Origin: Parvularcula bermudensis HTCC2503
GTDB taxonomy: Bacteria > Pseudomonadota > Alphaproteobacteria > Caulobacterales > Parvularculaceae
Direction: 5' to 3'
Length of the DNA: 64,000 bases
Assembly: GCF_000152825.2 (NCBI RefSeq)
Contig: NC_014414.1
Coordinates: 186,001 to 250,000, forward strand
A program made the position numbers and the translations under genes. Below the pieces are notes generated by a model. It saw only the letters and a program-made list of their open reading frames with translations, was not told the DNA's origin and did not search any database. Position 1 is the stretch's first letter. Each line of letters opens with the position of its first letter. This document shows positions 1 to 64,000 of the stretch, in pieces.

Positions 1-6
1 TTCTTC

Positions 7-1350
7 ATGTCCCCCATTCTCGCCGCCCTATTCGCGACGACCGCCCTGACCGTACATCCCGCAACATTGCATCCCGCAGCCCAAGAGGCAGCCCAAGGGC
101 AAGGCAGCCAAACGACCCCGGCGACGCCCGAGAGCGAGCTGCGCGATCTCGGCGATGGTCTTTACATGATCACCGGAGAAGGCGGGAATATCATGGTGTC
201 GACGGGCGCCGACGGGGCGTTCGTCATTGACGACCAATTCGACCGCTTAGCCGAGAAGAACCTCGCCCTGATCGAAGAGGTGTCCGAAGAGCCGATCGTC
301 TTCGTTCTCAACACGCACTATCACGGCGACCACACCGGCGGGAACCTCGCCTTCTACAATGCGGGCGCCACCATCATCGCGCACGAAAATGTCCGGCGCC
401 GCCTGGCTGAAGCGGCGGACAAGGAAGACGGCGCCCTGCCCGTAATCACCTTTTCCGAAAACGTCACTTTCCATTGGAACGATCAATCGATCCGGGTCAT
501 GCACGTTCCCAACGCCCATACCGACGGCGACTCGTTCGTCTTTCTGCCACAGGCGAATGTCATCCACTCCGGCGATCTCGTCTTCTCCAGCATGTATCCT
601 TATATTGACGTTGAGGCGGGCGGCTCCGTGGACGGCATGTTGAGCGGCCTCAACCGTATTCGCCAATTAGCCAACAGCGAGACCCAGATCGTACCGGGAC
701 ATGGCCCCCTCTCCGACGAGGATGACGTGACCGCGCAGATCGACCTATTGCGTACCGCCCGTCGTCTGGTCCGTGAGCAGATGATGGAAGGCCACGATGT
801 CGAGGCGGTGGTCGAGGCCGACCCGCTCGCCGACTATAATGAAGACTGGGCCTGGCGCTTTGTCTCCGGCGAAAAGATGGTGCGTCAGCTCTTCGCCGAC
901 TTAATGGCAACGGATACCGACGCCAAGGCGGCCGTCGAAGCCGGCTCCACCGCCGACGCCGCCGAGACCACGGCAAGCGCCGAGCCCCCCGAGGAAACTG
1001 CGGCGGCAGAGGAGACCGAGGAGGCGCCCGAAACCGAGGAGACCGCCGCCCCCGCCGCGGACGACGCCTCCGCCGCGGACGCGCCGGTTCCGGCCAATCG
1101 CGACGCGGCCCTTGACGCCGCTGTGGCCGACACCTCCGACACGTCCGATGCGCCCGAAGAGGAAAACACCGAGGACGGACTTGGCCTTCAGGATCGCCTC
1201 GAAGACGCCCAAAATGCCGCGCAAGCCGCTGCGGCCGCGGCACGACGCCGGGCCGAACAGGCGATCGACGCCGTTCGCGGTAGCGGGGCTGAGGAAGAGG
1301 CGGCATCCGCCGAGGAAAACGCCGATCCCGATGCCTCCGACGCCGAATAA
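7..1350 (+). CDS. Secreted metallo-beta-lactamase-fold hydrolase with acidic Ala/Glu-rich tail
   Basis: The N-terminus has a hydrophobic, Ala-rich segment that fits a signal peptide, so the enzyme is probably periplasmic. The zinc motif HYHGDHTGG starts at residue 104 (H104, H106, D108, H109), followed by H171 (AHTDGDS), SGDLVF and H232 (PGHGP). This is the full di-zinc ligand set of the metallo-beta-lactamase fold, so hydrolase activity is likely but the substrate is unknown. The catalytic domain ends near residue 300. The remaining ~145 residues are a low-complexity Ala/Glu/Asp tail ending in an Ala/Arg-rich helix-like stretch, which is not normal for the fold. The start lies 7 bases from the window edge, so an upstream start cannot be excluded. 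Confidence 0.85.
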   Translation: MSPILAALFATTALTVHPATLHPAAQEAAQGQGSQTTPATPESELRDLGDGLYMITGEGGNIMVSTGADGAFVIDDQFDRLAEKNLALIEEVSEEPIVFVLNTHYHGDHTGGNLAFYNAGATIIAHENVRRRLAEAADKEDGALPVITFSENVTFHWNDQSIRVMHVPNAHTDGDSFVFLPQANVIHSGDLVFSSMYPYIDVEAGGSVDGMLSGLNRIRQLANSETQIVPGHGPLSDEDDVTAQIDLLRTARRLVREQMMEGHDVEAVVEADPLADYNEDWAWRFVSGEKMVRQLFADLMATDTDAKAAVEAGSTADAAETTASAEPPEETAAAEETEEAPETEETAAPAADDASAADAPVPANRDAALDAAVADTSDTSDAPEEENTEDGLGLQDRLEDAQNAAQAAAAAARRRAEQAIDAVRGSGAEEEAASAEENADPDASDAE

Positions 1351-1359
1351 TCTCCTCCC

Positions 1360-1393
1360 CGTCCTGAGGGGCACTTCTCTGCCTCTCAGGACG
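1360..1393. other. Strong hairpin between hydrolase and S4 genes
   Basis: A 14-bp stem (CGTCCTGAGGGGCA at 1360-1373 against 1380-1393, one G-T wobble) closes a 6-base loop. No T-tract follows, so it is not a classic intrinsic terminator. It may be an RNA-stability or processing element between two co-oriented genes. Confidence 0.6.
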
Positions 1394-1430
1394 AACCGAG
1401 GATGCTTCATGGACAAAGACCCCCTAAGAG

Positions 1431-1763
1431 GTGCGCTTGCCTGATCTCACCACGCCATCTCTCCGGCTCGATCGGTGGCTGTGGCATGCGCGGATCTTCA
1501 AAACCCGCGCCCTTGCGGCGCGAATCGTCTCGCAAAAAGGGGCACGGGTCACCCGGGCGGGGAAGACGCAAAAGACCACCAAACCAAGCTTTGCCATCCG
1601 GCCCGGTGATACCCTGGCGATCGTTCAAGCCCAGCGGGCGATCATCCTTGAGGTCGTGGCCCTCGGCGACAGGCGCGGCCCCGCTCGTGAGGCGCAAACC
1701 CTTTACCGCATCAGCGACGACAGCCCGGCGACACAGGGCAATGGAAGGACTTTCCCATGCTAA
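1431..1763 (+). CDS. S4-domain RNA-binding protein, Hsp15-like
   Basis: The N-terminal half (residues ~10-60, LRLDRWLWHARIFKTR...) matches the S4 fold of the heat-shock protein Hsp15, which in E. coli binds 50S subunits carrying stalled nascent chains. The length of 110 aa fits the alphaproteobacterial form. The start is taken as GTG at 1431, because the S4 domain begins within ten residues. The stop codon overlaps the start of the next gene (ATGCTAA), implying translational coupling with the TerB-like protein. Confidence 0.8.
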   Translation: MRLPDLTTPSLRLDRWLWHARIFKTRALAARIVSQKGARVTRAGKTQKTTKPSFAIRPGDTLAIVQAQRAIILEVVALGDRRGPAREAQTLYRISDDSPATQGNGRTFPC

Positions 1764-2209
1764 ATCGCCTCTTTGCCGCCTTTCAAGGCGCCCCGCAGGA
1801 CGAGACCGCCGCCCCCCAGATGGAGCCCGCCATCGCCGCCTTACTGGTCGAGGCCGCCCGCGCGGACGACATCTATACGGAGGATGAAAAGCACCTCATC
1901 GACACGCTCCTCTCCAAACGCTTCGCGTTGTCTGCGGACGCGGCGGCGGATCTCAGAGCTCGGGCGGAGATCGCCCAGGCCGAAGCGAACGATCTTTACG
2001 GCTTCTCCCATATTGTGAAGTCGGAACTCGACCGCGAGGGGAAGATGTCCCTTGTCGAGGACCTATGGCGCATCGTCCTCTCGGATGGCGATCGGGACCC
2101 CCATGAGGAAATGCTGATCCGTCGCTTGGTCGGGCTCATCTATCTGGAGGATCGCGACTCGGCCCTCGCCCGTCAGCGGGCCGAAAAGGCGCTGGAAAGC
2201 GGCCAGTGA
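1757..2209 (+). CDS. TerB-family protein
   Basis: This 150-aa helical protein carries the TerB-like pattern of acidic residues: ARADDIYTEDEK near residues 34-45 and LSDGDRDPHEE near 108-118. These are probable metal-binding loops related by an internal pseudo-repeat. The family includes tellurite-resistance TerB and many free-standing proteins of unknown role. There are no other ter genes here, so a tellurite function should not be assumed. It overlaps the S4 gene by 7 bases and precedes recG by about 20 bases, so the three may be cotranscribed. Confidence 0.75.
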   Translation: MLNRLFAAFQGAPQDETAAPQMEPAIAALLVEAARADDIYTEDEKHLIDTLLSKRFALSADAAADLRARAEIAQAEANDLYGFSHIVKSELDREGKMSLVEDLWRIVLSDGDRDPHEEMLIRRLVGLIYLEDRDSALARQRAEKALESGQ

Positions 2210-2229
2210 CTAGGTAAAACTGAGGGCCC

Positions 2230-4335
2230 ATGCGCCCCGCCGAACTCAACCGATACTTTGCCGATCTCACCTCATTACCGGGCGTTGGGCCGAAGACGGC
2301 CGCCCTTTTACAAAAAGTGGCCGGCCCACGGATCATCGATTTGCTCCTGACCGGCCCCACCGGGCTGATTGATCGCAGCTATCGTCCCAAGGTTGGGGAG
2401 GCGATCCTCGGGCGGGTCGCGACGGTGACGGTGACCGTCACGGCGCACACACCGCCGCCGACCGGGCGCCGCTTGATCCCCTATCGCATCCTCACCGCCG
2501 ACGACACGGGCTATCTCACGCTGGTCTTCTTTCGGGCAAAGCGCGAATGGCTGGAAACCCGCTATCCGGTGGGCACGAGCCTGACGGTCAGTGGGACGAT
2601 CGACGACTATGGCGGCGCCCGGCAAATGACGCACCCAGATTATATGCTGCGCCCAGACCACGATGAGACGCTGCCCGAGGTTGAGCCGGTCTATCCATTG
2701 ACCGCAGGCCTCACCCTCCCGACCTATCGGCGGGCGGTGGCCGCGGCGTTGAGGCGGGTGGCGCCCTTGGCCGAATGGCGGGCACCGCCGCTTGAGGGCG
2801 ATGGCGCGCCTCCCCTCCCCGACTGGGCCGACGCCGTTCGCACCCTGCACGCGCCCCAGTCCGAGCGGGACCTGTCCCCCTCCTCCCCGGCGCGCCGCCG
2901 TCTCGCCGCGGACGAATTGCTGTCGAACCAGCTAGCGCTCAGCTTGATCCGCCATCGGCGCCAGCAAATTGCGGGACGCGCGCTGCCCGGCGATCCGACA
3001 TTGATGGAAGGTGGGCGGGCCGCCCTGCCGTTTCGCCTTACCGCCGCGCAGGATCAGGCCCTCGCGGAGATCGTTGCCGATATGCAGTCACCCGCTCGCA
3101 TGGTTCGCCTGCTCCAGGGGGATGTGGGCTCTGGCAAAACCATGGTGGCCTTTTTCGCGCTCCTCCAGGCCATCGGCTCGGGGGTACAGGGCGCCCTGAT
3201 GGCGCCGACGGAGATCCTGGCCCTTCAGCACGAGGAGACCCTCCGCCCCCTCTGCGATCGCCTGGGCCTGTCGCTTGTCACGCTGCTCGGCCGCGATAAG
3301 GGACCGGAACGGGCAGCCAAGCGCCGGGGGGTTGCCGAAGGCTATGTCCCCCTCGTGATCGGCACCCACGCCCTTTTGTCCGAGGACGTTGTTTTTCGCG
3401 ACCTGGGCCTGATCGTTGTCGACGAGCAGCACCGATTTGGGGTCACCCAGCGATTGAGCCTTCAGGAAAAAGGGCGGCGGGCGGATATTTTAGTGATGAC
3501 GGCCACGCCAATCCCCCGCAGCCTCGCACTGACCACTTACGGCGATATGAGTGTCAGCCAGATACGGGAAAAACCCCCCGGACGGAAACCCGTTGCCACC
3601 CGTGCCCTTCCCACCACGCGCCTCGATGAGGTGATGTCAGCCATAGGGCGCGCTGCCGCCCGCGGAGACCAAATCTATTGGGTATGTCCCTTGGTCGAGG
3701 AGAACGACCAATTGGCCCTGACCTCCGTCACCGAGCGAGCCGCGTCTTTGGCAGACGCAACCGGCCTCGACATCGCTGCGGTACACGGACGAATGTCTCC
3801 GCAGGAGAAGGATGCCGTGGTCGCCCGCTTCGCGCGTGGGGACGCCGATGTCCTGGTGGCCACGACCGTGATTGAGGTGGGGGTGAACACGCCAAATGCC
3901 ACGATCATGGTCATCGAACATGCCGAACGGTTCGGCCTCGCCCAGCTTCACCAATTACGGGGACGGGTTGGCCGCGGGGACAAGCCCTCAAGCTGTCTGC
4001 TTCTTTACAGCACCGGCGACGGGGAGCAGCTCGGCAAAACGGCAAAGGCACGGCTTAACACGCTGCGGGAAACCGAGGATGGGTTTGTGATCGCCGAAGC
4101 GGATCTCGCCCTTCGCGGCCCCGGCGATGCGTTGGGGACGGCACAATCTGGGCAAGCGCGCTTTCGGTTCGGCGATCTTTCCGCGCACAAGGATGTGCTG
4201 GAATGGGCCCATCAAGAAGCAGCGGACATCGTCCGTCATGACCCCTATCTCGACACGAAAAGAGGAGCGGCCCTGAGGACGCTCCTCTATCTATTCGGTC
4301 AGGACGAGGCCGCCCGCCGCCTGCGGTCCGGCTGA
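2230..4335 (+). CDS. recG: ATP-dependent DNA helicase RecG
   Basis: RecG unwinds and regresses stalled replication forks and branched recombination intermediates. The 701-aa product has the expected architecture: N-terminal wedge/OB domain (~1-250), Walker A GDVGSGKT near residue 297, the RecG-typical DEQH box at D398 (DEQHRFGV), and the SF2 motif TATPIPRS. A helicase C-terminal domain carries HGRMSPQEKD, TTVIEVGVN and QLRGRVGRG. The ATG lies after a GAGGG-like site. Length and motifs are complete. The gene is convergent with the PEP-CTERM gene downstream. Confidence 0.97.
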   Translation: MRPAELNRYFADLTSLPGVGPKTAALLQKVAGPRIIDLLLTGPTGLIDRSYRPKVGEAILGRVATVTVTVTAHTPPPTGRRLIPYRILTADDTGYLTLVFFRAKREWLETRYPVGTSLTVSGTIDDYGGARQMTHPDYMLRPDHDETLPEVEPVYPLTAGLTLPTYRRAVAAALRRVAPLAEWRAPPLEGDGAPPLPDWADAVRTLHAPQSERDLSPSSPARRRLAADELLSNQLALSLIRHRRQQIAGRALPGDPTLMEGGRAALPFRLTAAQDQALAEIVADMQSPARMVRLLQGDVGSGKTMVAFFALLQAIGSGVQGALMAPTEILALQHEETLRPLCDRLGLSLVTLLGRDKGPERAAKRRGVAEGYVPLVIGTHALLSEDVVFRDLGLIVVDEQHRFGVTQRLSLQEKGRRADILVMTATPIPRSLALTTYGDMSVSQIREKPPGRKPVATRALPTTRLDEVMSAIGRAAARGDQIYWVCPLVEENDQLALTSVTERAASLADATGLDIAAVHGRMSPQEKDAVVARFARGDADVLVATTVIEVGVNTPNATIMVIEHAERFGLAQLHQLRGRVGRGDKPSSCLLLYSTGDGEQLGKTAKARLNTLRETEDGFVIAEADLALRGPGDALGTAQSGQARFRFGDLSAHKDVLEWAHQEAADIVRHDPYLDTKRGAALRTLLYLFGQDEAARRLRSG

Positions 4336-4378
4336 AGCCTGCTCAAGCGAGGGGGCGAACCGGTGCGCTTGAAACCGC

Positions 4379-5116
4379 TCAGGCGCGCTTTTGACGCCGC
4401 CGCCAGGCGATCGCCCCGCCGGCAAGGCCAAAGCCCGTCAGGGCAAGACCGAGGGGCTCAGACACGTGCGTCGTGGTTTGGTTCTCGGTGTCGAACCAGC
4501 TCTGCGCATCGGGGCGGAACGCTTCGATCAGATCTCCATCGGTCCGGAACACATCCAGCGACGAGAAATGCAGCCAGACGCCGATTTCGTCCTCAAAGGA
4601 GACGCCTGTCCACTCGCTCCCGAAAACGCCCGGCGCCAGGGCCGAAACATCGAGATCGTTGAACGAAACGGTCACACCGCGGCGCTGGCTAAAAAGACCG
4701 TCATAATCCACGTCGAGCACGTTCTTATAAGTTGTGATATAATTGTCACGGTCGAAATAGGAGCCGGACCCCGAATCCACCTGGCCGTTTTTGCCCTCAT
4801 AGCGATAGGCGTAGAGATCGCGACCGGCGAAATCCATGTAGAAGATCGCCAGTTGATCATCGACGGCCGACGGCATCGGGCCGGGACTGACGACGAACCA
4901 GCCGAATTCAGGCACATCGTTGCGCGACGGCGTGGGCCCCAAGCTCGCCTCAAAACTCAGGCGATCACTCGTATCATAAGAAATTGAGACATACTCGATA
5001 GCGCCCACATCAGTCTTCTGAGACGTATCCTCGACCGTATAATTGTAGACGACGGATGCATAAGCGGCCGGTGACAGTATAGCTGCACTCGCAATGGCCG
5101 ATACCAATACCCGCAT
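4379..5116 (-). CDS. PEP-CTERM-type secreted surface protein
   Basis: The start is placed at the ATG at 5116 because AGGAGG precedes it by a few bases and the protein then begins directly with a signal peptide (MRVLVSAIASAAILSPAAYAS). The 245-aa product has no recognised enzyme motif; the body is rich in Asp, Ser and aromatic residues. The C-terminus reads VSEPLGLALTGFGLAGGAIA then RRRQKRA: a short SEP motif, a membrane helix and a basic tail. This is the tripartite PEP-CTERM exosortase signal with VSEP in place of VPEP. Such proteins are normally processed by an exosortase and delivered to an exopolysaccharide-rich surface. No exosortase gene is in the window. Confidence 0.75.
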   Translation of the reverse strand: MRVLVSAIASAAILSPAAYASVVYNYTVEDTSQKTDVGAIEYVSISYDTSDRLSFEASLGPTPSRNDVPEFGWFVVSPGPMPSAVDDQLAIFYMDFAGRDLYAYRYEGKNGQVDSGSGSYFDRDNYITTYKNVLDVDYDGLFSQRRGVTVSFNDLDVSALAPGVFGSEWTGVSFEDEIGVWLHFSSLDVFRTDGDLIEAFRPDAQSWFDTENQTTTHVSEPLGLALTGFGLAGGAIAWRRRQKRA

Positions 5117-5209
5117 TGGATTTCCTCCTATTATTAACAAATCATTACGACACACGGCCATGAAGTGCAAAGGCTGGGCCAAGTACCGTTAACGATTTAA
5201 TTGGAGGTA

Positions 5210-6040
5210 TTAGGAAGATGCTACCGACTTTTTAGTCGGTTTTTTGGGGTCAGTTTGCCCCTCATCCACCTGTTTTCGTCCGAATAGCGAAAAGGTTTTC
5301 CCGCCATTCCCCTCTTCAGGGGCCGACCGCTCCTGTCCCTCCATGGAGGTTACGTCGAAATTGGGCGCAACGAGACCCGCCGAAAAGATCTTCTTCGCCC
5401 CGTCTTCCACGGACATATCGAGGATCCGCAACTCCGATCGCGGGACGAAGAGCAAGAAGCCGGAGGTCGGATTGGGGGTCGTCGGCACGAAAACATTGGT
5501 CATGTCCTCGCCACGATCGGCCAGGGCATGACGAACCTCGCCTTTCGTCGACGTCACCACAAAACAAAGCGTCCAGAGGCCGGGGCGCGGATACTCAATC
5601 AGGGCCACCTCTTTGAAGGATTGCTCTGACTGCTGCAGCGCCATCTCAAAAACATTTTTGAAGAACCCATAGAGGCTGCGAACGATGGGTACCGAATCGA
5701 CCGCCCGTTCACCGAAACCGATCAGCGAGCGGCCGATGAAATTCTTCCCGATGATCCCAAGGACGGTGAGGAAGATGACAGCGATCAACACCCCAAGCCC
5801 GGGCAAGATGGAGATGTCTTCGGGCAGGAATTGCTGGGGAATATTGTTGCGGACAAATCCATCGAGGCGCCGGAGGGGACCGGTGATGAACCAGTAAAGA
5901 ACCGCAAAGGTAATGAAGAGCGGCGCGGAAATGACAACGCCGGTGAGGAAGCTGTTACGCAGCGAGGCGAACGGCCCCGGTTTTGGCAAATGCGGCACTC
6001 CGAGGGGCGGGACATCCCTAGATGATTGGCGTTTCCTCAA
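5210..6040 (-). CDS. DUF502 family inner-membrane protein
   Basis: The 276-aa protein has two transmembrane helices (residues ~30-55 and ~82-105) and the conserved DUF502 core (GIIGKNFIGRSLIGFGERAV, VPIVRSLYGFFKN, TTPNPTSGFLLFVP). The family is widespread in Proteobacteria and plants; its function is not established. The best start is TTG at 6040, preceded by AGGAG with 9-base spacing, as the upstream frame closes nearby. The C-terminus is Lys/Ser rich. It follows ntrX in the same orientation about 65 bases later. Confidence 0.85.
   Translation of the reverse strand: MRKRQSSRDVPPLGVPHLPKPGPFASLRNSFLTGVVISAPLFITFAVLYWFITGPLRRLDGFVRNNIPQQFLPEDISILPGLGVLIAVIFLTVLGIIGKNFIGRSLIGFGERAVDSVPIVRSLYGFFKNVFEMALQQSEQSFKEVALIEYPRPGLWTLCFVVTSTKGEVRHALADRGEDMTNVFVPTTPNPTSGFLLFVPRSELRILDMSVEDGAKKIFSAGLVAPNFDVTSMEGQERSAPEEGNGGKTFSLFGRKQVDEGQTDPKKPTKKSVASS
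5224..5245 (+). terminator. Plus-strand intrinsic terminator inside the 3' end of the DUF502 gene
   Basis: CCGACT-TTTT-AGTCGG followed by six T residues is a textbook intrinsic terminator oriented along the plus strand. It lies in the last codons of the minus-strand DUF502 gene, so it would stop transcription running antisense into that gene. Confidence 0.6.
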
Positions 6041-6105
6041 TGTCCTTCACTCCTGGCAGGACCGCCCAGCGCATGGGGGTCTTCGACATTAAGCATGATC
6101 AACCG

Positions 6106-7518
6106 TTACTGTTCGCTCAAATCGGCGGATTGATGGCGAGTTGTTTTTCCGTTGCCACTGATCCCCAGGGCCTTGAGTTTGCGGTGAAGGGCCGACCGCT
6201 CCATCCCAATAAAGGATGCGGTGCGCGATATGTTCCCTGCAAAGCGGGCGATTTGGGCGGCGAGATATTCCCGCTCGAACTGCTCCCGTGCCTGGCGAAG
6301 CGGCAGAGAGATCACCTGTTCCAGTCCTGTTCCTGCGGACAAGGTGGCCCCCCCGCGCACGATTTCCTCCGGCAGGTCGGCAATGCCCATCGGCTCTTTG
6401 TCCTCACCGGCCCTTAACAGAATAGATCGTTCAAGCGCATTGCGGAGCTGTCGCACGTTGCCGGGCCAATCATAGGCTTGCAGGGCCGTGATCGCCTCAT
6501 GACTGATCTGCGGCAGGGGGCGACCGGCCCCCTCGGCAATCATGGTGAGGAGATACTGGACCAACTCCGGCACATCGTCAGGACGCTGACGAAGAGGCGG
6601 CAGCTTGAGATGAACGACGGCCAAGCGATGGAAAAGGTCTGCCCGAAAGCCCCCTTCCCCCCCATCGGACAACAAATTCCGAGAAGTGGTCGAGATGATC
6701 CGGGTGTCGATCGCCACGGGTGCGGCCCCCCCCAACCGGGTAAAGCGCTGATCGACAAGGACCCGCAACACCTTGGCCTGTGTCGATAGAGACATTTCTC
6801 CGACTTCGTCGATCAACAAGGTCCCGCCATGGGCCCGCTCGAACACCCCAATCGTTTTCGGCGTCCCATCCGGCGCGGTGGACCCGAAAAGAACTTCCTC
6901 CATCGTGTCAGGCTTGATCGTTGCGGCACTGACGACGACGAAGGGTCTGTCGCGGCGTGGGGACAGGCGATGAATTTCCCGTGCCGCGGTCTCCCGCCCC
7001 GAGCCGACCTCTCCCTCGATCAGGACACGGGACCGTGCCTCCGCCACTTTGAAAAGAGCCTGGCGGAACTGTTGTATGGCGGTCGATTGCCCGCGCAGCG
7101 CCTCATCCGCCGCCTTGGATCTCAGACTGTCATTTTCCGTCCGTAGCGAAGAGGCCTCCAGCGCTCGCCCAATCGTCAAAATCAGTTTCTCGGCATTGAA
7201 CGGCTTTTCGAGAAAATCGTAGGCCCCGCGCCGGATCGCCGCGATCGCCGTCTCAATATTTCCGTGTCCCGAAATAATGATCACGGGCATGTCGGGATAG
7301 AGTTGCTTGAGCGCATCGAGAATATCGAGCCCATCCATGCTTGAGCCCTGGAGCCAGATATCAAGGATGACCAGCGCTGGACATCTCTCGCGCAGCGCTG
7401 CGAATACCGCGTCGCTGTCCGATGCCGTCCTGGGGGTGAACCCCTCATCCTCGAGAATCCCCGCGATGAGGTCGCGGATATCCCGTTCGTCGTCGACAAT
7501 GAGAATATCGATCGACAT
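6106..7518 (-). CDS. ntrX: NtrX-type response regulator
   Basis: This is the response regulator of the NtrY/NtrX pair, which in alphaproteobacteria controls nitrogen metabolism, redox and envelope genes. The receiver domain (1-120) has the acidic pair D9/D10, phospho-acceptor D53 and K105. The AAA+ domain has Walker A-like GEVGSGRET and Walker B GGTLLIDEV. The C-terminal Fis-like helix-turn-helix includes GNISRTASFIGMERSALHRK. The GAFTGA loop needed to contact sigma-54 is absent (LFGSTAPDGTPKTIGVF in its place), and the Walker A lysine is replaced. It is therefore unlikely to act as a classical sigma-54 activator. The start at 7518 is chosen because the receiver domain then begins at once; it lies 4 bases after ntrY. 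Confidence 0.92.
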   Translation of the reverse strand: MSIDILIVDDERDIRDLIAGILEDEGFTPRTASDSDAVFAALRERCPALVILDIWLQGSSMDGLDILDALKQLYPDMPVIIISGHGNIETAIAAIRRGAYDFLEKPFNAEKLILTIGRALEASSLRTENDSLRSKAADEALRGQSTAIQQFRQALFKVAEARSRVLIEGEVGSGRETAAREIHRLSPRRDRPFVVVSAATIKPDTMEEVLFGSTAPDGTPKTIGVFERAHGGTLLIDEVGEMSLSTQAKVLRVLVDQRFTRLGGAAPVAIDTRIISTTSRNLLSDGGEGGFRADLFHRLAVVHLKLPPLRQRPDDVPELVQYLLTMIAEGAGRPLPQISHEAITALQAYDWPGNVRQLRNALERSILLRAGEDKEPMGIADLPEEIVRGGATLSAGTGLEQVISLPLRQAREQFEREYLAAQIARFAGNISRTASFIGMERSALHRKLKALGISGNGKTTRHQSADLSEQ

Positions 7519-7522
7519 CGCG

Positions 7523-9808
7523 CTACACTGCCTGCCTTGTAGGGGGCTCATCGCCCTGCTCATACGACGACCGTTTGGGCAGGACGATCCGCGCCACCGC
7601 GCCGGGGGCGCCGTCCTCCGCCCCCCGATCGATCAGGGAGAACTGGCCTGAATGCTCCTCTACGGCCTTGCGCACGATGGCGAGGCCGAGCCCGGTCCCC
7701 TTGACCCGGGTGGTCATGTAGGGATCGGTCAGCCGGGCCCGATCTTTCTGCGGAAGGCCCCGGCCATTATCGGTGATGCTGATCACGACATTGGTCTCCC
7801 CTTCTTCAAGTGAGACAATCATCTCACCTTTCTTTTTGCCGCTGCCCTCGTCTTCCGTAATGGCCTCCACCCCGTTTTTCACAAGGTTCATGATCGCCTG
7901 GCGCATCAGCCGACTGTCGCAGCGCATCGGCACGGGGCCATCGGGTAAGATGTAGCGGAAGGAAATGGTCGGATAGGCAATCGCGAAGGTTTCCGCAGCG
8001 GCCCTCACGGTCTCACGCATATCGCATTCAGAAAGCACAGGGGCCGGCATTCTGGCAAAAGAGGAAAATTCTGCGACCATTCGGCCGATATCGCCGACAT
8101 GGCGGACAATGGTGTCCGTGCACGCCTCAAATACCTCTCGATCCTCGCCGATCTTGTCCCCATATCGCCGCTTCAGACGTTCGGCGGAAAGCTGAATAGG
8201 CGTCAGCGGGTTTTTGATCTCATGGGCAATCCGCCGCGCCACCTCTCCCCAAGCGGCATTTCGCTGGGCCGCCACCAATTCGGTGATGTCGTCGAGCGTA
8301 ATCAGCGTGCCGCGGGGCCGGTCCTTGTCGTCCGGCCGCACTTGCACATTGATGATCCGGGTCTGCCCGCGCCGATTGATTTCGATCTGATTTTGGGCTT
8401 CCCGCCCCGCCAGCGGGGAGGTTTCCTCAAAGAAAGGCGCCAATTCCGGGGCAACGTCAAGAAGCTGGCGCCCGGTGAGCGCCTCTCCCTCCGGAGAGAG
8501 GATCGCGTCGGCGGAGGGATTGGACAGCGCAATGGTCCCTTCCCGGCGGACATTCAAAACGCCGCTCGGCACCCCCGACACGACGGTTTCGATGAAGCGT
8601 CGGCGTGCCTGAGATTGGCGGTTGGCGAGCAGAAGCTCCCGCCGTTGAAGCGCCAGCTTTTCGGTCATGTCGTTAAAGATCCGCCCCAATTCGCCCAGCT
8701 CCCCCTGGGCGGTCTCAAGATCGGGGTGCCGGACGAGATGCCCACGGCTCACCGCCTCCGCCGCCGTGGCCAATTGCCGGACCGGGCGAATGATCCCGTT
8801 GGCGACCATGATGCCGATCCACATGGCGGTCAAAAGGAGCAGGATCATCACGAGGCCAAAGCCGATGGTGAAAGTCCCGGTCAGCTTCTCCAGACGTTGC
8901 CGTATTCCGATCGTCTCATCTCTGAAGTTCCGCACCCTTAGCAATTGCTCTGCAAGCGCGGCGTTCTCCGCCTTGTAGGCCACGATGAATTGATCCTGCG
9001 GCGAATAGAGCAGCGCATAGGCGGCATCGAACACCCGCTTGTCGTGGGCGTCGTATTTGAACGGGATGGCGCCCGGCGTGCTGACATCCTCAAAATAGCG
9101 CAGGGGCGGCAGTCTGAAGGGCTGACCGCTCCGGCGATTGACCTGAACAATGACATTAAGGTCGCGGTCGAGAATCGTCACGGCGGTAAAGTCCCGAAGA
9201 ATCGCCTGGCCGAGAAGATACTTGCGAAATCCGATCGGCTGCGTTTCCGGATCGAGCCCCGCGCGGGCTTGCAAGGCGAGGTCGGCGGCCAATTGGACGA
9301 CCTGCGGACCGATCTTGCGGCTTTCGGCGGTGAAATATCCATTGGCGAAGTCCCGGGCCACGGCGTTGGCGGCCGTGACACGTTCAACGAAGAACTCTTC
9401 CGAAAAAGTCTTGAGCACGGTCCCAGCGAGGACGAAAGCCGCCATTGCGGGGACCACCGCCACCCCAAGAAGCAAGGCGACGAAGCGTTTTTGGAGCCGC
9501 GCCCCCCGCAAATGCCCTCGATCCTCGACGAACACCTCGACCAGCCGGGCCAGGACGAGGACACTCAGCCCCATGGCCCCAACCGCGACTAGCCCAAAGA
9601 GGCCACGCACCGGGGCCGACACCCCCTCAACGACATTCGAGAGGCCGTAAGCCGTCAGGATGAAGACAAGAATCGCCGCCCCGGCGAGGGCGACAGGCGT
9701 CAACCTACTGCGGAGATGGGGGAGCCTTGATACCGCCCCCCCGCCGCGCGGCGAGGCTGTCGTCTCGGCCCCGGTCGTTGGGAGATAACGATCTGGGCTG
9801 CTGATCAT
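7523..9808 (-). CDS. ntrY: NtrY-type sensor histidine kinase
   Basis: This 761-aa membrane kinase has an N-terminal set of transmembrane helices, a periplasmic loop, another membrane helix and a HAMP segment (NGIIRPVRQLATAAEAVSRG). A PAS domain follows, then HisKA with the phospho-His in ARRIAHEIKNPLTP (near residue 528) and a HATPase domain (NLVKNGVEAI, DNGRGLP, GTGLGLAIV). It phosphorylates NtrX, encoded 4 bases downstream. The ATG at 9808 is preferred. A GTG at 9868 overlapping the dusB stop (GTGA) is the alternative and would add 20 residues. The gene follows dusB in the same direction. Confidence 0.94.
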   Translation of the reverse strand: MISSPDRYLPTTGAETTASPRGGGAVSRLPHLRSRLTPVALAGAAILVFILTAYGLSNVVEGVSAPVRGLFGLVAVGAMGLSVLVLARLVEVFVEDRGHLRGARLQKRFVALLLGVAVVPAMAAFVLAGTVLKTFSEEFFVERVTAANAVARDFANGYFTAESRKIGPQVVQLAADLALQARAGLDPETQPIGFRKYLLGQAILRDFTAVTILDRDLNVIVQVNRRSGQPFRLPPLRYFEDVSTPGAIPFKYDAHDKRVFDAAYALLYSPQDQFIVAYKAENAALAEQLLRVRNFRDETIGIRQRLEKLTGTFTIGFGLVMILLLLTAMWIGIMVANGIIRPVRQLATAAEAVSRGHLVRHPDLETAQGELGELGRIFNDMTEKLALQRRELLLANRQSQARRRFIETVVSGVPSGVLNVRREGTIALSNPSADAILSPEGEALTGRQLLDVAPELAPFFEETSPLAGREAQNQIEINRRGQTRIINVQVRPDDKDRPRGTLITLDDITELVAAQRNAAWGEVARRIAHEIKNPLTPIQLSAERLKRRYGDKIGEDREVFEACTDTIVRHVGDIGRMVAEFSSFARMPAPVLSECDMRETVRAAAETFAIAYPTISFRYILPDGPVPMRCDSRLMRQAIMNLVKNGVEAITEDEGSGKKKGEMIVSLEEGETNVVISITDNGRGLPQKDRARLTDPYMTTRVKGTGLGLAIVRKAVEEHSGQFSLIDRGAEDGAPGAVARIVLPKRSSYEQGDEPPTRQAV

Positions 9809-9864
9809 TCGGCGCACCCTACAGAGTTGCCCACACGCAACACTACTCCGTCGGCACCGGGTTG

Positions 9865-10971
9865 TCACGCAGCGACGAACGCCACGCTTTGGGTGCCGAC
9901 GGGGGGCACGGGACCGTCAGCCAGCTGGCTCAATAGGTCCACGACCCGCGTCGGATCGTTCTCGGCACAGAGAACGCGCCGCCACTCCCGTCGCGCCGCC
10001 GATGACCACGGAGCCGGAGCCCCATCGATAAAAGCGGCGAGGTGTTTTCGGGCCATGCGCGCCCCCAATTGCCGCCCTTGCGCCGCCGACCGGCCGTGCC
10101 CCGCCGCATAATGCGACAGGGTCTCGTCATAGAGGCGCCGCACCCCCTGTATCTGATCGACAAAAGAGGGAGCGATCATCGGCGTTCCCGACGCCAGGGC
10201 CTCGGCGAGGGCGGCGGGCAACCAAGGACGCCCTTCGGCCGCCCGACCGATCATCACCCCCGCCGCCCCCGACTGGGCAAGGGCGGCCCGCGCGGTCACG
10301 TCGTCCACGATATCGCCGTTGACGATGACCGGGACAGAGACCGCCTCAACCGTCGCCCGGACCGCCCGCCAATCCGCCGTTCCCTTGTAGAATTGTTGAC
10401 GGGTCCGTCCGTGAACGGTGATCACGGCCACCCCGGCATCGGCCGCGCCCTTGGCGATTTCCGGCGCGTTCAGATGGCCATGGTCCCACCCCAGACGCAT
10501 TTTTAGCGTCACCGGCCGGGAGGTCCCCGACAGGGTCGCCTTGATCAGCGATAGGGCGTGGTCGACATCCCGCATCAGGGCGGACCCGGACAACAGGCCC
10601 GTCACCTTTCGGGCGGGGCAGCCCATATTGATGTCGATGATGTCCGCCCCAAGCGCTTCAGCCTTGGCCGCCCCCTCGCGCATCCAGCGGGCCTCTCGTC
10701 CCGCAAGCTGAATGACGTTGAGACTGTCCCCCGTCGGCAACGCGGCCCGCAAGGCAACATCGGGACGCTCCCTCACCCATTCCTCAGACGCCACCATCTC
10801 GGACACCACCAATGGCGCCCCCGCCCGCAACGCCGCCCGGCGAAAGGGCAGGTCCGTTATCCCTGACATGGGCGCCAGTATCACCGGTCGCTCTAGCGGA
10901 TGAGGGCCGATCGACAGCGGCGCCAAGACGGGCGAGGCCGCCGCCACAGGGCCGTTTGCCCGCTGGCCCAT
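9865..10971 (-). CDS. dusB: tRNA-dihydrouridine synthase DusB
   Basis: This FMN-dependent enzyme reduces specific uridines in the tRNA D-loop. Family motifs are APMSGITDLPFRR near the N-terminus, DINMGCPARKV with the catalytic Cys, and a K-M-R-L-G-W strand. HGRTRQQFYKG and the FMN-phosphate-binding GAAGVMIGRAA follow. The length of 368 aa is slightly long because of an N-terminal extension. DusB (formerly NifR3) usually heads the ntrBC operon in alphaproteobacteria; here the next genes are ntrY and ntrX. A one-base gap to the upstream thioesterase gene suggests coupling. Confidence 0.95.
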   Translation of the reverse strand: MGQRANGPVAAASPVLAPLSIGPHPLERPVILAPMSGITDLPFRRAALRAGAPLVVSEMVASEEWVRERPDVALRAALPTGDSLNVIQLAGREARWMREGAAKAEALGADIIDINMGCPARKVTGLLSGSALMRDVDHALSLIKATLSGTSRPVTLKMRLGWDHGHLNAPEIAKGAADAGVAVITVHGRTRQQFYKGTADWRAVRATVEAVSVPVIVNGDIVDDVTARAALAQSGAAGVMIGRAAEGRPWLPAALAEALASGTPMIAPSFVDQIQGVRRLYDETLSHYAAGHGRSAAQGRQLGARMARKHLAAFIDGAPAPWSSAARREWRRVLCAENDPTRVVDLLSQLADGPVPPVGTQSVAFVAA

Positions 10972-10972
10972 G

Positions 10973-11440
10973 TCAGCCGCGCCCTTTGGTCGGCATCCGC
11001 ATCAAATGGGCGGACCAGTTCAGCACCGGCGCCCCCGCCGCGGTGACGAGCCCGCGAGTAAAGAGGCTGCGCCCACCTGCGCGAAGGATCTCTCCCTTAC
11101 ACCGCAGAACGCCACCGATTGGCCCCGCCCCGACGAAGTCACAGGAGACCCCCACGGTGACGGCTTTCCAATCCGGCACCTCGGGGGTGATCGTATGAAA
11201 CGCGGCCATGTCCACAAAGGTCATCAAGGCCCCGCCATGGCCGGTCCCGCCGAGATTTTGGTGATGTGCGGCAAGCGCCATGGCGGCAACCGGCGCGTTA
11301 TCCTCTTCATCGAACGAAAAATAGAAAGGCCCGGCAAACTGCGCGAAATTCGGCGCATCGACGAGGGTATACCACCCCTCGAACTCGCCGCCTTCGACCC
11401 GCGCCAGAAAGGGGGGCATGCCCCCCGGCCAGTCACCCAT
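10973..11440 (-). CDS. PaaI-family hotdog-fold thioesterase
   Basis: The pattern HHQNLGGTGHGGALMTFVDM is the characteristic helix region of the PaaI/4HBT hotdog acyl-CoA thioesterases, with the Asn-Gly and GG(A/T) signature in the expected place. The 155-aa length is normal. The substrate cannot be read from sequence. Two adjacent ATG codons follow GGGAGG; the second (11440) has the better spacing. It is immediately upstream of dusB. Confidence 0.82.
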   Translation of the reverse strand: MGDWPGGMPPFLARVEGGEFEGWYTLVDAPNFAQFAGPFYFSFDEEDNAPVAAMALAAHHQNLGGTGHGGALMTFVDMAAFHTITPEVPDWKAVTVGVSCDFVGAGPIGGVLRCKGEILRAGGRSLFTRGLVTAAGAPVLNWSAHLMRMPTKGRG

Positions 11441-11497
11441 CATCGCCTCCCTCGTCGAGAGAGACCAAGCGCCATCGCGCTCGGTCTCCGGCGCGGC

Positions 11498-13177
11498 TTA
11501 CATATTGGGATAGTTCGGCCCTCCGCCCCCTTCGGGGGTCGTCCAGACAATGTTCTGCATGGGATCTTTGATATCGCAGGTTTTGCAATGGACGCAGTTC
11601 TGGGCGTTGATCTGAAACTTGGTCTCACCACCGTCTTCGACATATTCATACACCCCCGCCGGGCAATAGCGCGCGGAGGGGCCGGCGAATTCAGGCAATT
11701 GGATCTGCGTCATCATGGACGGATCCTTCAGCTTGAGGTGGATCGGCTGATCCTCCTCGTGATTGGTCGCCGAGAACGAAACATTGGTGAGCTTATCAAA
11801 GGTCAGCACCCCATCGGGTTTGGGATAATCGATGGGCTTGTGTTTCGACGCCTTCTCCAGGCTCTCCGCATCGGTCTTGCCATGCTTCAAGGTCCCGAAC
11901 AGCGAGAAGCCGCCGGTCCTTGTGGTCAGGGACAGCTCAAGACCGTTAAGGACCAGCGCTCCAAGGAACGTGCCGTATTTGGACCAAAGGGGCTTGGCGT
12001 TCCGCACCTTATAAAGCTCATCGCGCACCCAGGAATTGTCATAGGCGGTTTGATAGGCGACCAACCGGTCGGCCTTGCGCTCCTCGCTCACGGCCTCGAA
12101 GGCCGCTTCCGCCGCCATCATGCCGGTCTTCATGGCATTGTGGTTGCCCTTGATCCGAGGGACGTTCACAAACCCCGCCGAGCAGCCGATCAGCGCCCCG
12201 CCGGGGAAGGTCAACTCGGGCACCGACTGAAAGCCGCCCTCGGTGATCGCCCTTGCGCCATAGGCCACCCGCTCTCCGCCTTCGAGGAAGGGGCGCACCT
12301 CGGGGTGGGTCTTGAAGCGCTGGAATTCTTGATAGGGCGCCAGATAGGGGTTTTTGTAGTTCAGATGGACCACAAAGCCGATCGAGACGAAATTATCGCC
12401 GAAATGGTACATCCATGACCCGCCGCCCGCATCGTTCGGCAGCGGCCAACCGAAGGTGTGCTGCACCAGTCCTTTGTGGAACTTCTCGTCCGGCACCTTC
12501 CACAGCTCTTTGATCCCAATGCCGTATTTCTGCGGCTCAGCATTCTTGTCGAGACCGAATTCCGAGATCACCTGTTTGGACAAGGAGCCGCGCACGCCCT
12601 CCGCCAGCAGGGTATATTTCCCGCGCAATTCCATGCCCGGCTCATAGCTGTCTTTCTTTTCCCCATCCCGGCCAATGCCGACTTCGCCGACGATCACCCC
12701 CGCAATGGCGCCATCCTCGGTCCTGATGAGTTGGCTGGCCGCCATCATCGGGTAGATCTCGACCCCCATCGCCTCGGCCTTTTCAGCCAACCAGCGGCAC
12801 ACACTCCCCATGGAAACCGCGTAACACCCGTGGTTCTTGATCATCTTCGGCATCGCCCAGATAGGCAGGGGCATGGAGCCGGCCGACCCCAGATAGAGGA
12901 ACTTTTCATCGGTGACCGGGGTGTCGATGGGGCACTCCGCATCATCGCGCCAGTCGGGCAGCAATTCATCAAGGGCCTTTGGATCGAGGACGGCGCCGGA
13001 GAGAATATGCGCCCCCACCTCGGACCCCTTTTCCACAACGACCACGGAAAGGTCCCCGCCCTTTTCCTGTTCGAGTTGTTTGAGTCGGATCGCCGCGCAA
13101 AGCCCCGCCGGCCCAGCGCCGACAATAACCACGTCGAACTCCATGCTCTCCCGTTCGACAGGCGTATCGTCAAACAT
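11498..13177 (-). CDS. Electron transfer flavoprotein-ubiquinone oxidoreductase
   Basis: The enzyme passes electrons from ETF (fatty-acid and amino-acid dehydrogenases) to ubiquinone at the inner membrane. Its FAD-binding GAGPAGLCAAIRLKQL lies near the N-terminus. The quinone-binding/membrane region is in the middle, and the C-terminal ferredoxin-like domain holds the 4Fe-4S ligands (QNCVHCKTCDIKDPMQNI). The final stretch WTTPEGGGGPNYPNM is a hallmark of this family. Two ATGs follow AAGGAG; 13177 has the better spacing. The length of 559 aa is typical. No etfAB genes are in the window. Confidence 0.96.
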   Translation of the reverse strand: MFDDTPVERESMEFDVVIVGAGPAGLCAAIRLKQLEQEKGGDLSVVVVEKGSEVGAHILSGAVLDPKALDELLPDWRDDAECPIDTPVTDEKFLYLGSAGSMPLPIWAMPKMIKNHGCYAVSMGSVCRWLAEKAEAMGVEIYPMMAASQLIRTEDGAIAGVIVGEVGIGRDGEKKDSYEPGMELRGKYTLLAEGVRGSLSKQVISEFGLDKNAEPQKYGIGIKELWKVPDEKFHKGLVQHTFGWPLPNDAGGGSWMYHFGDNFVSIGFVVHLNYKNPYLAPYQEFQRFKTHPEVRPFLEGGERVAYGARAITEGGFQSVPELTFPGGALIGCSAGFVNVPRIKGNHNAMKTGMMAAEAAFEAVSEERKADRLVAYQTAYDNSWVRDELYKVRNAKPLWSKYGTFLGALVLNGLELSLTTRTGGFSLFGTLKHGKTDAESLEKASKHKPIDYPKPDGVLTFDKLTNVSFSATNHEEDQPIHLKLKDPSMMTQIQLPEFAGPSARYCPAGVYEYVEDGGETKFQINAQNCVHCKTCDIKDPMQNIVWTTPEGGGGPNYPNM

Positions 13178-13432
13178 CATAAACTCCTTGCTCGGGCGCG
13201 ATGGCCAGGTTGCTGAGTCGCCGGGGGAACCGCGGCGACGGTACGAACACTCCATCTATGGGAGCTGTGGCTTTTGGACAATGCGCCCTGTTTTCGCATA
13301 GCTTTGCAAGGCCCTAGGTATCGGCTTTCCGCTGAGCCGCCGGGCGGCTGAGGCCGCCGCAGCTCCTGTCGGCGCGCCTTTTCCCTGTCCGCGAGCCTTT
13401 TCAAAGACGGGGGAGGTCGCCAAGAAAAGGGG

Positions 13433-14332
13433 ATGAGCGCGCCCCCCTCTTCGGCCCCCCCCTCTTCGTCCCTAGCGTCTTCGGCCCGTGTCTCATTGGA
13501 TCGCGCGACGGCCCTTGCCCTGTTGGCGTGGTATCGGGCGAGCGGGGTCGACACCGCCGAGAGCGCCGAGCCCTCAGATATGCGGGACTGGCCGACCCAT
13601 GGCTTTCCCGTCCCCCGCGCCCTTGCCGGGGGCGAGCGCCGCCCGCCTTTGCCTCCCGGCAACGAGGTCGCGCCGACAGCAAAGCCCCCCTCCTCGGCGG
13701 GGGGCAGCGACGAAGCTGTAATGGCCGCTACCGCCCTCGCTGAGGCAACGACGACCCTTCCAGCCCTCGCCGACGCCATTGCCGGGTTCGACGGCTGCCC
13801 CCTCAAAGCCGCGGCGCGCCGCACAGTGGTTTATGATGGGGTCATTGGTGCCCGTCTCCTGATCATCGGGGAGGGGCCCGGCCGGGACGAGGACCGCATC
13901 GGCAAGCCCTTTGTCGGCAAGGCCGGCGGCCTCCTCGACCTTATGTTGCACGCGATTGGCTATAGCCGGACCGAGGCGGATGGGCGCGGCGATGTCCTCA
14001 TCACCAACGCCGTTTATTGGCGTCCTCCGGGCAATCGGGCACCGACGGGCGAGGAACAGGCCATCTGCCTCCCATTCCTGCGCCGGTTTATCACGCTCGC
14101 CGCCCCCGAGGTGATTATTTTGATGGGGAATGTCTCGACCCAAGCGCTCTATCCCGGCGCCCCGGGGATTACGCGAACCCGCGGGAGCTGGCGGGAATGG
14201 CCCCTCTCGGACGGACGCCAAGCCGCCGTGCTCCCGATGTTCCACCCCGCCTTTCTCTTGCGGGCGCCGGCACAAAAGCGCCTGGCCTGGGCGGATTTGC
14301 GCGCCGTGGCGGCCCGGCTGGCGGCGAGTTAG
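13433..14332 (+). CDS. Uracil-DNA glycosylase, family 4/5-like
   Basis: Removes uracil from DNA to begin base-excision repair. The catalytic domain (residues ~110-299) has motif 1 GEGPGRDEDRIGKPFVGKAG, the ITNAVYWRPPGNR strand and motif 2 MFHPAFLLR, as in family 4 enzymes. The first ~110 residues are a Pro/Ala-rich, poorly conserved extension. Only two cysteines are present (GCPLK and ICLPF), whereas classical family 4 enzymes bind a 4Fe-4S cluster with four. The cluster is therefore doubtful. The ATG follows AAGGGG. Confidence 0.85.
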   Translation: MSAPPSSAPPSSSLASSARVSLDRATALALLAWYRASGVDTAESAEPSDMRDWPTHGFPVPRALAGGERRPPLPPGNEVAPTAKPPSSAGGSDEAVMAATALAEATTTLPALADAIAGFDGCPLKAAARRTVVYDGVIGARLLIIGEGPGRDEDRIGKPFVGKAGGLLDLMLHAIGYSRTEADGRGDVLITNAVYWRPPGNRAPTGEEQAICLPFLRRFITLAAPEVIILMGNVSTQALYPGAPGITRTRGSWREWPLSDGRQAAVLPMFHPAFLLRAPAQKRLAWADLRAVAARLAAS

Positions 14333-14401
14333 GGCTTCTCCCCGCGACCAGTCATTGGTACCAGTTCTGCATGATCGGGTTGGAGAGCTGAAGGGCGAGC
14401 C

Positions 14402-16201
14402 ATGGCAGGGCAGGGGCTTCATTCAGGCAAGCGCAGGGCATGGGGGGCTTGGGTCCCCGGACGAAGGGTCGTGCGCGTGCTGGCGGGGATCGCCATCGGC
14501 CTGTCTTGCGGCCTCTCCGGCGCCCTCTCCGCCGCCGCCGCGCCGCACACCCCCCTCTCAAACGCCGATGCCGCGCGCTATGAGAAGATCTTCGCCCTCC
14601 AGGCCGACGCCAAATGGACCGAGGCGGATCGTCTCATCGCCGCGCTCGATAACGATATCCTGCTCGGTTATGTGCTGGAGCAACGATATTTCCACCCCAC
14701 GGCTTACCGGTCGAGCTATCCCGAATTGAAAAGATGGCTCAGTGCCTATGCCGATCATCCCACCGCCGACCGGGTCTATGACCTCGCGATGAAACGCCGG
14801 ACCGGCGCCCCGCCACGGCGTCCTCAGGCGCGGCCCTGGCGGTCCCGGGCCCAAGTTCCCCTTCCCCCCGCGCTGCTCACCGACTACCGCGAGACGCCGA
14901 TCGACCGTGGTCGGGTCGACACCATTGAACGTCACTTGCGGGCGCTGTGCCGTCAGGGAAAACCGGCTGAGGCGCTGAATTATTTAATGGCCCCCGCCCA
15001 GTTCAACGACCTCACGGCGACCCAGACCGATCGGGTCCGTGGATGGATCGCCGCCGCCTTCTATTACGACGGCCAGCTGACCCGCGCGGCCCAGGTGGCA
15101 CAGCAAGCGACCCAGCGATCGGGAGACGATGCGATCCTTTCTCATTGGATCCTCGGCCTCATTCATATGCGGCGTGACGATCCGGCCACCGCCTTTGGCC
15201 ATTTCGCCGCCCAGGCGCGCAGTCCGTATCAGGAAGACAGCCTTCGCGCCGCAGCGGCCTTTTGGGCGGCCCGTAGCGCCCTTCGCAGCGGCTATACCGG
15301 TCAGGTGACGGATCACCTCAGCCTCGGCGCGGCCTATCCCTTCACCTTTTACGGCCAATTGTCGCTCGCCATGCTCGGGCTCGAATCGGGAATTGACTGG
15401 TCGATCCCGCCCCTCACCCAGCGCCAATTCGATCAGCTGGTGGCCAAGAACCGGCGGGTGGAACGGGCCGCCGCCCTCGCCCAGGTCGGCCGCCGCGATG
15501 AGGCCGAGACCGAACTCAAATGGGCGCAGGGGGAATTGAGCGCGGCGGACGATCTCGCGCTGCTTTCCCTCGCCCAGGCGGCGCGTCTGCCGAATGCGCA
15601 ATTGCTGATCGCCCATCAAGCCGCCGCCGAGACGCCGGCGAATGCCCATTTGCGCGGAGGATTGTTCCCTGCCCCGCCTTTTGCGCCGTCGAACGGGTTC
15701 GAGGTCGACCGCGCCGTGCTGTTCGGTCTGATCCGGCAGGAATCGAAATTCCTCCCCCACGCCTCGTCCCGAGTCGGGGCCAGGGGATTGATGCAATTGA
15801 TGCCCAGGACCGCCTCCTATGTGGCGGATAAAGCAAATCTCAGCGCGGTCCACGCCAGCGAGCGCCTGCTCGACCCCGGCTATAACATGCAGCTTGGCCA
15901 ATCCTATGTCCGGGATCTTCTTGAAACTTATCACGGGGGCACCGGCGACCTGATCGGCATGGCGCTCAGTTATAATTGGGGACCTGGCAATTATGCCCGC
16001 TGGAAGACCGCGACGGGGATCGACGATCCTCTCCTGATGATCGAAAGCGTGCCGAATGATGAAGCCCGTCACTTTGTGGAGACGGTCTTGACCAATTTCT
16101 GGCTCTATCGCGACCGGTTCGGCGAAGCGGCACCGTCACGGGACAGCCTCGCCGCGGGCGGGGACGCGGTCTATGTCAGCGTCGCTCAAGCGGGGCGGTA
16201 A
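14402..16201 (+). CDS. Soluble-type lytic murein transglycosylase
   Basis: Cleaves peptidoglycan glycan strands to form 1,6-anhydro ends. The 599-aa protein starts with a signal peptide ([22 protein letters not shown]) and a long alpha-helical TPR-like domain (~50-430). The SLT catalytic domain follows with [12 protein letters not shown] (catalytic Glu), [10 protein letters not shown] and [12 protein letters not shown]. The order and length match Slt70-type enzymes. The ATG at 14402 is preceded by AAGGGCGAG. A hairpin just after the stop may end the transcript. Confidence 0.93.
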
Positions 16202-16203
16202 GC

Positions 16204-16240
16204 GCCCCTCGCTGTTTCCCTTTGACCGAACAGCGGGGGC
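16204..16240 (+). terminator. Hairpin after the transglycosylase gene, possible terminator
   Basis: GCCCC-T-CGCTGTT at 16204-16216 pairs with AACAGCG-GGGGC at 16229-16240, a 12-bp stem with one bulge. Only a short T-poor stretch follows, so terminator function is plausible but not certain. Confidence 0.45.
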
Positions 16241-16266
16241 ATTGTACGCCGCGCCTCCATTGGGTT

Positions 16267-16343
16267 CGGGGCGTAGCGCAGCCTGGTAGCGCATCTGCTT
16301 TGGGAGCAGAGGGTCGCAGGTTCGAATCCTGCCGCCCCGACCA
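16267..16343 (+). tRNA. tRNA-Pro (TGG)
   Basis: A 77-base cloverleaf: acceptor CGGGGCG pairs with CGCCCCG, the anticodon loop reads TTTGGGA (anticodon TGG), and the T-loop is TTCGAAT. The CCA end is encoded. The D-arm GTAGCGCAGCCTGGTAGCGC is normal. Confidence 0.96.
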
Positions 16344-16461
16344 TTGGGGGCCTCGCCATGGTCCCCCCCCCTCGTCACGTCGCTTTCTGTGAGGTTCGGC
16401 CCGGCCTGCCAGGGGGCCTTTATCCCTAGCGTCCCTGCGCCGATCGGCGTATGTGCGTCCC

Positions 16462-16767
16462 ATGCTCGCTCGTATCTACCGCCCCTCCCGCACCGCCATG
16501 CAGTCCGGCAAACGCAAGACCGAGCTGTGGGTCCTGGAATTTGAGGGTCGCAGCCCGCGCAAGACCGATCCGCTGATGGGCTGGACCTCCTCAGCCGACA
16601 CGCTGGGGCAGGTTAAAATGACCTTCGACACCAAGGAAGCCGCCATCGCTTATGCGAAGGAACAGCGCCTTCCCTATCAGGTGCTGGAAAAGCCCGATCA
16701 GGCCCCCGTGCCGAAATCCTACGCTGACAATTTCGCCTTTCGTCGTCGGACGCCCTGGACCCATTAA
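16462..16767 (+). CDS. NADH dehydrogenase accessory subunit, NDUFS4-like
   Basis: The 101-aa protein ([20 protein letters not shown], then [26 protein letters not shown]) matches the ETC complex I subunit region, the bacterial counterpart of mitochondrial NDUFS4. It is typical of alphaproteobacteria. It stabilises the peripheral arm of complex I. The ATG at 16462 was chosen over an upstream GTG (16453) because the conserved start is (M)xARIYRP. It follows tRNA-Pro and is convergent with the astA-like gene. Confidence 0.88.
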
Positions 16768-16783
16768 GGGCCCCACTGCGCGG

Positions 16784-17788
16784 TTAATCGAAGGGGAGCC
16801 ATTCGGGCGCACCAGGGTGTGACGCGCCAGCGCCCGCCGCTGTCGTGCCCCCTTGGGGGACAAGGCGACAACGGAACTCGGCCCCCCGGCCCTCGACCCA
16901 CAAGCCTCGCCCCCTCCCCCCGTCCGTCCGGTTCGCGCCCGCCGCCAGCGCCCTTTCCTGGCGGGCGGCCAGATCGTCGAGGGGCGCCGAGAGGCAGGGG
17001 CCAAGATCGAAGGGATCGAAATGACCGTCCGTGGACAGCCCCTCCTGTTGCAGGAGCGCGAGGGCCGCACGACCGTCAGGGTGCGGCACCCCCACAATCT
17101 CCCTGACCCGTGGGGGGAGAAGCGAAAGATAGAGCGGATGGGCGGGCAGCAGCGCCTCGATAAACGCATTGCCCGCGGTCGCGTTGAGATGATCGGCCTC
17201 AAGAAAGCTCATGCCGAAAAAGGGCATCACTATATCGTCCCAGAACGGACGGTCGCCCGACGGGCCGACCCATCCGCGCATCTCCGCCATCAGGATATCG
17301 GCAAACGCCTCCCGGTGGTGGCGACAAAAGGCGATCGCGGCGGTCACCAGCGCCCGCCCGAGGGAGAGACCCCGACCGGCGGGGGAGACAAAGAGAGCCG
17401 CCAATTCCGAGGACGTACGATGGGCTGTCGAGACCTCGAGGATCTCATGGGCGAACGCCTTGCCCAGCGCCGGGAAGGCCTGAGGCGCCGTGGCAAGACG
17501 ATAGGTCACAAAGGGACCACCGCTGCCCGAAAGCGCAAAGAGGGCCACACTGCCGAGGGGGACGCCCTCCCGCTCCGCCAGCAGATAGAGGGAGAGCGGC
17601 GGCTCACCGGCGCCCCCTCGCCCCGCCAAACGCTGCAGGCCCTGGACGCTCCGCTCGACCCGCGCGGTCAGGGCGTCGCCATCCTCGGGCAGGCTGGTCA
17701 TGCCCCCGCCGCTCGCCCGGGCGAGGGCCAACAGTGCCGCCTCATCGCCATCACGCACAGGCCGCAGGGTAATGACCGAAGATGTCAT
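16784..17788 (-). CDS. astA: Arginine N-succinyltransferase (AstA) family
   Basis: AstA transfers succinyl from succinyl-CoA to arginine as the first step of the AST pathway. The 334-aa protein shows the family's landmarks: LRPVRDGDEAALLALA at the N-terminus, TSLPEDGDALTARVERS, GRGLSLGRALVTAA, DRPFWDDIVMPFFGMSFLEAD, and GVPHPDGRAAL. No astB-E genes are adjacent, so the native substrate may differ or the pathway genes may be elsewhere. The C-terminal ~50 residues are Gly/Arg-rich. Confidence 0.82.
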   Translation of the reverse strand: MTSSVITLRPVRDGDEAALLALARASGGGMTSLPEDGDALTARVERSVQGLQRLAGRGGAGEPPLSLYLLAEREGVPLGSVALFALSGSGGPFVTYRLATAPQAFPALGKAFAHEILEVSTAHRTSSELAALFVSPAGRGLSLGRALVTAAIAFCRHHREAFADILMAEMRGWVGPSGDRPFWDDIVMPFFGMSFLEADHLNATAGNAFIEALLPAHPLYLSLLPPRVREIVGVPHPDGRAALALLQQEGLSTDGHFDPFDLGPCLSAPLDDLAARQERALAAGANRTDGGRGRGLWVEGRGAEFRCRLVPQGGTTAAGAGASHPGAPEWLPFD

Positions 17789-17847
17789 CCCCGCCTCTTA
17801 GCATAGGCTGAGCGAAAGAGATGTCGCGGACGGGGCTTTGGCCCAAA

Positions 17848-17924
17848 TGGCGACCCCTGCAGGACTCGAACCTGCAACCGTCGGATTAGAAGTCCGGTGC
17901 TCTATCCAGTTGAGCTAAGGGGCC
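17848..17924 (-). tRNA. tRNA-Arg (TCT)
   Basis: A 77-base minus-strand tRNA: acceptor GGCCCCT pairs with AGGGGTC, the anticodon loop is CTTCTAA (anticodon TCT), the T-loop is TTCGAGT, and CCA is encoded. It sits just after the stop of the EamA transporter gene. No integrase or att duplication is visible beside it. Confidence 0.95.
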
Positions 17925-17936
17925 GAAGCCGCCTCC

Positions 17937-18878
17937 TTATCGCGCGCCGTTGCCGGTTTCCAACAGGGATTGGCGATTTGCGCGCAAGGATCGACGCAAG
18001 GGCAGCGGCAGGGCGGGGAGGCGCCGCATCGCGCTGATCCCCACGGCCATGACGATCAAGGCGCCCCCGACAATGTCGCCGGTGCCCAACGCTTCGCCCA
18101 CCGCCAGGCCAAGGGCCCCTGCCCAGAGAGGCTCCGTCGCATAGAGTAAGGAGGCCCGCTCCGGGCTGATCCGCGCCTGTCCCCAGCCCATAATGGTCTG
18201 GCTGTAGGCCGTGCCTATCCCAAAGATCGCGACCACGGTCAGAAGCGAGCCGTCCCACCGGGGCGCGGCCTCCCCCGACAGGCTCGCCACGCCGCCCGCC
18301 ATCAGGGCAATCGCCAAGACCAGGACAAAGCTTACCCGCAGCGGATCCGCCCGTCGCATCACGAGACCAAGGAGGAACACTTCGGCGGCGATGCTCACGG
18401 CGCTGAGGGCGGCCAGGCCGTCCGTCGCGCTGAGGCCGAGATGGGCGCCGCCATGGGACATCGCCACAATGCCGCCCAGGGCCAAAAGGGCGCCGATAAA
18501 GACCGGCGCGGCCACCGGTCGCCGCCACACCACAAGGCCGATCACAGGGACGATCGGCACATAGAGCGCCGCGAGGAAGGCGACCCTGGCACTGGGCGCC
18601 GTTTGCAGCGCCACGGCCTGGGCCCCGTAGCCGACCAGGGCGACGGCCGCGAGGAGGATCCCGGCTTTAAGCTCATAGAAGGTGATCCGGCGGATCTGCT
18701 GAGGTCGCAGGGCCGCAAGGATCAGTGCCGCGGCCCCGAACCGCAAGGCGACGATGCTGAACGGGCCGGCGCCGTCCATGCCCATTTGCGTCAGCAGAAA
18801 AGTGGCGCCCCAAAGGGCCGCCACACTGGCCAAAGCAAGGGAGGGCCACAGCCCCGCCGCCGGATGCTCGATGCGCAT
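17937..18878 (-). CDS. EamA/DMT-family transporter
   Basis: A 313-aa protein of about ten hydrophobic helices in two halves, with the EamA features WGATFLLTQ in helix 1 and ATEPLWAGALGLAVGE in the second repeat. Members export amino acids and other small metabolites. The start at 18878 has GGAG five bases upstream. The gene is divergent from an Lrp/AsnC regulator, with palindromes in the shared gap. This arrangement is common for Lrp-controlled amino-acid exporters, so an exporter role is inferred. Confidence 0.85.
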   Translation of the reverse strand: MRIEHPAAGLWPSLALASVAALWGATFLLTQMGMDGAGPFSIVALRFGAAALILAALRPQQIRRITFYELKAGILLAAVALVGYGAQAVALQTAPSARVAFLAALYVPIVPVIGLVVWRRPVAAPVFIGALLALGGIVAMSHGGAHLGLSATDGLAALSAVSIAAEVFLLGLVMRRADPLRVSFVLVLAIALMAGGVASLSGEAAPRWDGSLLTVVAIFGIGTAYSQTIMGWGQARISPERASLLYATEPLWAGALGLAVGEALGTGDIVGGALIVMAVGISAMRRLPALPLPLRRSLRANRQSLLETGNGAR

Positions 18879-18943
18879 AGGATCTCCATGAATGAAGAAG
18901 CCGCACAACTTGCGGCCCTGATATTCAGTAGATAAGGGATGTT

Positions 18944-18959
18944 GCGCCGTATGTGGCGC
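18944..18959. promoter_or_regulatory. Inverted repeat in the EamA/Lrp divergent region
   Basis: GCGCC-GTATGT-GGCGC is a perfect 5-bp inverted repeat in the 126-base gap between divergent genes. It is a candidate operator for the neighbouring Lrp-type regulator; binding is not demonstrated. Confidence 0.4.
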
Positions 18960-18976
18960 GCTTCTTACCGTCATTC

Positions 18977-18993
18977 GCCGCATAATCTGCGGC
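18977..18993. promoter_or_regulatory. Second inverted repeat, next to the Lrp ribosome binding site
   Basis: GCCGCA-TAATC-TGCGGC is a perfect 6-bp inverted repeat ending three bases before GGAGAGG of the lrp-like gene. Its position suits autorepression, and it could also fold as an RNA hairpin near the ribosome binding site. Confidence 0.45.
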
Positions 18994-19004
18994 AGGAGAG
19001 GCCG

Positions 19005-19493
19005 ATGCCCGCAGAGCGTTCGCTTGACAGAATCGACCGCGCCATTTTGGCCGAGCTGCAACATGATGGCCGCCTCACCAATCAGCGATTGGCGGAAAAG
19101 GTGGCGTTGTCCCCCAGCGCCTGCCTTGCGCGGGTGAAGCGGCTCGAGGCCGCCGGCGTCATTCGCGGCTATACGGCCCGCGTCGCGCCCAGCGCCCTTG
19201 GCCTGCCCGTGACCGTGTTCGCGGAGCTGACCTTGGCGACCCACGATCTGCGCCGGGTGCGGGCGGTGGAAGTCGCCCTGCGCGCGATGCCCGAAGTCGT
19301 CGAAGCGCTCCAGGTTTCGGGCTCCTACGACTATCTCGTCCGCTTCGTTGTTTCTGATATGGATCGCTGGTCCGTCCTGGCCGACAGCCTGTTTGACGGC
19401 GATCTGCCGCTGCAAAAAATCGTCACCGTGGTGATGATGAAAGAGATCAAGAGCGGCGGCATGCTCCCCATGGACACGGGCGCCCTCCCGTAA
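19005..19493 (+). CDS. Lrp/AsnC-family transcriptional regulator
   Basis: The 162-aa product has the N-terminal helix-turn-helix (LDRIDRAILAELQHDGRLTN, QRLAEKVALSPSACLARVKR) and the C-terminal RAM ligand-binding domain with GSYDYLVRFV. It probably senses an amino acid. The ATG at 19005 has GGAGAGG upstream; a longer frame from 18939 would add a non-conserved Arg-rich extension. It is divergent from an EamA transporter, a likely target gene. Confidence 0.92.
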   Translation: MPAERSLDRIDRAILAELQHDGRLTNQRLAEKVALSPSACLARVKRLEAAGVIRGYTARVAPSALGLPVTVFAELTLATHDLRRVRAVEVALRAMPEVVEALQVSGSYDYLVRFVVSDMDRWSVLADSLFDGDLPLQKIVTVVMMKEIKSGGMLPMDTGALP

Positions 19494-19658
19494 GCTACGC
19501 GCGCCCTTGAAGGGTCGAGGCGGTGGGCGATCACCTGGGGGCGGAGGAGAAAGCCCGCCATGTTGAAGGCGAGCCTCGGCCCCGCTGGCAGGCTATGTGT
19601 TGCACCGCAGCAATATCGACGGTAAGGCCTGCGTCTCCGACCAGCGACAGGACTTACC

Positions 19659-21281
19659 ATGATCCAATCCGGCTTTGCCGCCTTGGCCGATCGGCTGTCC
19701 GCCGTCACCCGCACCCGTCCGAGCGATCTGGATTCTGGCCAGATCCGGATCGAACTCCTATCGGGCCTGACCGTGGCCCTGGCCCTGGTGCCCGAGGCCG
19801 TGGCCTTTGCCTTTGTGGCGGGGGTCCATCCCCTGGTGGGGCTTTATGCGGCGTTCATGGTGGGCTTGATCACCGCCATTTTCGGCGGCCGCCCCGGCAT
19901 GATCTCCGGGGCAACAGGCGCCCTGGCCGTGGTCATGGTGAGCCTGGTGGCAGAGCATGGCGTAGAATATCTGTTCGCGACCGTCATTTTGATGGGCGTA
20001 TTACAGATCGTCGTCGGCGCTTTGCGCTGGGGGAAATTCATCAGGCTGGTCCCCCATCCTGTTATGCTCGGCTTTGTGAACGGCCTCGCCATCGTGATCT
20101 TCATGGCGCAGTTGGGCCAGTTCCAAGTTCCCGGCACCGCCGAAGCCTCCGGTCACGGCATGTCCGGGGGGGAGTGGCTGTCCGGCCTGCCGCTGGCCAT
20201 CATGCTCGGCCTGGTGGGCCTGACCATGGTCATCATTTGGGGATTGCCGAAATTGACCACAGTGATCCCGGCCCCTTTGGCGGGCATCGGCATAACCGCC
20301 ATTCTGGTCATCCTGGTCGGCATTGAGACGCCGCGGGTGGGGGATTTGGCCTCCATCGAGGGGGGCCTGCCAAGCTTTCACATTCCCGCTGTCCCCTTCA
20401 CGTGGGAGACGCTCGAAATCATCCTGCCCTATGCCGTGGTGCTTGGCCTGATCGGCCTCATTGAGAGCCTTCTGACCCTCAATCTGGTGGGGGAGATCAC
20501 CCAGCAGCGGGGCGGTGCGTCGAAAGAATGCGTCGCCCAGGGCATGGCGAACACCGCCACCGGATTGTTCGGCGGCATGGGCGGCTGCGCCATGATCGGG
20601 CAGTCGATGATCAATGTCCGCTCCGGGGGCCGGATGCGGCTGTCCGGGATCGCCGCAGCCCTCTTTTTGTTGTCATTCATCCTCTTCGCAGCACCGCTCA
20701 TCGAGCAAATCCCCCTCGCCGCGCTGGTGGGCGTCATGTTCATGGTGGTTATCGGCACCTTTGCCTGGCACAGCTTCCGTATCCTGCCGAAAATTCCCAG
20801 AACCGACGCCTTGGTGGTGGTGCTCGTCACGGTCGTCACCGTGTGGCAGGATTTGGCCGTGGCCGTGGTGGTGGGGGTGATCGTTTCGGCCCTCGCCTAT
20901 GCCTGGAATAATGCCCGCCGGATGCACGCCAACATCGTCGATCAGCCGACGGGCAGGGTCTATAAACTGGAGGGGCCGCTGTTCTTTGGATCGGCCGACG
21001 GTTTTCGGGATCTTTTCACCCCACAGGACGATCCTGAAAATGTTGTGATTGATTTCGCCCGGAGCCGTGTCGTCGACGGCTCGGCGTTACAAGCGATCGA
21101 AGATGTCGCCGCGAAATACGAGGCGGCGGGCAAGCACCTGCAGCTCCGCCATCTCTCCCATGATTGCCATCAATTGTTGCGCAAGGCGGAGCAATTGATC
21201 GTGGATGCCGATGACGACCCCGAATACGGGATCGCTGTCGATTATTCGGTCAGGACCGGCGCCATGGGCGGCGGCCACTGA
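19659..21281 (+). CDS. SulP-family anion transporter with STAS domain
   Basis: The 540-aa protein has about 10-12 transmembrane helices (residues ~30-420) with the SulP-typical GLYAAFMVGLITAIFGGRPG and TGALAVVMV. The C-terminal STAS domain (~435-530) includes VVIDFARSRVVDGSALQAIE. SulP members import sulfate, bicarbonate or dicarboxylates; the substrate is not decidable here. AGGA precedes the ATG by six bases. Confidence 0.92.
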   Translation: MIQSGFAALADRLSAVTRTRPSDLDSGQIRIELLSGLTVALALVPEAVAFAFVAGVHPLVGLYAAFMVGLITAIFGGRPGMISGATGALAVVMVSLVAEHGVEYLFATVILMGVLQIVVGALRWGKFIRLVPHPVMLGFVNGLAIVIFMAQLGQFQVPGTAEASGHGMSGGEWLSGLPLAIMLGLVGLTMVIIWGLPKLTTVIPAPLAGIGITAILVILVGIETPRVGDLASIEGGLPSFHIPAVPFTWETLEIILPYAVVLGLIGLIESLLTLNLVGEITQQRGGASKECVAQGMANTATGLFGGMGGCAMIGQSMINVRSGGRMRLSGIAAALFLLSFILFAAPLIEQIPLAALVGVMFMVVIGTFAWHSFRILPKIPRTDALVVVLVTVVTVWQDLAVAVVVGVIVSALAYAWNNARRMHANIVDQPTGRVYKLEGPLFFGSADGFRDLFTPQDDPENVVIDFARSRVVDGSALQAIEDVAAKYEAAGKHLQLRHLSHDCHQLLRKAEQLIVDADDDPEYGIAVDYSVRTGAMGGGH

Positions 21282-21289
21282 AAACCACC

Positions 21290-21305
21290 GCCCCTGGACA
21301 GGGGC
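21290..21305 (+). other. Short hairpin just upstream of the second EamA gene
   Basis: GCCCCT-GGAC-AGGGGC folds into a perfect 6-bp stem directly before the GGGAG ribosome binding site of the next gene. It could mark the end of the sulP transcript or modulate initiation; no T-tract follows. Confidence 0.35.
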
Positions 21306-21317
21306 AGGGAGAAAGAC

Positions 21318-22241
21318 GTGGCCCAAGCCCCTGTGATCAAGGCCCTCGACCTCCCCGCCTTTTTGCTTCTCCTTTTCCTGTCGCTCCTATGGGGTGGATC
21401 GTTCTTTTTCGTCGAGGTGGCGCTGACAGCTTTCAGCCCCCTGACGATCGTCGCTCTGCGGGTCTCCCTCGCGGCGGTGATATTATGGCTGTGGGTGGTG
21501 CTGCGGCGGATGCCAGTGCCTCGCAGTGCCGGCATATGGGCCGCCTTCGCGGTCATGGGCGTGGCCAACAACGCCATTCCCTTCATCCTTATCGTCTGGG
21601 GGCAGACGACTATTTCTTCTGGGCTCGCCGCTGTGCTGAATGCCACAACGCCGTTCTTTACGATCCTGCTTGCCGGCCTCCTGCTCCCCGATGAACGATT
21701 GACCCTGCGAAAGTTGCTTGGGGTCGCGGTCGGGTTGAGCGGGGTGGCGGTGATGATCGGTCCCACCGCCCTTCAGGGACTAGGCGGCGCCCTATGGGGG
21801 CAAATCGCCATTCTTGGCGGCACCTTCTCCTATGCCTGCGCCAGTGTGTTCGGTCGCCGGTTCGCCGCCATGGGCGTACGGCCGACCGTGACGGCAGCGG
21901 GCCAGGTGACCATGTCGTCCCTCCTGCTGCTCCCCCTCGCCCTAAAGGTCGACGGCTCATTTGGGCAATCCGTGCCCGGATGGGGGCCGGTATTGAGCAT
22001 TATCGGGATTGCCAGTCTTTCCACCGCCCTGGCCTTCATCATCTATTTTCATCTGTTATCGACGGTCGGGGCGACCAATCTCGTGCTGGTCACCTTTCTG
22101 ATCCCGATTTCGGCAATCATCCTGGGCCTCCTTTTCCTCGGAGAAGCCCTGACCGCCCCACAAATCATGGGGATGGCGATCATCGGCATCGGGTTGAGCC
22201 TGATCGATGGTCGCCTTTATCGTCGACAAAAAGTCGTCTGA
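21318..22241 (+). CDS. EamA/DMT-family transporter
   Basis: This 307-aa integral membrane protein has two EamA repeats: LWGGSFFFVEVALTAFSPLTIV with a following Arg in the first, and GATNLVLVTFLIPISAIILG and LFLGEAL in the second. The start is GTG at 21318 with GGGAGAAAG before it. It is distinct in sequence from the EamA gene at 17.9 kb. Substrate unknown. It ends about 20 bases from the convergent gyrB. Confidence 0.87.
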   Translation: MAQAPVIKALDLPAFLLLLFLSLLWGGSFFFVEVALTAFSPLTIVALRVSLAAVILWLWVVLRRMPVPRSAGIWAAFAVMGVANNAIPFILIVWGQTTISSGLAAVLNATTPFFTILLAGLLLPDERLTLRKLLGVAVGLSGVAVMIGPTALQGLGGALWGQIAILGGTFSYACASVFGRRFAAMGVRPTVTAAGQVTMSSLLLLPLALKVDGSFGQSVPGWGPVLSIIGIASLSTALAFIIYFHLLSTVGATNLVLVTFLIPISAIILGLLFLGEALTAPQIMGMAIIGIGLSLIDGRLYRRQKVV

Positions 22242-22261
22242 ACCGCCATGAGCGGCACCGC

Positions 22262-24691
<2,430 letters not shown>

Positions 24692-24829
24692 TCATATCCG
24701 AAAATCGCATGGGGTAAGCTAGCCGATTCCGGCACGAAAAGCCAAGGAAAGCCGCAATGTTTCGACCTCGAATCGACGTCCATAAGATATTGATAATATT
24801 GAGGTTTTTTCGACAACACCAAGCCGGCA

Positions 24830-25957
24830 TCATTCGCTGCCCGGCACCGTGTTACGCCCGTCAACATGAAGCCGGTCCACCCGGTCCCCCCACGCATCGA
24901 AAAGCGCTCGGTCAGTGCCTGTCATGAAGACGCAAATCGCCAGCTGGTCGAGCATCGCCGCCAGCGCCGCGCGCCGGTCTTCGTCCAAATGCGCCGCCAC
25001 TTCGTCGAGCAGCAGAACGAGAGGCGCCTGCGTCGCCGCCAAGCTCGCTGTGGCGTGGGCGAGAACGAGGCCGATCAGAAGCGCTTTTTGCTCTCCGGTG
25101 GAGCACAGTCTCGCGGGCTGATCCTTACCCAGATGAACGACCTCAAGGTCGCTACGATGGGGACCCAAAAGCGTTCGGCCCGCCTCCCGGTCGCGGCGGC
25201 GGCCCCGTTCCAGAAGATCGGCATAGCTCTCCCGGCGGGCGGCCAAGGTCGGTATTCCGGCAATGTCCTCGAACGGCCCTGACAGGGACAGCCCAGCACG
25301 GGGAAAGGCGGTTTCTTGCACCCGCTCATAGTTCACCTGGAGCGCGGCCAACGTCTGTCGCCGGGCCTCGTCGATGGCGATCCCCGCTTCGGCCATTTGC
25401 GCCTCGAGCGGTTCAAGGATCGCCGGCGGCCACCCGGCCTCAAGAGCAGCCTGACGTTGGCGCAAGGCATTCTCAAAGGTCAGCGTGTCTCGACCATGGG
25501 AAGGACATCGCGCCAGGACCATCCGGTCGAGAAACCGCCGACGCTCGCCTGGGCTATCCGTAAACAGACGGTCTTGGGCCGGCGTCAACCATTGAAATCG
25601 GACACTGTCTAAAAGAGTTCCGGTCGAGCGCACGGGCTCACCGTCCACCTGCACATGGCGTTTCAGCGGCACCCCCTCAGCCCGCAGCGCCAACCGGCGG
25701 CGCCCTTCCCCTGTGCCAAGATCGACCCCTATTCCCCAACCGCCGTCCGATCCTTGGCGGGTCAAGTCCCCCAGGGCGGCACGGCGCAGGCCGCGCCCGG
25801 GCCCCATGAGGGATAAGGCTTCAAGGATATTCGTCTTGCCCGCGCCATTCGGGCCATAAAACGCCGTCTGACGCTTTTCGAACCGCCATTCCGCCGATCG
25901 ATAGGAGCGGAATGAGGAGAGCGCGAGGCGGGTCACCCGGTCTTGCGTGATCGTCAC
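24830..25957 (-). CDS. recF: DNA replication and repair protein RecF
   Basis: An SMC-like ATPase that helps load RecA at single-strand gaps. Walker A is GPNGAGKTN near residue 35, the ABC signature is STGEQKALLIG, and Walker B is LVLLLDEVAAHLD. The 375-aa length is typical. The start codon is GTG overlapping the dnaN stop (GTGA), so the two genes are translationally coupled. Confidence 0.96.
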   Translation of the reverse strand: MTITQDRVTRLALSSFRSYRSAEWRFEKRQTAFYGPNGAGKTNILEALSLMGPGRGLRRAALGDLTRQGSDGGWGIGVDLGTGEGRRRLALRAEGVPLKRHVQVDGEPVRSTGTLLDSVRFQWLTPAQDRLFTDSPGERRRFLDRMVLARCPSHGRDTLTFENALRQRQAALEAGWPPAILEPLEAQMAEAGIAIDEARRQTLAALQVNYERVQETAFPRAGLSLSGPFEDIAGIPTLAARRESYADLLERGRRRDREAGRTLLGPHRSDLEVVHLGKDQPARLCSTGEQKALLIGLVLAHATASLAATQAPLVLLLDEVAAHLDEDRRAALAAMLDQLAICVFMTGTDRALFDAWGDRVDRLHVDGRNTVPGSE

Positions 25958-27075
25958 ACCCGCAGCGGCATGAGAACGTAGAGCGCCCCCTCATCCTCTT
26001 CATCGGTGACCAGGGTCGGTGACGCGGCATCGGCGAAATGGAAAACCGCCGTCTCGCCGCTGATCTGGTCAGCGATATCGAGGAGGTAGCGTGCATTGAA
26101 CCCGACCTCGAGGTCGGTCGATTTGAAATCCACCGACAGCTCATCGGTGGCGCTCCCCGTTTCGGGGTTATTGACCAGGAGCGTGAGTTGATCCTCGGTC
26201 AGGGAGAGTTTCACCGACCGGGTCTTATCGGCCGACACCGTGGAAACGCGGTCCACCGCCCGGCGAAAGGCATCATTATCCACTTTCATCACCCGGTCAT
26301 TGCCGGACGGAATCACCCGCTGATAATCAGGGAACGTCCCATCGATCAATTTCGAAACCAGGACGATATCACCAAAGGCAAAGCGGATCTTGGCGGGCGT
26401 CACGGTGACCGCCACATCGCCGTCGGCATCATCGAGCAGTCGGCGCAACTCCAGCACCGCCTTTCGCGGGATGATCACACCGGGGATCGCTTCGGCACCA
26501 GGGGGGAGGGGCGAGTCGAGACGAGCGAGACGGTGCCCATCGGTCGCCACAGCGCGTAGGCTCGGCGCGCCCTCCCCTTCGGTCAGCGCATGCAGGTAGA
26601 CCCCATTGAGGTAGTATCGGGTCTCCTCCTGACTCATGGCAAAACGGGTACGATCAAGCAGCCGGCCAAGGGCATCGGCACTGATCGTAAAGGTGGCGCC
26701 CGCCGCCTCGTCCGACAGGGTCGGGAAATCGTCGTCAGGCAGGATCGACAGCTGAAATTCCGACCGGCCGGATTTCAGCATCAATCGGGAGGATCCCGAC
26801 GATTTGTTGAGGCTGATCTGCCCGCCATCCGGCAATCGCTTGACGATGTCGTAGAGGGTCACCGCCGACGCGGTGACGCCCCCCTCTTCGGCAATCTCGG
26901 CCGGCACGGTCTCGGCAATTTCGATATCGAGATCCGTAGCGGTCAGGGCGAGAGACCCGCCCTGCGCGCGCATCAAGACATTGGACAAAATCGGAATGGT
27001 ATTCCGCCGCTCCACGACACTTTGGGTGTGATGGAGGGCCTTGAGTAGCGTTGCACGCTCTATTGTGACTTGCAT
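25954..27075 (-). CDS. dnaN: DNA polymerase III beta sliding clamp
   Basis: The 373-aa clamp has the three-domain repeat structure and starts with MQVTIERATLLKALHHTQSV. It ends in DEGALYVLMPLRV, the conserved C-terminus that forms part of the clamp-binding pocket. The ATG at 27075 is preceded by GAGG with 6-base spacing; the longer frame is not conserved. It is 101 bases downstream of dnaA and overlaps recF. Confidence 0.97.
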   Translation of the reverse strand: MQVTIERATLLKALHHTQSVVERRNTIPILSNVLMRAQGGSLALTATDLDIEIAETVPAEIAEEGGVTASAVTLYDIVKRLPDGGQISLNKSSGSSRLMLKSGRSEFQLSILPDDDFPTLSDEAAGATFTISADALGRLLDRTRFAMSQEETRYYLNGVYLHALTEGEGAPSLRAVATDGHRLARLDSPLPPGAEAIPGVIIPRKAVLELRRLLDDADGDVAVTVTPAKIRFAFGDIVLVSKLIDGTFPDYQRVIPSGNDRVMKVDNDAFRRAVDRVSTVSADKTRSVKLSLTEDQLTLLVNNPETGSATDELSVDFKSTDLEVGFNARYLLDIADQISGETAVFHFADAASPTLVTDEEDEGALYVLMPLRV

Positions 27076-27176
27076 CGGATCCTCGGACCCCTTCGCTGAA
27101 GGTGGGGCGTTACCAAAGCACACCCCGCCCTTCGGCGCCAGAACCCGCGCCCATCAATCCATGGGTCAGGACGGAA

Positions 27177-28688
27177 TTACTGTTCGAATGCCTCAAAGAT
27201 TTTACTGATCTTCTCGCCGAACGCCTGATCGCTCTCGGCGAGGATCTCGCCTTTCGTGATCGAGTTGATGACCGTCGTGTGATCGCGCTGCAGCATGCCG
27301 CCGATCGCCGCCAGGGGTGCGTCCGTCAGACGACGCGCAGCCAGGGCAAAGGCGTGTCGAGCATGCACAAGATATCGTTTGCGCGATTTGCCCCGAAGGT
27401 CGTCCTTGCCGACACCGAATTGATCGGCGGTTACATCGAACACATCGTCGAGGGTTGTCTCTCGACGCCGTGATTTCAGCACCTGCGCCAGATGAGCCTG
27501 GGTCTCCTGGTCATCCTTAGACAGAACGGTTGGATCGAGTTGCACCGACAATTCATAAAAACGCATTGCGCCCAAGAGCTCCCGAACACATCCTTCGCTC
27601 TTCCGCGCAATATACTCAATATGACGCCGGGGCATTTGCAGACCCGTGCGCAGCGTGAACACATCGCTGCACCGCTGGGCGATCTTCAGCCGCAAATCAT
27701 AGTCCGGCCTGTTGAGGGGAACCCTGGCCCCGCCGCCCAGCCGATCCGTCAGCCGACAGAGAATACCCGTCTCGGCCAGCTCTTTCGGCGACACCGCGCC
27801 GGTGACCAAGATTGGTTTCCCCATCTGCTCAAGCCGCTCGATCAGGCAGGCCAGCTCTTCCTGCGTTCTTTTCCGACCACGGAGCATATGAACGTCATCG
27901 AAAATCAGAAGATCCGTATCACGCAGATGGGCGCGCAGCTCCTTCAGGCTCCGCGAGACAATCGCGTCGGACACATCCGCCACGAGACTGTCATAGGTGA
28001 GGAAGATCAATCGACGGCCGGGATAGCGACGCAGGAATTGGTTCGCCGCGGCGCTGAGGAGATGAGATTTTCCCCGGCCAACACCGCCATAGATATAGGT
28101 CACCGGGGACCCCGCCCCTTCGATGATCTGCTCAATGGCGAGAACCGCCATGCGGTTGGTGTCATTCACCGAAAATGACTCGAACGTCTGGCTCACATTG
28201 AAATTGTCGTTGAACCGTTCCGACCCTTCCCCTTCCGAGGTCGTCGGCTCGGTCGCTGTATGGCGGTCGGTCTCCTTCGCCACAGGCGATGTCGCCATCG
28301 ATTTGCGGGGAGGCAATTGGGGCGTCACCGGCCGACTGACGGCCCGATCCGCACGCCGCGCCACACTCAATTGCACTGAGGGCCGAGCTCCCGCACTTCG
28401 GCTGGCCTTTGACTTGGTGATCACGGATCTCATTCCGGCACCGCCAGTCAGTTCAATTTCCTCCACGCGACCACAATGGACATCCCACGTCGAAATAAAT
28501 TCGTCTGCATACCAATGGGTAATGCGCTCGGCCTGGTATCGGTTATCCGTCGCGATCACCGCCCGTTGCTCGGTCCAGTCACGCAATGTCAGCCCTGCAA
28601 AATAACTCTTGTAAGTCATTTCACCAAACCGCGTTTCAAGCCCCCTCTTGAACGCAGCAAAGCAAAGCTCTTGATCGTCCGTGCTCAT
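27177..28688 (-). CDS. dnaA: Chromosomal replication initiator DnaA (divergent)
   Basis: The 503-aa protein shows all four DnaA domains: N-terminal domain I, a long low-complexity domain II (~100-170), the AAA+ domain III and the DNA-binding domain IV (DAPLAAIGGMLQRDHTTVIN). Walker A reads GGVGRGKSHLL instead of the usual GGVGLGKTHLL, Walker B is LLIFDDVHML, and the usual SRF(x)WGL element is replaced by TDRLGGGARV. The gene is clearly dnaA by context and domains, but domain III is unusually divergent. The ATG at 28688 begins the conserved N-terminus. It heads dnaN-recF-gyrB. Confidence 0.95.
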   Translation of the reverse strand: MSTDDQELCFAAFKRGLETRFGEMTYKSYFAGLTLRDWTEQRAVIATDNRYQAERITHWYADEFISTWDVHCGRVEEIELTGGAGMRSVITKSKASRSAGARPSVQLSVARRADRAVSRPVTPQLPPRKSMATSPVAKETDRHTATEPTTSEGEGSERFNDNFNVSQTFESFSVNDTNRMAVLAIEQIIEGAGSPVTYIYGGVGRGKSHLLSAAANQFLRRYPGRRLIFLTYDSLVADVSDAIVSRSLKELRAHLRDTDLLIFDDVHMLRGRKRTQEELACLIERLEQMGKPILVTGAVSPKELAETGILCRLTDRLGGGARVPLNRPDYDLRLKIAQRCSDVFTLRTGLQMPRRHIEYIARKSEGCVRELLGAMRFYELSVQLDPTVLSKDDQETQAHLAQVLKSRRRETTLDDVFDVTADQFGVGKDDLRGKSRKRYLVHARHAFALAARRLTDAPLAAIGGMLQRDHTTVINSITKGEILAESDQAFGEKISKIFEAFEQ

Positions 28689-29260
28689 TATATTTTTTCT
28701 TCCCACGACAACAGTATCTGCAGCGTACCCGACACGCCACAATACTTCCGACAAAAAAGATGAAGATACGCGATACTAAAAGGCGACCTCAGCCAAGGCC
28801 GAAAACCCATATGCCGCCCTAGGACGGCACCCCACTAACAGATGAGTCAATAGTTGCCACAGGAGCCGCTGCCGTTTGGGTTAGACGATAGTCGGAAATT
28901 CGATCCGTCCACAGCCGAAACAACATACTCGCTCCCCACCTGCCTTCGATCGAGCATCTCACCGAAAAATGATGCCCTACCCGTTGTGACGAGACTATGA
29001 CTTTTAGCTCAGCGCGCGCAAGTGTGATTCGTGAGGAAAAACTCGTTGACAGGGAACTGATTCGTCGACGTTGGTAAGCACACCGCATAACTGCTTGGGT
29101 TTGAAATCACGCAAGCCGGAAAATATTTTTTTCAGCCCTAATTATCCACAGCAATCGCTCCAATTCCGCAAAACAATTGGTGTTTAGACATTGCCTGAGG
29201 AGTCGAGACTAACGCACCCAATGCGCCCCTCGGACCAGCACCACTAGATCGATAGATACC
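28689..29260. other. Intergenic region upstream of dnaA, candidate origin or dnaA promoter region
   Basis: About 570 bases without a convincing gene. It holds one perfect DnaA box (TTATCCACA at 29142), weaker matches ending in CCACA near 28852-28861 and 28905-28914, and an AT-rich tract just before the perfect box. Four GANTC sites (28844, 29026, 29059, 29200) are possible CcrM methylation sites. This fits a dnaA control region and possibly oriC. The origin of several alphaproteobacteria lies elsewhere, so origin status is inferred only. Confidence 0.45.
29142..29150 (+). promoter_or_regulatory. Perfect DnaA box
   Basis: TTATCCACA, an exact match to the DnaA-box consensus, immediately after an AT-rich run (AAATATTTTTTT). 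It is about 450 bases upstream of dnaA. Confidence 0.7.
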
Positions 29261-29284
29261 AAAAAGCCCGGCCAAAGGCCGGGC
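29261..29284 (-). terminator. Intrinsic terminator of rpsT
   Basis: Read on the minus strand: GCCCGGCC-TTT-GGCCGGGC followed by TTTTT, a perfect 8-bp GC-rich stem. It lies 28 bases after the rpsT stop. Confidence 0.92.
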
Positions 29285-29312
29285 GTATACCAAATTGATC
29301 GTGCAATGATTA

Positions 29313-29579
29313 CTAAGCTGCGATCGCCTTGATACGACCCGACAAACGGGACAATTTCCTCGACGCCGTATTCTTATGGATGATCCCATGGCTGACAGCG
29401 CGCTGGACCTCGGAGGTCGCTTCGGCAAAAGCGGAACTCGCCGCCGCCGCATCGCCGTTGGCAATCGCCTCTTCGACACGCCGCAAAAATGTCCGTACAC
29501 GGCTGCGGCGCGATTTGTTAACCGCGGTACGCCGTTCGATCTTACGAACCATTTTTTTGGCGGATGAAGTATTCGCCAT
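29313..29579 (-). CDS. rpsT: 30S ribosomal protein S20
   Basis: The 88-aa basic protein begins [20 protein letters not shown] and ends in the S20-type helix ([19 protein letters not shown]). It binds 16S rRNA early in 30S assembly. The ATG at 29579 follows GGAGAG, and a strong terminator follows the gene. Position between mutM and dnaA is typical for alphaproteobacteria. Confidence 0.97.
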
Positions 29580-29640
29580 CGAAACTCTCCAAATGAAAAT
29601 GAGCAAATGGCCCTACGCACCAAGCAGGGCGTCGTCAATC

Positions 29641-30501
29641 CTATCTTTGGCATGTGGTGCAGGAAAATGTCGATCGGCCCGATTGCGCGAACCGACTGAT
29701 CGATCGACCACATTGCCGGCAGGGCTCGCCCTCTCTGTCATAGACATCGAACCGATGTTGGAAATACCCCATCGCCCCGTCTGCGGCGTGGTAGTCCCGT
29801 AGCGTCGATCCCCCCGCCTCAATGGCGTCTTCCAGCGCGTCTTGAATGGCCGCGACCAAGCGCGTCGCCCGTTTTGGCCCAAGACTCGCCGCGAGGCGGC
29901 GCGGGGAGAGACGCGCCCGCCACAGGGCTTCACACACATAGATATTGCCAAGCCCCGCAACCGTCGACTGATCCAGAAGAAAGCTCTTCAGCGGCGTGCG
30001 GCGCCCTCGCGCTTCGGCCACAAGGTGATCTGGCGTGAACGCCTCACTCAGCGGCTCTGGCCCCATCTGCGCAAAGTGACGGCAGGTGGCGAGTTCGCCG
30101 CTCGCCACAAGGTCCATAAAGCCAAAGCGACGCGGGTCCGCATAGGCGACATGCCCCCGCCCCTCCGCCGGGATCTGCAACGTAAACCGCACATGGGTGT
30201 GCGCAACATCCCCTGCGCTTGCATGATAAAAGCGACCTGGCGCGCGCTCACCGCTCACCAGAAACCGGCCGGACATCCCCAAATGCATGATGAGCGTTTC
30301 TCCGGTGGAGAGGGGCAAGGTCAGATATTTGCCCCGCCGATCCACAGATAAGATCCGATTGCCCTCCAGGCGCTGGGAAAAGCCGTTGGGGAAGGGAAAG
30401 CGGAGATCCGGGCGCCGAAGCTCAACCCGCTCGATCATGGCACCGGCCATTGAGGGGGCAAGGCCCCGGCGGACCGTTTCGACTTCGGGAAGCTCAGGCA
30501 C
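29641..30501 (-). CDS. mutM: Formamidopyrimidine-DNA glycosylase MutM (Fpg)
   Basis: Excises 8-oxoguanine and formamidopyrimidines; it is a bifunctional glycosylase/lyase. The catalytic residue is the N-terminal proline of [13 protein letters not shown], so translation must start at the GTG at 30501 directly before it. The longer frame from 30552 would bury the proline and cannot be right. Other motifs are MHLGMSGRF, the helix-two-turn-helix [18 protein letters not shown], and a C-terminal zinc finger ([20 protein letters not shown] then CTTC). The 286-aa length is standard. Confidence 0.96.
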
Positions 30502-30573
30502 AGAAGAGGGTCTACTGCCCCGCTTTTCGATGTCGAGCGTAGATCGGCCCATCTTCCCGCGTCACGAGGACCG

Positions 30574-30987
30574 TCACAGGGAAAGAATGGCTTTCAGTTG
30601 CCCTTTTTGTGTGATGGTCAGGCCGGGGAGGTCGTCGATCAGCCGCGCCGCTTCGGCGGGGGTTGCGCGGCCCGTTTGAATATCCCCATTCAGCCTGACC
30701 ACGCTCGACGCGATGCCTGAGCTGACGGTGTATTGCCGGTCTCCCTCGCCTGAGACAATTTCCCTCAAATCCGAAAGGATCGCGCCCGCCGCCAGGCCCT
30801 GAATAATTTCCGGTCGATCGTCACCGATCTCAATCGCTATCGCTGCGCCCTGACGATCGACAATGGCCATGGTCACCCGGCCGTCGAGGGTCGCCGCCAG
30901 GACTTCGTAGGGCCGATCCTCGGCGACCGCCGTGCCGGACACGGCCACCGCGCCAACCGTCAGGCCGATGAGTCTTCGCAACCGCAT
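30574..30987 (-). CDS. Hypothetical secreted protein
   Basis: A 137-aa product with an N-terminal signal peptide (MRLRRLIGLTVGAVAVSGTAVA) and GGAGG six bases before the ATG, so it is a real gene. The mature part is small and mixed alpha/beta with no family I recognise. It lies about 70 bases upstream of mutM in the same direction. Confidence 0.7.
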   Translation of the reverse strand: MRLRRLIGLTVGAVAVSGTAVAEDRPYEVLAATLDGRVTMAIVDRQGAAIAIEIGDDRPEIIQGLAAGAILSDLREIVSGEGDRQYTVSSGIASSVVRLNGDIQTGRATPAEAARLIDDLPGLTITQKGQLKAILSL

Positions 30988-31227
30988 AACGTTCCTCCAA
31001 CACGCCTTATTATCTGGCGCTTGATCAAAAAATGTTACGGCGAGAAACGAATTTCAACTGAAAAATGGAGTTGACTTGACGCCGGGTAATGATGCGCCGC
31101 GAAGGGATGAGGGGTTTATCAAGCCTATGTCGGTAAATCGCCATCGCTGTGGGGACAGGGTTGCGATAGCTTCGCAAGGATGGGGCCAAAACACTGCCCG
31201 TGTCGAGGCGATGAAGGGGAAAAGTCT

Positions 31228-32910
31228 ATGCGCGCGGTACGAGCCGTCTTTATCGGAGCAGCCGCGCTTCTCACCTTTCCCTTTGCCGGGTGCTCGTCAG
31301 GGGGCGGGGGCGGCGGCGATGACGGTGTGGCCACCAGCCCGACGCCGATGGACGATGGGGGGAGTGGTGGAAGCTCGCCCCCCCTCAGCGCCGGCGACCC
31401 TCAATGGCGTGCGGGAGAGTATCCCCCGGCCGATGACTTCAAGGATCGATGTGCCGCCCCCCGTAGCGGCGTCGACAGCGAGGGGAATGTCTTCCCCGAT
31501 CAGCCGGGCAGCTTGAGGGATGAACAATTCTGGCTCCGTTCCTGGACCCACGAGACTTATTTGTTCAATGATGAAGTGATCGATCGGGACCCTGCCGATT
31601 TCCCGTCGGCGGCGGCGTATTTCGATGTCCTGAAGACCGAAGAGACGTTCCGTCCCGGCAAGCCAAAGGATGAATTCCACTTCTCCCAGCCGACCGCGGA
31701 CTATCTCGACAGTCGCAACGCCGTCGCCTCAATCGGCTACGGCGCCGCGATCACCGTGGTGCGCCCCACCCCGCCGCGGGAGATAAGGATCACCGCCACG
31801 CAAGAGCGGGCGCCCACTGCTTTCGTCCCCGGCGCTCAACTGGTCGCGGTGGACGGCATTGATCTCGTACACGGCATCACCACAGAAGCAGAGCGCCGCA
31901 CGGCCCTTGCCGCCCTCTATCCTCGGGCGGCAGGGGAGGTACATCATTTCCACCTTCGGGTCCCCGGCGAAGCCGCTCTACGCACCGTCACCGCCCAGGC
32001 GATTCCGGTGAAAGGGGGGGCCGTCGACGATTTGCAAACCTTCGCCACCACCGAGGGGCGCACCGGCTATATCCGGATTGGCACCTTCGGCACCTATCAG
32101 GCCGAACGCGACATCTTCGATGCGATGAGTACGCTCGAAGCGGCGGATATTGAGGAGCTCATTCTCGATCTGCGGTACAATACGGGCGGCATTCTCGCCA
32201 TCGCCTCACAGCTCTCCTACATGATCGCCGGGACCTCACGCACCCGCGACAAGGTGTTCGAAGGCTTCCGCTTCAACGACGATGCAGGGGAGTTGAACCC
32301 CACCACCGGGGACCCCAACACGCCCTTTCCGTTCTATGATACGGGGCTTGGCTTCAGCCTTACGGCGACAACCGCTCTACCGACCCTCAACAATCTCGAC
32401 CGGGTCGTGATCCTCACATCGGGGGAAACCTGTAGCGCCAGTGAGTCGGTGCTGAACGGGCTTCGCGGCATCGACTTTCCCATCGTGGTGATCGGTGGCG
32501 GCACATGCGGCAAGCCCTTCGGCTTCTTCCCCACGGATAATTGCGGGACGACCTATTTCACCCTGCAATTCGAGGGGATCAACGATAAGGGTCAGGGGGG
32601 ATATATCGATGGGTTCATCCCCGCCGATTCTCCCGCTCCCTATGGCGAGCGACTGCCTGGATGTGCCATTGAGGCCGCCCCCTCCGACCCGATCGGTGAG
32701 GCCGGGGATCCCCTCTATGATGCCGCCCTCACCTATATCGAAACCGGCAGCTGTCCGGCGACGCCGACAAGTCCCCTCGCCAGCGCCATGGCCGCAGGTC
32801 CCCAGCGCAGCGGCGCGGTGGCGACCCGTGCCGCCATCGGCCTCCCCCTCATTCCGGATCGAGGCATATCGGCGGGGCGCGCCCGCGATGTGGTAAGGCC
32901 CGCCAAATGA
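31228..32910 (+). CDS. Lipoprotein S41-family (C-terminal processing type) peptidase
   Basis: The ATG at 31228 follows GGGGAA and begins a lipoprotein signal with lipobox Cys22 (LLTFPFAGC). A Gly/Ser/Asp linker follows, then a PDZ-like region (~170-290). The S41 protease core follows, with LILDLRYNTGG and the nucleophile motif ETCSASESVLNGLRG. The 560-aa protein is probably anchored to a membrane facing the periplasm. Substrate unknown. The stop overlaps the next gene (ATGA). Confidence 0.87.
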   Translation: MRAVRAVFIGAAALLTFPFAGCSSGGGGGGDDGVATSPTPMDDGGSGGSSPPLSAGDPQWRAGEYPPADDFKDRCAAPRSGVDSEGNVFPDQPGSLRDEQFWLRSWTHETYLFNDEVIDRDPADFPSAAAYFDVLKTEETFRPGKPKDEFHFSQPTADYLDSRNAVASIGYGAAITVVRPTPPREIRITATQERAPTAFVPGAQLVAVDGIDLVHGITTEAERRTALAALYPRAAGEVHHFHLRVPGEAALRTVTAQAIPVKGGAVDDLQTFATTEGRTGYIRIGTFGTYQAERDIFDAMSTLEAADIEELILDLRYNTGGILAIASQLSYMIAGTSRTRDKVFEGFRFNDDAGELNPTTGDPNTPFPFYDTGLGFSLTATTALPTLNNLDRVVILTSGETCSASESVLNGLRGIDFPIVVIGGGTCGKPFGFFPTDNCGTTYFTLQFEGINDKGQGGYIDGFIPADSPAPYGERLPGCAIEAAPSDPIGEAGDPLYDAALTYIETGSCPATPTSPLASAMAAGPQRSGAVATRAAIGLPLIPDRGISAGRARDVVRPAK

Positions 32911-33296
32911 CACCGTCCCCGCTGCGCCTTTGCCTGCTTTTTGTACTTGCCGTCGGAAGCGCCGCCTGTGCGGCGTCACCGGCGGGCGGGACCGACGCCC
33001 CCCTTCTCACGCCGGCTTTGCTGATCGGCGATGAGGACGACGCCCGAGCGGTGATCCGCCAAACGCTCGCCGAGGCTCTCGCGCGGCCAAGCCTGGCGCT
33101 GGGCCCCACCGAGCTCCATCGCTCGTCCTTGATCCCCCTCCTCCCACCGCCCTCGGCGAATGCCCCCGGCAAGAGCCTGGCCCGCCCGCAGACGGTGACC
33201 CTGGCGCACAGCGAGGCGCAATGCTGGCTGACCGGCGGGCCTTTGCCACGCCCCCTACGCCTCCCTCCTCTCCTTCGGTGTCGCGCCGAGGGCTGA
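32907..33296 (+). CDS. Small putative lipoprotein, coupled to the S41 peptidase
   Basis: The ATG overlaps the peptidase stop (ATGA), indicating coupling. The 129-aa product has a hydrophobic N-terminus with a possible lipobox ending at Cys21 (LAVGSAAC). The rest is Leu/Pro/Ala-rich without a recognised domain. It might be a partner of the protease, but that rests only on position. Confidence 0.6.
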   Translation: MTPSPLRLCLLFVLAVGSAACAASPAGGTDAPLLTPALLIGDEDDARAVIRQTLAEALARPSLALGPTELHRSSLIPLLPPPSANAPGKSLARPQTVTLAHSEAQCWLTGGPLPRPLRLPPLLRCRAEG

Positions 33297-33436
33297 TAGT
33301 CGGCATCGAAGGGAGAAGGCTGTAGGGAGAAAGCCGAAGGGAGAGGCTGGGCTTACAGCAAGTTCATCGACATTGCCTGAACCAAGTCCTCTTTCGCCGG
33401 TTTATTCGGCGGAAGCAAAAAATGGAGGCTTTCGTG

Positions 33437-33955
33437 ATGAATAAAGATTACAAAAACACCGCCATCGCTCTTCTTTCCTTGTCGGCAGCGTCACTGTCGA
33501 CATCCGCTCTTGCCGCTACGCTCCAAGATAGCGACGGCCCTGTGGAAAATTACTTCGAAAAGCGCGCCGAGCAGGCTGAAAACTTCGGTCAGAAAGCGCA
33601 AGAGACGTCGCAGGCCGGCAGCGAAAGCCTTGACGACCGGGCCGAGCGTCGGAGCGATCTGGCACGGGAGCGGGCCGCCAATCGCGGAGAGGCCGTTGAG
33701 CAGTTCGGTGACAATGTCGAGGAGCGCCTGAACGACAATGGTCAGAAAGCTGATCAGTTCGGTGACAACATCCAACGGCGGGCCGAAAATTACAACGACG
33801 CGACCCGGGAGCGAGCCGAAGATAAGGCCGAGCGGCGCGACAATGCCAATGAGGCCCTCGCCGACCGCGCCGAGAATTACGGCCAAAATGCTGAGCAGCG
33901 CGCCGAAGAGCGGTCCGAGAACCGTAGCTGGTTTGCCCGTTGGTTCGGCGACTAA
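33437..33955 (+). CDS. Secreted, highly charged repetitive protein (LEA/hydrophilin-like)
   Basis: GGAGG precedes the ATG at 33437 by eight bases. Residues 1-27 form a signal peptide (ALLSLSAASLSTSALA). The mature ~145 residues are almost entirely Glu, Arg, Asn, Asp, Gln and Ala, with recurring RAEN(Y/F)GQ(K/N)A and QFGDN(V/I) units. Aromatic residues are spaced in multiples of 7 and 11, as in long amphipathic helices. It ends SWFARWFGD. No known family. The composition suggests an extended helical or stress-protective protein in the periplasm. Confidence 0.75.
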   Translation: MNKDYKNTAIALLSLSAASLSTSALAATLQDSDGPVENYFEKRAEQAENFGQKAQETSQAGSESLDDRAERRSDLARERAANRGEAVEQFGDNVEERLNDNGQKADQFGDNIQRRAENYNDATRERAEDKAERRDNANEALADRAENYGQNAEQRAEERSENRSWFARWFGD

Positions 33956-34018
33956 ACCGCTGACGACACCCAAGAGAGCGCCCGAGCCGCGATAGGCTCT
34001 GCGCGTTGCCCTTTCTAC

Positions 34019-34055
34019 CCCCCCTCGGGATCTGCCGATCTCGAGGGGGGTTTTT
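34019..34055 (+). terminator. Intrinsic terminator after the repetitive protein gene
   Basis: A 14-bp stem (CCCCCCTCGGGATC with GATCTCGAGGGGGG, one wobble), a TGCC loop and TTTTT. Strong plus-strand terminator. Confidence 0.92.
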
Positions 34056-34107
34056 GACGCCTATTGCCCCCCTCGGATTGGCCGCCGAGCACAAGGCTGA
34101 TCTACAC

Positions 34108-34136
34108 AAAAAAAGCGGACCGCCGAGGCGATCCGC
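34108..34136 (-). terminator. Intrinsic terminator of groEL
   Basis: Read on the minus strand: GCGGATCGCC pairs with GGCGGTCCGC over a tiny loop, followed by seven T residues. It lies about 50 bases past the groEL stop. Confidence 0.9.
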
Positions 34137-34182
34137 TTCAGGAGTATCCATCAGATGGCAAGCTTCCTTGCCATCGGGGCGC

Positions 34183-35847
<1,665 letters not shown>

Positions 35848-35886
35848 TCAGTGTGAAGAGAAAAAACTGTTGGTCCCTGGCTGGCC

Positions 35887-36174
35887 TCAATCGAGGATGC
35901 CGAGGACGTCCGATTCTTTCATGATGATAAGGTCTTCGCCGTCGACTTTGACTTCGGTGCCGGACCATTTGCCGAACAGGATCTTGTCGCCGGCTTTCAA
36001 TTCGAGGGGCACGATCTCGTTATCGTCGCCGCGGGCACCGGACCCAACAGCCACGACTTCCCCCTGCTGAGGCTTTTCTTTGGCGGTATCGGGGATGATG
36101 ATTCCCCCAGCGGTTCGTTCGTCTTCTTCGACGCGGCGCACAAGCACACGGTCGTGAAGGGGTCTAAAAGCCAT
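35887..36174 (-). CDS. groES: Co-chaperonin GroES (Hsp10)
   Basis: The 95-aa product has the complete GroES fold: [20 protein letters not shown], the mobile loop ([20 protein letters not shown]) and [15 protein letters not shown]. It caps the GroEL ring. First gene of the groES-groEL operon. Confidence 0.98.
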
Positions 36175-36255
36175 CGATCGTTCTCCGAGACTTATGTGAG
36201 GACACGTAGACCGCGCCCTCCTACGTGAATGGATGTGTTCCCAGCCGGAGCGAGA

Positions 36256-36282
36256 TTAGCACTCTCTCCCCTCGGCTGCTAA
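36256..36282 (-). promoter_or_regulatory. CIRCE element (HrcA operator) upstream of groES
   Basis: TTAGCACTC-N9-GGCTGCTAA against the consensus TTAGCACTC-N9-GAGTGCTAA: the first arm is perfect and the second has two mismatches. It lies about 80 bases upstream of the groES start. This implies repression by HrcA; hrcA is not in the window. Confidence 0.85.
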
Positions 36283-36382
36283 CGATTGGCAAGTAGGAAG
36301 GGGGCAAGACCGCGTCAATAGGCGCGCTGTGCAAATTTGGCCCCCACCCCCCGACGAAAGGAGGGCTTAACTTTGCCCCCAA

Positions 36383-36399
36383 GACAAGCGTAGATTGTC
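36383..36399. promoter_or_regulatory. Inverted repeat before the first COQ4-like gene
   Basis: GACAA-GCGTAGA-TTGTC, a perfect 5-bp inverted repeat 30 bases before the start of the first COQ4-like gene and next to an AT-rich stretch. A possible operator or promoter feature; weak evidence. Confidence 0.3.
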
Positions 36400-36429
36400 C
36401 CAAAATGATAATAATAAGGGAGAGCGCCC

Positions 36430-37269
36430 ATGGCAGCGCATCACACCGAATCGCTAAGGCCGGAGGGCGAGGCGGAAGCCTCAGAAGCGTATGCCGGTTC
36501 CGCCAGTGAGCCCACCACCAAGACGAGTGACCCCTCCCCCGCGACAGAAGCCCGACACCGCCGATGTCGGCGGGCCGCGCTTCTCGACCGACCCGCTTTA
36601 GACGAAGCCTTTGGGATGTGTCAGCGCGCCCCGGCAGGGTGCCATCTCCTCCGCGACCGGCCGTCCCTCTCCACATGCCTGGCCGACCGGGACAGGTTAT
36701 CCGCCCTGCCGCGGGGCACGCTGGGGCGGGCCTATTATGTCTTCACCGAGCGTGAGGGACGGACCGCGCCTCTGACCACTCTCTCGACGGCGGAAGAGCG
36801 CGATGGGGGGGAGGAGGCCGGCGAGCTCAGCTATATGCGCGACCACCTCTACCATGCCCACGATCTCCTGCATGTTCTGACCGGTTATGGGCGGGATACG
36901 ATCGGCGAGCTGTGTCTATTGGCCTTTGTCCGACCGATTGGACGCCCTGCGACCAGTGGCGCTCCTTTTCCAGCGTCCGCCGAGCCCCCCCGCGCCCGGT
37001 GGCTAGCTTGGCTTGGCGGGCTTGGCGCTTTCAAACGCTTTGGAGGCCTGCCATTGTTCCGATGCCTTAATGAGGCGCGGAAGCTCGGTCTTCAGGCGGA
37101 GGCCCTCTCCACACTCCCTTGGGAAAAGCTCGTCGAGCACCCTTTGGAGATGATCCGTCGCCGCTATGGGGTCGGCTCGCCGACGCTCTACCTGTCGATC
37201 AAGGACCTGGCCGAAAAAATTGACGGCAACACCTGTCCGATGCCGACTCCCGTGCTATCGGCCGCGTAA
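36430..37269 (+). CDS. COQ4-like protein, paralogue 1 (divergent N-terminus)
   Basis: The 279-aa product carries the COQ4 hallmark HDLLHVLTGYGRDTIGE, whose His-Asp-x-x-His and downstream Glu are the proposed metal ligands in eukaryotic COQ4, an enzyme of coenzyme Q biosynthesis. The C-terminal LPWEKLVEHPLEMIRRRYGV, then TLYLSIKD, aligns with the two paralogues downstream. The first ~50 residues are a low-complexity Glu/Ala/Thr/Arg stretch that replaces the RRPxxAxxAxxRL and NKEDT region of the others. An insert of Pro/Ala-rich residues follows the HDxxH helix. GGGAGAG precedes the ATG. It may be a specialised or decaying copy. Confidence 0.78.
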   Translation: MAAHHTESLRPEGEAEASEAYAGSASEPTTKTSDPSPATEARHRRCRRAALLDRPALDEAFGMCQRAPAGCHLLRDRPSLSTCLADRDRLSALPRGTLGRAYYVFTEREGRTAPLTTLSTAEERDGGEEAGELSYMRDHLYHAHDLLHVLTGYGRDTIGELCLLAFVRPIGRPATSGAPFPASAEPPRARWLAWLGGLGAFKRFGGLPLFRCLNEARKLGLQAEALSTLPWEKLVEHPLEMIRRRYGVGSPTLYLSIKDLAEKIDGNTCPMPTPVLSAA

Positions 37270-37374
37270 TCACACAATTTCTCAAGGCCTCAAGAAGGAG
37301 ACCCGGTTGCCGCGCGGCCCCACCGAGTGCTCTCTCATCTTGACCCTTAGCGAACATTATACAGATAGAAGAGT

Positions 37375-38067
37375 ATGTCCGGAGAACACCTGTCTGACCA
37401 AGCCGAGAAAGGGGCGTCCGAAGCCGCCCGCAACGGTCGAGAAGCCCTCATCGCCTCTGCCCTCTCCCTGGTGAAGGAACGCGGCTACGCGGCCCTCAGC
37501 GTCAGTGCCATTTGCAAGCGCGCGGGGGTCTCCGCCCCCTCCCTCTACCACCATTTCGGCGATAAGGCGGGTCTCCTCCTCGCGCTGATCGAGGAATGTC
37601 TGGCCCAGGACGCCACCGCGATGATGTCGAAGATTGAGGGCAAAGAACCGCCGCTTCAGCGACTTCAGAGATTTATTGCCATTTTTCGTGAGTTCTTTAC
37701 CGGCCGCACGGTGGATACCGCCACCGTCGTCTTCGCGATTTCGCAAGGGCGGGGGGAGAGTGAGGCCATCGCCAATGCTGTGGACAAGGCGCAGCGGGCG
37801 ATCGTGACCTTCACCGCCGCGCGATTTGCCGACATCCTGGGCATGAAAGATGCCCAGGTCTTTGCAGATTTGTTTTTGAGCTTTGCCGCCTATCTGTCGC
37901 AAATTGCGCAGACCTCGGCGCCGGATCGAGACGAACGTCTGCACCGCGCCGTTAAGCATTTTGAGCGGTTCTTCATTCTCGGCATCGGGGCGGAACGCCC
38001 GGAATTTCTTAAAGATGCCGACTTTGCCGCCGCCCATGCCAAGGCGGCTTCACCTCAACTGGCCTAA
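37375..38067 (+). CDS. TetR-family transcriptional regulator
   Basis: The 230-aa protein has the TetR helix-turn-helix (AALSVSAICKRAGVSAPSLY then HHFGDKAGLL, residues ~45-75) and an all-helical ligand-binding domain. It lies 25 bases before the second COQ4-like gene in the same direction, so the two are probably cotranscribed. A perfect palindrome after that gene and two more before the third COQ4-like gene are candidate operators. The ligand is unknown; a quinone, lipid or xenobiotic would suit the context. Confidence 0.9.
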   Translation: MSGEHLSDQAEKGASEAARNGREALIASALSLVKERGYAALSVSAICKRAGVSAPSLYHHFGDKAGLLLALIEECLAQDATAMMSKIEGKEPPLQRLQRFIAIFREFFTGRTVDTATVVFAISQGRGESEAIANAVDKAQRAIVTFTAARFADILGMKDAQVFADLFLSFAAYLSQIAQTSAPDRDERLHRAVKHFERFFILGIGAERPEFLKDADFAAAHAKAASPQLA

Positions 38068-38092
38068 CCCCGAAAGACGGAGCCCCGCCCCC

Positions 38093-38887
38093 ATGTTTGA
38101 CGGTCCCTATCAAGCTTACAGTCAACATCGTCGGCCGCTCTCCGCCCTCGCGGCCGTCGCTCGGCTGATCAAGAATAAAGAAGATACAGCGCAGGTATTC
38201 CGGATCATCGCGGCCCTCGATGGCCCCTCTCTCAATACGGCCTTCGAGCGCTTTGCCGAGAGTGAACAGGGCCGACATTATCTCAAAACGCGTCCGTGTT
38301 TGCGCACAGCCCTGATGGACCATGAATGGCTCGCCAGTTTACCGGCGGAGAGCTTTGGGCGGGCCTATTATGACTTCATTTCTAAAGAGGGGTTGTCCGC
38401 CGACGGGCTGCAACACGAAATGGACCATAGTGGGGAGCGCTTTGACGAGGCGGGCCCGGACCGACAATATTTTGCCTATCGGATTCGCCATTCCCACGAT
38501 CTCTTTCACATACTTACCGGCTATGGGCGCGATGCGATCGGTGAGGTCAGTGTCCTGATCTTCACAGTGCACTCCTCTTCGAAAGCCTCGGCCGATGAGA
38601 AACAGGTTCGAAGCTATGGGATCAGCCTTATCGCCGCGCTCGGGCGGCTGAAGATCCGGCGAGAATTCCCCAACTTTCCGGTTGAAAAATGTCTCGCCGA
38701 AGCGCGGGCCCTTGGCGATGCCGCGCGCCCCTTGACCCTTGCGCCTTGGGAAGACCTGCTCGACCAGCCACTCGAAGAAGTCCGTGCCCGGTACAACATC
38801 GCCCGTCCGCAGACCTATCTTTCGATCAAGGACAGTATTTCAGCCGCCGATGAGGAATATCGCGACCGGCTGGCCGCAGCGGCGTGA
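38093..38887 (+). CDS. COQ4-like protein, paralogue 2
   Basis: The 264-aa product starts with MFDGPYQAYSQHRRPLSALA, which aligns with paralogue 3 and fixes the ATG at 38093. Conserved elements are NKEDTAQVFRIIAALDGPSL, SFGRAYYDFI, the metal-site motif HDLFHILTGYGRDAIGE and LAPWEDLLDQPLEEVRARY. It follows the TetR gene by 25 bases. COQ4 is a known ubiquinone-biosynthesis protein in eukaryotes and occurs in some alphaproteobacteria. Whether this copy serves quinone synthesis or another lipid reaction is open. Confidence 0.85.
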   Translation: MFDGPYQAYSQHRRPLSALAAVARLIKNKEDTAQVFRIIAALDGPSLNTAFERFAESEQGRHYLKTRPCLRTALMDHEWLASLPAESFGRAYYDFISKEGLSADGLQHEMDHSGERFDEAGPDRQYFAYRIRHSHDLFHILTGYGRDAIGEVSVLIFTVHSSSKASADEKQVRSYGISLIAALGRLKIRREFPNFPVEKCLAEARALGDAARPLTLAPWEDLLDQPLEEVRARYNIARPQTYLSIKDSISAADEEYRDRLAAAA

Positions 38888-38909
38888 GGGACCCCACGCC
38901 TTAGACAAA

Positions 38910-38923
38910 ACCGTCTGGACGGT
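38910..38923. promoter_or_regulatory. Palindromic candidate TetR operator
   Basis: ACCGTC-TG-GACGGT is a perfect 6-bp inverted repeat with a 2-base centre, 22 bases after paralogue 2 and upstream of paralogue 3. Its size and symmetry suit a TetR dimer. No T-tract follows, so it is not a terminator. Confidence 0.5.
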
Positions 38924-39070
38924 CAGTGTATAAACCACCATCGCCCTGGTGATCTGCCCATGGCAGACATTTCCCAAGGGCGTCCGGCCCTCCCCCCCGG
39001 GCCTACCCTTTAAGGCGAAAGACGCCCAAGGTCTCCCCAGTTCTCTTCTCCTATTGGTTGTGTTGCGGCG

Positions 39071-39101
39071 CCGATTGAACAATCGGTTAATGTCAATTAA
39101 C
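39071..39101. promoter_or_regulatory. Two abutting 16-bp palindromes upstream of paralogue 3
   Basis: CCGATT-GAAC-AATCGG (39071-39086) and GTTAAT-GTCA-ATTAAC (39086-39101) are both perfect 6-4-6 inverted repeats sharing one base. They lie 40 bases before the start of the third COQ4-like gene. Tandem palindromes of the same geometry strongly suggest a protein-binding regulatory region. Confidence 0.55.
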
Positions 39102-39141
39102 GTTAAGCGTGTCAGTTAACTCGCAAAACACGTTGATACTC

Positions 39142-39966
39142 ATGGTTTATAATGGTCCCTACGAAGTTTTTACGGAGAAACGGCGGCCCGTCGACGCGGC
39201 GATCTCGGCCTTTCGGCTCGTCTATAACAAGGAAGATACCAGCAAGGTTTTCCGCGTCATCGCCGCCCTCGATGGGCCGGCCCTTGAAATGGGCTTCAAG
39301 CGATTTGCCTCCACGCCCTATGGCCAGCACCTCCTCGCCGAGCGGACTTGCCTGCGCGAAACCTTGATGCGGCACGACTGGCTGGCAAGCCTGCCCGAGG
39401 GCAGCCTCGGACGCGCCTATTACGACTTCATGGCCGCCGAAGGACTGACGGCGGACGGCTTTCAGGAAGAAATGAACCGAACCGGCGAGACGTTTGAGGC
39501 GGCGGGGCCGGAGCGGCGCTACTTCCTCTATCGGATGCGCCATGCCCACGATCTCATCCATGTTCTGACCGGCTATGGGCGCGACGCCATTGGCGAATTG
39601 TCTATCCTGCAATTCACCGCCAATCTCGGCGCCAACAAAATGCCCAAAGGCAAGCTGCACAATGCCGGGGTGAAGCTGATTGTCCTCACCGGCTGGCTCA
39701 AGGCGCGACGCATGTATGCGCGATTTTCCATGGATCGGTGCCTCGCGGAGGCCAAGGAATTGGGAGCCAATGCCAAATCCCTGTTTCTTGCCCCTTGGGA
39801 AGACCTCCTTCCCCAACCGCTTGAAGCCGTGCGCGCCACCTATCGGATCGGCCGACCGGATTTCTACCTCTCGATGAAGTCAGCCCTGGCCGATTTCGAT
39901 GTGATGCGCCGGGCGCAATTGGCGGCGAAGGCGCACAAAAAGACCCAAACGGCGGAGGCGGCGTAG
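39142..39966 (+). CDS. COQ4-like protein, paralogue 3
   Basis: The 274-aa product begins MVYNGPYEVFTEKRRPVDAA, which matches paralogue 2 and supports the ATG at 39142 over a GTG at 39109. It has NKEDTSKVFRVIAALDGPAL, SLGRAYYDFM, HDLIHVLTGYGRDAIGE and LAPWEDLLPQPLEAVRATY. It is closest to paralogue 2; the C-terminal tail is Lys/Ala rich. It has its own 254-base upstream region with three palindromes, so it may be controlled separately from the TetR-paralogue 2 unit. Confidence 0.85.
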   Translation: MVYNGPYEVFTEKRRPVDAAISAFRLVYNKEDTSKVFRVIAALDGPALEMGFKRFASTPYGQHLLAERTCLRETLMRHDWLASLPEGSLGRAYYDFMAAEGLTADGFQEEMNRTGETFEAAGPERRYFLYRMRHAHDLIHVLTGYGRDAIGELSILQFTANLGANKMPKGKLHNAGVKLIVLTGWLKARRMYARFSMDRCLAEAKELGANAKSLFLAPWEDLLPQPLEAVRATYRIGRPDFYLSMKSALADFDVMRRAQLAAKAHKKTQTAEAA

Positions 39967-40153
39967 CGGCCCCCACCGCGCCGTGCCATCGGTTGGGGTG
40001 GGGGGCGGTCATCCCCCCTCATCAGCGTCCATCGACCAAGGGCGGGGAGTGCGAAAGCCGCCCCTGCATAAGGGCATGACGGCGACGATCCATGGGCTAT
40101 AGTCATGAATCTAAAGATCGGCCGCCATGTCGGCAGAATGGGAGATCCGCCAC

Positions 40154-40621
40154 ATGTTGACTGTGCTCGCCCTTACCTTGCTTGAGGCGATTAGCCCCCT
40201 GGACGTCGAAGGCACGTGGCAGACCGAAGATGGCCGCTCGAAAGTCGAGATCCGCCTCGAAGAGGGCGAGAAACCGGTCGGGCGCGTGGTGTGGGTCGAC
40301 CCCCAATCGCTGGACCCGGCACGGGCGGCGGGGCCGATCTATGATCGGCACAATCCCGATAGCCAAATGGCCTTGCGTCCGATCATCGGTTTACCGATTA
40401 TCTATGGCTTCGAACGATCGGAGACTGCCTGGCGACGGGGGGAAATCTACGACCCCAGCCAAGGGGCCACCTATCGCGCACGACTCCAACGGGTCGATCA
40501 GGACACGCTGATGGTCAAGGGATGCGTTGCCGTCCTCTGCCGTGAGCAAATCTGGACAAAGAGCCCGCTTCTCGCCCAACACGAAGCTGAGGCGCTTGCC
40601 CTCAGCCCCGACCCCCAATAG
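40154..40621 (+). CDS. DUF2147-family secreted protein
   Basis: The 155-aa product has a short signal-like N-terminus (MLTVLALTLLEAI), then VEGTWQTEDGRSKVEIR and RGEIYDPSQGATYRARL. This is the DUF2147 pattern of small periplasmic beta-rich proteins. The ATG at 40154 has GGGAG nine bases upstream; an ATG at 40127 is the alternative. The two cysteines (KGCVAVLCRE) could form a disulfide. Function unknown. Confidence 0.75.
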   Translation: MLTVLALTLLEAISPLDVEGTWQTEDGRSKVEIRLEEGEKPVGRVVWVDPQSLDPARAAGPIYDRHNPDSQMALRPIIGLPIIYGFERSETAWRRGEIYDPSQGATYRARLQRVDQDTLMVKGCVAVLCREQIWTKSPLLAQHEAEALALSPDPQ

Positions 40622-40694
40622 ACGCGCCCGCTCCCCGGGTGACGATCGGGCTGGCGTCCATGCGCCTCCCCCCTGAATGACAAAGGAGATCCCC

Positions 40695-41702
40695 ATGCGA
40701 GTCATGCGCCTTGGCAGCCCTCAAAAACTCGAAAATCTGGTGCTCGGAGATCTCGACGATCCCGGTGCCCCGGCCGCCGGAGAGGTGCGGGTCAGGATCG
40801 AAGCCAGCTCCCTCAATTTTCACGATTATTCGGTCGTGAAAGGCATGTTGCCGACGGAGGATGGGCGAATCCCCCTCTCCGATGGGGCCGGAACGGTCGA
40901 GGCCGTCGGTGAAGGCGTGACCTCTCTTTCGGTCGGCGACCAGGTTGTCTCCGTCTTCTTTCCGCACTGGCAAGACGGCGCCCCGGCGATCGGTGATTTC
41001 TCCACGACCCCCGGCGACGGCGTCGACGGATATGCGCGAACAATCGTCAATCGTCCGGCGACCTGGTTCACCAAGACCCCCAAAGGCTGGTCCGCCGCCG
41101 AATCCGCGACCCTGACCACCGCGGGGCTGACCGCCTGGCGCGCCCTATTCGTGGATGGATCATTGAAAGCGGGCGACACCCTCCTGTGTCTGGGCACCGG
41201 CGGCGTCTCGATCTTTGCCCTGCAATTCGCCAAGGCGGTCGGGGCGCGGGTCGCGATGACCTCCTCCTCCGACGAAAAGCTCGCCAAGACCGAGGAGATG
41301 GGCGCCGACTTTACGGTGAATTACAAATCCAATGAAAAATGGGGAAAAGCCGTTGCCCAATGGACGGGCGGCACCGGCGTTGACCACGTGATTGAAGTCG
41401 GCGGTCCTGCGACCCTGTCGCAGTCGATCACCGCGACGCGGATCGGCGGGCATATCCATTTGATCGGTGTCTTGACAGGAATCCAGGGCGAGATCCCCAC
41501 GGCCAATATGATGCGTAAACAGATTACCCTTCAGGGCCTAATCGTCGGCAATCACCGGCAGCAACGGGATATGATCAAGGCGATTGATGCCACGGGGCTC
41601 AAACCCGTGATCGATAAGACCTTTGATCTGAGCGAGCTGGCCAGCGCGTTCCAATATGAGGCCGATGGGAAGCATTTTGGGAAGATTGCGATCTCCATTT
41701 GA
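40695..41702 (+). CDS. Zinc-independent MDR-family oxidoreductase (quinone-reductase-like)
   Basis: The 335-aa medium-chain dehydrogenase/reductase has a GroES-like N-terminal domain (SSLNFHDYSVVKG, DGAGTVEAVGEGV). Its NADPH-binding Rossmann domain contains LCLGTGGVSIFALQFAKAVG. Zinc ligands of alcohol dehydrogenases are not conserved, which points to the quinone oxidoreductase/enoyl reductase branch. AAGGAG precedes the ATG at 40695 by six bases. Substrate not decidable. Confidence 0.85.
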   Translation: MRVMRLGSPQKLENLVLGDLDDPGAPAAGEVRVRIEASSLNFHDYSVVKGMLPTEDGRIPLSDGAGTVEAVGEGVTSLSVGDQVVSVFFPHWQDGAPAIGDFSTTPGDGVDGYARTIVNRPATWFTKTPKGWSAAESATLTTAGLTAWRALFVDGSLKAGDTLLCLGTGGVSIFALQFAKAVGARVAMTSSSDEKLAKTEEMGADFTVNYKSNEKWGKAVAQWTGGTGVDHVIEVGGPATLSQSITATRIGGHIHLIGVLTGIQGEIPTANMMRKQITLQGLIVGNHRQQRDMIKAIDATGLKPVIDKTFDLSELASAFQYEADGKHFGKIAISI

Positions 41703-41840
41703 TCCGCCGACGGTTTGCCAGGCCAGGTCAGCGACCTGGCCGACAGCAAAAGGAGGCGGCAGAGAGGGGGCGGCCCTGCGGCCGCTCAGCCCTTAGCGCG
41801 TGGACCTGGAACGGCAGTGCCCCTCCCCTCGACCGTGGGG

Positions 41841-42938
41841 TCAGTCCTCAAACCGCAGATCACCGATCCGAACATCATCAGTCTTGCCCCTGACCACCAC
41901 ATTGCCGCGATAATCGGCGATGCGCACCGTGCCAGAGCCACCGATCCGAACGGAGGGATCCGTTGCAAGGCCGCCAAAGCGCACATCCCCCGATCCGTTG
42001 ATCATCAGCGACGTGGCCGTGGTTTCGCCTTCGCCAATATCGATATCCCCCGATCCGTTGACGGCGATCGACAGCGGCCCCCCAATCCGGGTGGCTTCGA
42101 AATCTCCCGACCCGTTGATCGCGATGGTGGCGCCATCGGCAATGGCCCCAAACCGCACATCGCCCGACCCCCCGATATGCAGGTCCAATTGTCCCAAGCC
42201 CTCGCCGATCACGTCCCCCGACCCGCGAATATCGATCGACGCCGTTTCAGCGACGGGGCCCAGTTCGACCTCACCGGATCCTCGCAGGACCACCGAGGCG
42301 GATTGCGACGGACCGGCGTGCACCGTGCCACGGCCGGCGATGGAAATGGCAAGGTCGCCGTCGACGGCGCCGAGGCTCAGATCGCTATTCCCTCTGACAG
42401 TCAGTCGCGCCGAGCTCGCCGACCCTATCGTTCCATATACTTCGAATATATTGTCCAGCGCCAGCGCAGCCAGGGGGAGCCCGCCCCCGTCGATGAAGAG
42501 GGCTGAGGTTTCGATGCTGAGCGGCGTGCCCGGCGGGAGCGACAGCCGCATCACCGGATAATCCGAAAGAAACTGGACGAAGCCTTCCTGGCCTTCGCCC
42601 GATCGCCCCCGCGCCGACCAGGCCCGCCACCGCGCCTGGTAAATCGCATCGATCGCCGCTTCATCCCCTTCGATCACCAAACCTTCCGCCGGGCTTGTCA
42701 TGTCCAAGGGTCCCCCCAGGGGGGCCGCCATCACCTGGACGGCGAGCTGATCGCCTTCTTCGATCACGAGGCGACCGACGAAATGCCGGATCGTCACCGC
42801 GCCGTCCCCTGCCGAGATCTGCGCCGGCTCAACCGGGGCCAAGGCCGCCAGAGCGGGCGATGGGACGAGGGAAAGAACCGTTAGGGCGACACCCGCGATG
42901 ATCGAAACAGAGGCCATTCCCCTCCCTAATCGCCGCAT
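41841..42938 (-). CDS. GIN-domain (DUF2807-like) periplasmic repeat protein
   Basis: The ATG at 42938 starts a signal peptide (SIIAGVALTVLSLVPSPALA). The 365-aa protein then shows a run of about seven repeats of ~19 residues, each with a GSG(D/E)(V/I/F) turn (RGSGEVELG, RGSGDVIGE, GGSGDVRFG, NGSGDFEAT, NGSGDIDIG, NGSGDVRFG). This is the right-handed beta-helix signature of the putative auto-transporter adhesin head (GIN) domain. Likely periplasmic or surface located. The repeats are also visible as repeated DNA around CCCGATCCGTTGAT. Neighbours give no functional clue. Confidence 0.82.
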   Translation of the reverse strand: MRRLGRGMASVSIIAGVALTVLSLVPSPALAALAPVEPAQISAGDGAVTIRHFVGRLVIEEGDQLAVQVMAAPLGGPLDMTSPAEGLVIEGDEAAIDAIYQARWRAWSARGRSGEGQEGFVQFLSDYPVMRLSLPPGTPLSIETSALFIDGGGLPLAALALDNIFEVYGTIGSASSARLTVRGNSDLSLGAVDGDLAISIAGRGTVHAGPSQSASVVLRGSGEVELGPVAETASIDIRGSGDVIGEGLGQLDLHIGGSGDVRFGAIADGATIAINGSGDFEATRIGGPLSIAVNGSGDIDIGEGETTATSLMINGSGDVRFGGLATDPSVRIGGSGTVRIADYRGNVVVRGKTDDVRIGDLRFED

Positions 42939-43133
42939 TTCACGCGCTCCCCTCAAAAAAACTGACATCTTATCTGACCAAGGACGGCGCCCTGAAACAA
43001 GGCGCTGCACTGCCAATGCGCGGGGGGATCGGCCGCGACGGCCCCCAACCTCGCTGTGGGGAATACCGGCCGTCGCCTTGAACCTAAGCGCGGTGATCGC
43101 TAGCCCTCAATGGGCTGTAGATTGGGAGATGGC

Positions 43134-44708
43134 ATGGAAATCGGCACATTTGTCTCGCTCGGTGCGTATTTTCTTCTCATGCTGGGAATCGGCTTTTACG
43201 CCTATCGCACCTCCACCGGGGATACGAGCGAGTACATGCTAGGCGGGCGAAAACTCGGGCCCGCCGTCACGTCGCTTTCCGCCGGCGCGTCGGATATGTC
43301 CGGATGGATGCTTCTGGGCTTGCCCGGGGCCGCCTTCGTTTCGGGCCTCCCCGCGACGTGGATCGCCATCGGTCTGACCCTGGGCGCCTTCGCCAATTAT
43401 CTTGTCGTCGCCCCCCGCCTCCGCCTCTACACAGAGCGGGCTGACGACGCCCTGACCATTCCCGATTATTTTGAAAAACGGTTCCACGACAACACGCATA
43501 TTCTGCGGGTGTTTTCCTCGGTGGTGATCGTCCTGTTCTTTACCCTCTACACGTCCGCAACCCTGGTGGGCGGCGGCAAATTGTTCGAGAGCGCCTTTGG
43601 ACAGGATTACATTACCGGCCTTTGGATCACCGCCGGTGTGGTCATGGCGTACACCTTTGTCGGGGGCTTCCTCGCGGTCTCCCTCACCGATTTCGTCCAG
43701 GGCTGCATCATGTTTATCGCCCTCTTAATCGTCCCCATCGCGGCCTTCACCCAGCTCGGCGACAATGTGGATCTGGCGGCAATCCTCGCCGATATCGGTC
43801 CCGCCCTGTCCGGTGAGATTGCCGGGGGCCTCGACAGCCCGACCCTCAACCTTTTTGCCGGCGCCAGTTTCCTGGGAACGATTTCTCTCCTCGCATGGGG
43901 GCTTGGATATTTCGGGCAACCGCACATCATTGTGCGGTTCATGGCGATCCGCTCCGTCGCGGATGTGCCCATGGCCCGACATATCGGGATGAGCTGGATG
44001 ATCGTTGCCTTGATCGGATCGGTCAGCACCGGCCTGATCGGCCTTGCCTATATTGCGCAGAACGGCGTGCCGATGGAGTTCGTTGACGAGAATGGACAAT
44101 TCGACCCGGAAACGGTGTTCATCGTCCTGAGCCAGATCCTTTTTCATCCGCTCATTGGCGGCTTCCTCTTGGCGGCTATTCTCGCCGCGATCATGTCGAC
44201 GATTTCATCCCAATTGCTGGTGGCGTCGAGTTCCCTCACCGAAGATTTCTACAAGCTCTTCCTGCGTCGCGGGGCCAGCGACAAAGAGCTGGTGATGGTT
44301 GGGCGCATTTCCGTGATCTTGGTGGCGCTGGTGGCGATCCTCCTCGCCTATGACGACAATTCAAGCGTGCTCGATCTGGTCGCCAATGCCTGGGCGGGAT
44401 TTGGGGCCGCCTTCGGCCCGGTCATCATTATCTCGCTCCATTGGCGCAAGATGACCATGCCCGCCGCCTTTCTCGGCATGGTGGTCGGCGCGGTCACGGT
44501 CATCATCTGGACCTATCTGCCGCTCTTGCCCGATGCGGACGGGGTCGCCCGCCAGATCCCTCTCAACAGTGAGCTTTATTCCATCGTGCCGGGCTTCCTG
44601 TTCTGTTGGCTGACGGTTTGGGGGGTGAGCCTGTTCACCCACCCCAAAGAGGCGGTCATCGCGACCCATGATGCGGTACACGCGGAAATCACCGGTGGAT
44701 CGGCCTGA
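43134..44708 (+). CDS. putP: Sodium/proline symporter PutP-like
   Basis: The 524-aa protein belongs to the solute:sodium symporter family: ~13 transmembrane helices, the first with YFLLMLGIGFYAYR, then LGPAVTSLSAGASDMSGWML and IMSTISSQLLVASSSLTEDF, both typical of PutP. It probably takes up proline with sodium. GGGAGATGGC precedes the ATG at 43134. The tadA gene overlaps its 3' end. Confidence 0.9.
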   Translation: MEIGTFVSLGAYFLLMLGIGFYAYRTSTGDTSEYMLGGRKLGPAVTSLSAGASDMSGWMLLGLPGAAFVSGLPATWIAIGLTLGAFANYLVVAPRLRLYTERADDALTIPDYFEKRFHDNTHILRVFSSVVIVLFFTLYTSATLVGGGKLFESAFGQDYITGLWITAGVVMAYTFVGGFLAVSLTDFVQGCIMFIALLIVPIAAFTQLGDNVDLAAILADIGPALSGEIAGGLDSPTLNLFAGASFLGTISLLAWGLGYFGQPHIIVRFMAIRSVADVPMARHIGMSWMIVALIGSVSTGLIGLAYIAQNGVPMEFVDENGQFDPETVFIVLSQILFHPLIGGFLLAAILAAIMSTISSQLLVASSSLTEDFYKLFLRRGASDKELVMVGRISVILVALVAILLAYDDNSSVLDLVANAWAGFGAAFGPVIIISLHWRKMTMPAAFLGMVVGAVTVIIWTYLPLLPDADGVARQIPLNSELYSIVPGFLFCWLTVWGVSLFTHPKEAVIATHDAVHAEITGGSA

Positions 44709-45213
44709 TCTTTCCGCCAGCGACGCTGATCTCGAACGCTGGATGGATCATGCCCTCGGCCTTGCGTCGATGGCCGCCCGGAACGGTGAAGTGCCCGTCG
44801 GCGCCGTCCTCCTCTCCGCGACCGGGCAATTGATCGCCGAGGCGGTGAATACCCCAATCGCGCAATGCGACCCGACGGCCCACGCCGAACTGGCGGTCCT
44901 TCGCAAGGGCGCCCTGGCCACGGGAAATTACCGTCTGACCGGCACCACCCTTCTTGTAACCCTCGAACCCTGCGCCATGTGCGCCGGGGCCATCTGCCAT
45001 GCGCGGATTGGCCATCTCGTTTACGGCGCCGACGATCCGAAGGGGGGCGCGGTACGGCACGGGGCAACCCTGTTCGACCAGGTCACGACGCATCACCGTC
45101 CCCGCGTCACCGCGGGTATTCGTGCCGATGAGAGTGCGGCCTTGCTGCGATCGTTTTTCGCAGAACGTCGCGCGATGACCCGGCCACGGCGTCATGGGGA
45201 AAGCGGCCCCTGA
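44695..45213 (+). CDS. tadA: tRNA-specific adenosine deaminase TadA
   Basis: Converts A34 of tRNA-Arg(ACG) to inosine. The cytidine/adenosine deaminase motifs are HAELAVLRKG (zinc His and proton-shuttling Glu) and PCAMCAGAICHARI (zinc cysteines). The region VTLEPC matches TadA. The start is uncertain: GTG at 44695 (used here, overlapping the putP stop), ATG at 44668, or ATG at 44743. The C-terminal Arg-rich tail is slightly long. Confidence 0.9.
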   Translation: MDRPDLSASDADLERWMDHALGLASMAARNGEVPVGAVLLSATGQLIAEAVNTPIAQCDPTAHAELAVLRKGALATGNYRLTGTTLLVTLEPCAMCAGAICHARIGHLVYGADDPKGGAVRHGATLFDQVTTHHRPRVTAGIRADESAALLRSFFAERRAMTRPRRHGESGP

Positions 45214-45262
45214 GCCTCCGGCAGGAAAGACGCGCCTTCGCGCGCCGGACAGGCGGCGGCAA

Positions 45263-45733
45263 TTATTCGGGGAGGAAGGCGAGGCCCTTTTTCGGCACCC
45301 GTATGGGAACGAAAGGCGCGCCGCCAAGCAGCGTCCCGCTGCCCGCCGGGGTCAACCGAACCACCGGGACGTCCTGCGCGCTGAGGAAGATCACATCGCC
45401 GCCGACCCCGCGCTGGGCCACCAGATCATGGCGGGTTCCGCAGCGGCTCTGGACGGGACGGCAGACAAATTCGATCTGCCCCGCACGTCCATCGTGAACG
45501 AAATGGAAGCGGATCTGCGTTCCACTCGCGCGATAAAGGCGCCCCTCCCCTGACGAAAACCCCTTGGCCATGAGCCCAGAGTTCGTGGTCAGGCGATCGA
45601 AGGCATCATGGGTCGCCTCCTGCTGCGCCCCGCCCGACAGCGCGAAGGCCACCAGCAAAGCCCCAATGCCTTTGGCCGCAACGATGAAGAGTGCCCCAAG
45701 GGGGGGAGGGGGACACCTGCGAGATAAGTACAT
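45263..45733 (-). CDS. Hypothetical secreted or membrane-anchored protein
   Basis: The 156-aa product has one N-terminal hydrophobic helix (FIVAAKGIGALLVAFALSGG) and a basic start, with GAGG six bases before the ATG at 45733. The remainder is unassigned and beta-rich, with two cysteines (FVCRPVQSRC). It lies about 50 bases from the convergent tadA. No family recognised. Confidence 0.6.
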   Translation of the reverse strand: MYLSRRCPPPPLGALFIVAAKGIGALLVAFALSGGAQQEATHDAFDRLTTNSGLMAKGFSSGEGRLYRASGTQIRFHFVHDGRAGQIEFVCRPVQSRCGTRHDLVAQRGVGGDVIFLSAQDVPVVRLTPAGSGTLLGGAPFVPIRVPKKGLAFLPE

Positions 45734-45909
45734 GTCGATCCTCAAGACGGCCCCTCAGTCGACCGCCCTATCCCCTCAATCTGGCAAATTAAGGGCGAGG
45801 CCAAGGATACCGCCGCGCGCAGGGCCGGGGCATCCCCCTTTTCGCCGACACACGAGCCGACAAGGCAGGATAGCGGAGGTCCCCTGCCCCCGATAACGCA
45901 AAGCCGCTG

Positions 45910-46635
45910 TTAGGCGGCGATATACTGACCGCCATTCGCCGTCAGCACCGCCCCCGTGATGAACCCCGCCAGATCGTCCGCGAGAAACGCCACGGCGTGA
46001 GCGATCTCCTCAGCCTGGCCCAAACGACCGACCGGTATTTGGGCGATCACCGCCTCGCGGGCTTCCGGCTTCATGGCCGCCACCATATCCGTCTCGATAT
46101 AGCCCGGCGCAATCGCATTGACGGTGATTCCCTTCCGCGCCGTTTCCTGGGCCAGGGCGCGCGTGAAGCCAATCACCCCCGCCTTCGCCGCCGAATAATT
46201 GGTCTGGCCGAACTGCCCCTTTTGCCCATTGATCGACGAGATATTGATGATGCGACCGAACCCGCGATCACGCATCCCCGCCAGGATCGGTTGGGTCATA
46301 TTGAAGACGCTGTCGAGATTGGTGGAGATCACTTCCCGCCACTGTTCGCGGGACATTTTGTGCAGTGCGGAATCACGGGTGATCCCGGCATTGTTGACAA
46401 GGACATCGACGGCGCCGTGCTTCTTTTGCACCTCGTCGATGGTTGCGGCACAGGCATCGGGATCCGACACGTCGCATTTGAATACATCGACGCCGAGCTT
46501 GTCGGCGCACGCCGCCGCAGCCTCGTCATTGCCCCCATAGAGGGCCACGACATTCAAGCCGTCCGTCTTCAACCGCGCGGTGATCGCGTAGCCGATGCCC
46601 CGGGTGCCGCCGGTGACGATTGCAGTCTTGGTCAT
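45910..46635 (-). CDS. phaB: Acetoacetyl-CoA reductase PhaB
   Basis: Reduces acetoacetyl-CoA to (R)-3-hydroxybutyryl-CoA with NADPH for polyhydroxybutyrate synthesis. The 241-aa short-chain dehydrogenase has the cofactor motif GGTRGIG, NNAGIT, the catalytic Ser-Tyr-Lys (SSINGQKGQFGQTNYSAAKA) and ends GGQYIAA as PhaB proteins do. The ATG at 46635 follows GGAGGAG. It is 127 bases downstream of phaA. No PHB synthase gene (phaC) is in the window. Confidence 0.95.
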   Translation of the reverse strand: MTKTAIVTGGTRGIGYAITARLKTDGLNVVALYGGNDEAAAACADKLGVDVFKCDVSDPDACAATIDEVQKKHGAVDVLVNNAGITRDSALHKMSREQWREVISTNLDSVFNMTQPILAGMRDRGFGRIINISSINGQKGQFGQTNYSAAKAGVIGFTRALAQETARKGITVNAIAPGYIETDMVAAMKPEAREAVIAQIPVGRLGQAEEIAHAVAFLADDLAGFITGAVLTANGGQYIAA

Positions 46636-46712
46636 TATTGTCTCCTCCGATGCTCCCTCAAAGCCCCACCACCGGGCGGGACTTTGTCGATCATGGGCTA
46701 GCGACCCACATG

Positions 46713-46728
46713 GTGCGTTCACACGCAC
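46713..46728. promoter_or_regulatory. Inverted repeat between phaA and phaB
   Basis: GTGCGT-TCAC-ACGCAC is a perfect 6-4-6 inverted repeat in the gap upstream of phaB. It could be an operator, or an RNA hairpin setting the phaA:phaB ratio. No T-tract. Confidence 0.4.
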
Positions 46729-46762
46729 TCCACACTATTCAGGCCGCATGGTCTTAAGGCCG

Positions 46763-47947
46763 TTACGCGACCTCGACGCAAAGGGCGACGCCCATACCGC
46801 CGCCAATACACAATGTGGCGAGTCCCTTGCCGCCGCCTCGCCGCTTCAACTCATGCAGCAGCGTGGTCAAGATCCGTGCGCCCGATGCGCCGATCGGGTG
46901 GCCAAGAGCAATCGCACCACCATTAACGTTAACTTTTTCGGCGTCCCAGCCAAGCTCTTTTCCCACCGACAGCGACTGCGCGGCGAATGCCTCATTGGCT
47001 TCGATGAGATCGAGATCGTCAATCGACCATCCGGCCTTGTCGAGCGCCCGCCGGGAGGCCGGCGCCGGGCCGATTCCCATGAATGCGGGGTCGACACCGC
47101 AATGGGCGAGCGACGCCACCCGCGCGAGCGGGGTTGCGCCTGATTCCTTAAGCGCGGCTTCTGACATCAGCACCAGGGCCGCCGCACCGTCATTCAGGCC
47201 CGATGCATTACCCGCGGTGACCGTTCCCCCGTCGCGCTTGAAGGCAGGCTTGAGGCCCCCGAGTTTTTCGGCCGTGGTGCCGGGCCGGATGAACTCATCT
47301 TGCTCCAGGGTCGTGTCGCCTTTCCGGCCGGGCACAGTGACGGCCACGATTTCATCATCGAAGCGGCCCGCCTGTTGCGCCGCCGCTGCCTTTTGCTGGC
47401 TGGACGCGGCAAAAGCGTCTTGGTCCTCCCGGCTGATCTGATAGCGCTCCGCCAGGTTCTCCGCTGTTTGTCCCATATGATAATCGTTGAACGCGTCCCA
47501 GAGCCCATCGACGATCATCGTGTCGACGAGGCTGATCGGCCCCATCTTTTGCCCTGTCCGAAGGGTCTGGGCATGGGGGGCTTGGCTCATACTTTCCTGG
47601 CCGCCGGCGACGACCACATCGCCATCTCCCGCCGAGATAATCTGCGCGGCGAGCATCGCCGCTCTTAAGCCCGAGCCGCAGACCTGATTGATGGTCATCG
47701 CAGGACATTCTTTAGGGATGCCCGCATGAATGCTGGCTTGCCGCGCCGGGTTCTGCCCCTGTGCCGCCGTCAGGACATTGCCCATGATGACTTCATTGAC
47801 CCGATCCGGCGCCACACTTGCCCGGGAGAGCGCCTCGGTGATGACGATCTTCCCCAAATCCGCCGCCGCAAGGGGCGCGAGGGTCCCCCCGAACGTGCCA
47901 ATGGGGGTCCTGGTTGCACTCACAATGTAAACCGCGTTGGAGGTCAT
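46763..47947 (-). CDS. phaA: Acetyl-CoA acetyltransferase (beta-ketothiolase) PhaA
   Basis: Condenses two acetyl-CoA to acetoacetyl-CoA, first step of PHB synthesis. The 394-aa thiolase has the acyl-enzyme Cys in [10 protein letters not shown], the [11 protein letters not shown] active-site loop and the C-terminal [13 protein letters not shown]. The ATG at 47947 has AAGGA upstream. Divergent from the regulator phaR. Confidence 0.95.
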
Positions 47948-47964
47948 GGTGATATCCTTTTCAT

Positions 47965-47978
47965 TTCGCAGTTGCGAA
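47965..47978. promoter_or_regulatory. Palindrome in the phaA/phaR divergent region
   Basis: TTCGCA-GT-TGCGAA is a perfect 6-2-6 palindrome 18 bases upstream of phaA. PhaR proteins are known to bind short GC-rich dyads near pha promoters, so this is a candidate PhaR operator; the match to a specific consensus is not established. Confidence 0.45.
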
Positions 47979-48088
47979 CAGCCCATGGGTGGCTTTTGCA
48001 CCGCCACATAGCTAGATACACAAGTGAAAAATTATTGTCCGTTGCCATTATTGGCTCGGGGTAGGGAACGAAACAGGAATTGGTAGTC

Positions 48089-48736
48089 ATGGCAGAAAAA
48101 CAGTCGGCAGAGACCGCGCAAAACTCACCCCGTCGTCAGCGCCAGGCCCCCGACGAGCCGACGATTATTAAAAAGTACGCCAATCGTCGCCTCTATAATA
48201 CAGCAACGAGTTCCTACGTCACGTTGGAAACGCTGGCCGCCATGGTTCGAGGTGGGGAGAATTTCATCGTCATCGACGCGAAAAGCGGCCAGGACCTTAC
48301 CCGTTCAGTCCTGACACAGATTATCTTCGAGCAGGAAAACAAGGGCGAGAACCTGCTTCCCGTCTCGTTCCTACGCGAAATTATCGGTCTTTACGGGGAC
48401 AATCTGCAAAGCTTCGTACCCTCCTATCTCGAAATGTCGATGGAAGCGTTCAAGAAGAATCAAGAAGCGATGCGACGGTCCGTTTCCGAAGCATTGACCG
48501 CGCCGCAATCGGGGCTCAAAATCTTCGAAGATGCCGCGCGCAACAATATGGCCTTCTTTGAGCAGGGTATGAAAATGTTCGGGCTCGGTCGCGCCCGCGG
48601 CATGACCGGCGACCCACAGCCCGAGCTCGATGCTCTCCGCGCGGAGGTCGAAACCCTTCGCAGCGAATTGGCCAAAGCCAAGGGCGAAGACAAGGCCAGA
48701 AGCGAAGACAAGGCCAAAGGCGACAAACCGAGTTAA
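48089..48736 (+). CDS. phaR: Polyhydroxyalkanoate synthesis repressor PhaR
   Basis: PhaR binds PHB granules and DNA and represses phasin and pha genes until polymer accumulates. The 215-aa protein has the conserved DNA-binding N-terminus (IIKKYANRRLYNTATSSYVT) and the PHB-accumulation domain (LTQIIFEQENKGENLLPVSF). A coiled, Lys/Asp/Glu-rich tail follows. The ATG at 48089 is preferred to a TTG nine bases upstream. Divergent from phaA-phaB. Confidence 0.94.
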   Translation: MAEKQSAETAQNSPRRQRQAPDEPTIIKKYANRRLYNTATSSYVTLETLAAMVRGGENFIVIDAKSGQDLTRSVLTQIIFEQENKGENLLPVSFLREIIGLYGDNLQSFVPSYLEMSMEAFKKNQEAMRRSVSEALTAPQSGLKIFEDAARNNMAFFEQGMKMFGLGRARGMTGDPQPELDALRAEVETLRSELAKAKGEDKARSEDKAKGDKPS

Positions 48737-49318
48737 ACAATCCGTCCCCCCGAGCCGATGGCCCGGGCTCGTCGGATGACAGGGATGTCTGATACGGTGA
48801 TGGCACCTCTTTGACGAAAGAGGGAGAGAGGCAGCCCCTTGTGCCCCCCCGGCGGGCCTCTTCGCCTTTTGTCTTCGTCATTCGTCAGGACAAAGGCGAT
48901 GTCGTGCCCTCAATGGTGTCGTGCCTTCAATGTCGTCGTCTATGGTGCTTTCCGGCAGCGCCCTCCGGCCCCACGGACAGAGCCCCTGCGGCCCCCTTCG
49001 TTTTGTGTTGCCCATGCCTCAGGCCGCGGCGACCCTTCTACTAATCAAGAACAGAGAAGACTAGTCGCATGACGCAAAATGTGCGCCCTTGAATGTGGAA
49101 GAAAAAAGACGTCATCACCGAGGCAGTCTGTGTTTTTGACAAAACGATGACGGCTTCAATGCATCGACGAGACAATTGAGTCACCAATCGTCTATGGGCG
49201 ATCATACTTCTTTCTCTCGTTCAAGTGCATTTTGTCTTTCGAAGGGCAGCAACTGCTCTAGAAATTCAGTGGCACCTGCGGCATGAGACCCCTGCCATTC
49301 AAGAGGGAGGCACTCATC
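48737..49318. other. Gene-poor gap between phaR and the RTX-like gene
   Basis: Nearly 600 bases without a supported gene. A GC-rich hairpin (CGAGCC near 48751 with GGCTCG near 48765) just after phaR may end its transcript. The motif GTCGTGCC(C/T)TCAATG occurs twice in tandem at about 48900-48930. The last 250 bases become AT-richer and probably contain the promoter of the secreted protein gene. Short reading frames here have no signal peptide, RBS or family support. Confidence 0.5.
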
Positions 49319-50200
49319 ATGGCTTTTATTCTCGGCACTTCTGGTAACGACAACGCGGTGTCCACCGCCCCGCTCGACATCTTTCTCGGCCTCGGCGGCG
49401 ACGATGTCTATCAAGCGGGCAGCGGGATCGACATCGCCCTGGCAGGCGCGGGCAGCGATCAGCTGATCGGCGGCGCCGGCCTCAGCATCTTTGGCGGCGG
49501 CGCGGGCGCCGACCTCTTCACCCTGGCCGCCGGTGCGGGCGGGACCATGAATATCCTCGATTTCGAGCAAGGCATCGATCTGATCGATCTGTCCGAGTAC
49601 GGCATCAAGGAATTGGCCGAAATCGATGTGTCCTATTCCGATAATGGCGCCAGCGTCTTTGTCGGCGACGCCGTGATCAATCTCCGGAACTTCTTCGGTG
49701 ATCTGACGGAAGAGGACTTCAAATTCGACGTCGACACGATCGATTTCGAAGACATCACCCCTGCAGACCGTTACGCGCCCATCCCCACAGGGTATAACGG
49801 CTTCACCTGGTTCAACCTGGCTGTGATCGACGTCGCCGCTCAAGACGCGCAGTTCCCGCTCAACGGCTACGAAGCCAATAGCGGCACCAATGCGATGTTC
49901 AACGAATTCGGCGGCAGCGCGTCGATCTCGCGCAGCGCGAATTTCGACTTCGATTCCTTCTACGCGTCCGCCGCGTGGAACGAAGGCCTGCAGCTTGAAG
50001 TGTCGGGCTATGACGACGGCGTCTTCATCGGGTCGCAAACCTTCACGCTGTCCTACGATGTCAGCAATTTCTACGAATTGGACGACACGATCTTTGACTC
50101 GGTCGACCAAGTTGAGTTCTCGACCTTCGGCGGCGTCGACGATCCGAACGACGATGGGACCGGCACCCAATTCTCCATGGACGACCTCGTGATCGGCTAA
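49319..50200 (+). CDS. RTX-like (hemolysin-type calcium-binding repeat) secreted protein
   Basis: GGGAGG precedes the ATG at 49319. There is no Sec signal. Residues ~20-75 contain degenerate Gly/Asp-rich nonapeptide repeats ([39 protein letters not shown]) typical of calcium-binding RTX beta-rolls. The C-terminal half (~150-293) is an acidic, aromatic-rich beta domain ([36 protein letters not shown]) seen in various extracellular proteins. Secretion by a type I system is plausible but the RTX block is N-terminal, which is unusual. A terminator follows. Confidence 0.75.
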
Positions 50201-50227
50201 GCCGGTCCACCACATCCATCAGTCAGA

Positions 50228-50257
50228 GGGGGACTCGCTGGGCGGGCCCCCTTTTTT
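50228..50257 (+). terminator. Intrinsic terminator after the RTX-like gene
   Basis: GGGGG (50228-50232) pairs with CCCCC (50247-50251) over a 14-base loop that can pair further, followed by six T residues. Confidence 0.8.
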
Positions 50258-50364
50258 ATATAGCCACTTTGGAAACCACCGATGACGGGAATAGACATTC
50301 CCCAAAAATCTCGACAGACCCTATCTGCATTTCGCAAGACAGTGAACATACAAGGGAACGTCGC

Positions 50365-50832
50365 GTGGGTATTATCAACGAATTCAAACAATTCGCCGTG
50401 AAAGGCAATGTTGTCGATCTCGCCGTCGGGATCATTATCGGCGGCGCCTTCAGCACAATCGTCAAATCCTTGGTCAATGACGTCATTATGCCGCCTATTG
50501 GCTGGCTGACCGGCGGCGTCGATTTCTCCTCCCTTTACATCAATCTCCAGGACATCACGGGGGCGGAAGCGGCGTATGCAAGCCTCGATGCCGCCCGCGA
50601 AGCAGGCGCCCCGGTCATCGCCTATGGTCTCTTCATCAACAACATCATTTCCTTTGTGATCGTTGCCTGGGCGGTCTTTCTGTTGGTGAAAGGCATGAAC
50701 AGCCTGCAGAAAAAGGCTGAGGACGAAAAGGCGGCTGCCCCCGTCGAGCCTCCCAAGGATGTTGTGCTCCTGACGGAGATTCGCGATCTCCTGAAGGCGC
50801 AAGGGGAGGCACCGATTCCCTCCCCCTCCTGA
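50365..50832 (+). CDS. mscL: Large-conductance mechanosensitive channel MscL
   Basis: Opens under high membrane tension to release osmolytes. The 155-aa protein starts at GTG 50365 ([20 protein letters not shown]), with AAGGGA seven bases upstream; the longer frame has no homology. It has two transmembrane helices ([20 protein letters not shown] and [16 protein letters not shown]) and the MscL-conserved [14 protein letters not shown] loop. The C-terminal bundle [12 protein letters not shown] is present. Confidence 0.96.
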
Positions 50833-50952
50833 TGACTTGCCCCAGGCCCTTCGCGCTTTTTCGCACGAAGGGGGGCTCGGCCTGCGCCGGGCACAGAAAA
50901 AGCTTCATCATACCAATGGGCGGTGCACCTCGCCGAGGCGAATGAGCCGTCT

Positions 50953-52926
50953 CTAGCTGTCCGCTCGATCCCTGAGATCGGGCGGCAGGGCCTCCGCCGC
51001 AAAAACCGCCACGGCCTCATCGAGGGAGAGGGTCTGGCTTTGTTTCGAACCAAGGCGCCGCACAGAGAGCGTGCGCTCCTCAGCTTCGCGGGCCCCGATC
51101 ACGGCGATGATCGGCACCTTACCATCCGAATGCTCTCTGACCTTATAATTGATCTTTTCGTTTCGAAGGTCGGTTTCTACCCGTAGGTTTGCGGCCCTGA
51201 ACGCGTCGGCCGCCTCCTCCGCGAACGCATTCACATCGGTGGTGATCGTCGCCACGACGATTTGGGTCGGCGCCAGCCAGAGCGGCATCCGCCCGGCATG
51301 GTTTTCGATCAAGATGCCAAGGAACCGTTCCATCGATCCGAGGATCGCCCGGTGTAACATGATCGGTCTTTTCTTGGCGCCATCCTCGTCAATATAGACC
51401 GCATCGAGACGTTCAGGCAGCAACGCATCGAGCTGGAGGGTGCCGCATTGCCATGAGCGCCCGATCGCATCGCGAAGATGATATTCGAGTTTAGGGGCAT
51501 AGAACGCCCCCTCCCCCGGGAGAACCTCAAACTCGAGGCCAGCGGCAATCAGCGCCTCTTCGAGGGCGCTCTCCATCTTATCCCAGAATTCGTCAGTGCC
51601 GATCCGTTGCTCAGGCCGGGTGGCCATGGCGACCCGAACATCCTCAAAGCCGAGATCGCGATAAACGCTGGAGGCCAATTCGCAAAAGCGTATGGTCTCC
51701 TCCACGATCTGCTCTTCGGTACAAAAAATATGGGCGTCGTCCTGGGTAAACTGCCGGACGCGCATGATCCCATGCAGGGCGCCATGGGGTTCGTTACGGT
51801 GACAGCAGCCAAACTCCGCCATCCTGATGGGCAAATCACGGTAGGAAGTGATCCCTTGACGGAAGATCTGAACATGGGCTGGGCAGTTCATCGGTTTGAC
51901 GGCCATTAGCTTGGCCTCCGGGTCGATGACCGGGCCCTCCCCCTCCACATCGGGGACTTCGTCCGGCACAACGAACATATTCTGGGAATATTTCCCCCAG
52001 TGTCCGGAGGACTGCCACAGCTTGGCATCGATCAATTGTGGGGTCTTCACCTCTTTATAGCCCGCAGCGTCCAGTCTCCGACGAATATAGGCTTCGAGGG
52101 CCAACCACATCGTATAGCCCTTGGGGTGCCAGAACACCGAGCCATGGGCCTCCTCCTGGAGATGGAACAGGTCCATCTGCTTGCCCAGACGGCGATGATC
52201 GCGTTTTTCGGCTTCTTCAAGACGGGTGAGATAGGCCTTCAGCGCCTTTTCATTCGCCCAGGCGGTCCCGTAGATACGGTGCAGGACCTCATTACGATGA
52301 TCCCCCCGCCAATAGGCACCAGCTAGCTTCAACAGCTTGAACGCCTTACCAATATGCTTCGTTGACGGAAGGTGAGGGCCACGGCAGAGGTCATACCAAT
52401 CCCCGTGGTGATAGATCTTAACCTCTTCGTCCGTGGGCAAATCTCTAACAATCTCCGCCTTGTAATGCTCGCCCTGAGCTTCAAAAAGGCGGGCCGCTTC
52501 TTCCCGCGACACGACCTCCTTACGGGTTTCGAGATCGGCATCGACCAATGCCGCCATCTTGCGCTCGATGGCGTCGAAATCCTCCGTCGAGAACGGAGTC
52601 TTACGGGCGAAGTCGTAGAAGAAGCCATCCTCGATAACCGGGCCGATCGTGACTTGGGTATCGGGAAACAGGGCCTGGACCGCCTGGGCCAACAAATGGG
52701 CCGCATCGTGACGGATGAGATCAAGCCCCTCTTCGCTGTCACGGGTCACGATCTCGACGGCGGCATCGCTCTTAATGGGATCCCAGAGATCGACGACAGT
52801 GCCATTGACCTTCACCGCCAGCGCTTTTTTCGCAAGGGATTTAGAGATATCGCCCGCAAGCTCTGCCCCGGTGAGGGGGGCGTCATAGGTGCGGACCGCC
52901 CCGTCGGGCAGAGTGATGGTCGGCAT
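50953..52926 (-). CDS. thrS: Threonyl-tRNA synthetase
   Basis: The 657-aa class II synthetase has the N-terminal TGS domain ([20 protein letters not shown]) and the editing domain ([32 protein letters not shown]). The catalytic core includes [10 protein letters not shown] and [15 protein letters not shown]. The anticodon-binding domain follows. The length is standard. In many alphaproteobacteria thrS lies near yidD, a NifU-like gene and hisI/folE, which are all within the next 12 kb here. Confidence 0.97.
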
Positions 52927-53016
52927 AGGGACCTCAGATAAGAAAACGCGGGGACCCTCTTCATGGCCCCGGTCGCCAATGACCGCAACGCGTCGCGCAA
53001 GACAGAGCGGGGGGAC

Positions 53017-53742
53017 TTACCGATCCCGCGAGGGAAGGAGAAGGGGAAATGTCGTAATCGATAGGGCTCTTGTCCGTCCCACGGTCACCATCTCGGCAAG
53101 GGCCTCGGTCTCGGCGACGATCGCCGCGATCTGACGATGATGCATCGGAACGGCGCCATCATCCTCCTGCGCCCCGGCGGTCCGGACCCACCCCGTGCCG
53201 CACGCCCCCACGGGGGCGAGGGCATCGCTGCCCTCAGTCTGCCGCCCCGCATCCCCGGCGAGGGTGCAGAGGGTGGTGCGGTCATAGGTCGAGGTCGCGA
53301 AGGTCTCGATCTGATGACGCTGACAGGCCGCATCGCAATGGTCCCGCACCGCGTCGGATCGGGTGACGGGGGTCAGCGCGGCCGCAGCGTCCCCTCGAGC
53401 GTCGAGCGGTCCATCGGTCAGCCCCGCCCCCCCATCGATCGCGGCGTCATGGCCAAGAAATTGGGGGCTGAGTTCGGCAAGCTGATACCAGGCCCCACAG
53501 CGCTCCCCTTCGCAATCGGCGAAGCGGTGAAAGATCGCCCACCCGTCATCATTGCGCGCGCCAAGGACCCGCACCTGGCCGTCGGCGCTCCGGCTTTGAT
53601 GAATGATCGTCCACCCCGTCGCTTCGAGATTCGCGGCGACGGCCGAGGGCATCACCGGCCCCACAGTGCGAACCGGGAGCATTTCGGGACCGCCGGTCAT
53701 CGATGACACGATGGCAACAACGCTCGAAAGGACAGACAGCAT
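53017..53742 (-). CDS. Hypothetical secreted protein
   Basis: GAGGAG lies seven bases before the ATG at 53742, which starts an N-terminal hydrophobic segment (MLSVLSSVVAIVSSM). The 241-aa product has several cysteines in the middle (ADCEGERCGAW, DHCDAACQRH, TTLCTLAG), suggesting disulfides and a periplasmic location. No recognisable family. It sits between the flagellin and thrS genes in the same orientation. Confidence 0.65.
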   Translation of the reverse strand: MLSVLSSVVAIVSSMTGGPEMLPVRTVGPVMPSAVAANLEATGWTIIHQSRSADGQVRVLGARNDDGWAIFHRFADCEGERCGAWYQLAELSPQFLGHDAAIDGGAGLTDGPLDARGDAAAALTPVTRSDAVRDHCDAACQRHQIETFATSTYDRTTLCTLAGDAGRQTEGSDALAPVGACGTGWVRTAGAQEDDGAVPMHHRQIAAIVAETEALAEMVTVGRTRALSITTFPLLLPSRDR

Positions 53743-53832
53743 GACCATTCTCCTCAAGGCGAGAATGGCATGGGGGCAAAGGGCGCGCAACGCCGCCAAC
53801 CAACTCGCCGAGACTCGCAGAGAAGATAAACC

Positions 53833-55026
53833 TCAGTCGAACAGCGACAGAAGGCGCGAGGGGGCCGAATTGGCGATCTCCAACGCTTCGAGCGCGAGGG
53901 CCTGACGCGCCTGGAGTAATTGCAACTTCGCCGCCGCCTCGGCGAGGTCGGCATCGGTGAGGGCTGCGGCCCCCGCCTCATATTGGCCTGCAATATCCTC
54001 AAGCAATGTTTGTTGGGCGCCGATCCGGGACTGCGCACTCCCCAAGGAAGCAACCGCCCGATCGGCGAGGTCGATCAAGCCTTCGATATCGGCAAGGGCC
54101 GAAAGGGCCGCATCGCTGCTGCCGACATTGAGTTGAGCAAGATCTTCGAGCCCGCCCCCGGCGGCCCCTGCATTTGCGGTCGCCGAGAGGGTCAGCGACC
54201 CGCCGCTCGCATTCGTCACCGTCACCACATTCGAGGCCACCGCCACGGTGATCCCGGTCCCCACAAGGCCACTGAGGCGGTTCCCGAGGGTCGCGGCGAC
54301 ACTGTCGGCCGTATCCCCCGCAACGGCGCGATAGCGCGCGGTCTCGCCACCGAGGGTGAGCGTATAGATATCCCCCGCCTCGACGGCGCCGCTGGCGAAA
54401 GTCACCGAGCCCGAGGACGAATCGGCGACGCTGGTCGTGGCGCTATCGCTGAAAAGACCACTACCGGCATGGACCGCCCCCGCCTCTCCGGAAGTCTTTC
54501 CCGTCCCCGTCGTGCCGGCACTTTGCGTGAGATCGGCGCGGGCGAAGGTCAGTGTCTGGACCGCCGGCGAGCCATTATCGGTAGCGGTCAGGCCGGCAAA
54601 CACTCTATAGGGGTCGCTGCCCGAGAGAAGATTGACTGAGTTGAACCGCGCGCTGGTCACCACCGAAGAGATCTGATCGACGATATTGTCGATGTCGGTC
54701 TGGATCGCGGTCCGATTGGCGCCGCTGGCCTCGGCGGAGGCGATCAGCGTTTCGATCTCTCCCAAAAGGGATTGGACCTGTTCAGCGGCGGAGGCCCCCA
54801 CCGCCAGGGTTGACGCGGACAGACTGAGACTGTCGGCAATCGTCTGCGCCGTCGTCGCATCGCCCCGTAAGCGCATGGCTGTGGTATAGCGATAGGGATT
54901 GTCGGCAGGCTCGGCGACCTCTTTCCCCGTCGCGATCATCCGCTCTGTGGCGGCCAGATCCCGATCGATAATTCGCAGGGCGCTGAGCGCTTTCTGCGAC
55001 GGGAGGGAGAACCCTATCGCCGTCAT
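53833..55026 (-). CDS. Flagellin
   Basis: The 397-aa protein has the conserved flagellin D0/D1 termini: an N-terminal helix with LPSQKALSALRIIDRDLAAT and SVNLLSGSDP, and a C-terminal helix (AAAKLQLLQARQALALEALE, ANSAPSRLLSLFD). The central ~170 residues are a Ser/Thr/Gly/Ala-rich variable domain exposed on the filament. No other flagellar gene (hook, flaF, flbT, export) is near, so this is a stand-alone flagellin locus. Whether it is the main filament protein or an accessory copy is unknown. Confidence 0.88.
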   Translation of the reverse strand: MTAIGFSLPSQKALSALRIIDRDLAATERMIATGKEVAEPADNPYRYTTAMRLRGDATTAQTIADSLSLSASTLAVGASAAEQVQSLLGEIETLIASAEASGANRTAIQTDIDNIVDQISSVVTSARFNSVNLLSGSDPYRVFAGLTATDNGSPAVQTLTFARADLTQSAGTTGTGKTSGEAGAVHAGSGLFSDSATTSVADSSSGSVTFASGAVEAGDIYTLTLGGETARYRAVAGDTADSVAATLGNRLSGLVGTGITVAVASNVVTVTNASGGSLTLSATANAGAAGGGLEDLAQLNVGSSDAALSALADIEGLIDLADRAVASLGSAQSRIGAQQTLLEDIAGQYEAGAAALTDADLAEAAAKLQLLQARQALALEALEIANSAPSRLLSLFD

Positions 55027-55134
55027 GTCTGTCCCCGTCTGCGCCCGCGATCCCCACCGCGTCGCCGTTCCACCATCGATCCGCCATTTCGGACCCCACG
55101 GGGATCCCCATACTAAATAGACCTCAAGGAACGA

Positions 55135-55392
55135 TTAATTGCCTCCCGCTTGTCGGTGGGGCTGTGGCGGGACGGGGTCATAGCCGTGACTGCCGCCGGG
55201 CCGACACCGCAACAGCCGACCCGCGGTCAGGCCTGTCGCCCGCATCAAAGGATAGGTCCGATAGGCCTCGATCGCGTAATCAGAACAGGTCGGCAGGTGA
55301 CGACATCGCACCCCGGCGCCGTAAAAGAGCGGCGAGAGGGTCATCTGATAGACCCGCAAGAGAGCAATCGCCCCTCGGGCACCCCACGACAT
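55135..55392 (-). CDS. yidD: Membrane protein insertion efficiency factor YidD
   Basis: The 85-aa amphipathic protein has the family core IALLRVYQMTLSPLF, CRHLPTCSDYAIEAY and CRPGGSHGYDPVP. It acts near YidC at the inner membrane. The start overlaps the stop of the NifU-like gene by one base (TGATG). Confidence 0.93.
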   Translation of the reverse strand: MSWGARGAIALLRVYQMTLSPLFYGAGVRCRHLPTCSDYAIEAYRTYPLMRATGLTAGRLLRCRPGGSHGYDPVPPQPHRQAGGN

Positions 55393-55820
55393 CAGGCCAC
55401 CTTAGTGAGGTGATCGACACAGTCCACCGCCGCGTCGAAGACGAGAAGCGTTGAGGCGTGACGGGCGGGATACGCCCGAATGGGGGCCAATTGCGCTAGG
55501 GCCGCCCAGCGTCCATCGGGCGAGGGCCCATCGGCGGTCAGCATCGCCCGCATCTGGGCCGCGACCTGCCGCACCTCCGCCGCTGTTGCGCCTCTGACCG
55601 TGCCGGCAAAAAGCGAGGCGGCGGCTTGGCCGAGGGCACACGCCTTCACGTCGAGGGCGATGTCGGTCACCCGCCCCCCTTCCATCGCCAGCCCGACCTC
55701 GACCTCAGAACCGCAGACCCGGCTCGTCCGTCGGGCCCGGGCGGCCATGTCGCTCATGTCGGCGACCGGCGGAATTCCCGCGGCGGCCTCAAGCAGAGAG
55801 TCGGAATAAAGGTCATCCAT
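55392..55820 (-). CDS. NifU/IscU-like iron-sulfur cluster scaffold protein
   Basis: The 142-aa product (MDDLYSDSLLEAAAGI) has the three spaced Cys of the IscU N-type scaffold: SRVCGSEVEVGL, VKACALGQAAASL and a C-terminal Cys in AAVDCVDHL. It may hold transient Fe-S clusters. The ATG at 55820 fits the family start. Translationally coupled to yidD. Confidence 0.85.
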   Translation of the reverse strand: MDDLYSDSLLEAAAGIPPVADMSDMAARARRTSRVCGSEVEVGLAMEGGRVTDIALDVKACALGQAAASLFAGTVRGATAAEVRQVAAQMRAMLTADGPSPDGRWAALAQLAPIRAYPARHASTLLVFDAAVDCVDHLTKVA

Positions 55821-55894
55821 AATGAGAGAAATAAGCAACGGCCTTGCCGACGGAAAGGGGCAAGCCAGCTTACTTGTCTGCTGGAGGCCCGCTT

Positions 55895-56920
55895 TTGCTC
55901 GTCATTGACTCCCCCATCGCCCTGCTTGCCACCGGGGCGATCACCGCCCTTCTGATCGTCTTCACCGGGATCCGCCTGTCAAAGGTCGCCGATATTCTGG
56001 CCGATCGCACGGGGCTGGGGGAGGCGCTGGCCGGGGCCTTGATGCTGGGGGCGGTGACATCGCTTTCAGGCCTTGTGACCTCCGTCACGGCGGCGAGCCG
56101 TGGCCTCCCTGAGCTGGCGATCAGCAATGCGGTGGGGGGGATCGCCGCGCAAACCGTCTTTTTGGTCATCGCCGACCTGTCCTATCGGCGGGCCAATCTG
56201 GAACATGCGGCCGCCTCGCTAGAGAACATGATGCAGGGAGCGCTGCTCATCGCCTGCCTCAGTCTGGCGCTTGCGGCGATGAGCGTGCCTGACATCGCCA
56301 TCTTCTCCATTCACCCCGCGAGTATTGCGATTGTGGCGCTTTATTTGGGGGGGCTTCCCCTGGTCCGCGGCGCGCGGGAGGTTCCCGGCTGGCGCCCCCG
56401 CAGCACGATAGAAACGTCTATGGACGAACCGGACCCAGACAATGAGGAACGCCCTTTACGTCCGCTGATGATCGAATTCCTTGCCCTCGCCGCCCTGACC
56501 GCGGGATCGGGCTATTTTCTCGCCGCCGCCGCCGATGGAGCGGTCGCGCGATATGGCGTGTCCGAAGCGCTGTTGGGGGCCTTTGCCACAGCGATCGTCA
56601 CCTCCCTGCCCGAGCTTGTCACCACCCTGGCGGCTGTCCGCCGCGGCGCCCTCGCCCTTGCCATTGGCGGGATCATCGGCGGCAACAGCTTTGACACCTT
56701 GTTCATCGTCGCCTCGGATATCGCCTATCGCGAGGGGCCGATCTATGCCGATATCGCCAATAGCCAGCAATTCCTCATGACGCTGACCATATTGATGACG
56801 GCAATCTTGGTGATGGGACTACTATCCCGCCAGCGCCAAGGCCCCGGCGGGATCGGCTTTGAAACCATATTGTTGATCGTCGCCTATCTTGGCGGCGCCG
56901 CGATCCTCGCTCTGCTCTGA
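55895..56920 (+). CDS. Cation/proton or sodium/calcium exchanger family (CaCA-like) membrane protein
   Basis: About ten transmembrane helices in two halves, each with an alpha-repeat. The second repeat is canonical (TSLPELVTTLAAVRRGALAL and GGIIGGNSFDTLFI), while the first reads TSLSGLVTSVTAASRGLPEL and GGIAAQTVF, lacking the acidic residue and the Asn. The central loop is hydrophilic. The start is taken as TTG at 55895 because GGAGG precedes it by seven bases; a TTG at 55844 is the longest alternative. Ion specificity unknown. Confidence 0.78.
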   Translation: MLVIDSPIALLATGAITALLIVFTGIRLSKVADILADRTGLGEALAGALMLGAVTSLSGLVTSVTAASRGLPELAISNAVGGIAAQTVFLVIADLSYRRANLEHAAASLENMMQGALLIACLSLALAAMSVPDIAIFSIHPASIAIVALYLGGLPLVRGAREVPGWRPRSTIETSMDEPDPDNEERPLRPLMIEFLALAALTAGSGYFLAAAADGAVARYGVSEALLGAFATAIVTSLPELVTTLAAVRRGALALAIGGIIGGNSFDTLFIVASDIAYREGPIYADIANSQQFLMTLTILMTAILVMGLLSRQRQGPGGIGFETILLIVAYLGGAAILALL

Positions 56921-56926
56921 CCTTGA

Positions 56927-58594
56927 TCAAAAGACCCGGCCCAGGTCCTCTTTCAGCACCGTCTCGATACAATGCTCAGCCAGCGCCGCAATGGTCATCG
57001 AGGGATTGCACGCCCCGGTGGAGCCAGCAATCAAGGCACCGTCGACCACGTAAAGGCCGGTCTGGCCCATCACCCGGCCCGCCAGATCGCAGACTTTGCC
57101 CATAATCGCGCCGCCGAGGGGGTGCCAGGTCGTCGTTTCCGCCGTCGTCGTGTCGAAAAGCAGATCGTCCGGCCCCACCACTTCTTGCATCTTCGCGGTA
57201 ATGCGCTGGGTGAGTTCTCGGTCCACGGCTTGATCCCAGTTCAGCACCGCGTCGTCTTTTCGCTCGTCATAGGTGAAATAGCCGCCGGGGGAGACAGGAC
57301 CGAACCCGACGAGAGTCGACACCCCAACATCCACCTTCGCAGGAACGGGGCCCTGCATCAGGGTGAGCGGCCCACCGGGATTATCCCAATCCTGAAGGGC
57401 GATAGCGGTCGGTCCGCCCTGTTGCGGTCCAGGGCTGACATCAGAGGGGCGCCAGACAAAGATCCGATCGCCATTATTCCCCCACTGGCCGCCGACATCG
57501 TCGGGAAGGTCTGCAATCTGATCTTTCGCCTTGGCTTTCATCAAGAGCCGCGTCGTACCCGCCGACCCCGCCCCGAGGAATAGCGCGTCAGTGACCAGTC
57601 GCTTTCGCTGCATCACCTCACCGCCGGTGTCGATGATATCGACATCCACCAGCCACCGCCCCCACCGGTCGCGATGGATGTCGGTGACATTGTGGAGCAC
57701 CTTGAGGCTCACCCTGCCCGTCGCTTCGGCAGCGGCGATATAGGTCTTGTCGAGGCTGAACTTTCCACCGTTATTGACGCCGAACACCAAATCTCCCGTG
57801 GTGTAGACCGGCTTCATCTCCCCACGGAGTTCCGCTTGGGCAAAGGACCAGTCGATCGGCATACGGGTGCGATAAGGCGTCTCCCCCGCCGCGGCGATGC
57901 GGTCGTGCCATTGCAGGGCAGCCTTGTAGGTGGGATGGTAAAGGAGATCATCGGGAATGGGCGCGAGGCGCAACATGGCTTCCACCCGGCGATAATAATC
58001 TCGATCGAATTTTCCATAATCGAGACCCGGCAAATCGGCGACGAATTGTGCCTCGCTCGGCTGCATCGTCACCCCCTGGTAGGTCAGGGACCCCCCGCCC
58101 ACGCCCGCGCCGCAAATGATGTCGAGGCCATTACCGACCACCCGCTCCTGCAATCCGGTGAACGGTTTGAAGAAGAGCTTCTCCAGGACCTTGTCGGGCA
58201 GGACGCCCCCCTGGCCAATCGGTTGAAAGGCCGGCGCATTGGACAACCATGTCGTGCGCGGATCTTTCGAGGCTCCCTCGAAATCCGGAAACGTGTCACC
58301 ATTGGGGCCGGACGGCCAGCGAATGCCGCGCTCCAGGAGCGTCACATCAATCCCCGCCTGGGCCAGTCTGAGCGCGGTGACGGCCCCGCCGAACCCGGTC
58401 CCGATGATGACCGCCCGGTGGCGTTCCCGCTGCCTGAACGGTCGCGCGATCGCCGGGGCCGACAGAACCGACGTTGAGAGCGCCGAGGCCAGACCGACTT
58501 TCAACAGATCTCGCCGGCCAGTGCTCACGCCGCTCTTGGTCTGCTTCGCAGCCTTTTGAATATTTTGTTTGTTATTGGAATAATTCTGCCCCAC
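56927..58594 (-). CDS. Tat-exported GMC oxidoreductase, cholesterol-oxidase-like
   Basis: The 555-aa protein has a twin-arginine signal (TGRRDLLKVGLASALSTSVL then SAPAIA), so it is exported folded with FAD bound. The FAD motif is IIGTGFGGAVTALRLAQAGI. The C-terminal HPLGGAIMGKVCDLAGRVMG and STGACNPSMTIAALAEHCIE regions match the GMC/cholesterol oxidase branch. The substrate, an alcohol or sterol-like compound, cannot be settled. The gene is convergent with the CaCA gene. Confidence 0.85.
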   Translation of the reverse strand: MGQNYSNNKQNIQKAAKQTKSGVSTGRRDLLKVGLASALSTSVLSAPAIARPFRQRERHRAVIIGTGFGGAVTALRLAQAGIDVTLLERGIRWPSGPNGDTFPDFEGASKDPRTTWLSNAPAFQPIGQGGVLPDKVLEKLFFKPFTGLQERVVGNGLDIICGAGVGGGSLTYQGVTMQPSEAQFVADLPGLDYGKFDRDYYRRVEAMLRLAPIPDDLLYHPTYKAALQWHDRIAAAGETPYRTRMPIDWSFAQAELRGEMKPVYTTGDLVFGVNNGGKFSLDKTYIAAAEATGRVSLKVLHNVTDIHRDRWGRWLVDVDIIDTGGEVMQRKRLVTDALFLGAGSAGTTRLLMKAKAKDQIADLPDDVGGQWGNNGDRIFVWRPSDVSPGPQQGGPTAIALQDWDNPGGPLTLMQGPVPAKVDVGVSTLVGFGPVSPGGYFTYDERKDDAVLNWDQAVDRELTQRITAKMQEVVGPDDLLFDTTTAETTTWHPLGGAIMGKVCDLAGRVMGQTGLYVVDGALIAGSTGACNPSMTIAALAEHCIETVLKEDLGRVF

Positions 58595-58664
58595 CTGTCC
58601 CTCCCGAGCTTTTTATTCGCCAACTTGGCTTTATATTGGGAGCCTATTTGGAAAGTCGGTGATT

Positions 58665-58736
58665 GGCTAGAGCCGTTCGTTCAATCGGCGTCGCGAACGT
58701 CTCCAGGTCTTTATTTCGTTATATTTTCTTTGCACG
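58665..58736 (+). repeat. ~70-bp imperfect direct repeat, copy A
   Basis: Copy A lies in the 217-base gap between the GMC gene and cysS. It aligns with copy B at 61093-61163: TCAATCGGCG is identical, as are TATTTT and several short blocks, with roughly 70-75% identity by eye. The sequence becomes AT-rich in its second half, unlike the surrounding genes. Confidence 0.55.
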
Positions 58737-58811
58737 GATCGCCTCTCGTTTCGCATGGTGATGCGTCGATCCTGCGAGCGTGCCGCCGCTCTCACTCGTC
58801 GAAAGGCCGTC

Positions 58812-60185
58812 TTACCGGCGACGCCAGGTTACCCCTTCGGGTCCATCCTCAAGCACGATGCCCTGGGCCCCTAGTTCATCACGAATACGGTCCGCTTCCG
58901 CCCAGTTCTTCGCCGTCTTCGCCGCTTGTCGCGCGGCGATCTGGGCGTCGATATCGGACTCCGTCGGGCCGTCCGCCGTCGCGCCCCGGAACCATTCGTC
59001 TGCAGTCTGACGGAAAAAGCCGAGGAATGCGCCCGCGGCTTTCAATCCGTGGGCGGCCTCGATGTCGCCCCGTCCGGCCGCCTCTCGCAGCTCATGCATC
59101 ATCGCCAGGGCCTTGGGGGTATTGAGGTCATCCTCCAGGGCGGCCATCACCCAGTCGGGCATAGCCGCCTTTGCGGGACCGTCGGGAACCACGCGGTAGA
59201 ACCTGTCGAGTTGCGCCTTGCTGCCGGCGAGCAATTCGTTGGACCAATCGAGAGGTTGACGATACTGGGCGGACATCAAAGCCAGACGGATCGCTTCCCC
59301 TGGCCACGCGGCCAGCAGATCCTGCGGCGTTTCGATATTCCCCCGGCTTTTGGACATTTTCTCGCCCCCGAAGCGGAGCATGCCATTGTGCAGCCAGTAC
59401 CGCGCCAGGGGCGTCTCTCCCGTGTCGGTGCCGCAGCAGCTCTGCGCGATTTCGTTTTCGTGATGGGGAAATCTGAGATCCTGTCCGCCCAGGTGAATAT
59501 CGATTGACGGTCCCAGCACCGAGGCGATCATGGCCGAGCATTCGATATGCCAGCCGGGCCGCCCCTCCCCGTCGATCGGCCAGCTTGCCGGCACCGGCCA
59601 GCCCGGGACCTCGGCGGGCGACGGCTTCCACAGGACGAAATCCGCCGCATCGCGCTTATAGGGGGCGATCTCCACCCGCGCGCCCGCCAGAATCGCCTCT
59701 CGGTCCAGCCGGGAAAGCTGCCCATAGGCCGGAAAGCTCTGCGTATCGAACAGAATGTGGCCCTCGGCGCCATACGCATGCCCCCTCTCTAGCAATGACC
59801 CGATGAGGGCTTGCATGGAATCGATATGCGCTGTGGCCCTCGGCGCGACATCCGGGCGCAGGCAGAAGAGACCATCGAGGCCCTCAAGATACGCGGCTGT
59901 GGCCCGCGCGGTCACCACATCGATCGGCACCCCCTCATCCTTCGCGGCGGCGATGATTTTATCGTCGATATCCGTGAAATTGCGCGCGAAAATAACCTTT
60001 TCGGCTCCGTACCGATCCTTGAGGAGACGGACAACGAGATCGGCCGTAAGGGCGGCCCGCGCATTGCCGATATGCGGCGGCGCATAGACCGTCGGCCCAC
60101 AGCAATAAACGGTGATCCGCTCAGGATCGGCGGGGGTGAAGGGCTCGACGTGCCCGCGAAAGGTGTCGTAAAAAGACAGGGACAT
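58812..60185 (-). CDS. cysS: Cysteinyl-tRNA synthetase
   Basis: The 457-aa class I synthetase has HIGN-type PPHIGNARA, the zinc ligands (VYCCGPTVY, GWHIECSAM, FPHHENEIAQ) and the KMSKS loop (EKMSKSRGN). The C-terminal domain is normal. Transcribed divergently from folE. Confidence 0.97.
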   Translation of the reverse strand: MSLSFYDTFRGHVEPFTPADPERITVYCCGPTVYAPPHIGNARAALTADLVVRLLKDRYGAEKVIFARNFTDIDDKIIAAAKDEGVPIDVVTARATAAYLEGLDGLFCLRPDVAPRATAHIDSMQALIGSLLERGHAYGAEGHILFDTQSFPAYGQLSRLDREAILAGARVEIAPYKRDAADFVLWKPSPAEVPGWPVPASWPIDGEGRPGWHIECSAMIASVLGPSIDIHLGGQDLRFPHHENEIAQSCCGTDTGETPLARYWLHNGMLRFGGEKMSKSRGNIETPQDLLAAWPGEAIRLALMSAQYRQPLDWSNELLAGSKAQLDRFYRVVPDGPAKAAMPDWVMAALEDDLNTPKALAMMHELREAAGRGDIEAAHGLKAAGAFLGFFRQTADEWFRGATADGPTESDIDAQIAARQAAKTAKNWAEADRIRDELGAQGIVLEDGPEGVTWRRR

Positions 60186-60364
60186 GACGCCGGTCTGCCG
60201 CGCTCTTCCTTTCCCCGCAACCGGCCTATGCTTGAAGGCCCTCTTTCCTGCTCTATGTTAGATTCGTCGGTTAAGTCAGCCTCCAGGGGGCATGCTCCGG
60301 CACATTGATGTTTCCCCAAATGGCGCGAACCTGGAATCGCTCCGACAATGAATAGGACAGACCG

Positions 60365-60976
60365 ATGAGTGTCATTGCCTATGAGCGTTCCCCGCATGCC
60401 CGCGACCATGATCGCCCCAGTCGGGAGGCGGCGGAAGAAGCGGTCCGCACCTTGATCAAATGGGCCGGCGACGATCCGGGCCGTGAAGGCTTGATCGATA
60501 CCCCCGCACGCGTTGCCCGTGCTTTCGAGGACTGGTTTTCAGGCTACGGGGAGGATGCCGAAGCCGTCCTGTCGCGGACCTTCGAGGAAGTCGAGGGCTA
60601 TGACGATATTGTCCTGATGCGGGACATTCGGCTTGAAAGCTATTGCGAGCATCATATGGCACCGATCATCGGCAAGGCGCATATAGCTTATCTGCCGGAC
60701 GGAAAGGTCGTCGGGATCTCAAAACTGGCGCGGCTCGTCGATATTTTCGGCAAGCGCCTTCAGGTCCAAGAGAAAATGACGGCGCAAATCGCCGATACCT
60801 TGGAACGGGTCCTGAAACCCAAAGGGGTCGCGATCATGGTGGAGGCTGAGCACCAATGCATGTCGACCCGTGGCGTTCACAAGCATGGTGTCGATACCAT
60901 GACCACGCGGTTCACCGGCGTGTTCAAGGACGATCCGGCGCTTGAGAGCCGTTTTTTCAAGCTGATCGGTCGCTGA
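60365..60976 (+). CDS. folE: GTP cyclohydrolase I
   Basis: Makes dihydroneopterin triphosphate from GTP, the first step of folate and pterin synthesis. The 203-aa protein has the zinc-binding [18 protein letters not shown] and [12 protein letters not shown] motifs and [17 protein letters not shown]. It forms a decamer in known enzymes. It has about 180 bases of upstream sequence shared with cysS. Confidence 0.97.
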
Positions 60977-61092
60977 GGATCGATCCCCGGCGACGGCCGA
61001 GGGGGGGTGGACGGCGACGTGCGCCTCCTCTCTTCTCACCTCACTCATGACGAGCCATATATGGCCGCTATTTTCTCCGCGGTGGGTCCGCT

Positions 61093-61163
61093 GCCTAGGG
61101 GCGAGGCTCAATCGGCGCCGTGAAACCTCTCTAGATCTTTGTTTTGTCGTATTTTTTGCGCGA
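61093..61163 (+). repeat. ~70-bp imperfect direct repeat, copy B
   Basis: Second copy of the element at 58665-58736, in the 415-base gap between folE and the glycosyltransferase gene. Same orientation as copy A. The rest of this gap is AT-rich and holds no supported gene. Confidence 0.55.
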
Positions 61164-61391
61164 GCCAGTGGCCGCCACGCTTGAAAATGCACTGGGACGA
61201 AAAGAAAAGATTGATATTCGTTTGAAAAATGGGCGGCACCCACACCAAGTTATCAAACAAGTATTTACCCCTATTATTTCTCTTTTATCCGTTTCTCTCG
61301 AAGTTGCGGGACCCTTTCAAGATTACGTCAACCTAGACCGAGTAGGCTCGGCCCTCTGAAGATCCCTGGATCGCGATAAAAAGAGCCACTC

Positions 61392-62564
61392 ATGTCCTTG
61401 TCGCTTGTTCAACCGGCCGCCCCGGAGATTGCCTCCCCCTCACCGCTACGCGCGCCGGTGGCCCTCGCGGCGAAGGCCCCCGAATTGGCGGTGATCGTCC
61501 CGGTGTATAATGAAGCGGCAAATGTCGTCCGGCTCGTCGATGTCCTCGACGAGGCGCTTCAGGGGATCGCCTATGAGGTGGTGTTCGTCGACGATCACAG
61601 CCCCGACGGCACCGCCCATCTGGTTCGATTATTGGGTCGGGAGCGCCCCTATGTCCGCTGCGTCGAGCGGTTAGGACGCAAGGGGTTGGCCGGGGCCTGC
61701 GTCGAGGGGGTGATGGCCACAACCGCGCCGGTCGCCGTAGTCATCGATGGCGACCTTCAACACGATGAGCGCCTGATCCCTGATATGTTGCAGACCTTGC
61801 GGCGGGACAGCCTCGATCTGGTCGTTGGCTCCCGGTACGCCGAAGGCGGGAGCCTTGGGGTCTGGGAAGAGCATCGGGCAAAGGCATCGCGCCTGGCCAC
61901 CCGCCTCGCCCGCGCCGCCACGGGGGTCGACCTGACCGACCCGATGAGTGGGTTTTTCATGGTGCGCACGGACAAGTTTCGGGACATCGCCCCGTCCCTG
62001 TCGACCAAAGGCTTTAAAGTCTTGCTCGACTTTTTCGCGTCCTGTGAGACCCCGCCGAAATTTGCCGAACTCGGCTATACTTTCCGAACCCGAGAAGCCG
62101 GAGAGAGCAAATTGTCCGGCGGCGTTGTTCTCGACTATATCGAACTGATGCTGGACAAAACCCTCGGCCGGTACGGTATCCCCGCCTCTTTTGTGATGTT
62201 CTGCGCTGTGGGAAGTATCGGCATTCTCGCCCATCTCGCCGTATTGTCGGCCCTTTATATGCTAGCAGGGGTCAGCTTCCTGACCGCGCAGCTGATTGCC
62301 ACCGTCGCCGCGATGACGAGCAATTTCGTCCTCAATAACGAATTGACCTACCGTGATCGGCGGCTGCGAGGGTGGCGGCTGGTGCCTGGATGGGCAAGTT
62401 TTTGCCTCGCCTCCAGTATCGGCGCCACCGCGAATGTGGGGGTGGCGTCGTGGATCCATAATGGCGGCGGCACGGCTTGGTGGCTTTCTGCGGTGGCGGG
62501 GATCGCCGTCGGGGTCGTCTTCAATTACGTTGCAACGGCTATGGCGACGTGGCGACGCCCCTGA
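61392..62564 (+). CDS. Family 2 glycosyltransferase fused to a GtrA-like membrane domain
   Basis: The N-terminal ~250 residues are a dolichol-phosphate-mannose-synthase-like GT2 ([49 protein letters not shown]). The C-terminal ~125 residues are a GtrA-type domain with four membrane helices ([35 protein letters not shown]). The enzyme probably loads a sugar onto a polyprenyl phosphate at the membrane. A flippase-like gene begins 500 bases later, suggesting a surface-polysaccharide role. Confidence 0.88.
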
Positions 62565-62661
62565 CCAAGGCACAAGGCCAAGGGCCGGAAGCGACAAGTA
62601 TGTCAGGGCAAAGCGGGCACCCCCCTGGGGCGCCCGTTTCGTTCGTTCAATGAGGGATGCT

Positions 62662-63075
62662 ATGACGGCCACCGCGATCGATGAGACCGACCGATTCTCT
62701 CCCCGTTTCGACGATCGCGGATTGATTCCCGCCATCGCCGTCGAAGCCACCACGGGTCAGGTCCTGATGCTCGCCTATATGACAGCCGAGGCGATCGAGC
62801 GCACGCTGACAACGGGGGAGGTGCATTACTGGTCCCGTTCCCGGGGCGAACTTTGGCACAAGGGGGCCACCTCAGGACACACCCAGAAATTGGTCGAAAT
62901 GCGCGTGGATTGCGATCAGGATACGGTGCTGGTTCGGGTCGAACAGAGCGGCCCTGCCTGTCACACCGGTCGGCCTGATTGCTTTTACCGTAAGGTGGAG
63001 GGGCCGCCCACCGCCCCCTCACTCAGCTTCGACGCGAACGCCCCCTCCCCTTGCCGTCAGACTGACCGGTCATGA
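62662..63075 (+). CDS. hisI: Phosphoribosyl-AMP cyclohydrolase
   Basis: Opens the adenine ring of PRAMP in histidine synthesis. The 137-aa protein has [20 protein letters not shown] and the zinc-binding [20 protein letters not shown] then DCFY. The ATG at 62662 follows GAGGGA with five-base spacing; the earlier ATG at 62650 is less likely. Its stop overlaps the next start (ATGA). Confidence 0.95.
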
Positions 63076-64000
63076 AGCCCGCCTTTTTTGGCGATGGTCG
63101 GTCGCTTCTCTCCGTGGCGAGTGTGCTGGCGGCTCGGGTCGCGGGGGCCGCGGCGGGCTTCTTCGCCCTCGCCCTCGTGGCCCGATTGCTGAGCCCCGCC
63201 GAGACCGGCACGTTCCTTTTGATGCAGAGTGCCGTGAGCCTCGCGGCGCTGTTTGCCCTCGGCAATCTCGACGGGGCGGCGATCAGGATCCTTCCGGGGG
63301 CCGAGGAGACTCGCCCCGGCACGACCCATTTATTTTTGAAAACGCTCAGCCAAACCGCCATGATTGGGGTGCCCCTCGCCTTTATCGCAGTGAGTTTAGG
63401 GCTGTGGCTGACGACCCCCCTGACCCTGATCGGGGCCCTATGGGCGGGATGTGGTCTGCTGGGATTCGTCGCCCTCCGCTCCTCCGCGCGGGTGGCCCGC
63501 GCCCTCGGCGAAGTTCGGATTTCCTCAGCCATGCAGCTGGCCGGCCGGCCGATCCTGTTCTTCCTCTGTTTGAGTGTCACGGCTGCGATAGTCTTGATGG
63601 ACCTGTCAGCGGCGGTGGCGGCCTTTGCCCTCGCCGCCATGATTGCCGGGCTTGGCCATATGACGATCACGGCCAAGCGCCTCCACCGTCGTCTCCGCTC
63701 GCCCCCCTTCGCCGGAGAGATCCGCCCCTGGCGAATGACGGGCCTTGCGCTCTTGATTACCGTCTTGCTCACCGAAGAGTACCCCAATACCGTCCTTTTC
63801 ATTGCCAATTTCGCCCTCGACGAGGCAGCCCTCGGTGAATTGGGGGTCGCGTTGCGCCTGGCACTACTCGTCAAGATGGTGCCCGCCTCGGTGCTGATGG
63901 CGTTCGGTCCCCAGGTGGTGGCGGCGCTGAAGCGGAACGGCCCCACCGCGGCCAGCCCGATCGCCCTCACCGTGACGCGGATCTCCGCCACGGTGACGGC
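63072..64000 (+). CDS. Polysaccharide flippase-like membrane protein (partial, runs off the window)
   Basis: An open frame begins with ATG overlapping the hisI stop and has no stop before the window ends. The first ~310 residues form about eight hydrophobic helices ([20 protein letters not shown] with [48 protein letters not shown]). This fits the MVF/O-antigen flippase superfamily. Position after a GT2-GtrA gene supports a cell-surface glycan role. Confidence 0.75.

Follow-up and report, generated by a model that had tools for sequence, protein, structure and literature searches.

What do three COQ4-family genes do when they stand together beside a TetR-family gene on a bacterial chromosome? 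COQ4 is a disease gene, and its catalytic role is reportedly a recent finding. The locus lies in a 64,000-nucleotide stretch of the Parvularcula bermudensis HTCC2503 genome (NC_014414.1, positions 186,001 to 250,000; hereafter the window), where three co-oriented COQ4-family (PF05019) genes and a TetR gene occupy positions 36430-39966 (Table 1).

Table 1. Features of the COQ4-like locus, in window coordinates
Feature	Position	Strand	Product	Basis
COQ4-like copy 1	36430..37269	+	279 aa	Pfam Coq4 (E 1.9e-14), alignment, tree, AF2/Foldseek
TetR-family regulator	37375..38067	+	230 aa	Pfam TetR_N (E 4.8e-17)
COQ4-like copy 2	38093..38887	+	264 aa	Pfam (E 1.9e-23), AF2, Foldseek
COQ4-like copy 3	39142..39966	+	274 aa	Pfam (E 8.8e-22), identity to copy 2, tree
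Candidate promoter/operator, 5′ of tetR	37340..37363	+		weak, inferred from sequence
Two short inverted repeats, 5′ of copy 3	39071..39101	.		read from sequence

All three products score above the curated Pfam Coq4 cut-off of 22.9 bits (53.9, 83.4 and 77.9 bits for copies 1, 2 and 3), copy 1 with a match to positions 54-148 only of the 221 in the profile. The metal motif HDxxHx11E is intact in each as HDLxH...E with a spacing of 11 (HDLLHVLTGYGRDTIGE, HDLFHILTGYGRDAIGE, HDLIHVLTGYGRDAIGE), and the subfamily motif of the three is HDLxHxLTGYGRDxIGE. The initial annotation had claimed three COQ4-like genes, and its own counter-case, proteins outside the COQ4 family, is not what these scores show. 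The tetR product reaches 61.9 bits against TetR_N; its stop ends at 38067 and the copy 2 ATG is at 38093, leaving the 25-base gap that had been reported. Homology places the copy 2 and copy 3 starts as tabulated, while the mechanical open reading frames begin within tetR and at GTG 39109, respectively. Genome-wide, no COQ4-family match beyond the three was found at E<=0.001, and no NCBIfam model matches any copy at E<=0.01. Likewise as annotated, none of the ten scanned window neighbours (besides the trio and TetR) is a ubi/coq protein. Composition does not mark a foreign island: the GC values of 36-40 kb (0.617, 0.592) fall within the window range of 0.557-0.663.

Structure prediction, applied to two of the three copies, points to the COQ4 fold in both. 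The AF2 model of copy 2 (pLDDT 94.1, pTM 0.91) and that of copy 1 (mean pLDDT 81.0) match only 6e12 and 3msq by Foldseek at E<=0.001, copy 2 with E 3.6e-8 and 6.7e-6, respectively, and copy 1 with E 3.3e-7 against 6e12. A sequence search of solved structures at E<=1 returned the same two entries alone (1.2e-5 and 0.24). They are Alr8543 of Nostoc (6e12; magnesium and oleic acid) and Npun02000094 (3msq), which are 22% and 18% identical, respectively, when aligned by fold; for Alr8543 a bound metal and a hydrophobic ligand are known (PMC9774615). The H, D, H and E of the motif are invariant in all 63 alignment rows, copy 1 included and L069 not among them, and HDxxH-x11-E occurs in 155 of 157 rows of a wider set that includes duplicates. 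The two misses are L123, an open reading frame cut at the locus end, and L069 (genome G064, in the other clade), a true COQ4-like open frame in which the HDxx part of the motif is absent; the metal site is therefore dispensable for some family members.

The initial annotation proposed a lineage-specific expansion, to be examined by a family tree, and the trees agree with it. They cluster the three copies together (98/89; 91/90), with copies 2 and 3 as sisters (54% identity; 100/87). Copy 1 sits on a long branch, its placement (91/90) not starred and an alternative at an AU p of 0.062. The first and larger trees were built on fetched loci, covering 40 of the 65 other places of one search and part of the order draw. 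The larger tree went from 144 to 134 rows on removal of 10 identical rows, and left out L128, L130, L160 and L197 (same places as other loci), L103, L104, L106, L110 and L119 (very long branches) and L069; the tree with the AU test used 34 chosen rows. L131 falls outside clade A in the 34-row tree and inside it in the larger tree, there with only 0.516. The nearest relative in the genus has a single COQ4-like copy at the same place, adjoining groESL, as the P. bermudensis trio also does. The copies are thus not separate orthologues of single-copy genes at unlinked loci, and we infer from these comparisons that the trio arose by duplication within one lineage. Stretches fetched from the eight other genus members show no COQ4-like match beside groES, genus member G030 has no COQ4 match, and no other tandem COQ4-like trio was seen in the genomes searched. 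COQ4-like genes are patchy overall, present in 27/289 genomes of a class draw and 67/100 of an order draw, the present genome being in both. A plasmid-borne module was rejected, with relatives in 5 of 72,556 plasmid records, all below 60% identity.

The neighbouring TetR is probably not there by chance, to judge by sequence comparison, because a homologue precedes a COQ4-like gene in other genomes and a palindrome recurs in seven relatives. Adjacency of the two genes, which the initial annotation had wished to see checked, is found in four further genomes (L065, L068, L129 and L131), each with a homologous tetR, of the A1 group, directly 5′ and on the same strand; the window protein is 34 and 35% identical, over the full length, to those of L065 and L068. 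Among 398 order genomes five carry the TetR at E<=1e-22, four of them (our own included) with an adjoining COQ4 gene and the fifth with a P450 gene overlapping tetR instead; L131 is a further TetR-COQ4 pair. The nearest relative (L063) has its COQ4-like gene without such a TetR.

In 7/7 relatives (L130, L068, L129 and L131 with COQ4; L126, L127 and L220 without) the best palindrome 5′ of tetR is centred on GATC, near a TTGACA-like hexamer; the palindromes had already been spotted before the test, whose controls were first-order Markov resamples. No GATC-centred palindrome lies 5′ of the window tetR. The candidate promoter/operator there, TTGACC then TTAGCGAACATTATACA, is positioned as the relatives' operators are. 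The exact sequence TGTANNGATCNNTACA occurs 0 times in the whole genome; a canonical operator was rejected for the window, which has 2 matches at 3 mismatches (1.28 expected), neither near the trio, and nothing in it resembles the second L130 site. TetR control at the trio therefore remains a proposal: of the 'dedicated-looking regulation' first described, the recurrent pairing stands and the relatives' palindrome is missing. Known TetR-autoregulated enzyme units (PF00440) share the placement of TetR directly 5′ on the same strand, and the relatives here share their palindromes; what differs is the COQ4-like partner and the window's lack of a palindrome. The window TetR falls below the cut-off of every NCBIfam TetR model listed, the best being BetI (50.5 vs 201.3 bits).

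As to what the trio does, we see an even chance that it encodes accessory, inducible, TetR-controlled, metal-dependent COQ4-like enzymes that modify a hydrophobic ligand and do not perform the C1 step of coenzyme-Q synthesis. On this proposal the copies would have arisen by tandem duplication, and TetR would repress its own unit until the hydrophobic ligand appears. The COQ4-like proteins would be metal-dependent enzymes with a greasy pocket, modifying the ligand or its product, for example by decarboxylation or oxidative decarboxylation. The copies may have diverged toward different substrates or a hetero-oligomer, and the C1 step would be left to UbiD and UbiX. The substrate is most likely a hydrophobic carboxylate or ring compound, and an inducible quinone or isoprenoid reaction is possible. 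A broader version is rather doubtful: alphaproteobacteria would possess a ligand-switched TetR-COQ4 module in which COQ4-fold enzymes serve an inducible pathway outside coenzyme-Q synthesis. That pathway would detect a quinone- or isoprenoid-like compound, foreign or recycled, and decarboxylate or hydroxylate it, and in Parvularcula the module would have been tripled and diversified. Bacterial COQ4 relatives with a candidate ligand-responsive switch would offer a simple system for metal-site chemistry beyond coenzyme Q, and the inducer of TetR would point to the substrate class; a plain duplication would be of modest interest. Our search of an open-access library found no paper on Coq4 in Parvularcula, nor on an alphaproteobacterial Coq4 with decarboxylation.

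An ancestral animal COQ4, reconstructed and examined with motif double mutants, is a Zn-dependent C1 decarboxylase (PMC7615680), and such chemistry fits the metal site of the trio. Alternatively, the copies could be coenzyme-Q enzymes after all, isozymes for C1 (oxidative) decarboxylation used conditionally, for example on UbiD failure, and switched by TetR. Animal COQ4 performs C1 decarboxylation (PMC7615680; PMC11495197), and another alphaproteobacterium has an aerobic second C1 route, UbiN, beside UbiD (PMC10626278). We consider this reading improbable. The genome encodes UbiD, UbiX and UbiG away from the trio, and UbiD is present in 21/21 family genomes of the draw. Nor do COQ4-like genes track UbiD loss: they occur in 23/35 UbiD-less and 44/65 UbiD-bearing genomes of the 100 order genomes (Fisher p 1.0; p 0.66 with the broken G077 fragment counted as absence). 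The idea that COQ4 replaces a missing UbiD was rejected both for this genome and as a trend across the order draw. The ten scanned neighbours, none of them a ubi/coq gene, and the COQ4-less G030 argue the same way. A coenzyme-Q role of the trio is accordingly unlikely, and the initial premise, that COQ4 at this locus signals coenzyme Q, is not supported; with the usual genes elsewhere, the trio probably serves a different task on a greasy compound. The trio resembles human and yeast COQ4 in Pfam score, HDxxHx11E and, for copies 1 and 2, predicted fold; it differs in its GYGRD subfamily motif, its three tandem copies and its setting in a genome that keeps UbiD/UbiX. UbiD/UbiX and UbiN act on the same ring position as animal COQ4 (PMC10626278; PMC7615680) but belong to other protein families. 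The proteins might instead be non-catalytic lipid carriers or scaffolds with a quinone, fatty acid or isoprenoid as ligand, the copies differing in partner and not in reaction. One proposal casts COQ4 as an organiser of the coenzyme-Q complex (PMC11495197), Alr8543 was crystallised with oleic acid (PMC9774615), and the L069 frame stays open without HDxx; the invariance of the four metal-site residues, even in the fast-evolving copy 1, speaks against carriers, which we likewise think improbable. A further reading is plain amplification, with no joint function, TetR serving copy 2 alone and copy 1 a degenerate leftover. The end branch of copy 1 is by far the longest (2.05 vs 0.45 and 0.53), its amino-acid composition is odd, and its first 47 codons show flat GC across the three codon positions. 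Alignment A2 has 36 positions that do not vary among its other ten rows, and copy 1 keeps 29 of them, whereas copies 2 and 3 each keep 36/36 of those invariant without them. As first described, its N-terminus is unlike that of its relatives, and an insert after the motif holds several Pro and Ala. Within 36180-36700 no clear counterpart of the relatives' first ~40 residues was found and in-frame matches start only at residue 42 of copy 2; a frameshifted gene with its N-terminus in another frame was rejected (best out-of-frame E 0.012, 62 queries). Yet copy 1 retains the whole metal motif and 7/7 of the positions that do not vary across 62 other rows, its frame stays open for 279 codons and its core is modelled as COQ4; we regard mere amplification with decay as very unlikely.

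Gene order elsewhere suggests another role, in lipid or isoprenoid catabolism, that is, breakdown of branched or long-chain lipids, alkanes or steroid-like side chains. Henriciella L105 has the order GntR - NMO - COQ4 - Ltp2-like aldolase - ChsH2-type OB/Zn protein - two acyl-CoA dehydrogenases, with a divergent CYP153-like P450; the same gene clusters recur in Sphingorhabdus/Parasphingorhabdus and Qipengyuania loci, which were assigned by sequence clusters, Pfam scans being on L105 only. In several Luminiphilus/Halieaceae loci two members of the same dehydrogenase cluster come after COQ4, in L064 a flavin monooxygenase does, and G084 pairs a TetR homologue with a P450. A Coq4-annotated gene of Mycobacterium abscessus shares a probable operon with genes for an epoxide hydrolase, a luciferase-like monooxygenase and a zinc-type alcohol dehydrogenase; the part of PMC11925935 that describes it names no TetR-Coq4 pair. 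Against this, those COQ4-like genes fall outside clade A where placed (L105, L145, L180 and G084's L098), except L064. The 82 direct neighbours at 41 chosen loci, six of which (L065, L129, L131, L212, L214, L216) were already known with TetR, include 5 TetR proteins as the commonest family, then 4 alpha/beta hydrolases and 3 short-chain dehydrogenases, while two acyl-CoA dehydrogenases turn up among 82 distant controls (the first 82 of 127 proteins, the last loci being without controls). The gene-order reading left out 16 loci without a COQ4 gene call. Across the whole COQ4-like branch contexts are mixed, with no common functional signal from neighbours, and none in the window points to a particular substrate; the one gene close to the trio that fits encodes a zinc-type alcohol dehydrogenase and lies two genes 3′ of copy 3. 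We hold lipid catabolism to be unlikely.

Between the genes of the trio, scans placed neither a promoter nor a terminator (3 promoter-like sites vs 1.0 expected and 3 terminator-like sites vs 3.8 expected, all elsewhere). The inverted repeats CCGATTGAACAATCGG and GTTAATGTCAATTAAC lie 41-71 bases 5′ of copy 3 and are possibly a candidate for its own control.

The three tandem genes that the initial annotation had linked to COQ4 (a coenzyme-Q gene, Pfam PF05019) belong to that family, each with the metal motif HDxxHx11E entire. A whole-genome profile search of the single 2,902,643-base contig found no COQ4-family matches beyond this trio at E<=0.001. On the 5′ side lie groES and groEL, a gap of 25 bases separates the TetR gene from copy 2, and the genes that follow on the 3′ side code for a DUF2147 protein, an alcohol dehydrogenase of the zinc type, a DUF2807 protein and a sodium:solute symporter. 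The charged protein past groEL has weak apolipoprotein-like matches, all below cut-off.

Features of the window (bases 186001-250000 of the contig) and of loci (L) in related genomes (G)
Feature	Stretch	Coordinates	Remarks
Copy 1, COQ4-like	window	36430-37266	same strand as copies 2 and 3; over Pfam Coq4 cut-off
Copy 2, COQ4-like	window	38093-38884	same strand as copies 1 and 3; over Pfam Coq4 cut-off
Copy 3, COQ4-like	window	39142-39963	same strand as copies 1 and 2; over Pfam Coq4 cut-off
TetR_N gene	window	37375-38064	Pfam scan
Charged, repeat-like protein	window	33422-33955	177 residues; past groEL end
Gene with homologues beside groES in the genus	window	44689-45327	
Second COQ4-like gene of G064	L069	5968-6795	frame open
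TetR and cytochrome P450 genes of G084	L220	1384-3386	genes overlap
Operon with COQ4-like gene	L105	1926-10108	
Very divergent COQ4-family protein	L103	5926-6984	
Very divergent COQ4-family protein	L104	5589-6647	
Very divergent COQ4-family protein	L106	5477-6607	
Very divergent COQ4-family protein	L110	5859-6911	

AlphaFold2 models had mean pLDDT 94.1 and pTM 0.91 for copy 2 (63-row alignment) and mean pLDDT 81.0 for copy 1. Searched with Foldseek against the PDB, each model matched three chains at E<=0.001, namely both chains of Alr8543 (6e12) and 3msq; the next-best E value was 0.27 for copy 2 and 2.3 for copy 1. The Alr8543 structure contains oleic acid and magnesium, the latter held by the corresponding H, D, H and E (PMC9774615). 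All 63 rows share Y92, H135, D136, H139, G143, G150 and E151, as numbered in copy 2. For a reconstructed ancestral animal COQ4, PMC7615680 describes zinc-dependent C1 decarboxylation and assays of double mutants at the H, D, H and E of the motif. One exception to the motif rule, outside the 63 rows, is the second COQ4-like gene of G064, which has AHVITGYGRD in place of its sisters' HDLWHVITGYGRD and lacks four HDxxH-motif residues; elsewhere G064 retains an intact copy paired with TetR.

In sequence trees the three copies group together: as a single clade (98/89) with copies 2 and 3 as sisters (100/87) among order relatives (63 rows), with support 0.90 in FastTree (134 rows), and with 91/90, not starred, in a careful 34-row tree, where the copy 1 branch is very long. 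An arrangement placing copies 2 and 3 with L063, the COQ4-like locus of the nearest relative, and copy 1 apart was not rejected by the AU test (p 0.062, 34-row set). One genus relative, G025, has a single COQ4-like gene that shares 51% identity with copy 2 and occupies the corresponding position (groEL, groES, COQ4, DUF2807, symporter). Stretches next to groES fetched from the remaining eight genus members gave no match to COQ4 (L227, of G136, spans just 3.8 kb), and seven of them, all but L223, contain a homologue of the window gene at 44689-45327. Of 30 other family genomes with fetched COQ4 loci, 27 carry a member of a different clade, frequently neighboured by an aldolase gene and ruvB; none of copies 1-3 falls in that clade. 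Tandem COQ4 arrays are rare: inspection of match places found none in 99 other order-draw or 61 other family genomes, loci L063-L207 hold none besides the window's, and 288 other class-draw genomes have two pairs in tandem or nearly so (G255, G284). Multiple unlinked copies in one genome are not rare in the order and class draws.

TetR pairing with COQ4-like genes recurs in relatives. At L065 (G074), L068 (G064, of the same genus), L129 (OFTM276) and L131 (RI_48), a homologue of the window's TetR is encoded directly 5′ of a co-oriented COQ4-like gene, with overlaps of 4-17 bases, taking mechanical starts. This TetR occurs in five of 398 order genomes (E<=1e-22), adjoining COQ4 in the window's own genome, G064, G074 and G623 (the contig of L129), and overlapping a P450 gene rather than a COQ4-like gene in G084; two more genomes among 289 of the class (G262, G365; E<=1e-20) have it with COQ4 not adjacent. 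Other TetRs are divergent from COQ4-like genes, ~110-180 bases away (L212, L213, L214, L216). Within 300 bases of the COQ4-like gene at 145 loci, related loci counted separately, at least four TetRs are co-directional, four divergent and two downstream, a lower bound because the profile was built from three TetRs only. The best palindrome 5′ of tetR is GATC-centred in seven of seven relatives (e.g. GTAACGATCATTAC, TGTATCGATCGCTACA), including that of the P450-overlapping TetR; COQ4 is missing from three of these relatives, and single palindromes are only moderately rare, matched by 5 to 126 of 1000 resamples. No GATC-centred palindrome was found before the window's tetR, and no TetR of this type at L063. 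A self-controlled TetR-COQ4 unit is therefore plausible for the relatives, and for the window we infer it from homology.

Coenzyme Q is most likely not the role of the window's COQ4-like genes. Elsewhere in the genome there is a single above-cut-off match for each of UbiD, UbiX and UbiG. COQ4-like genes are present in 23 of 35 UbiD-less versus 44 of 65 UbiD-bearing order genomes (Fisher p 1.0, 100 genomes), and COQ4-family genes in 27 of 289 class genomes. An aerobic UbiD-independent route via UbiN is described for Rhodobacter in PMC10626278. The 35 UbiD-less genomes comprise all 20 of family f2 and parts of f3, f4 and f5; in 12 of them COQ4 matches are missing as well, so a different C1 decarboxylase is to be expected there, UbiN being a candidate.

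Neighbours in the wider COQ4 branch are mixed. Among 82 direct neighbours at 41 hand-picked loci, six already known to carry TetR, TetR_N occurs five times, one alpha/beta hydrolase family four and short-chain dehydrogenase three; among 82 control genes four to five places off the single family reaching three is an amidohydrolase. Some sub-branches have coherent operons, as at L105 (GntR, FMN-type NMO, COQ4, aldolase, ChsH2-type protein, acyl-CoA dehydrogenases, plus P450), whose P450 is nearest to CYP153A7 (E 1e-185) and whose aldolase has as its closest match 6ok1 (E 2e-68), the lipid-transfer protein Ltp2. This operon may encode a pathway that degrades lipid side chains and includes a COQ4-like step. 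The same clusters occur at L145, L151-L153, L192, L193 and L204; this operon, with CYP153-like P450, Ltp2-like aldolase, ChsH2-type OB protein and two acyl-CoA dehydrogenases, is found in Henriciella and sphingomonads. In clade A, the branch with the window's copies, L064 has a flavin monooxygenase 3′ of COQ4. A Coq4-annotated gene of Mycobacterium abscessus is described in a probable operon with epoxide hydrolase, luciferase-like monooxygenase and zinc-type alcohol dehydrogenase (PMC11925935). Neighbour genes elsewhere, in agreement with the oleate in Alr8543, point to hydrophobic substrates, with no particular compound named. Family membership, the clustering of the three copies and their association with TetR are shown directly. 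For regulation in this strain and for the reaction, we infer that the copies would be inducible, metal-dependent accessory enzymes whose substrate is a hydrophobic carboxylate or ring compound.

Two other settings were observed. The divergent proteins of L103, L104, L106 and L110 (HDLWHITAGYETTALHE, branch 5.18) are encoded beside fumarylacetoacetate-hydrolase-family and short-chain dehydrogenase genes (scanned at L103 only), where the COQ4 fold is possibly used far from quinones. At L070 (scanned) and L107, L109, L144, L154 and L158 (via sequence cluster) a COQ4-like gene adjoins P-II and glutamine synthetase genes, a position conserved among those six loci.
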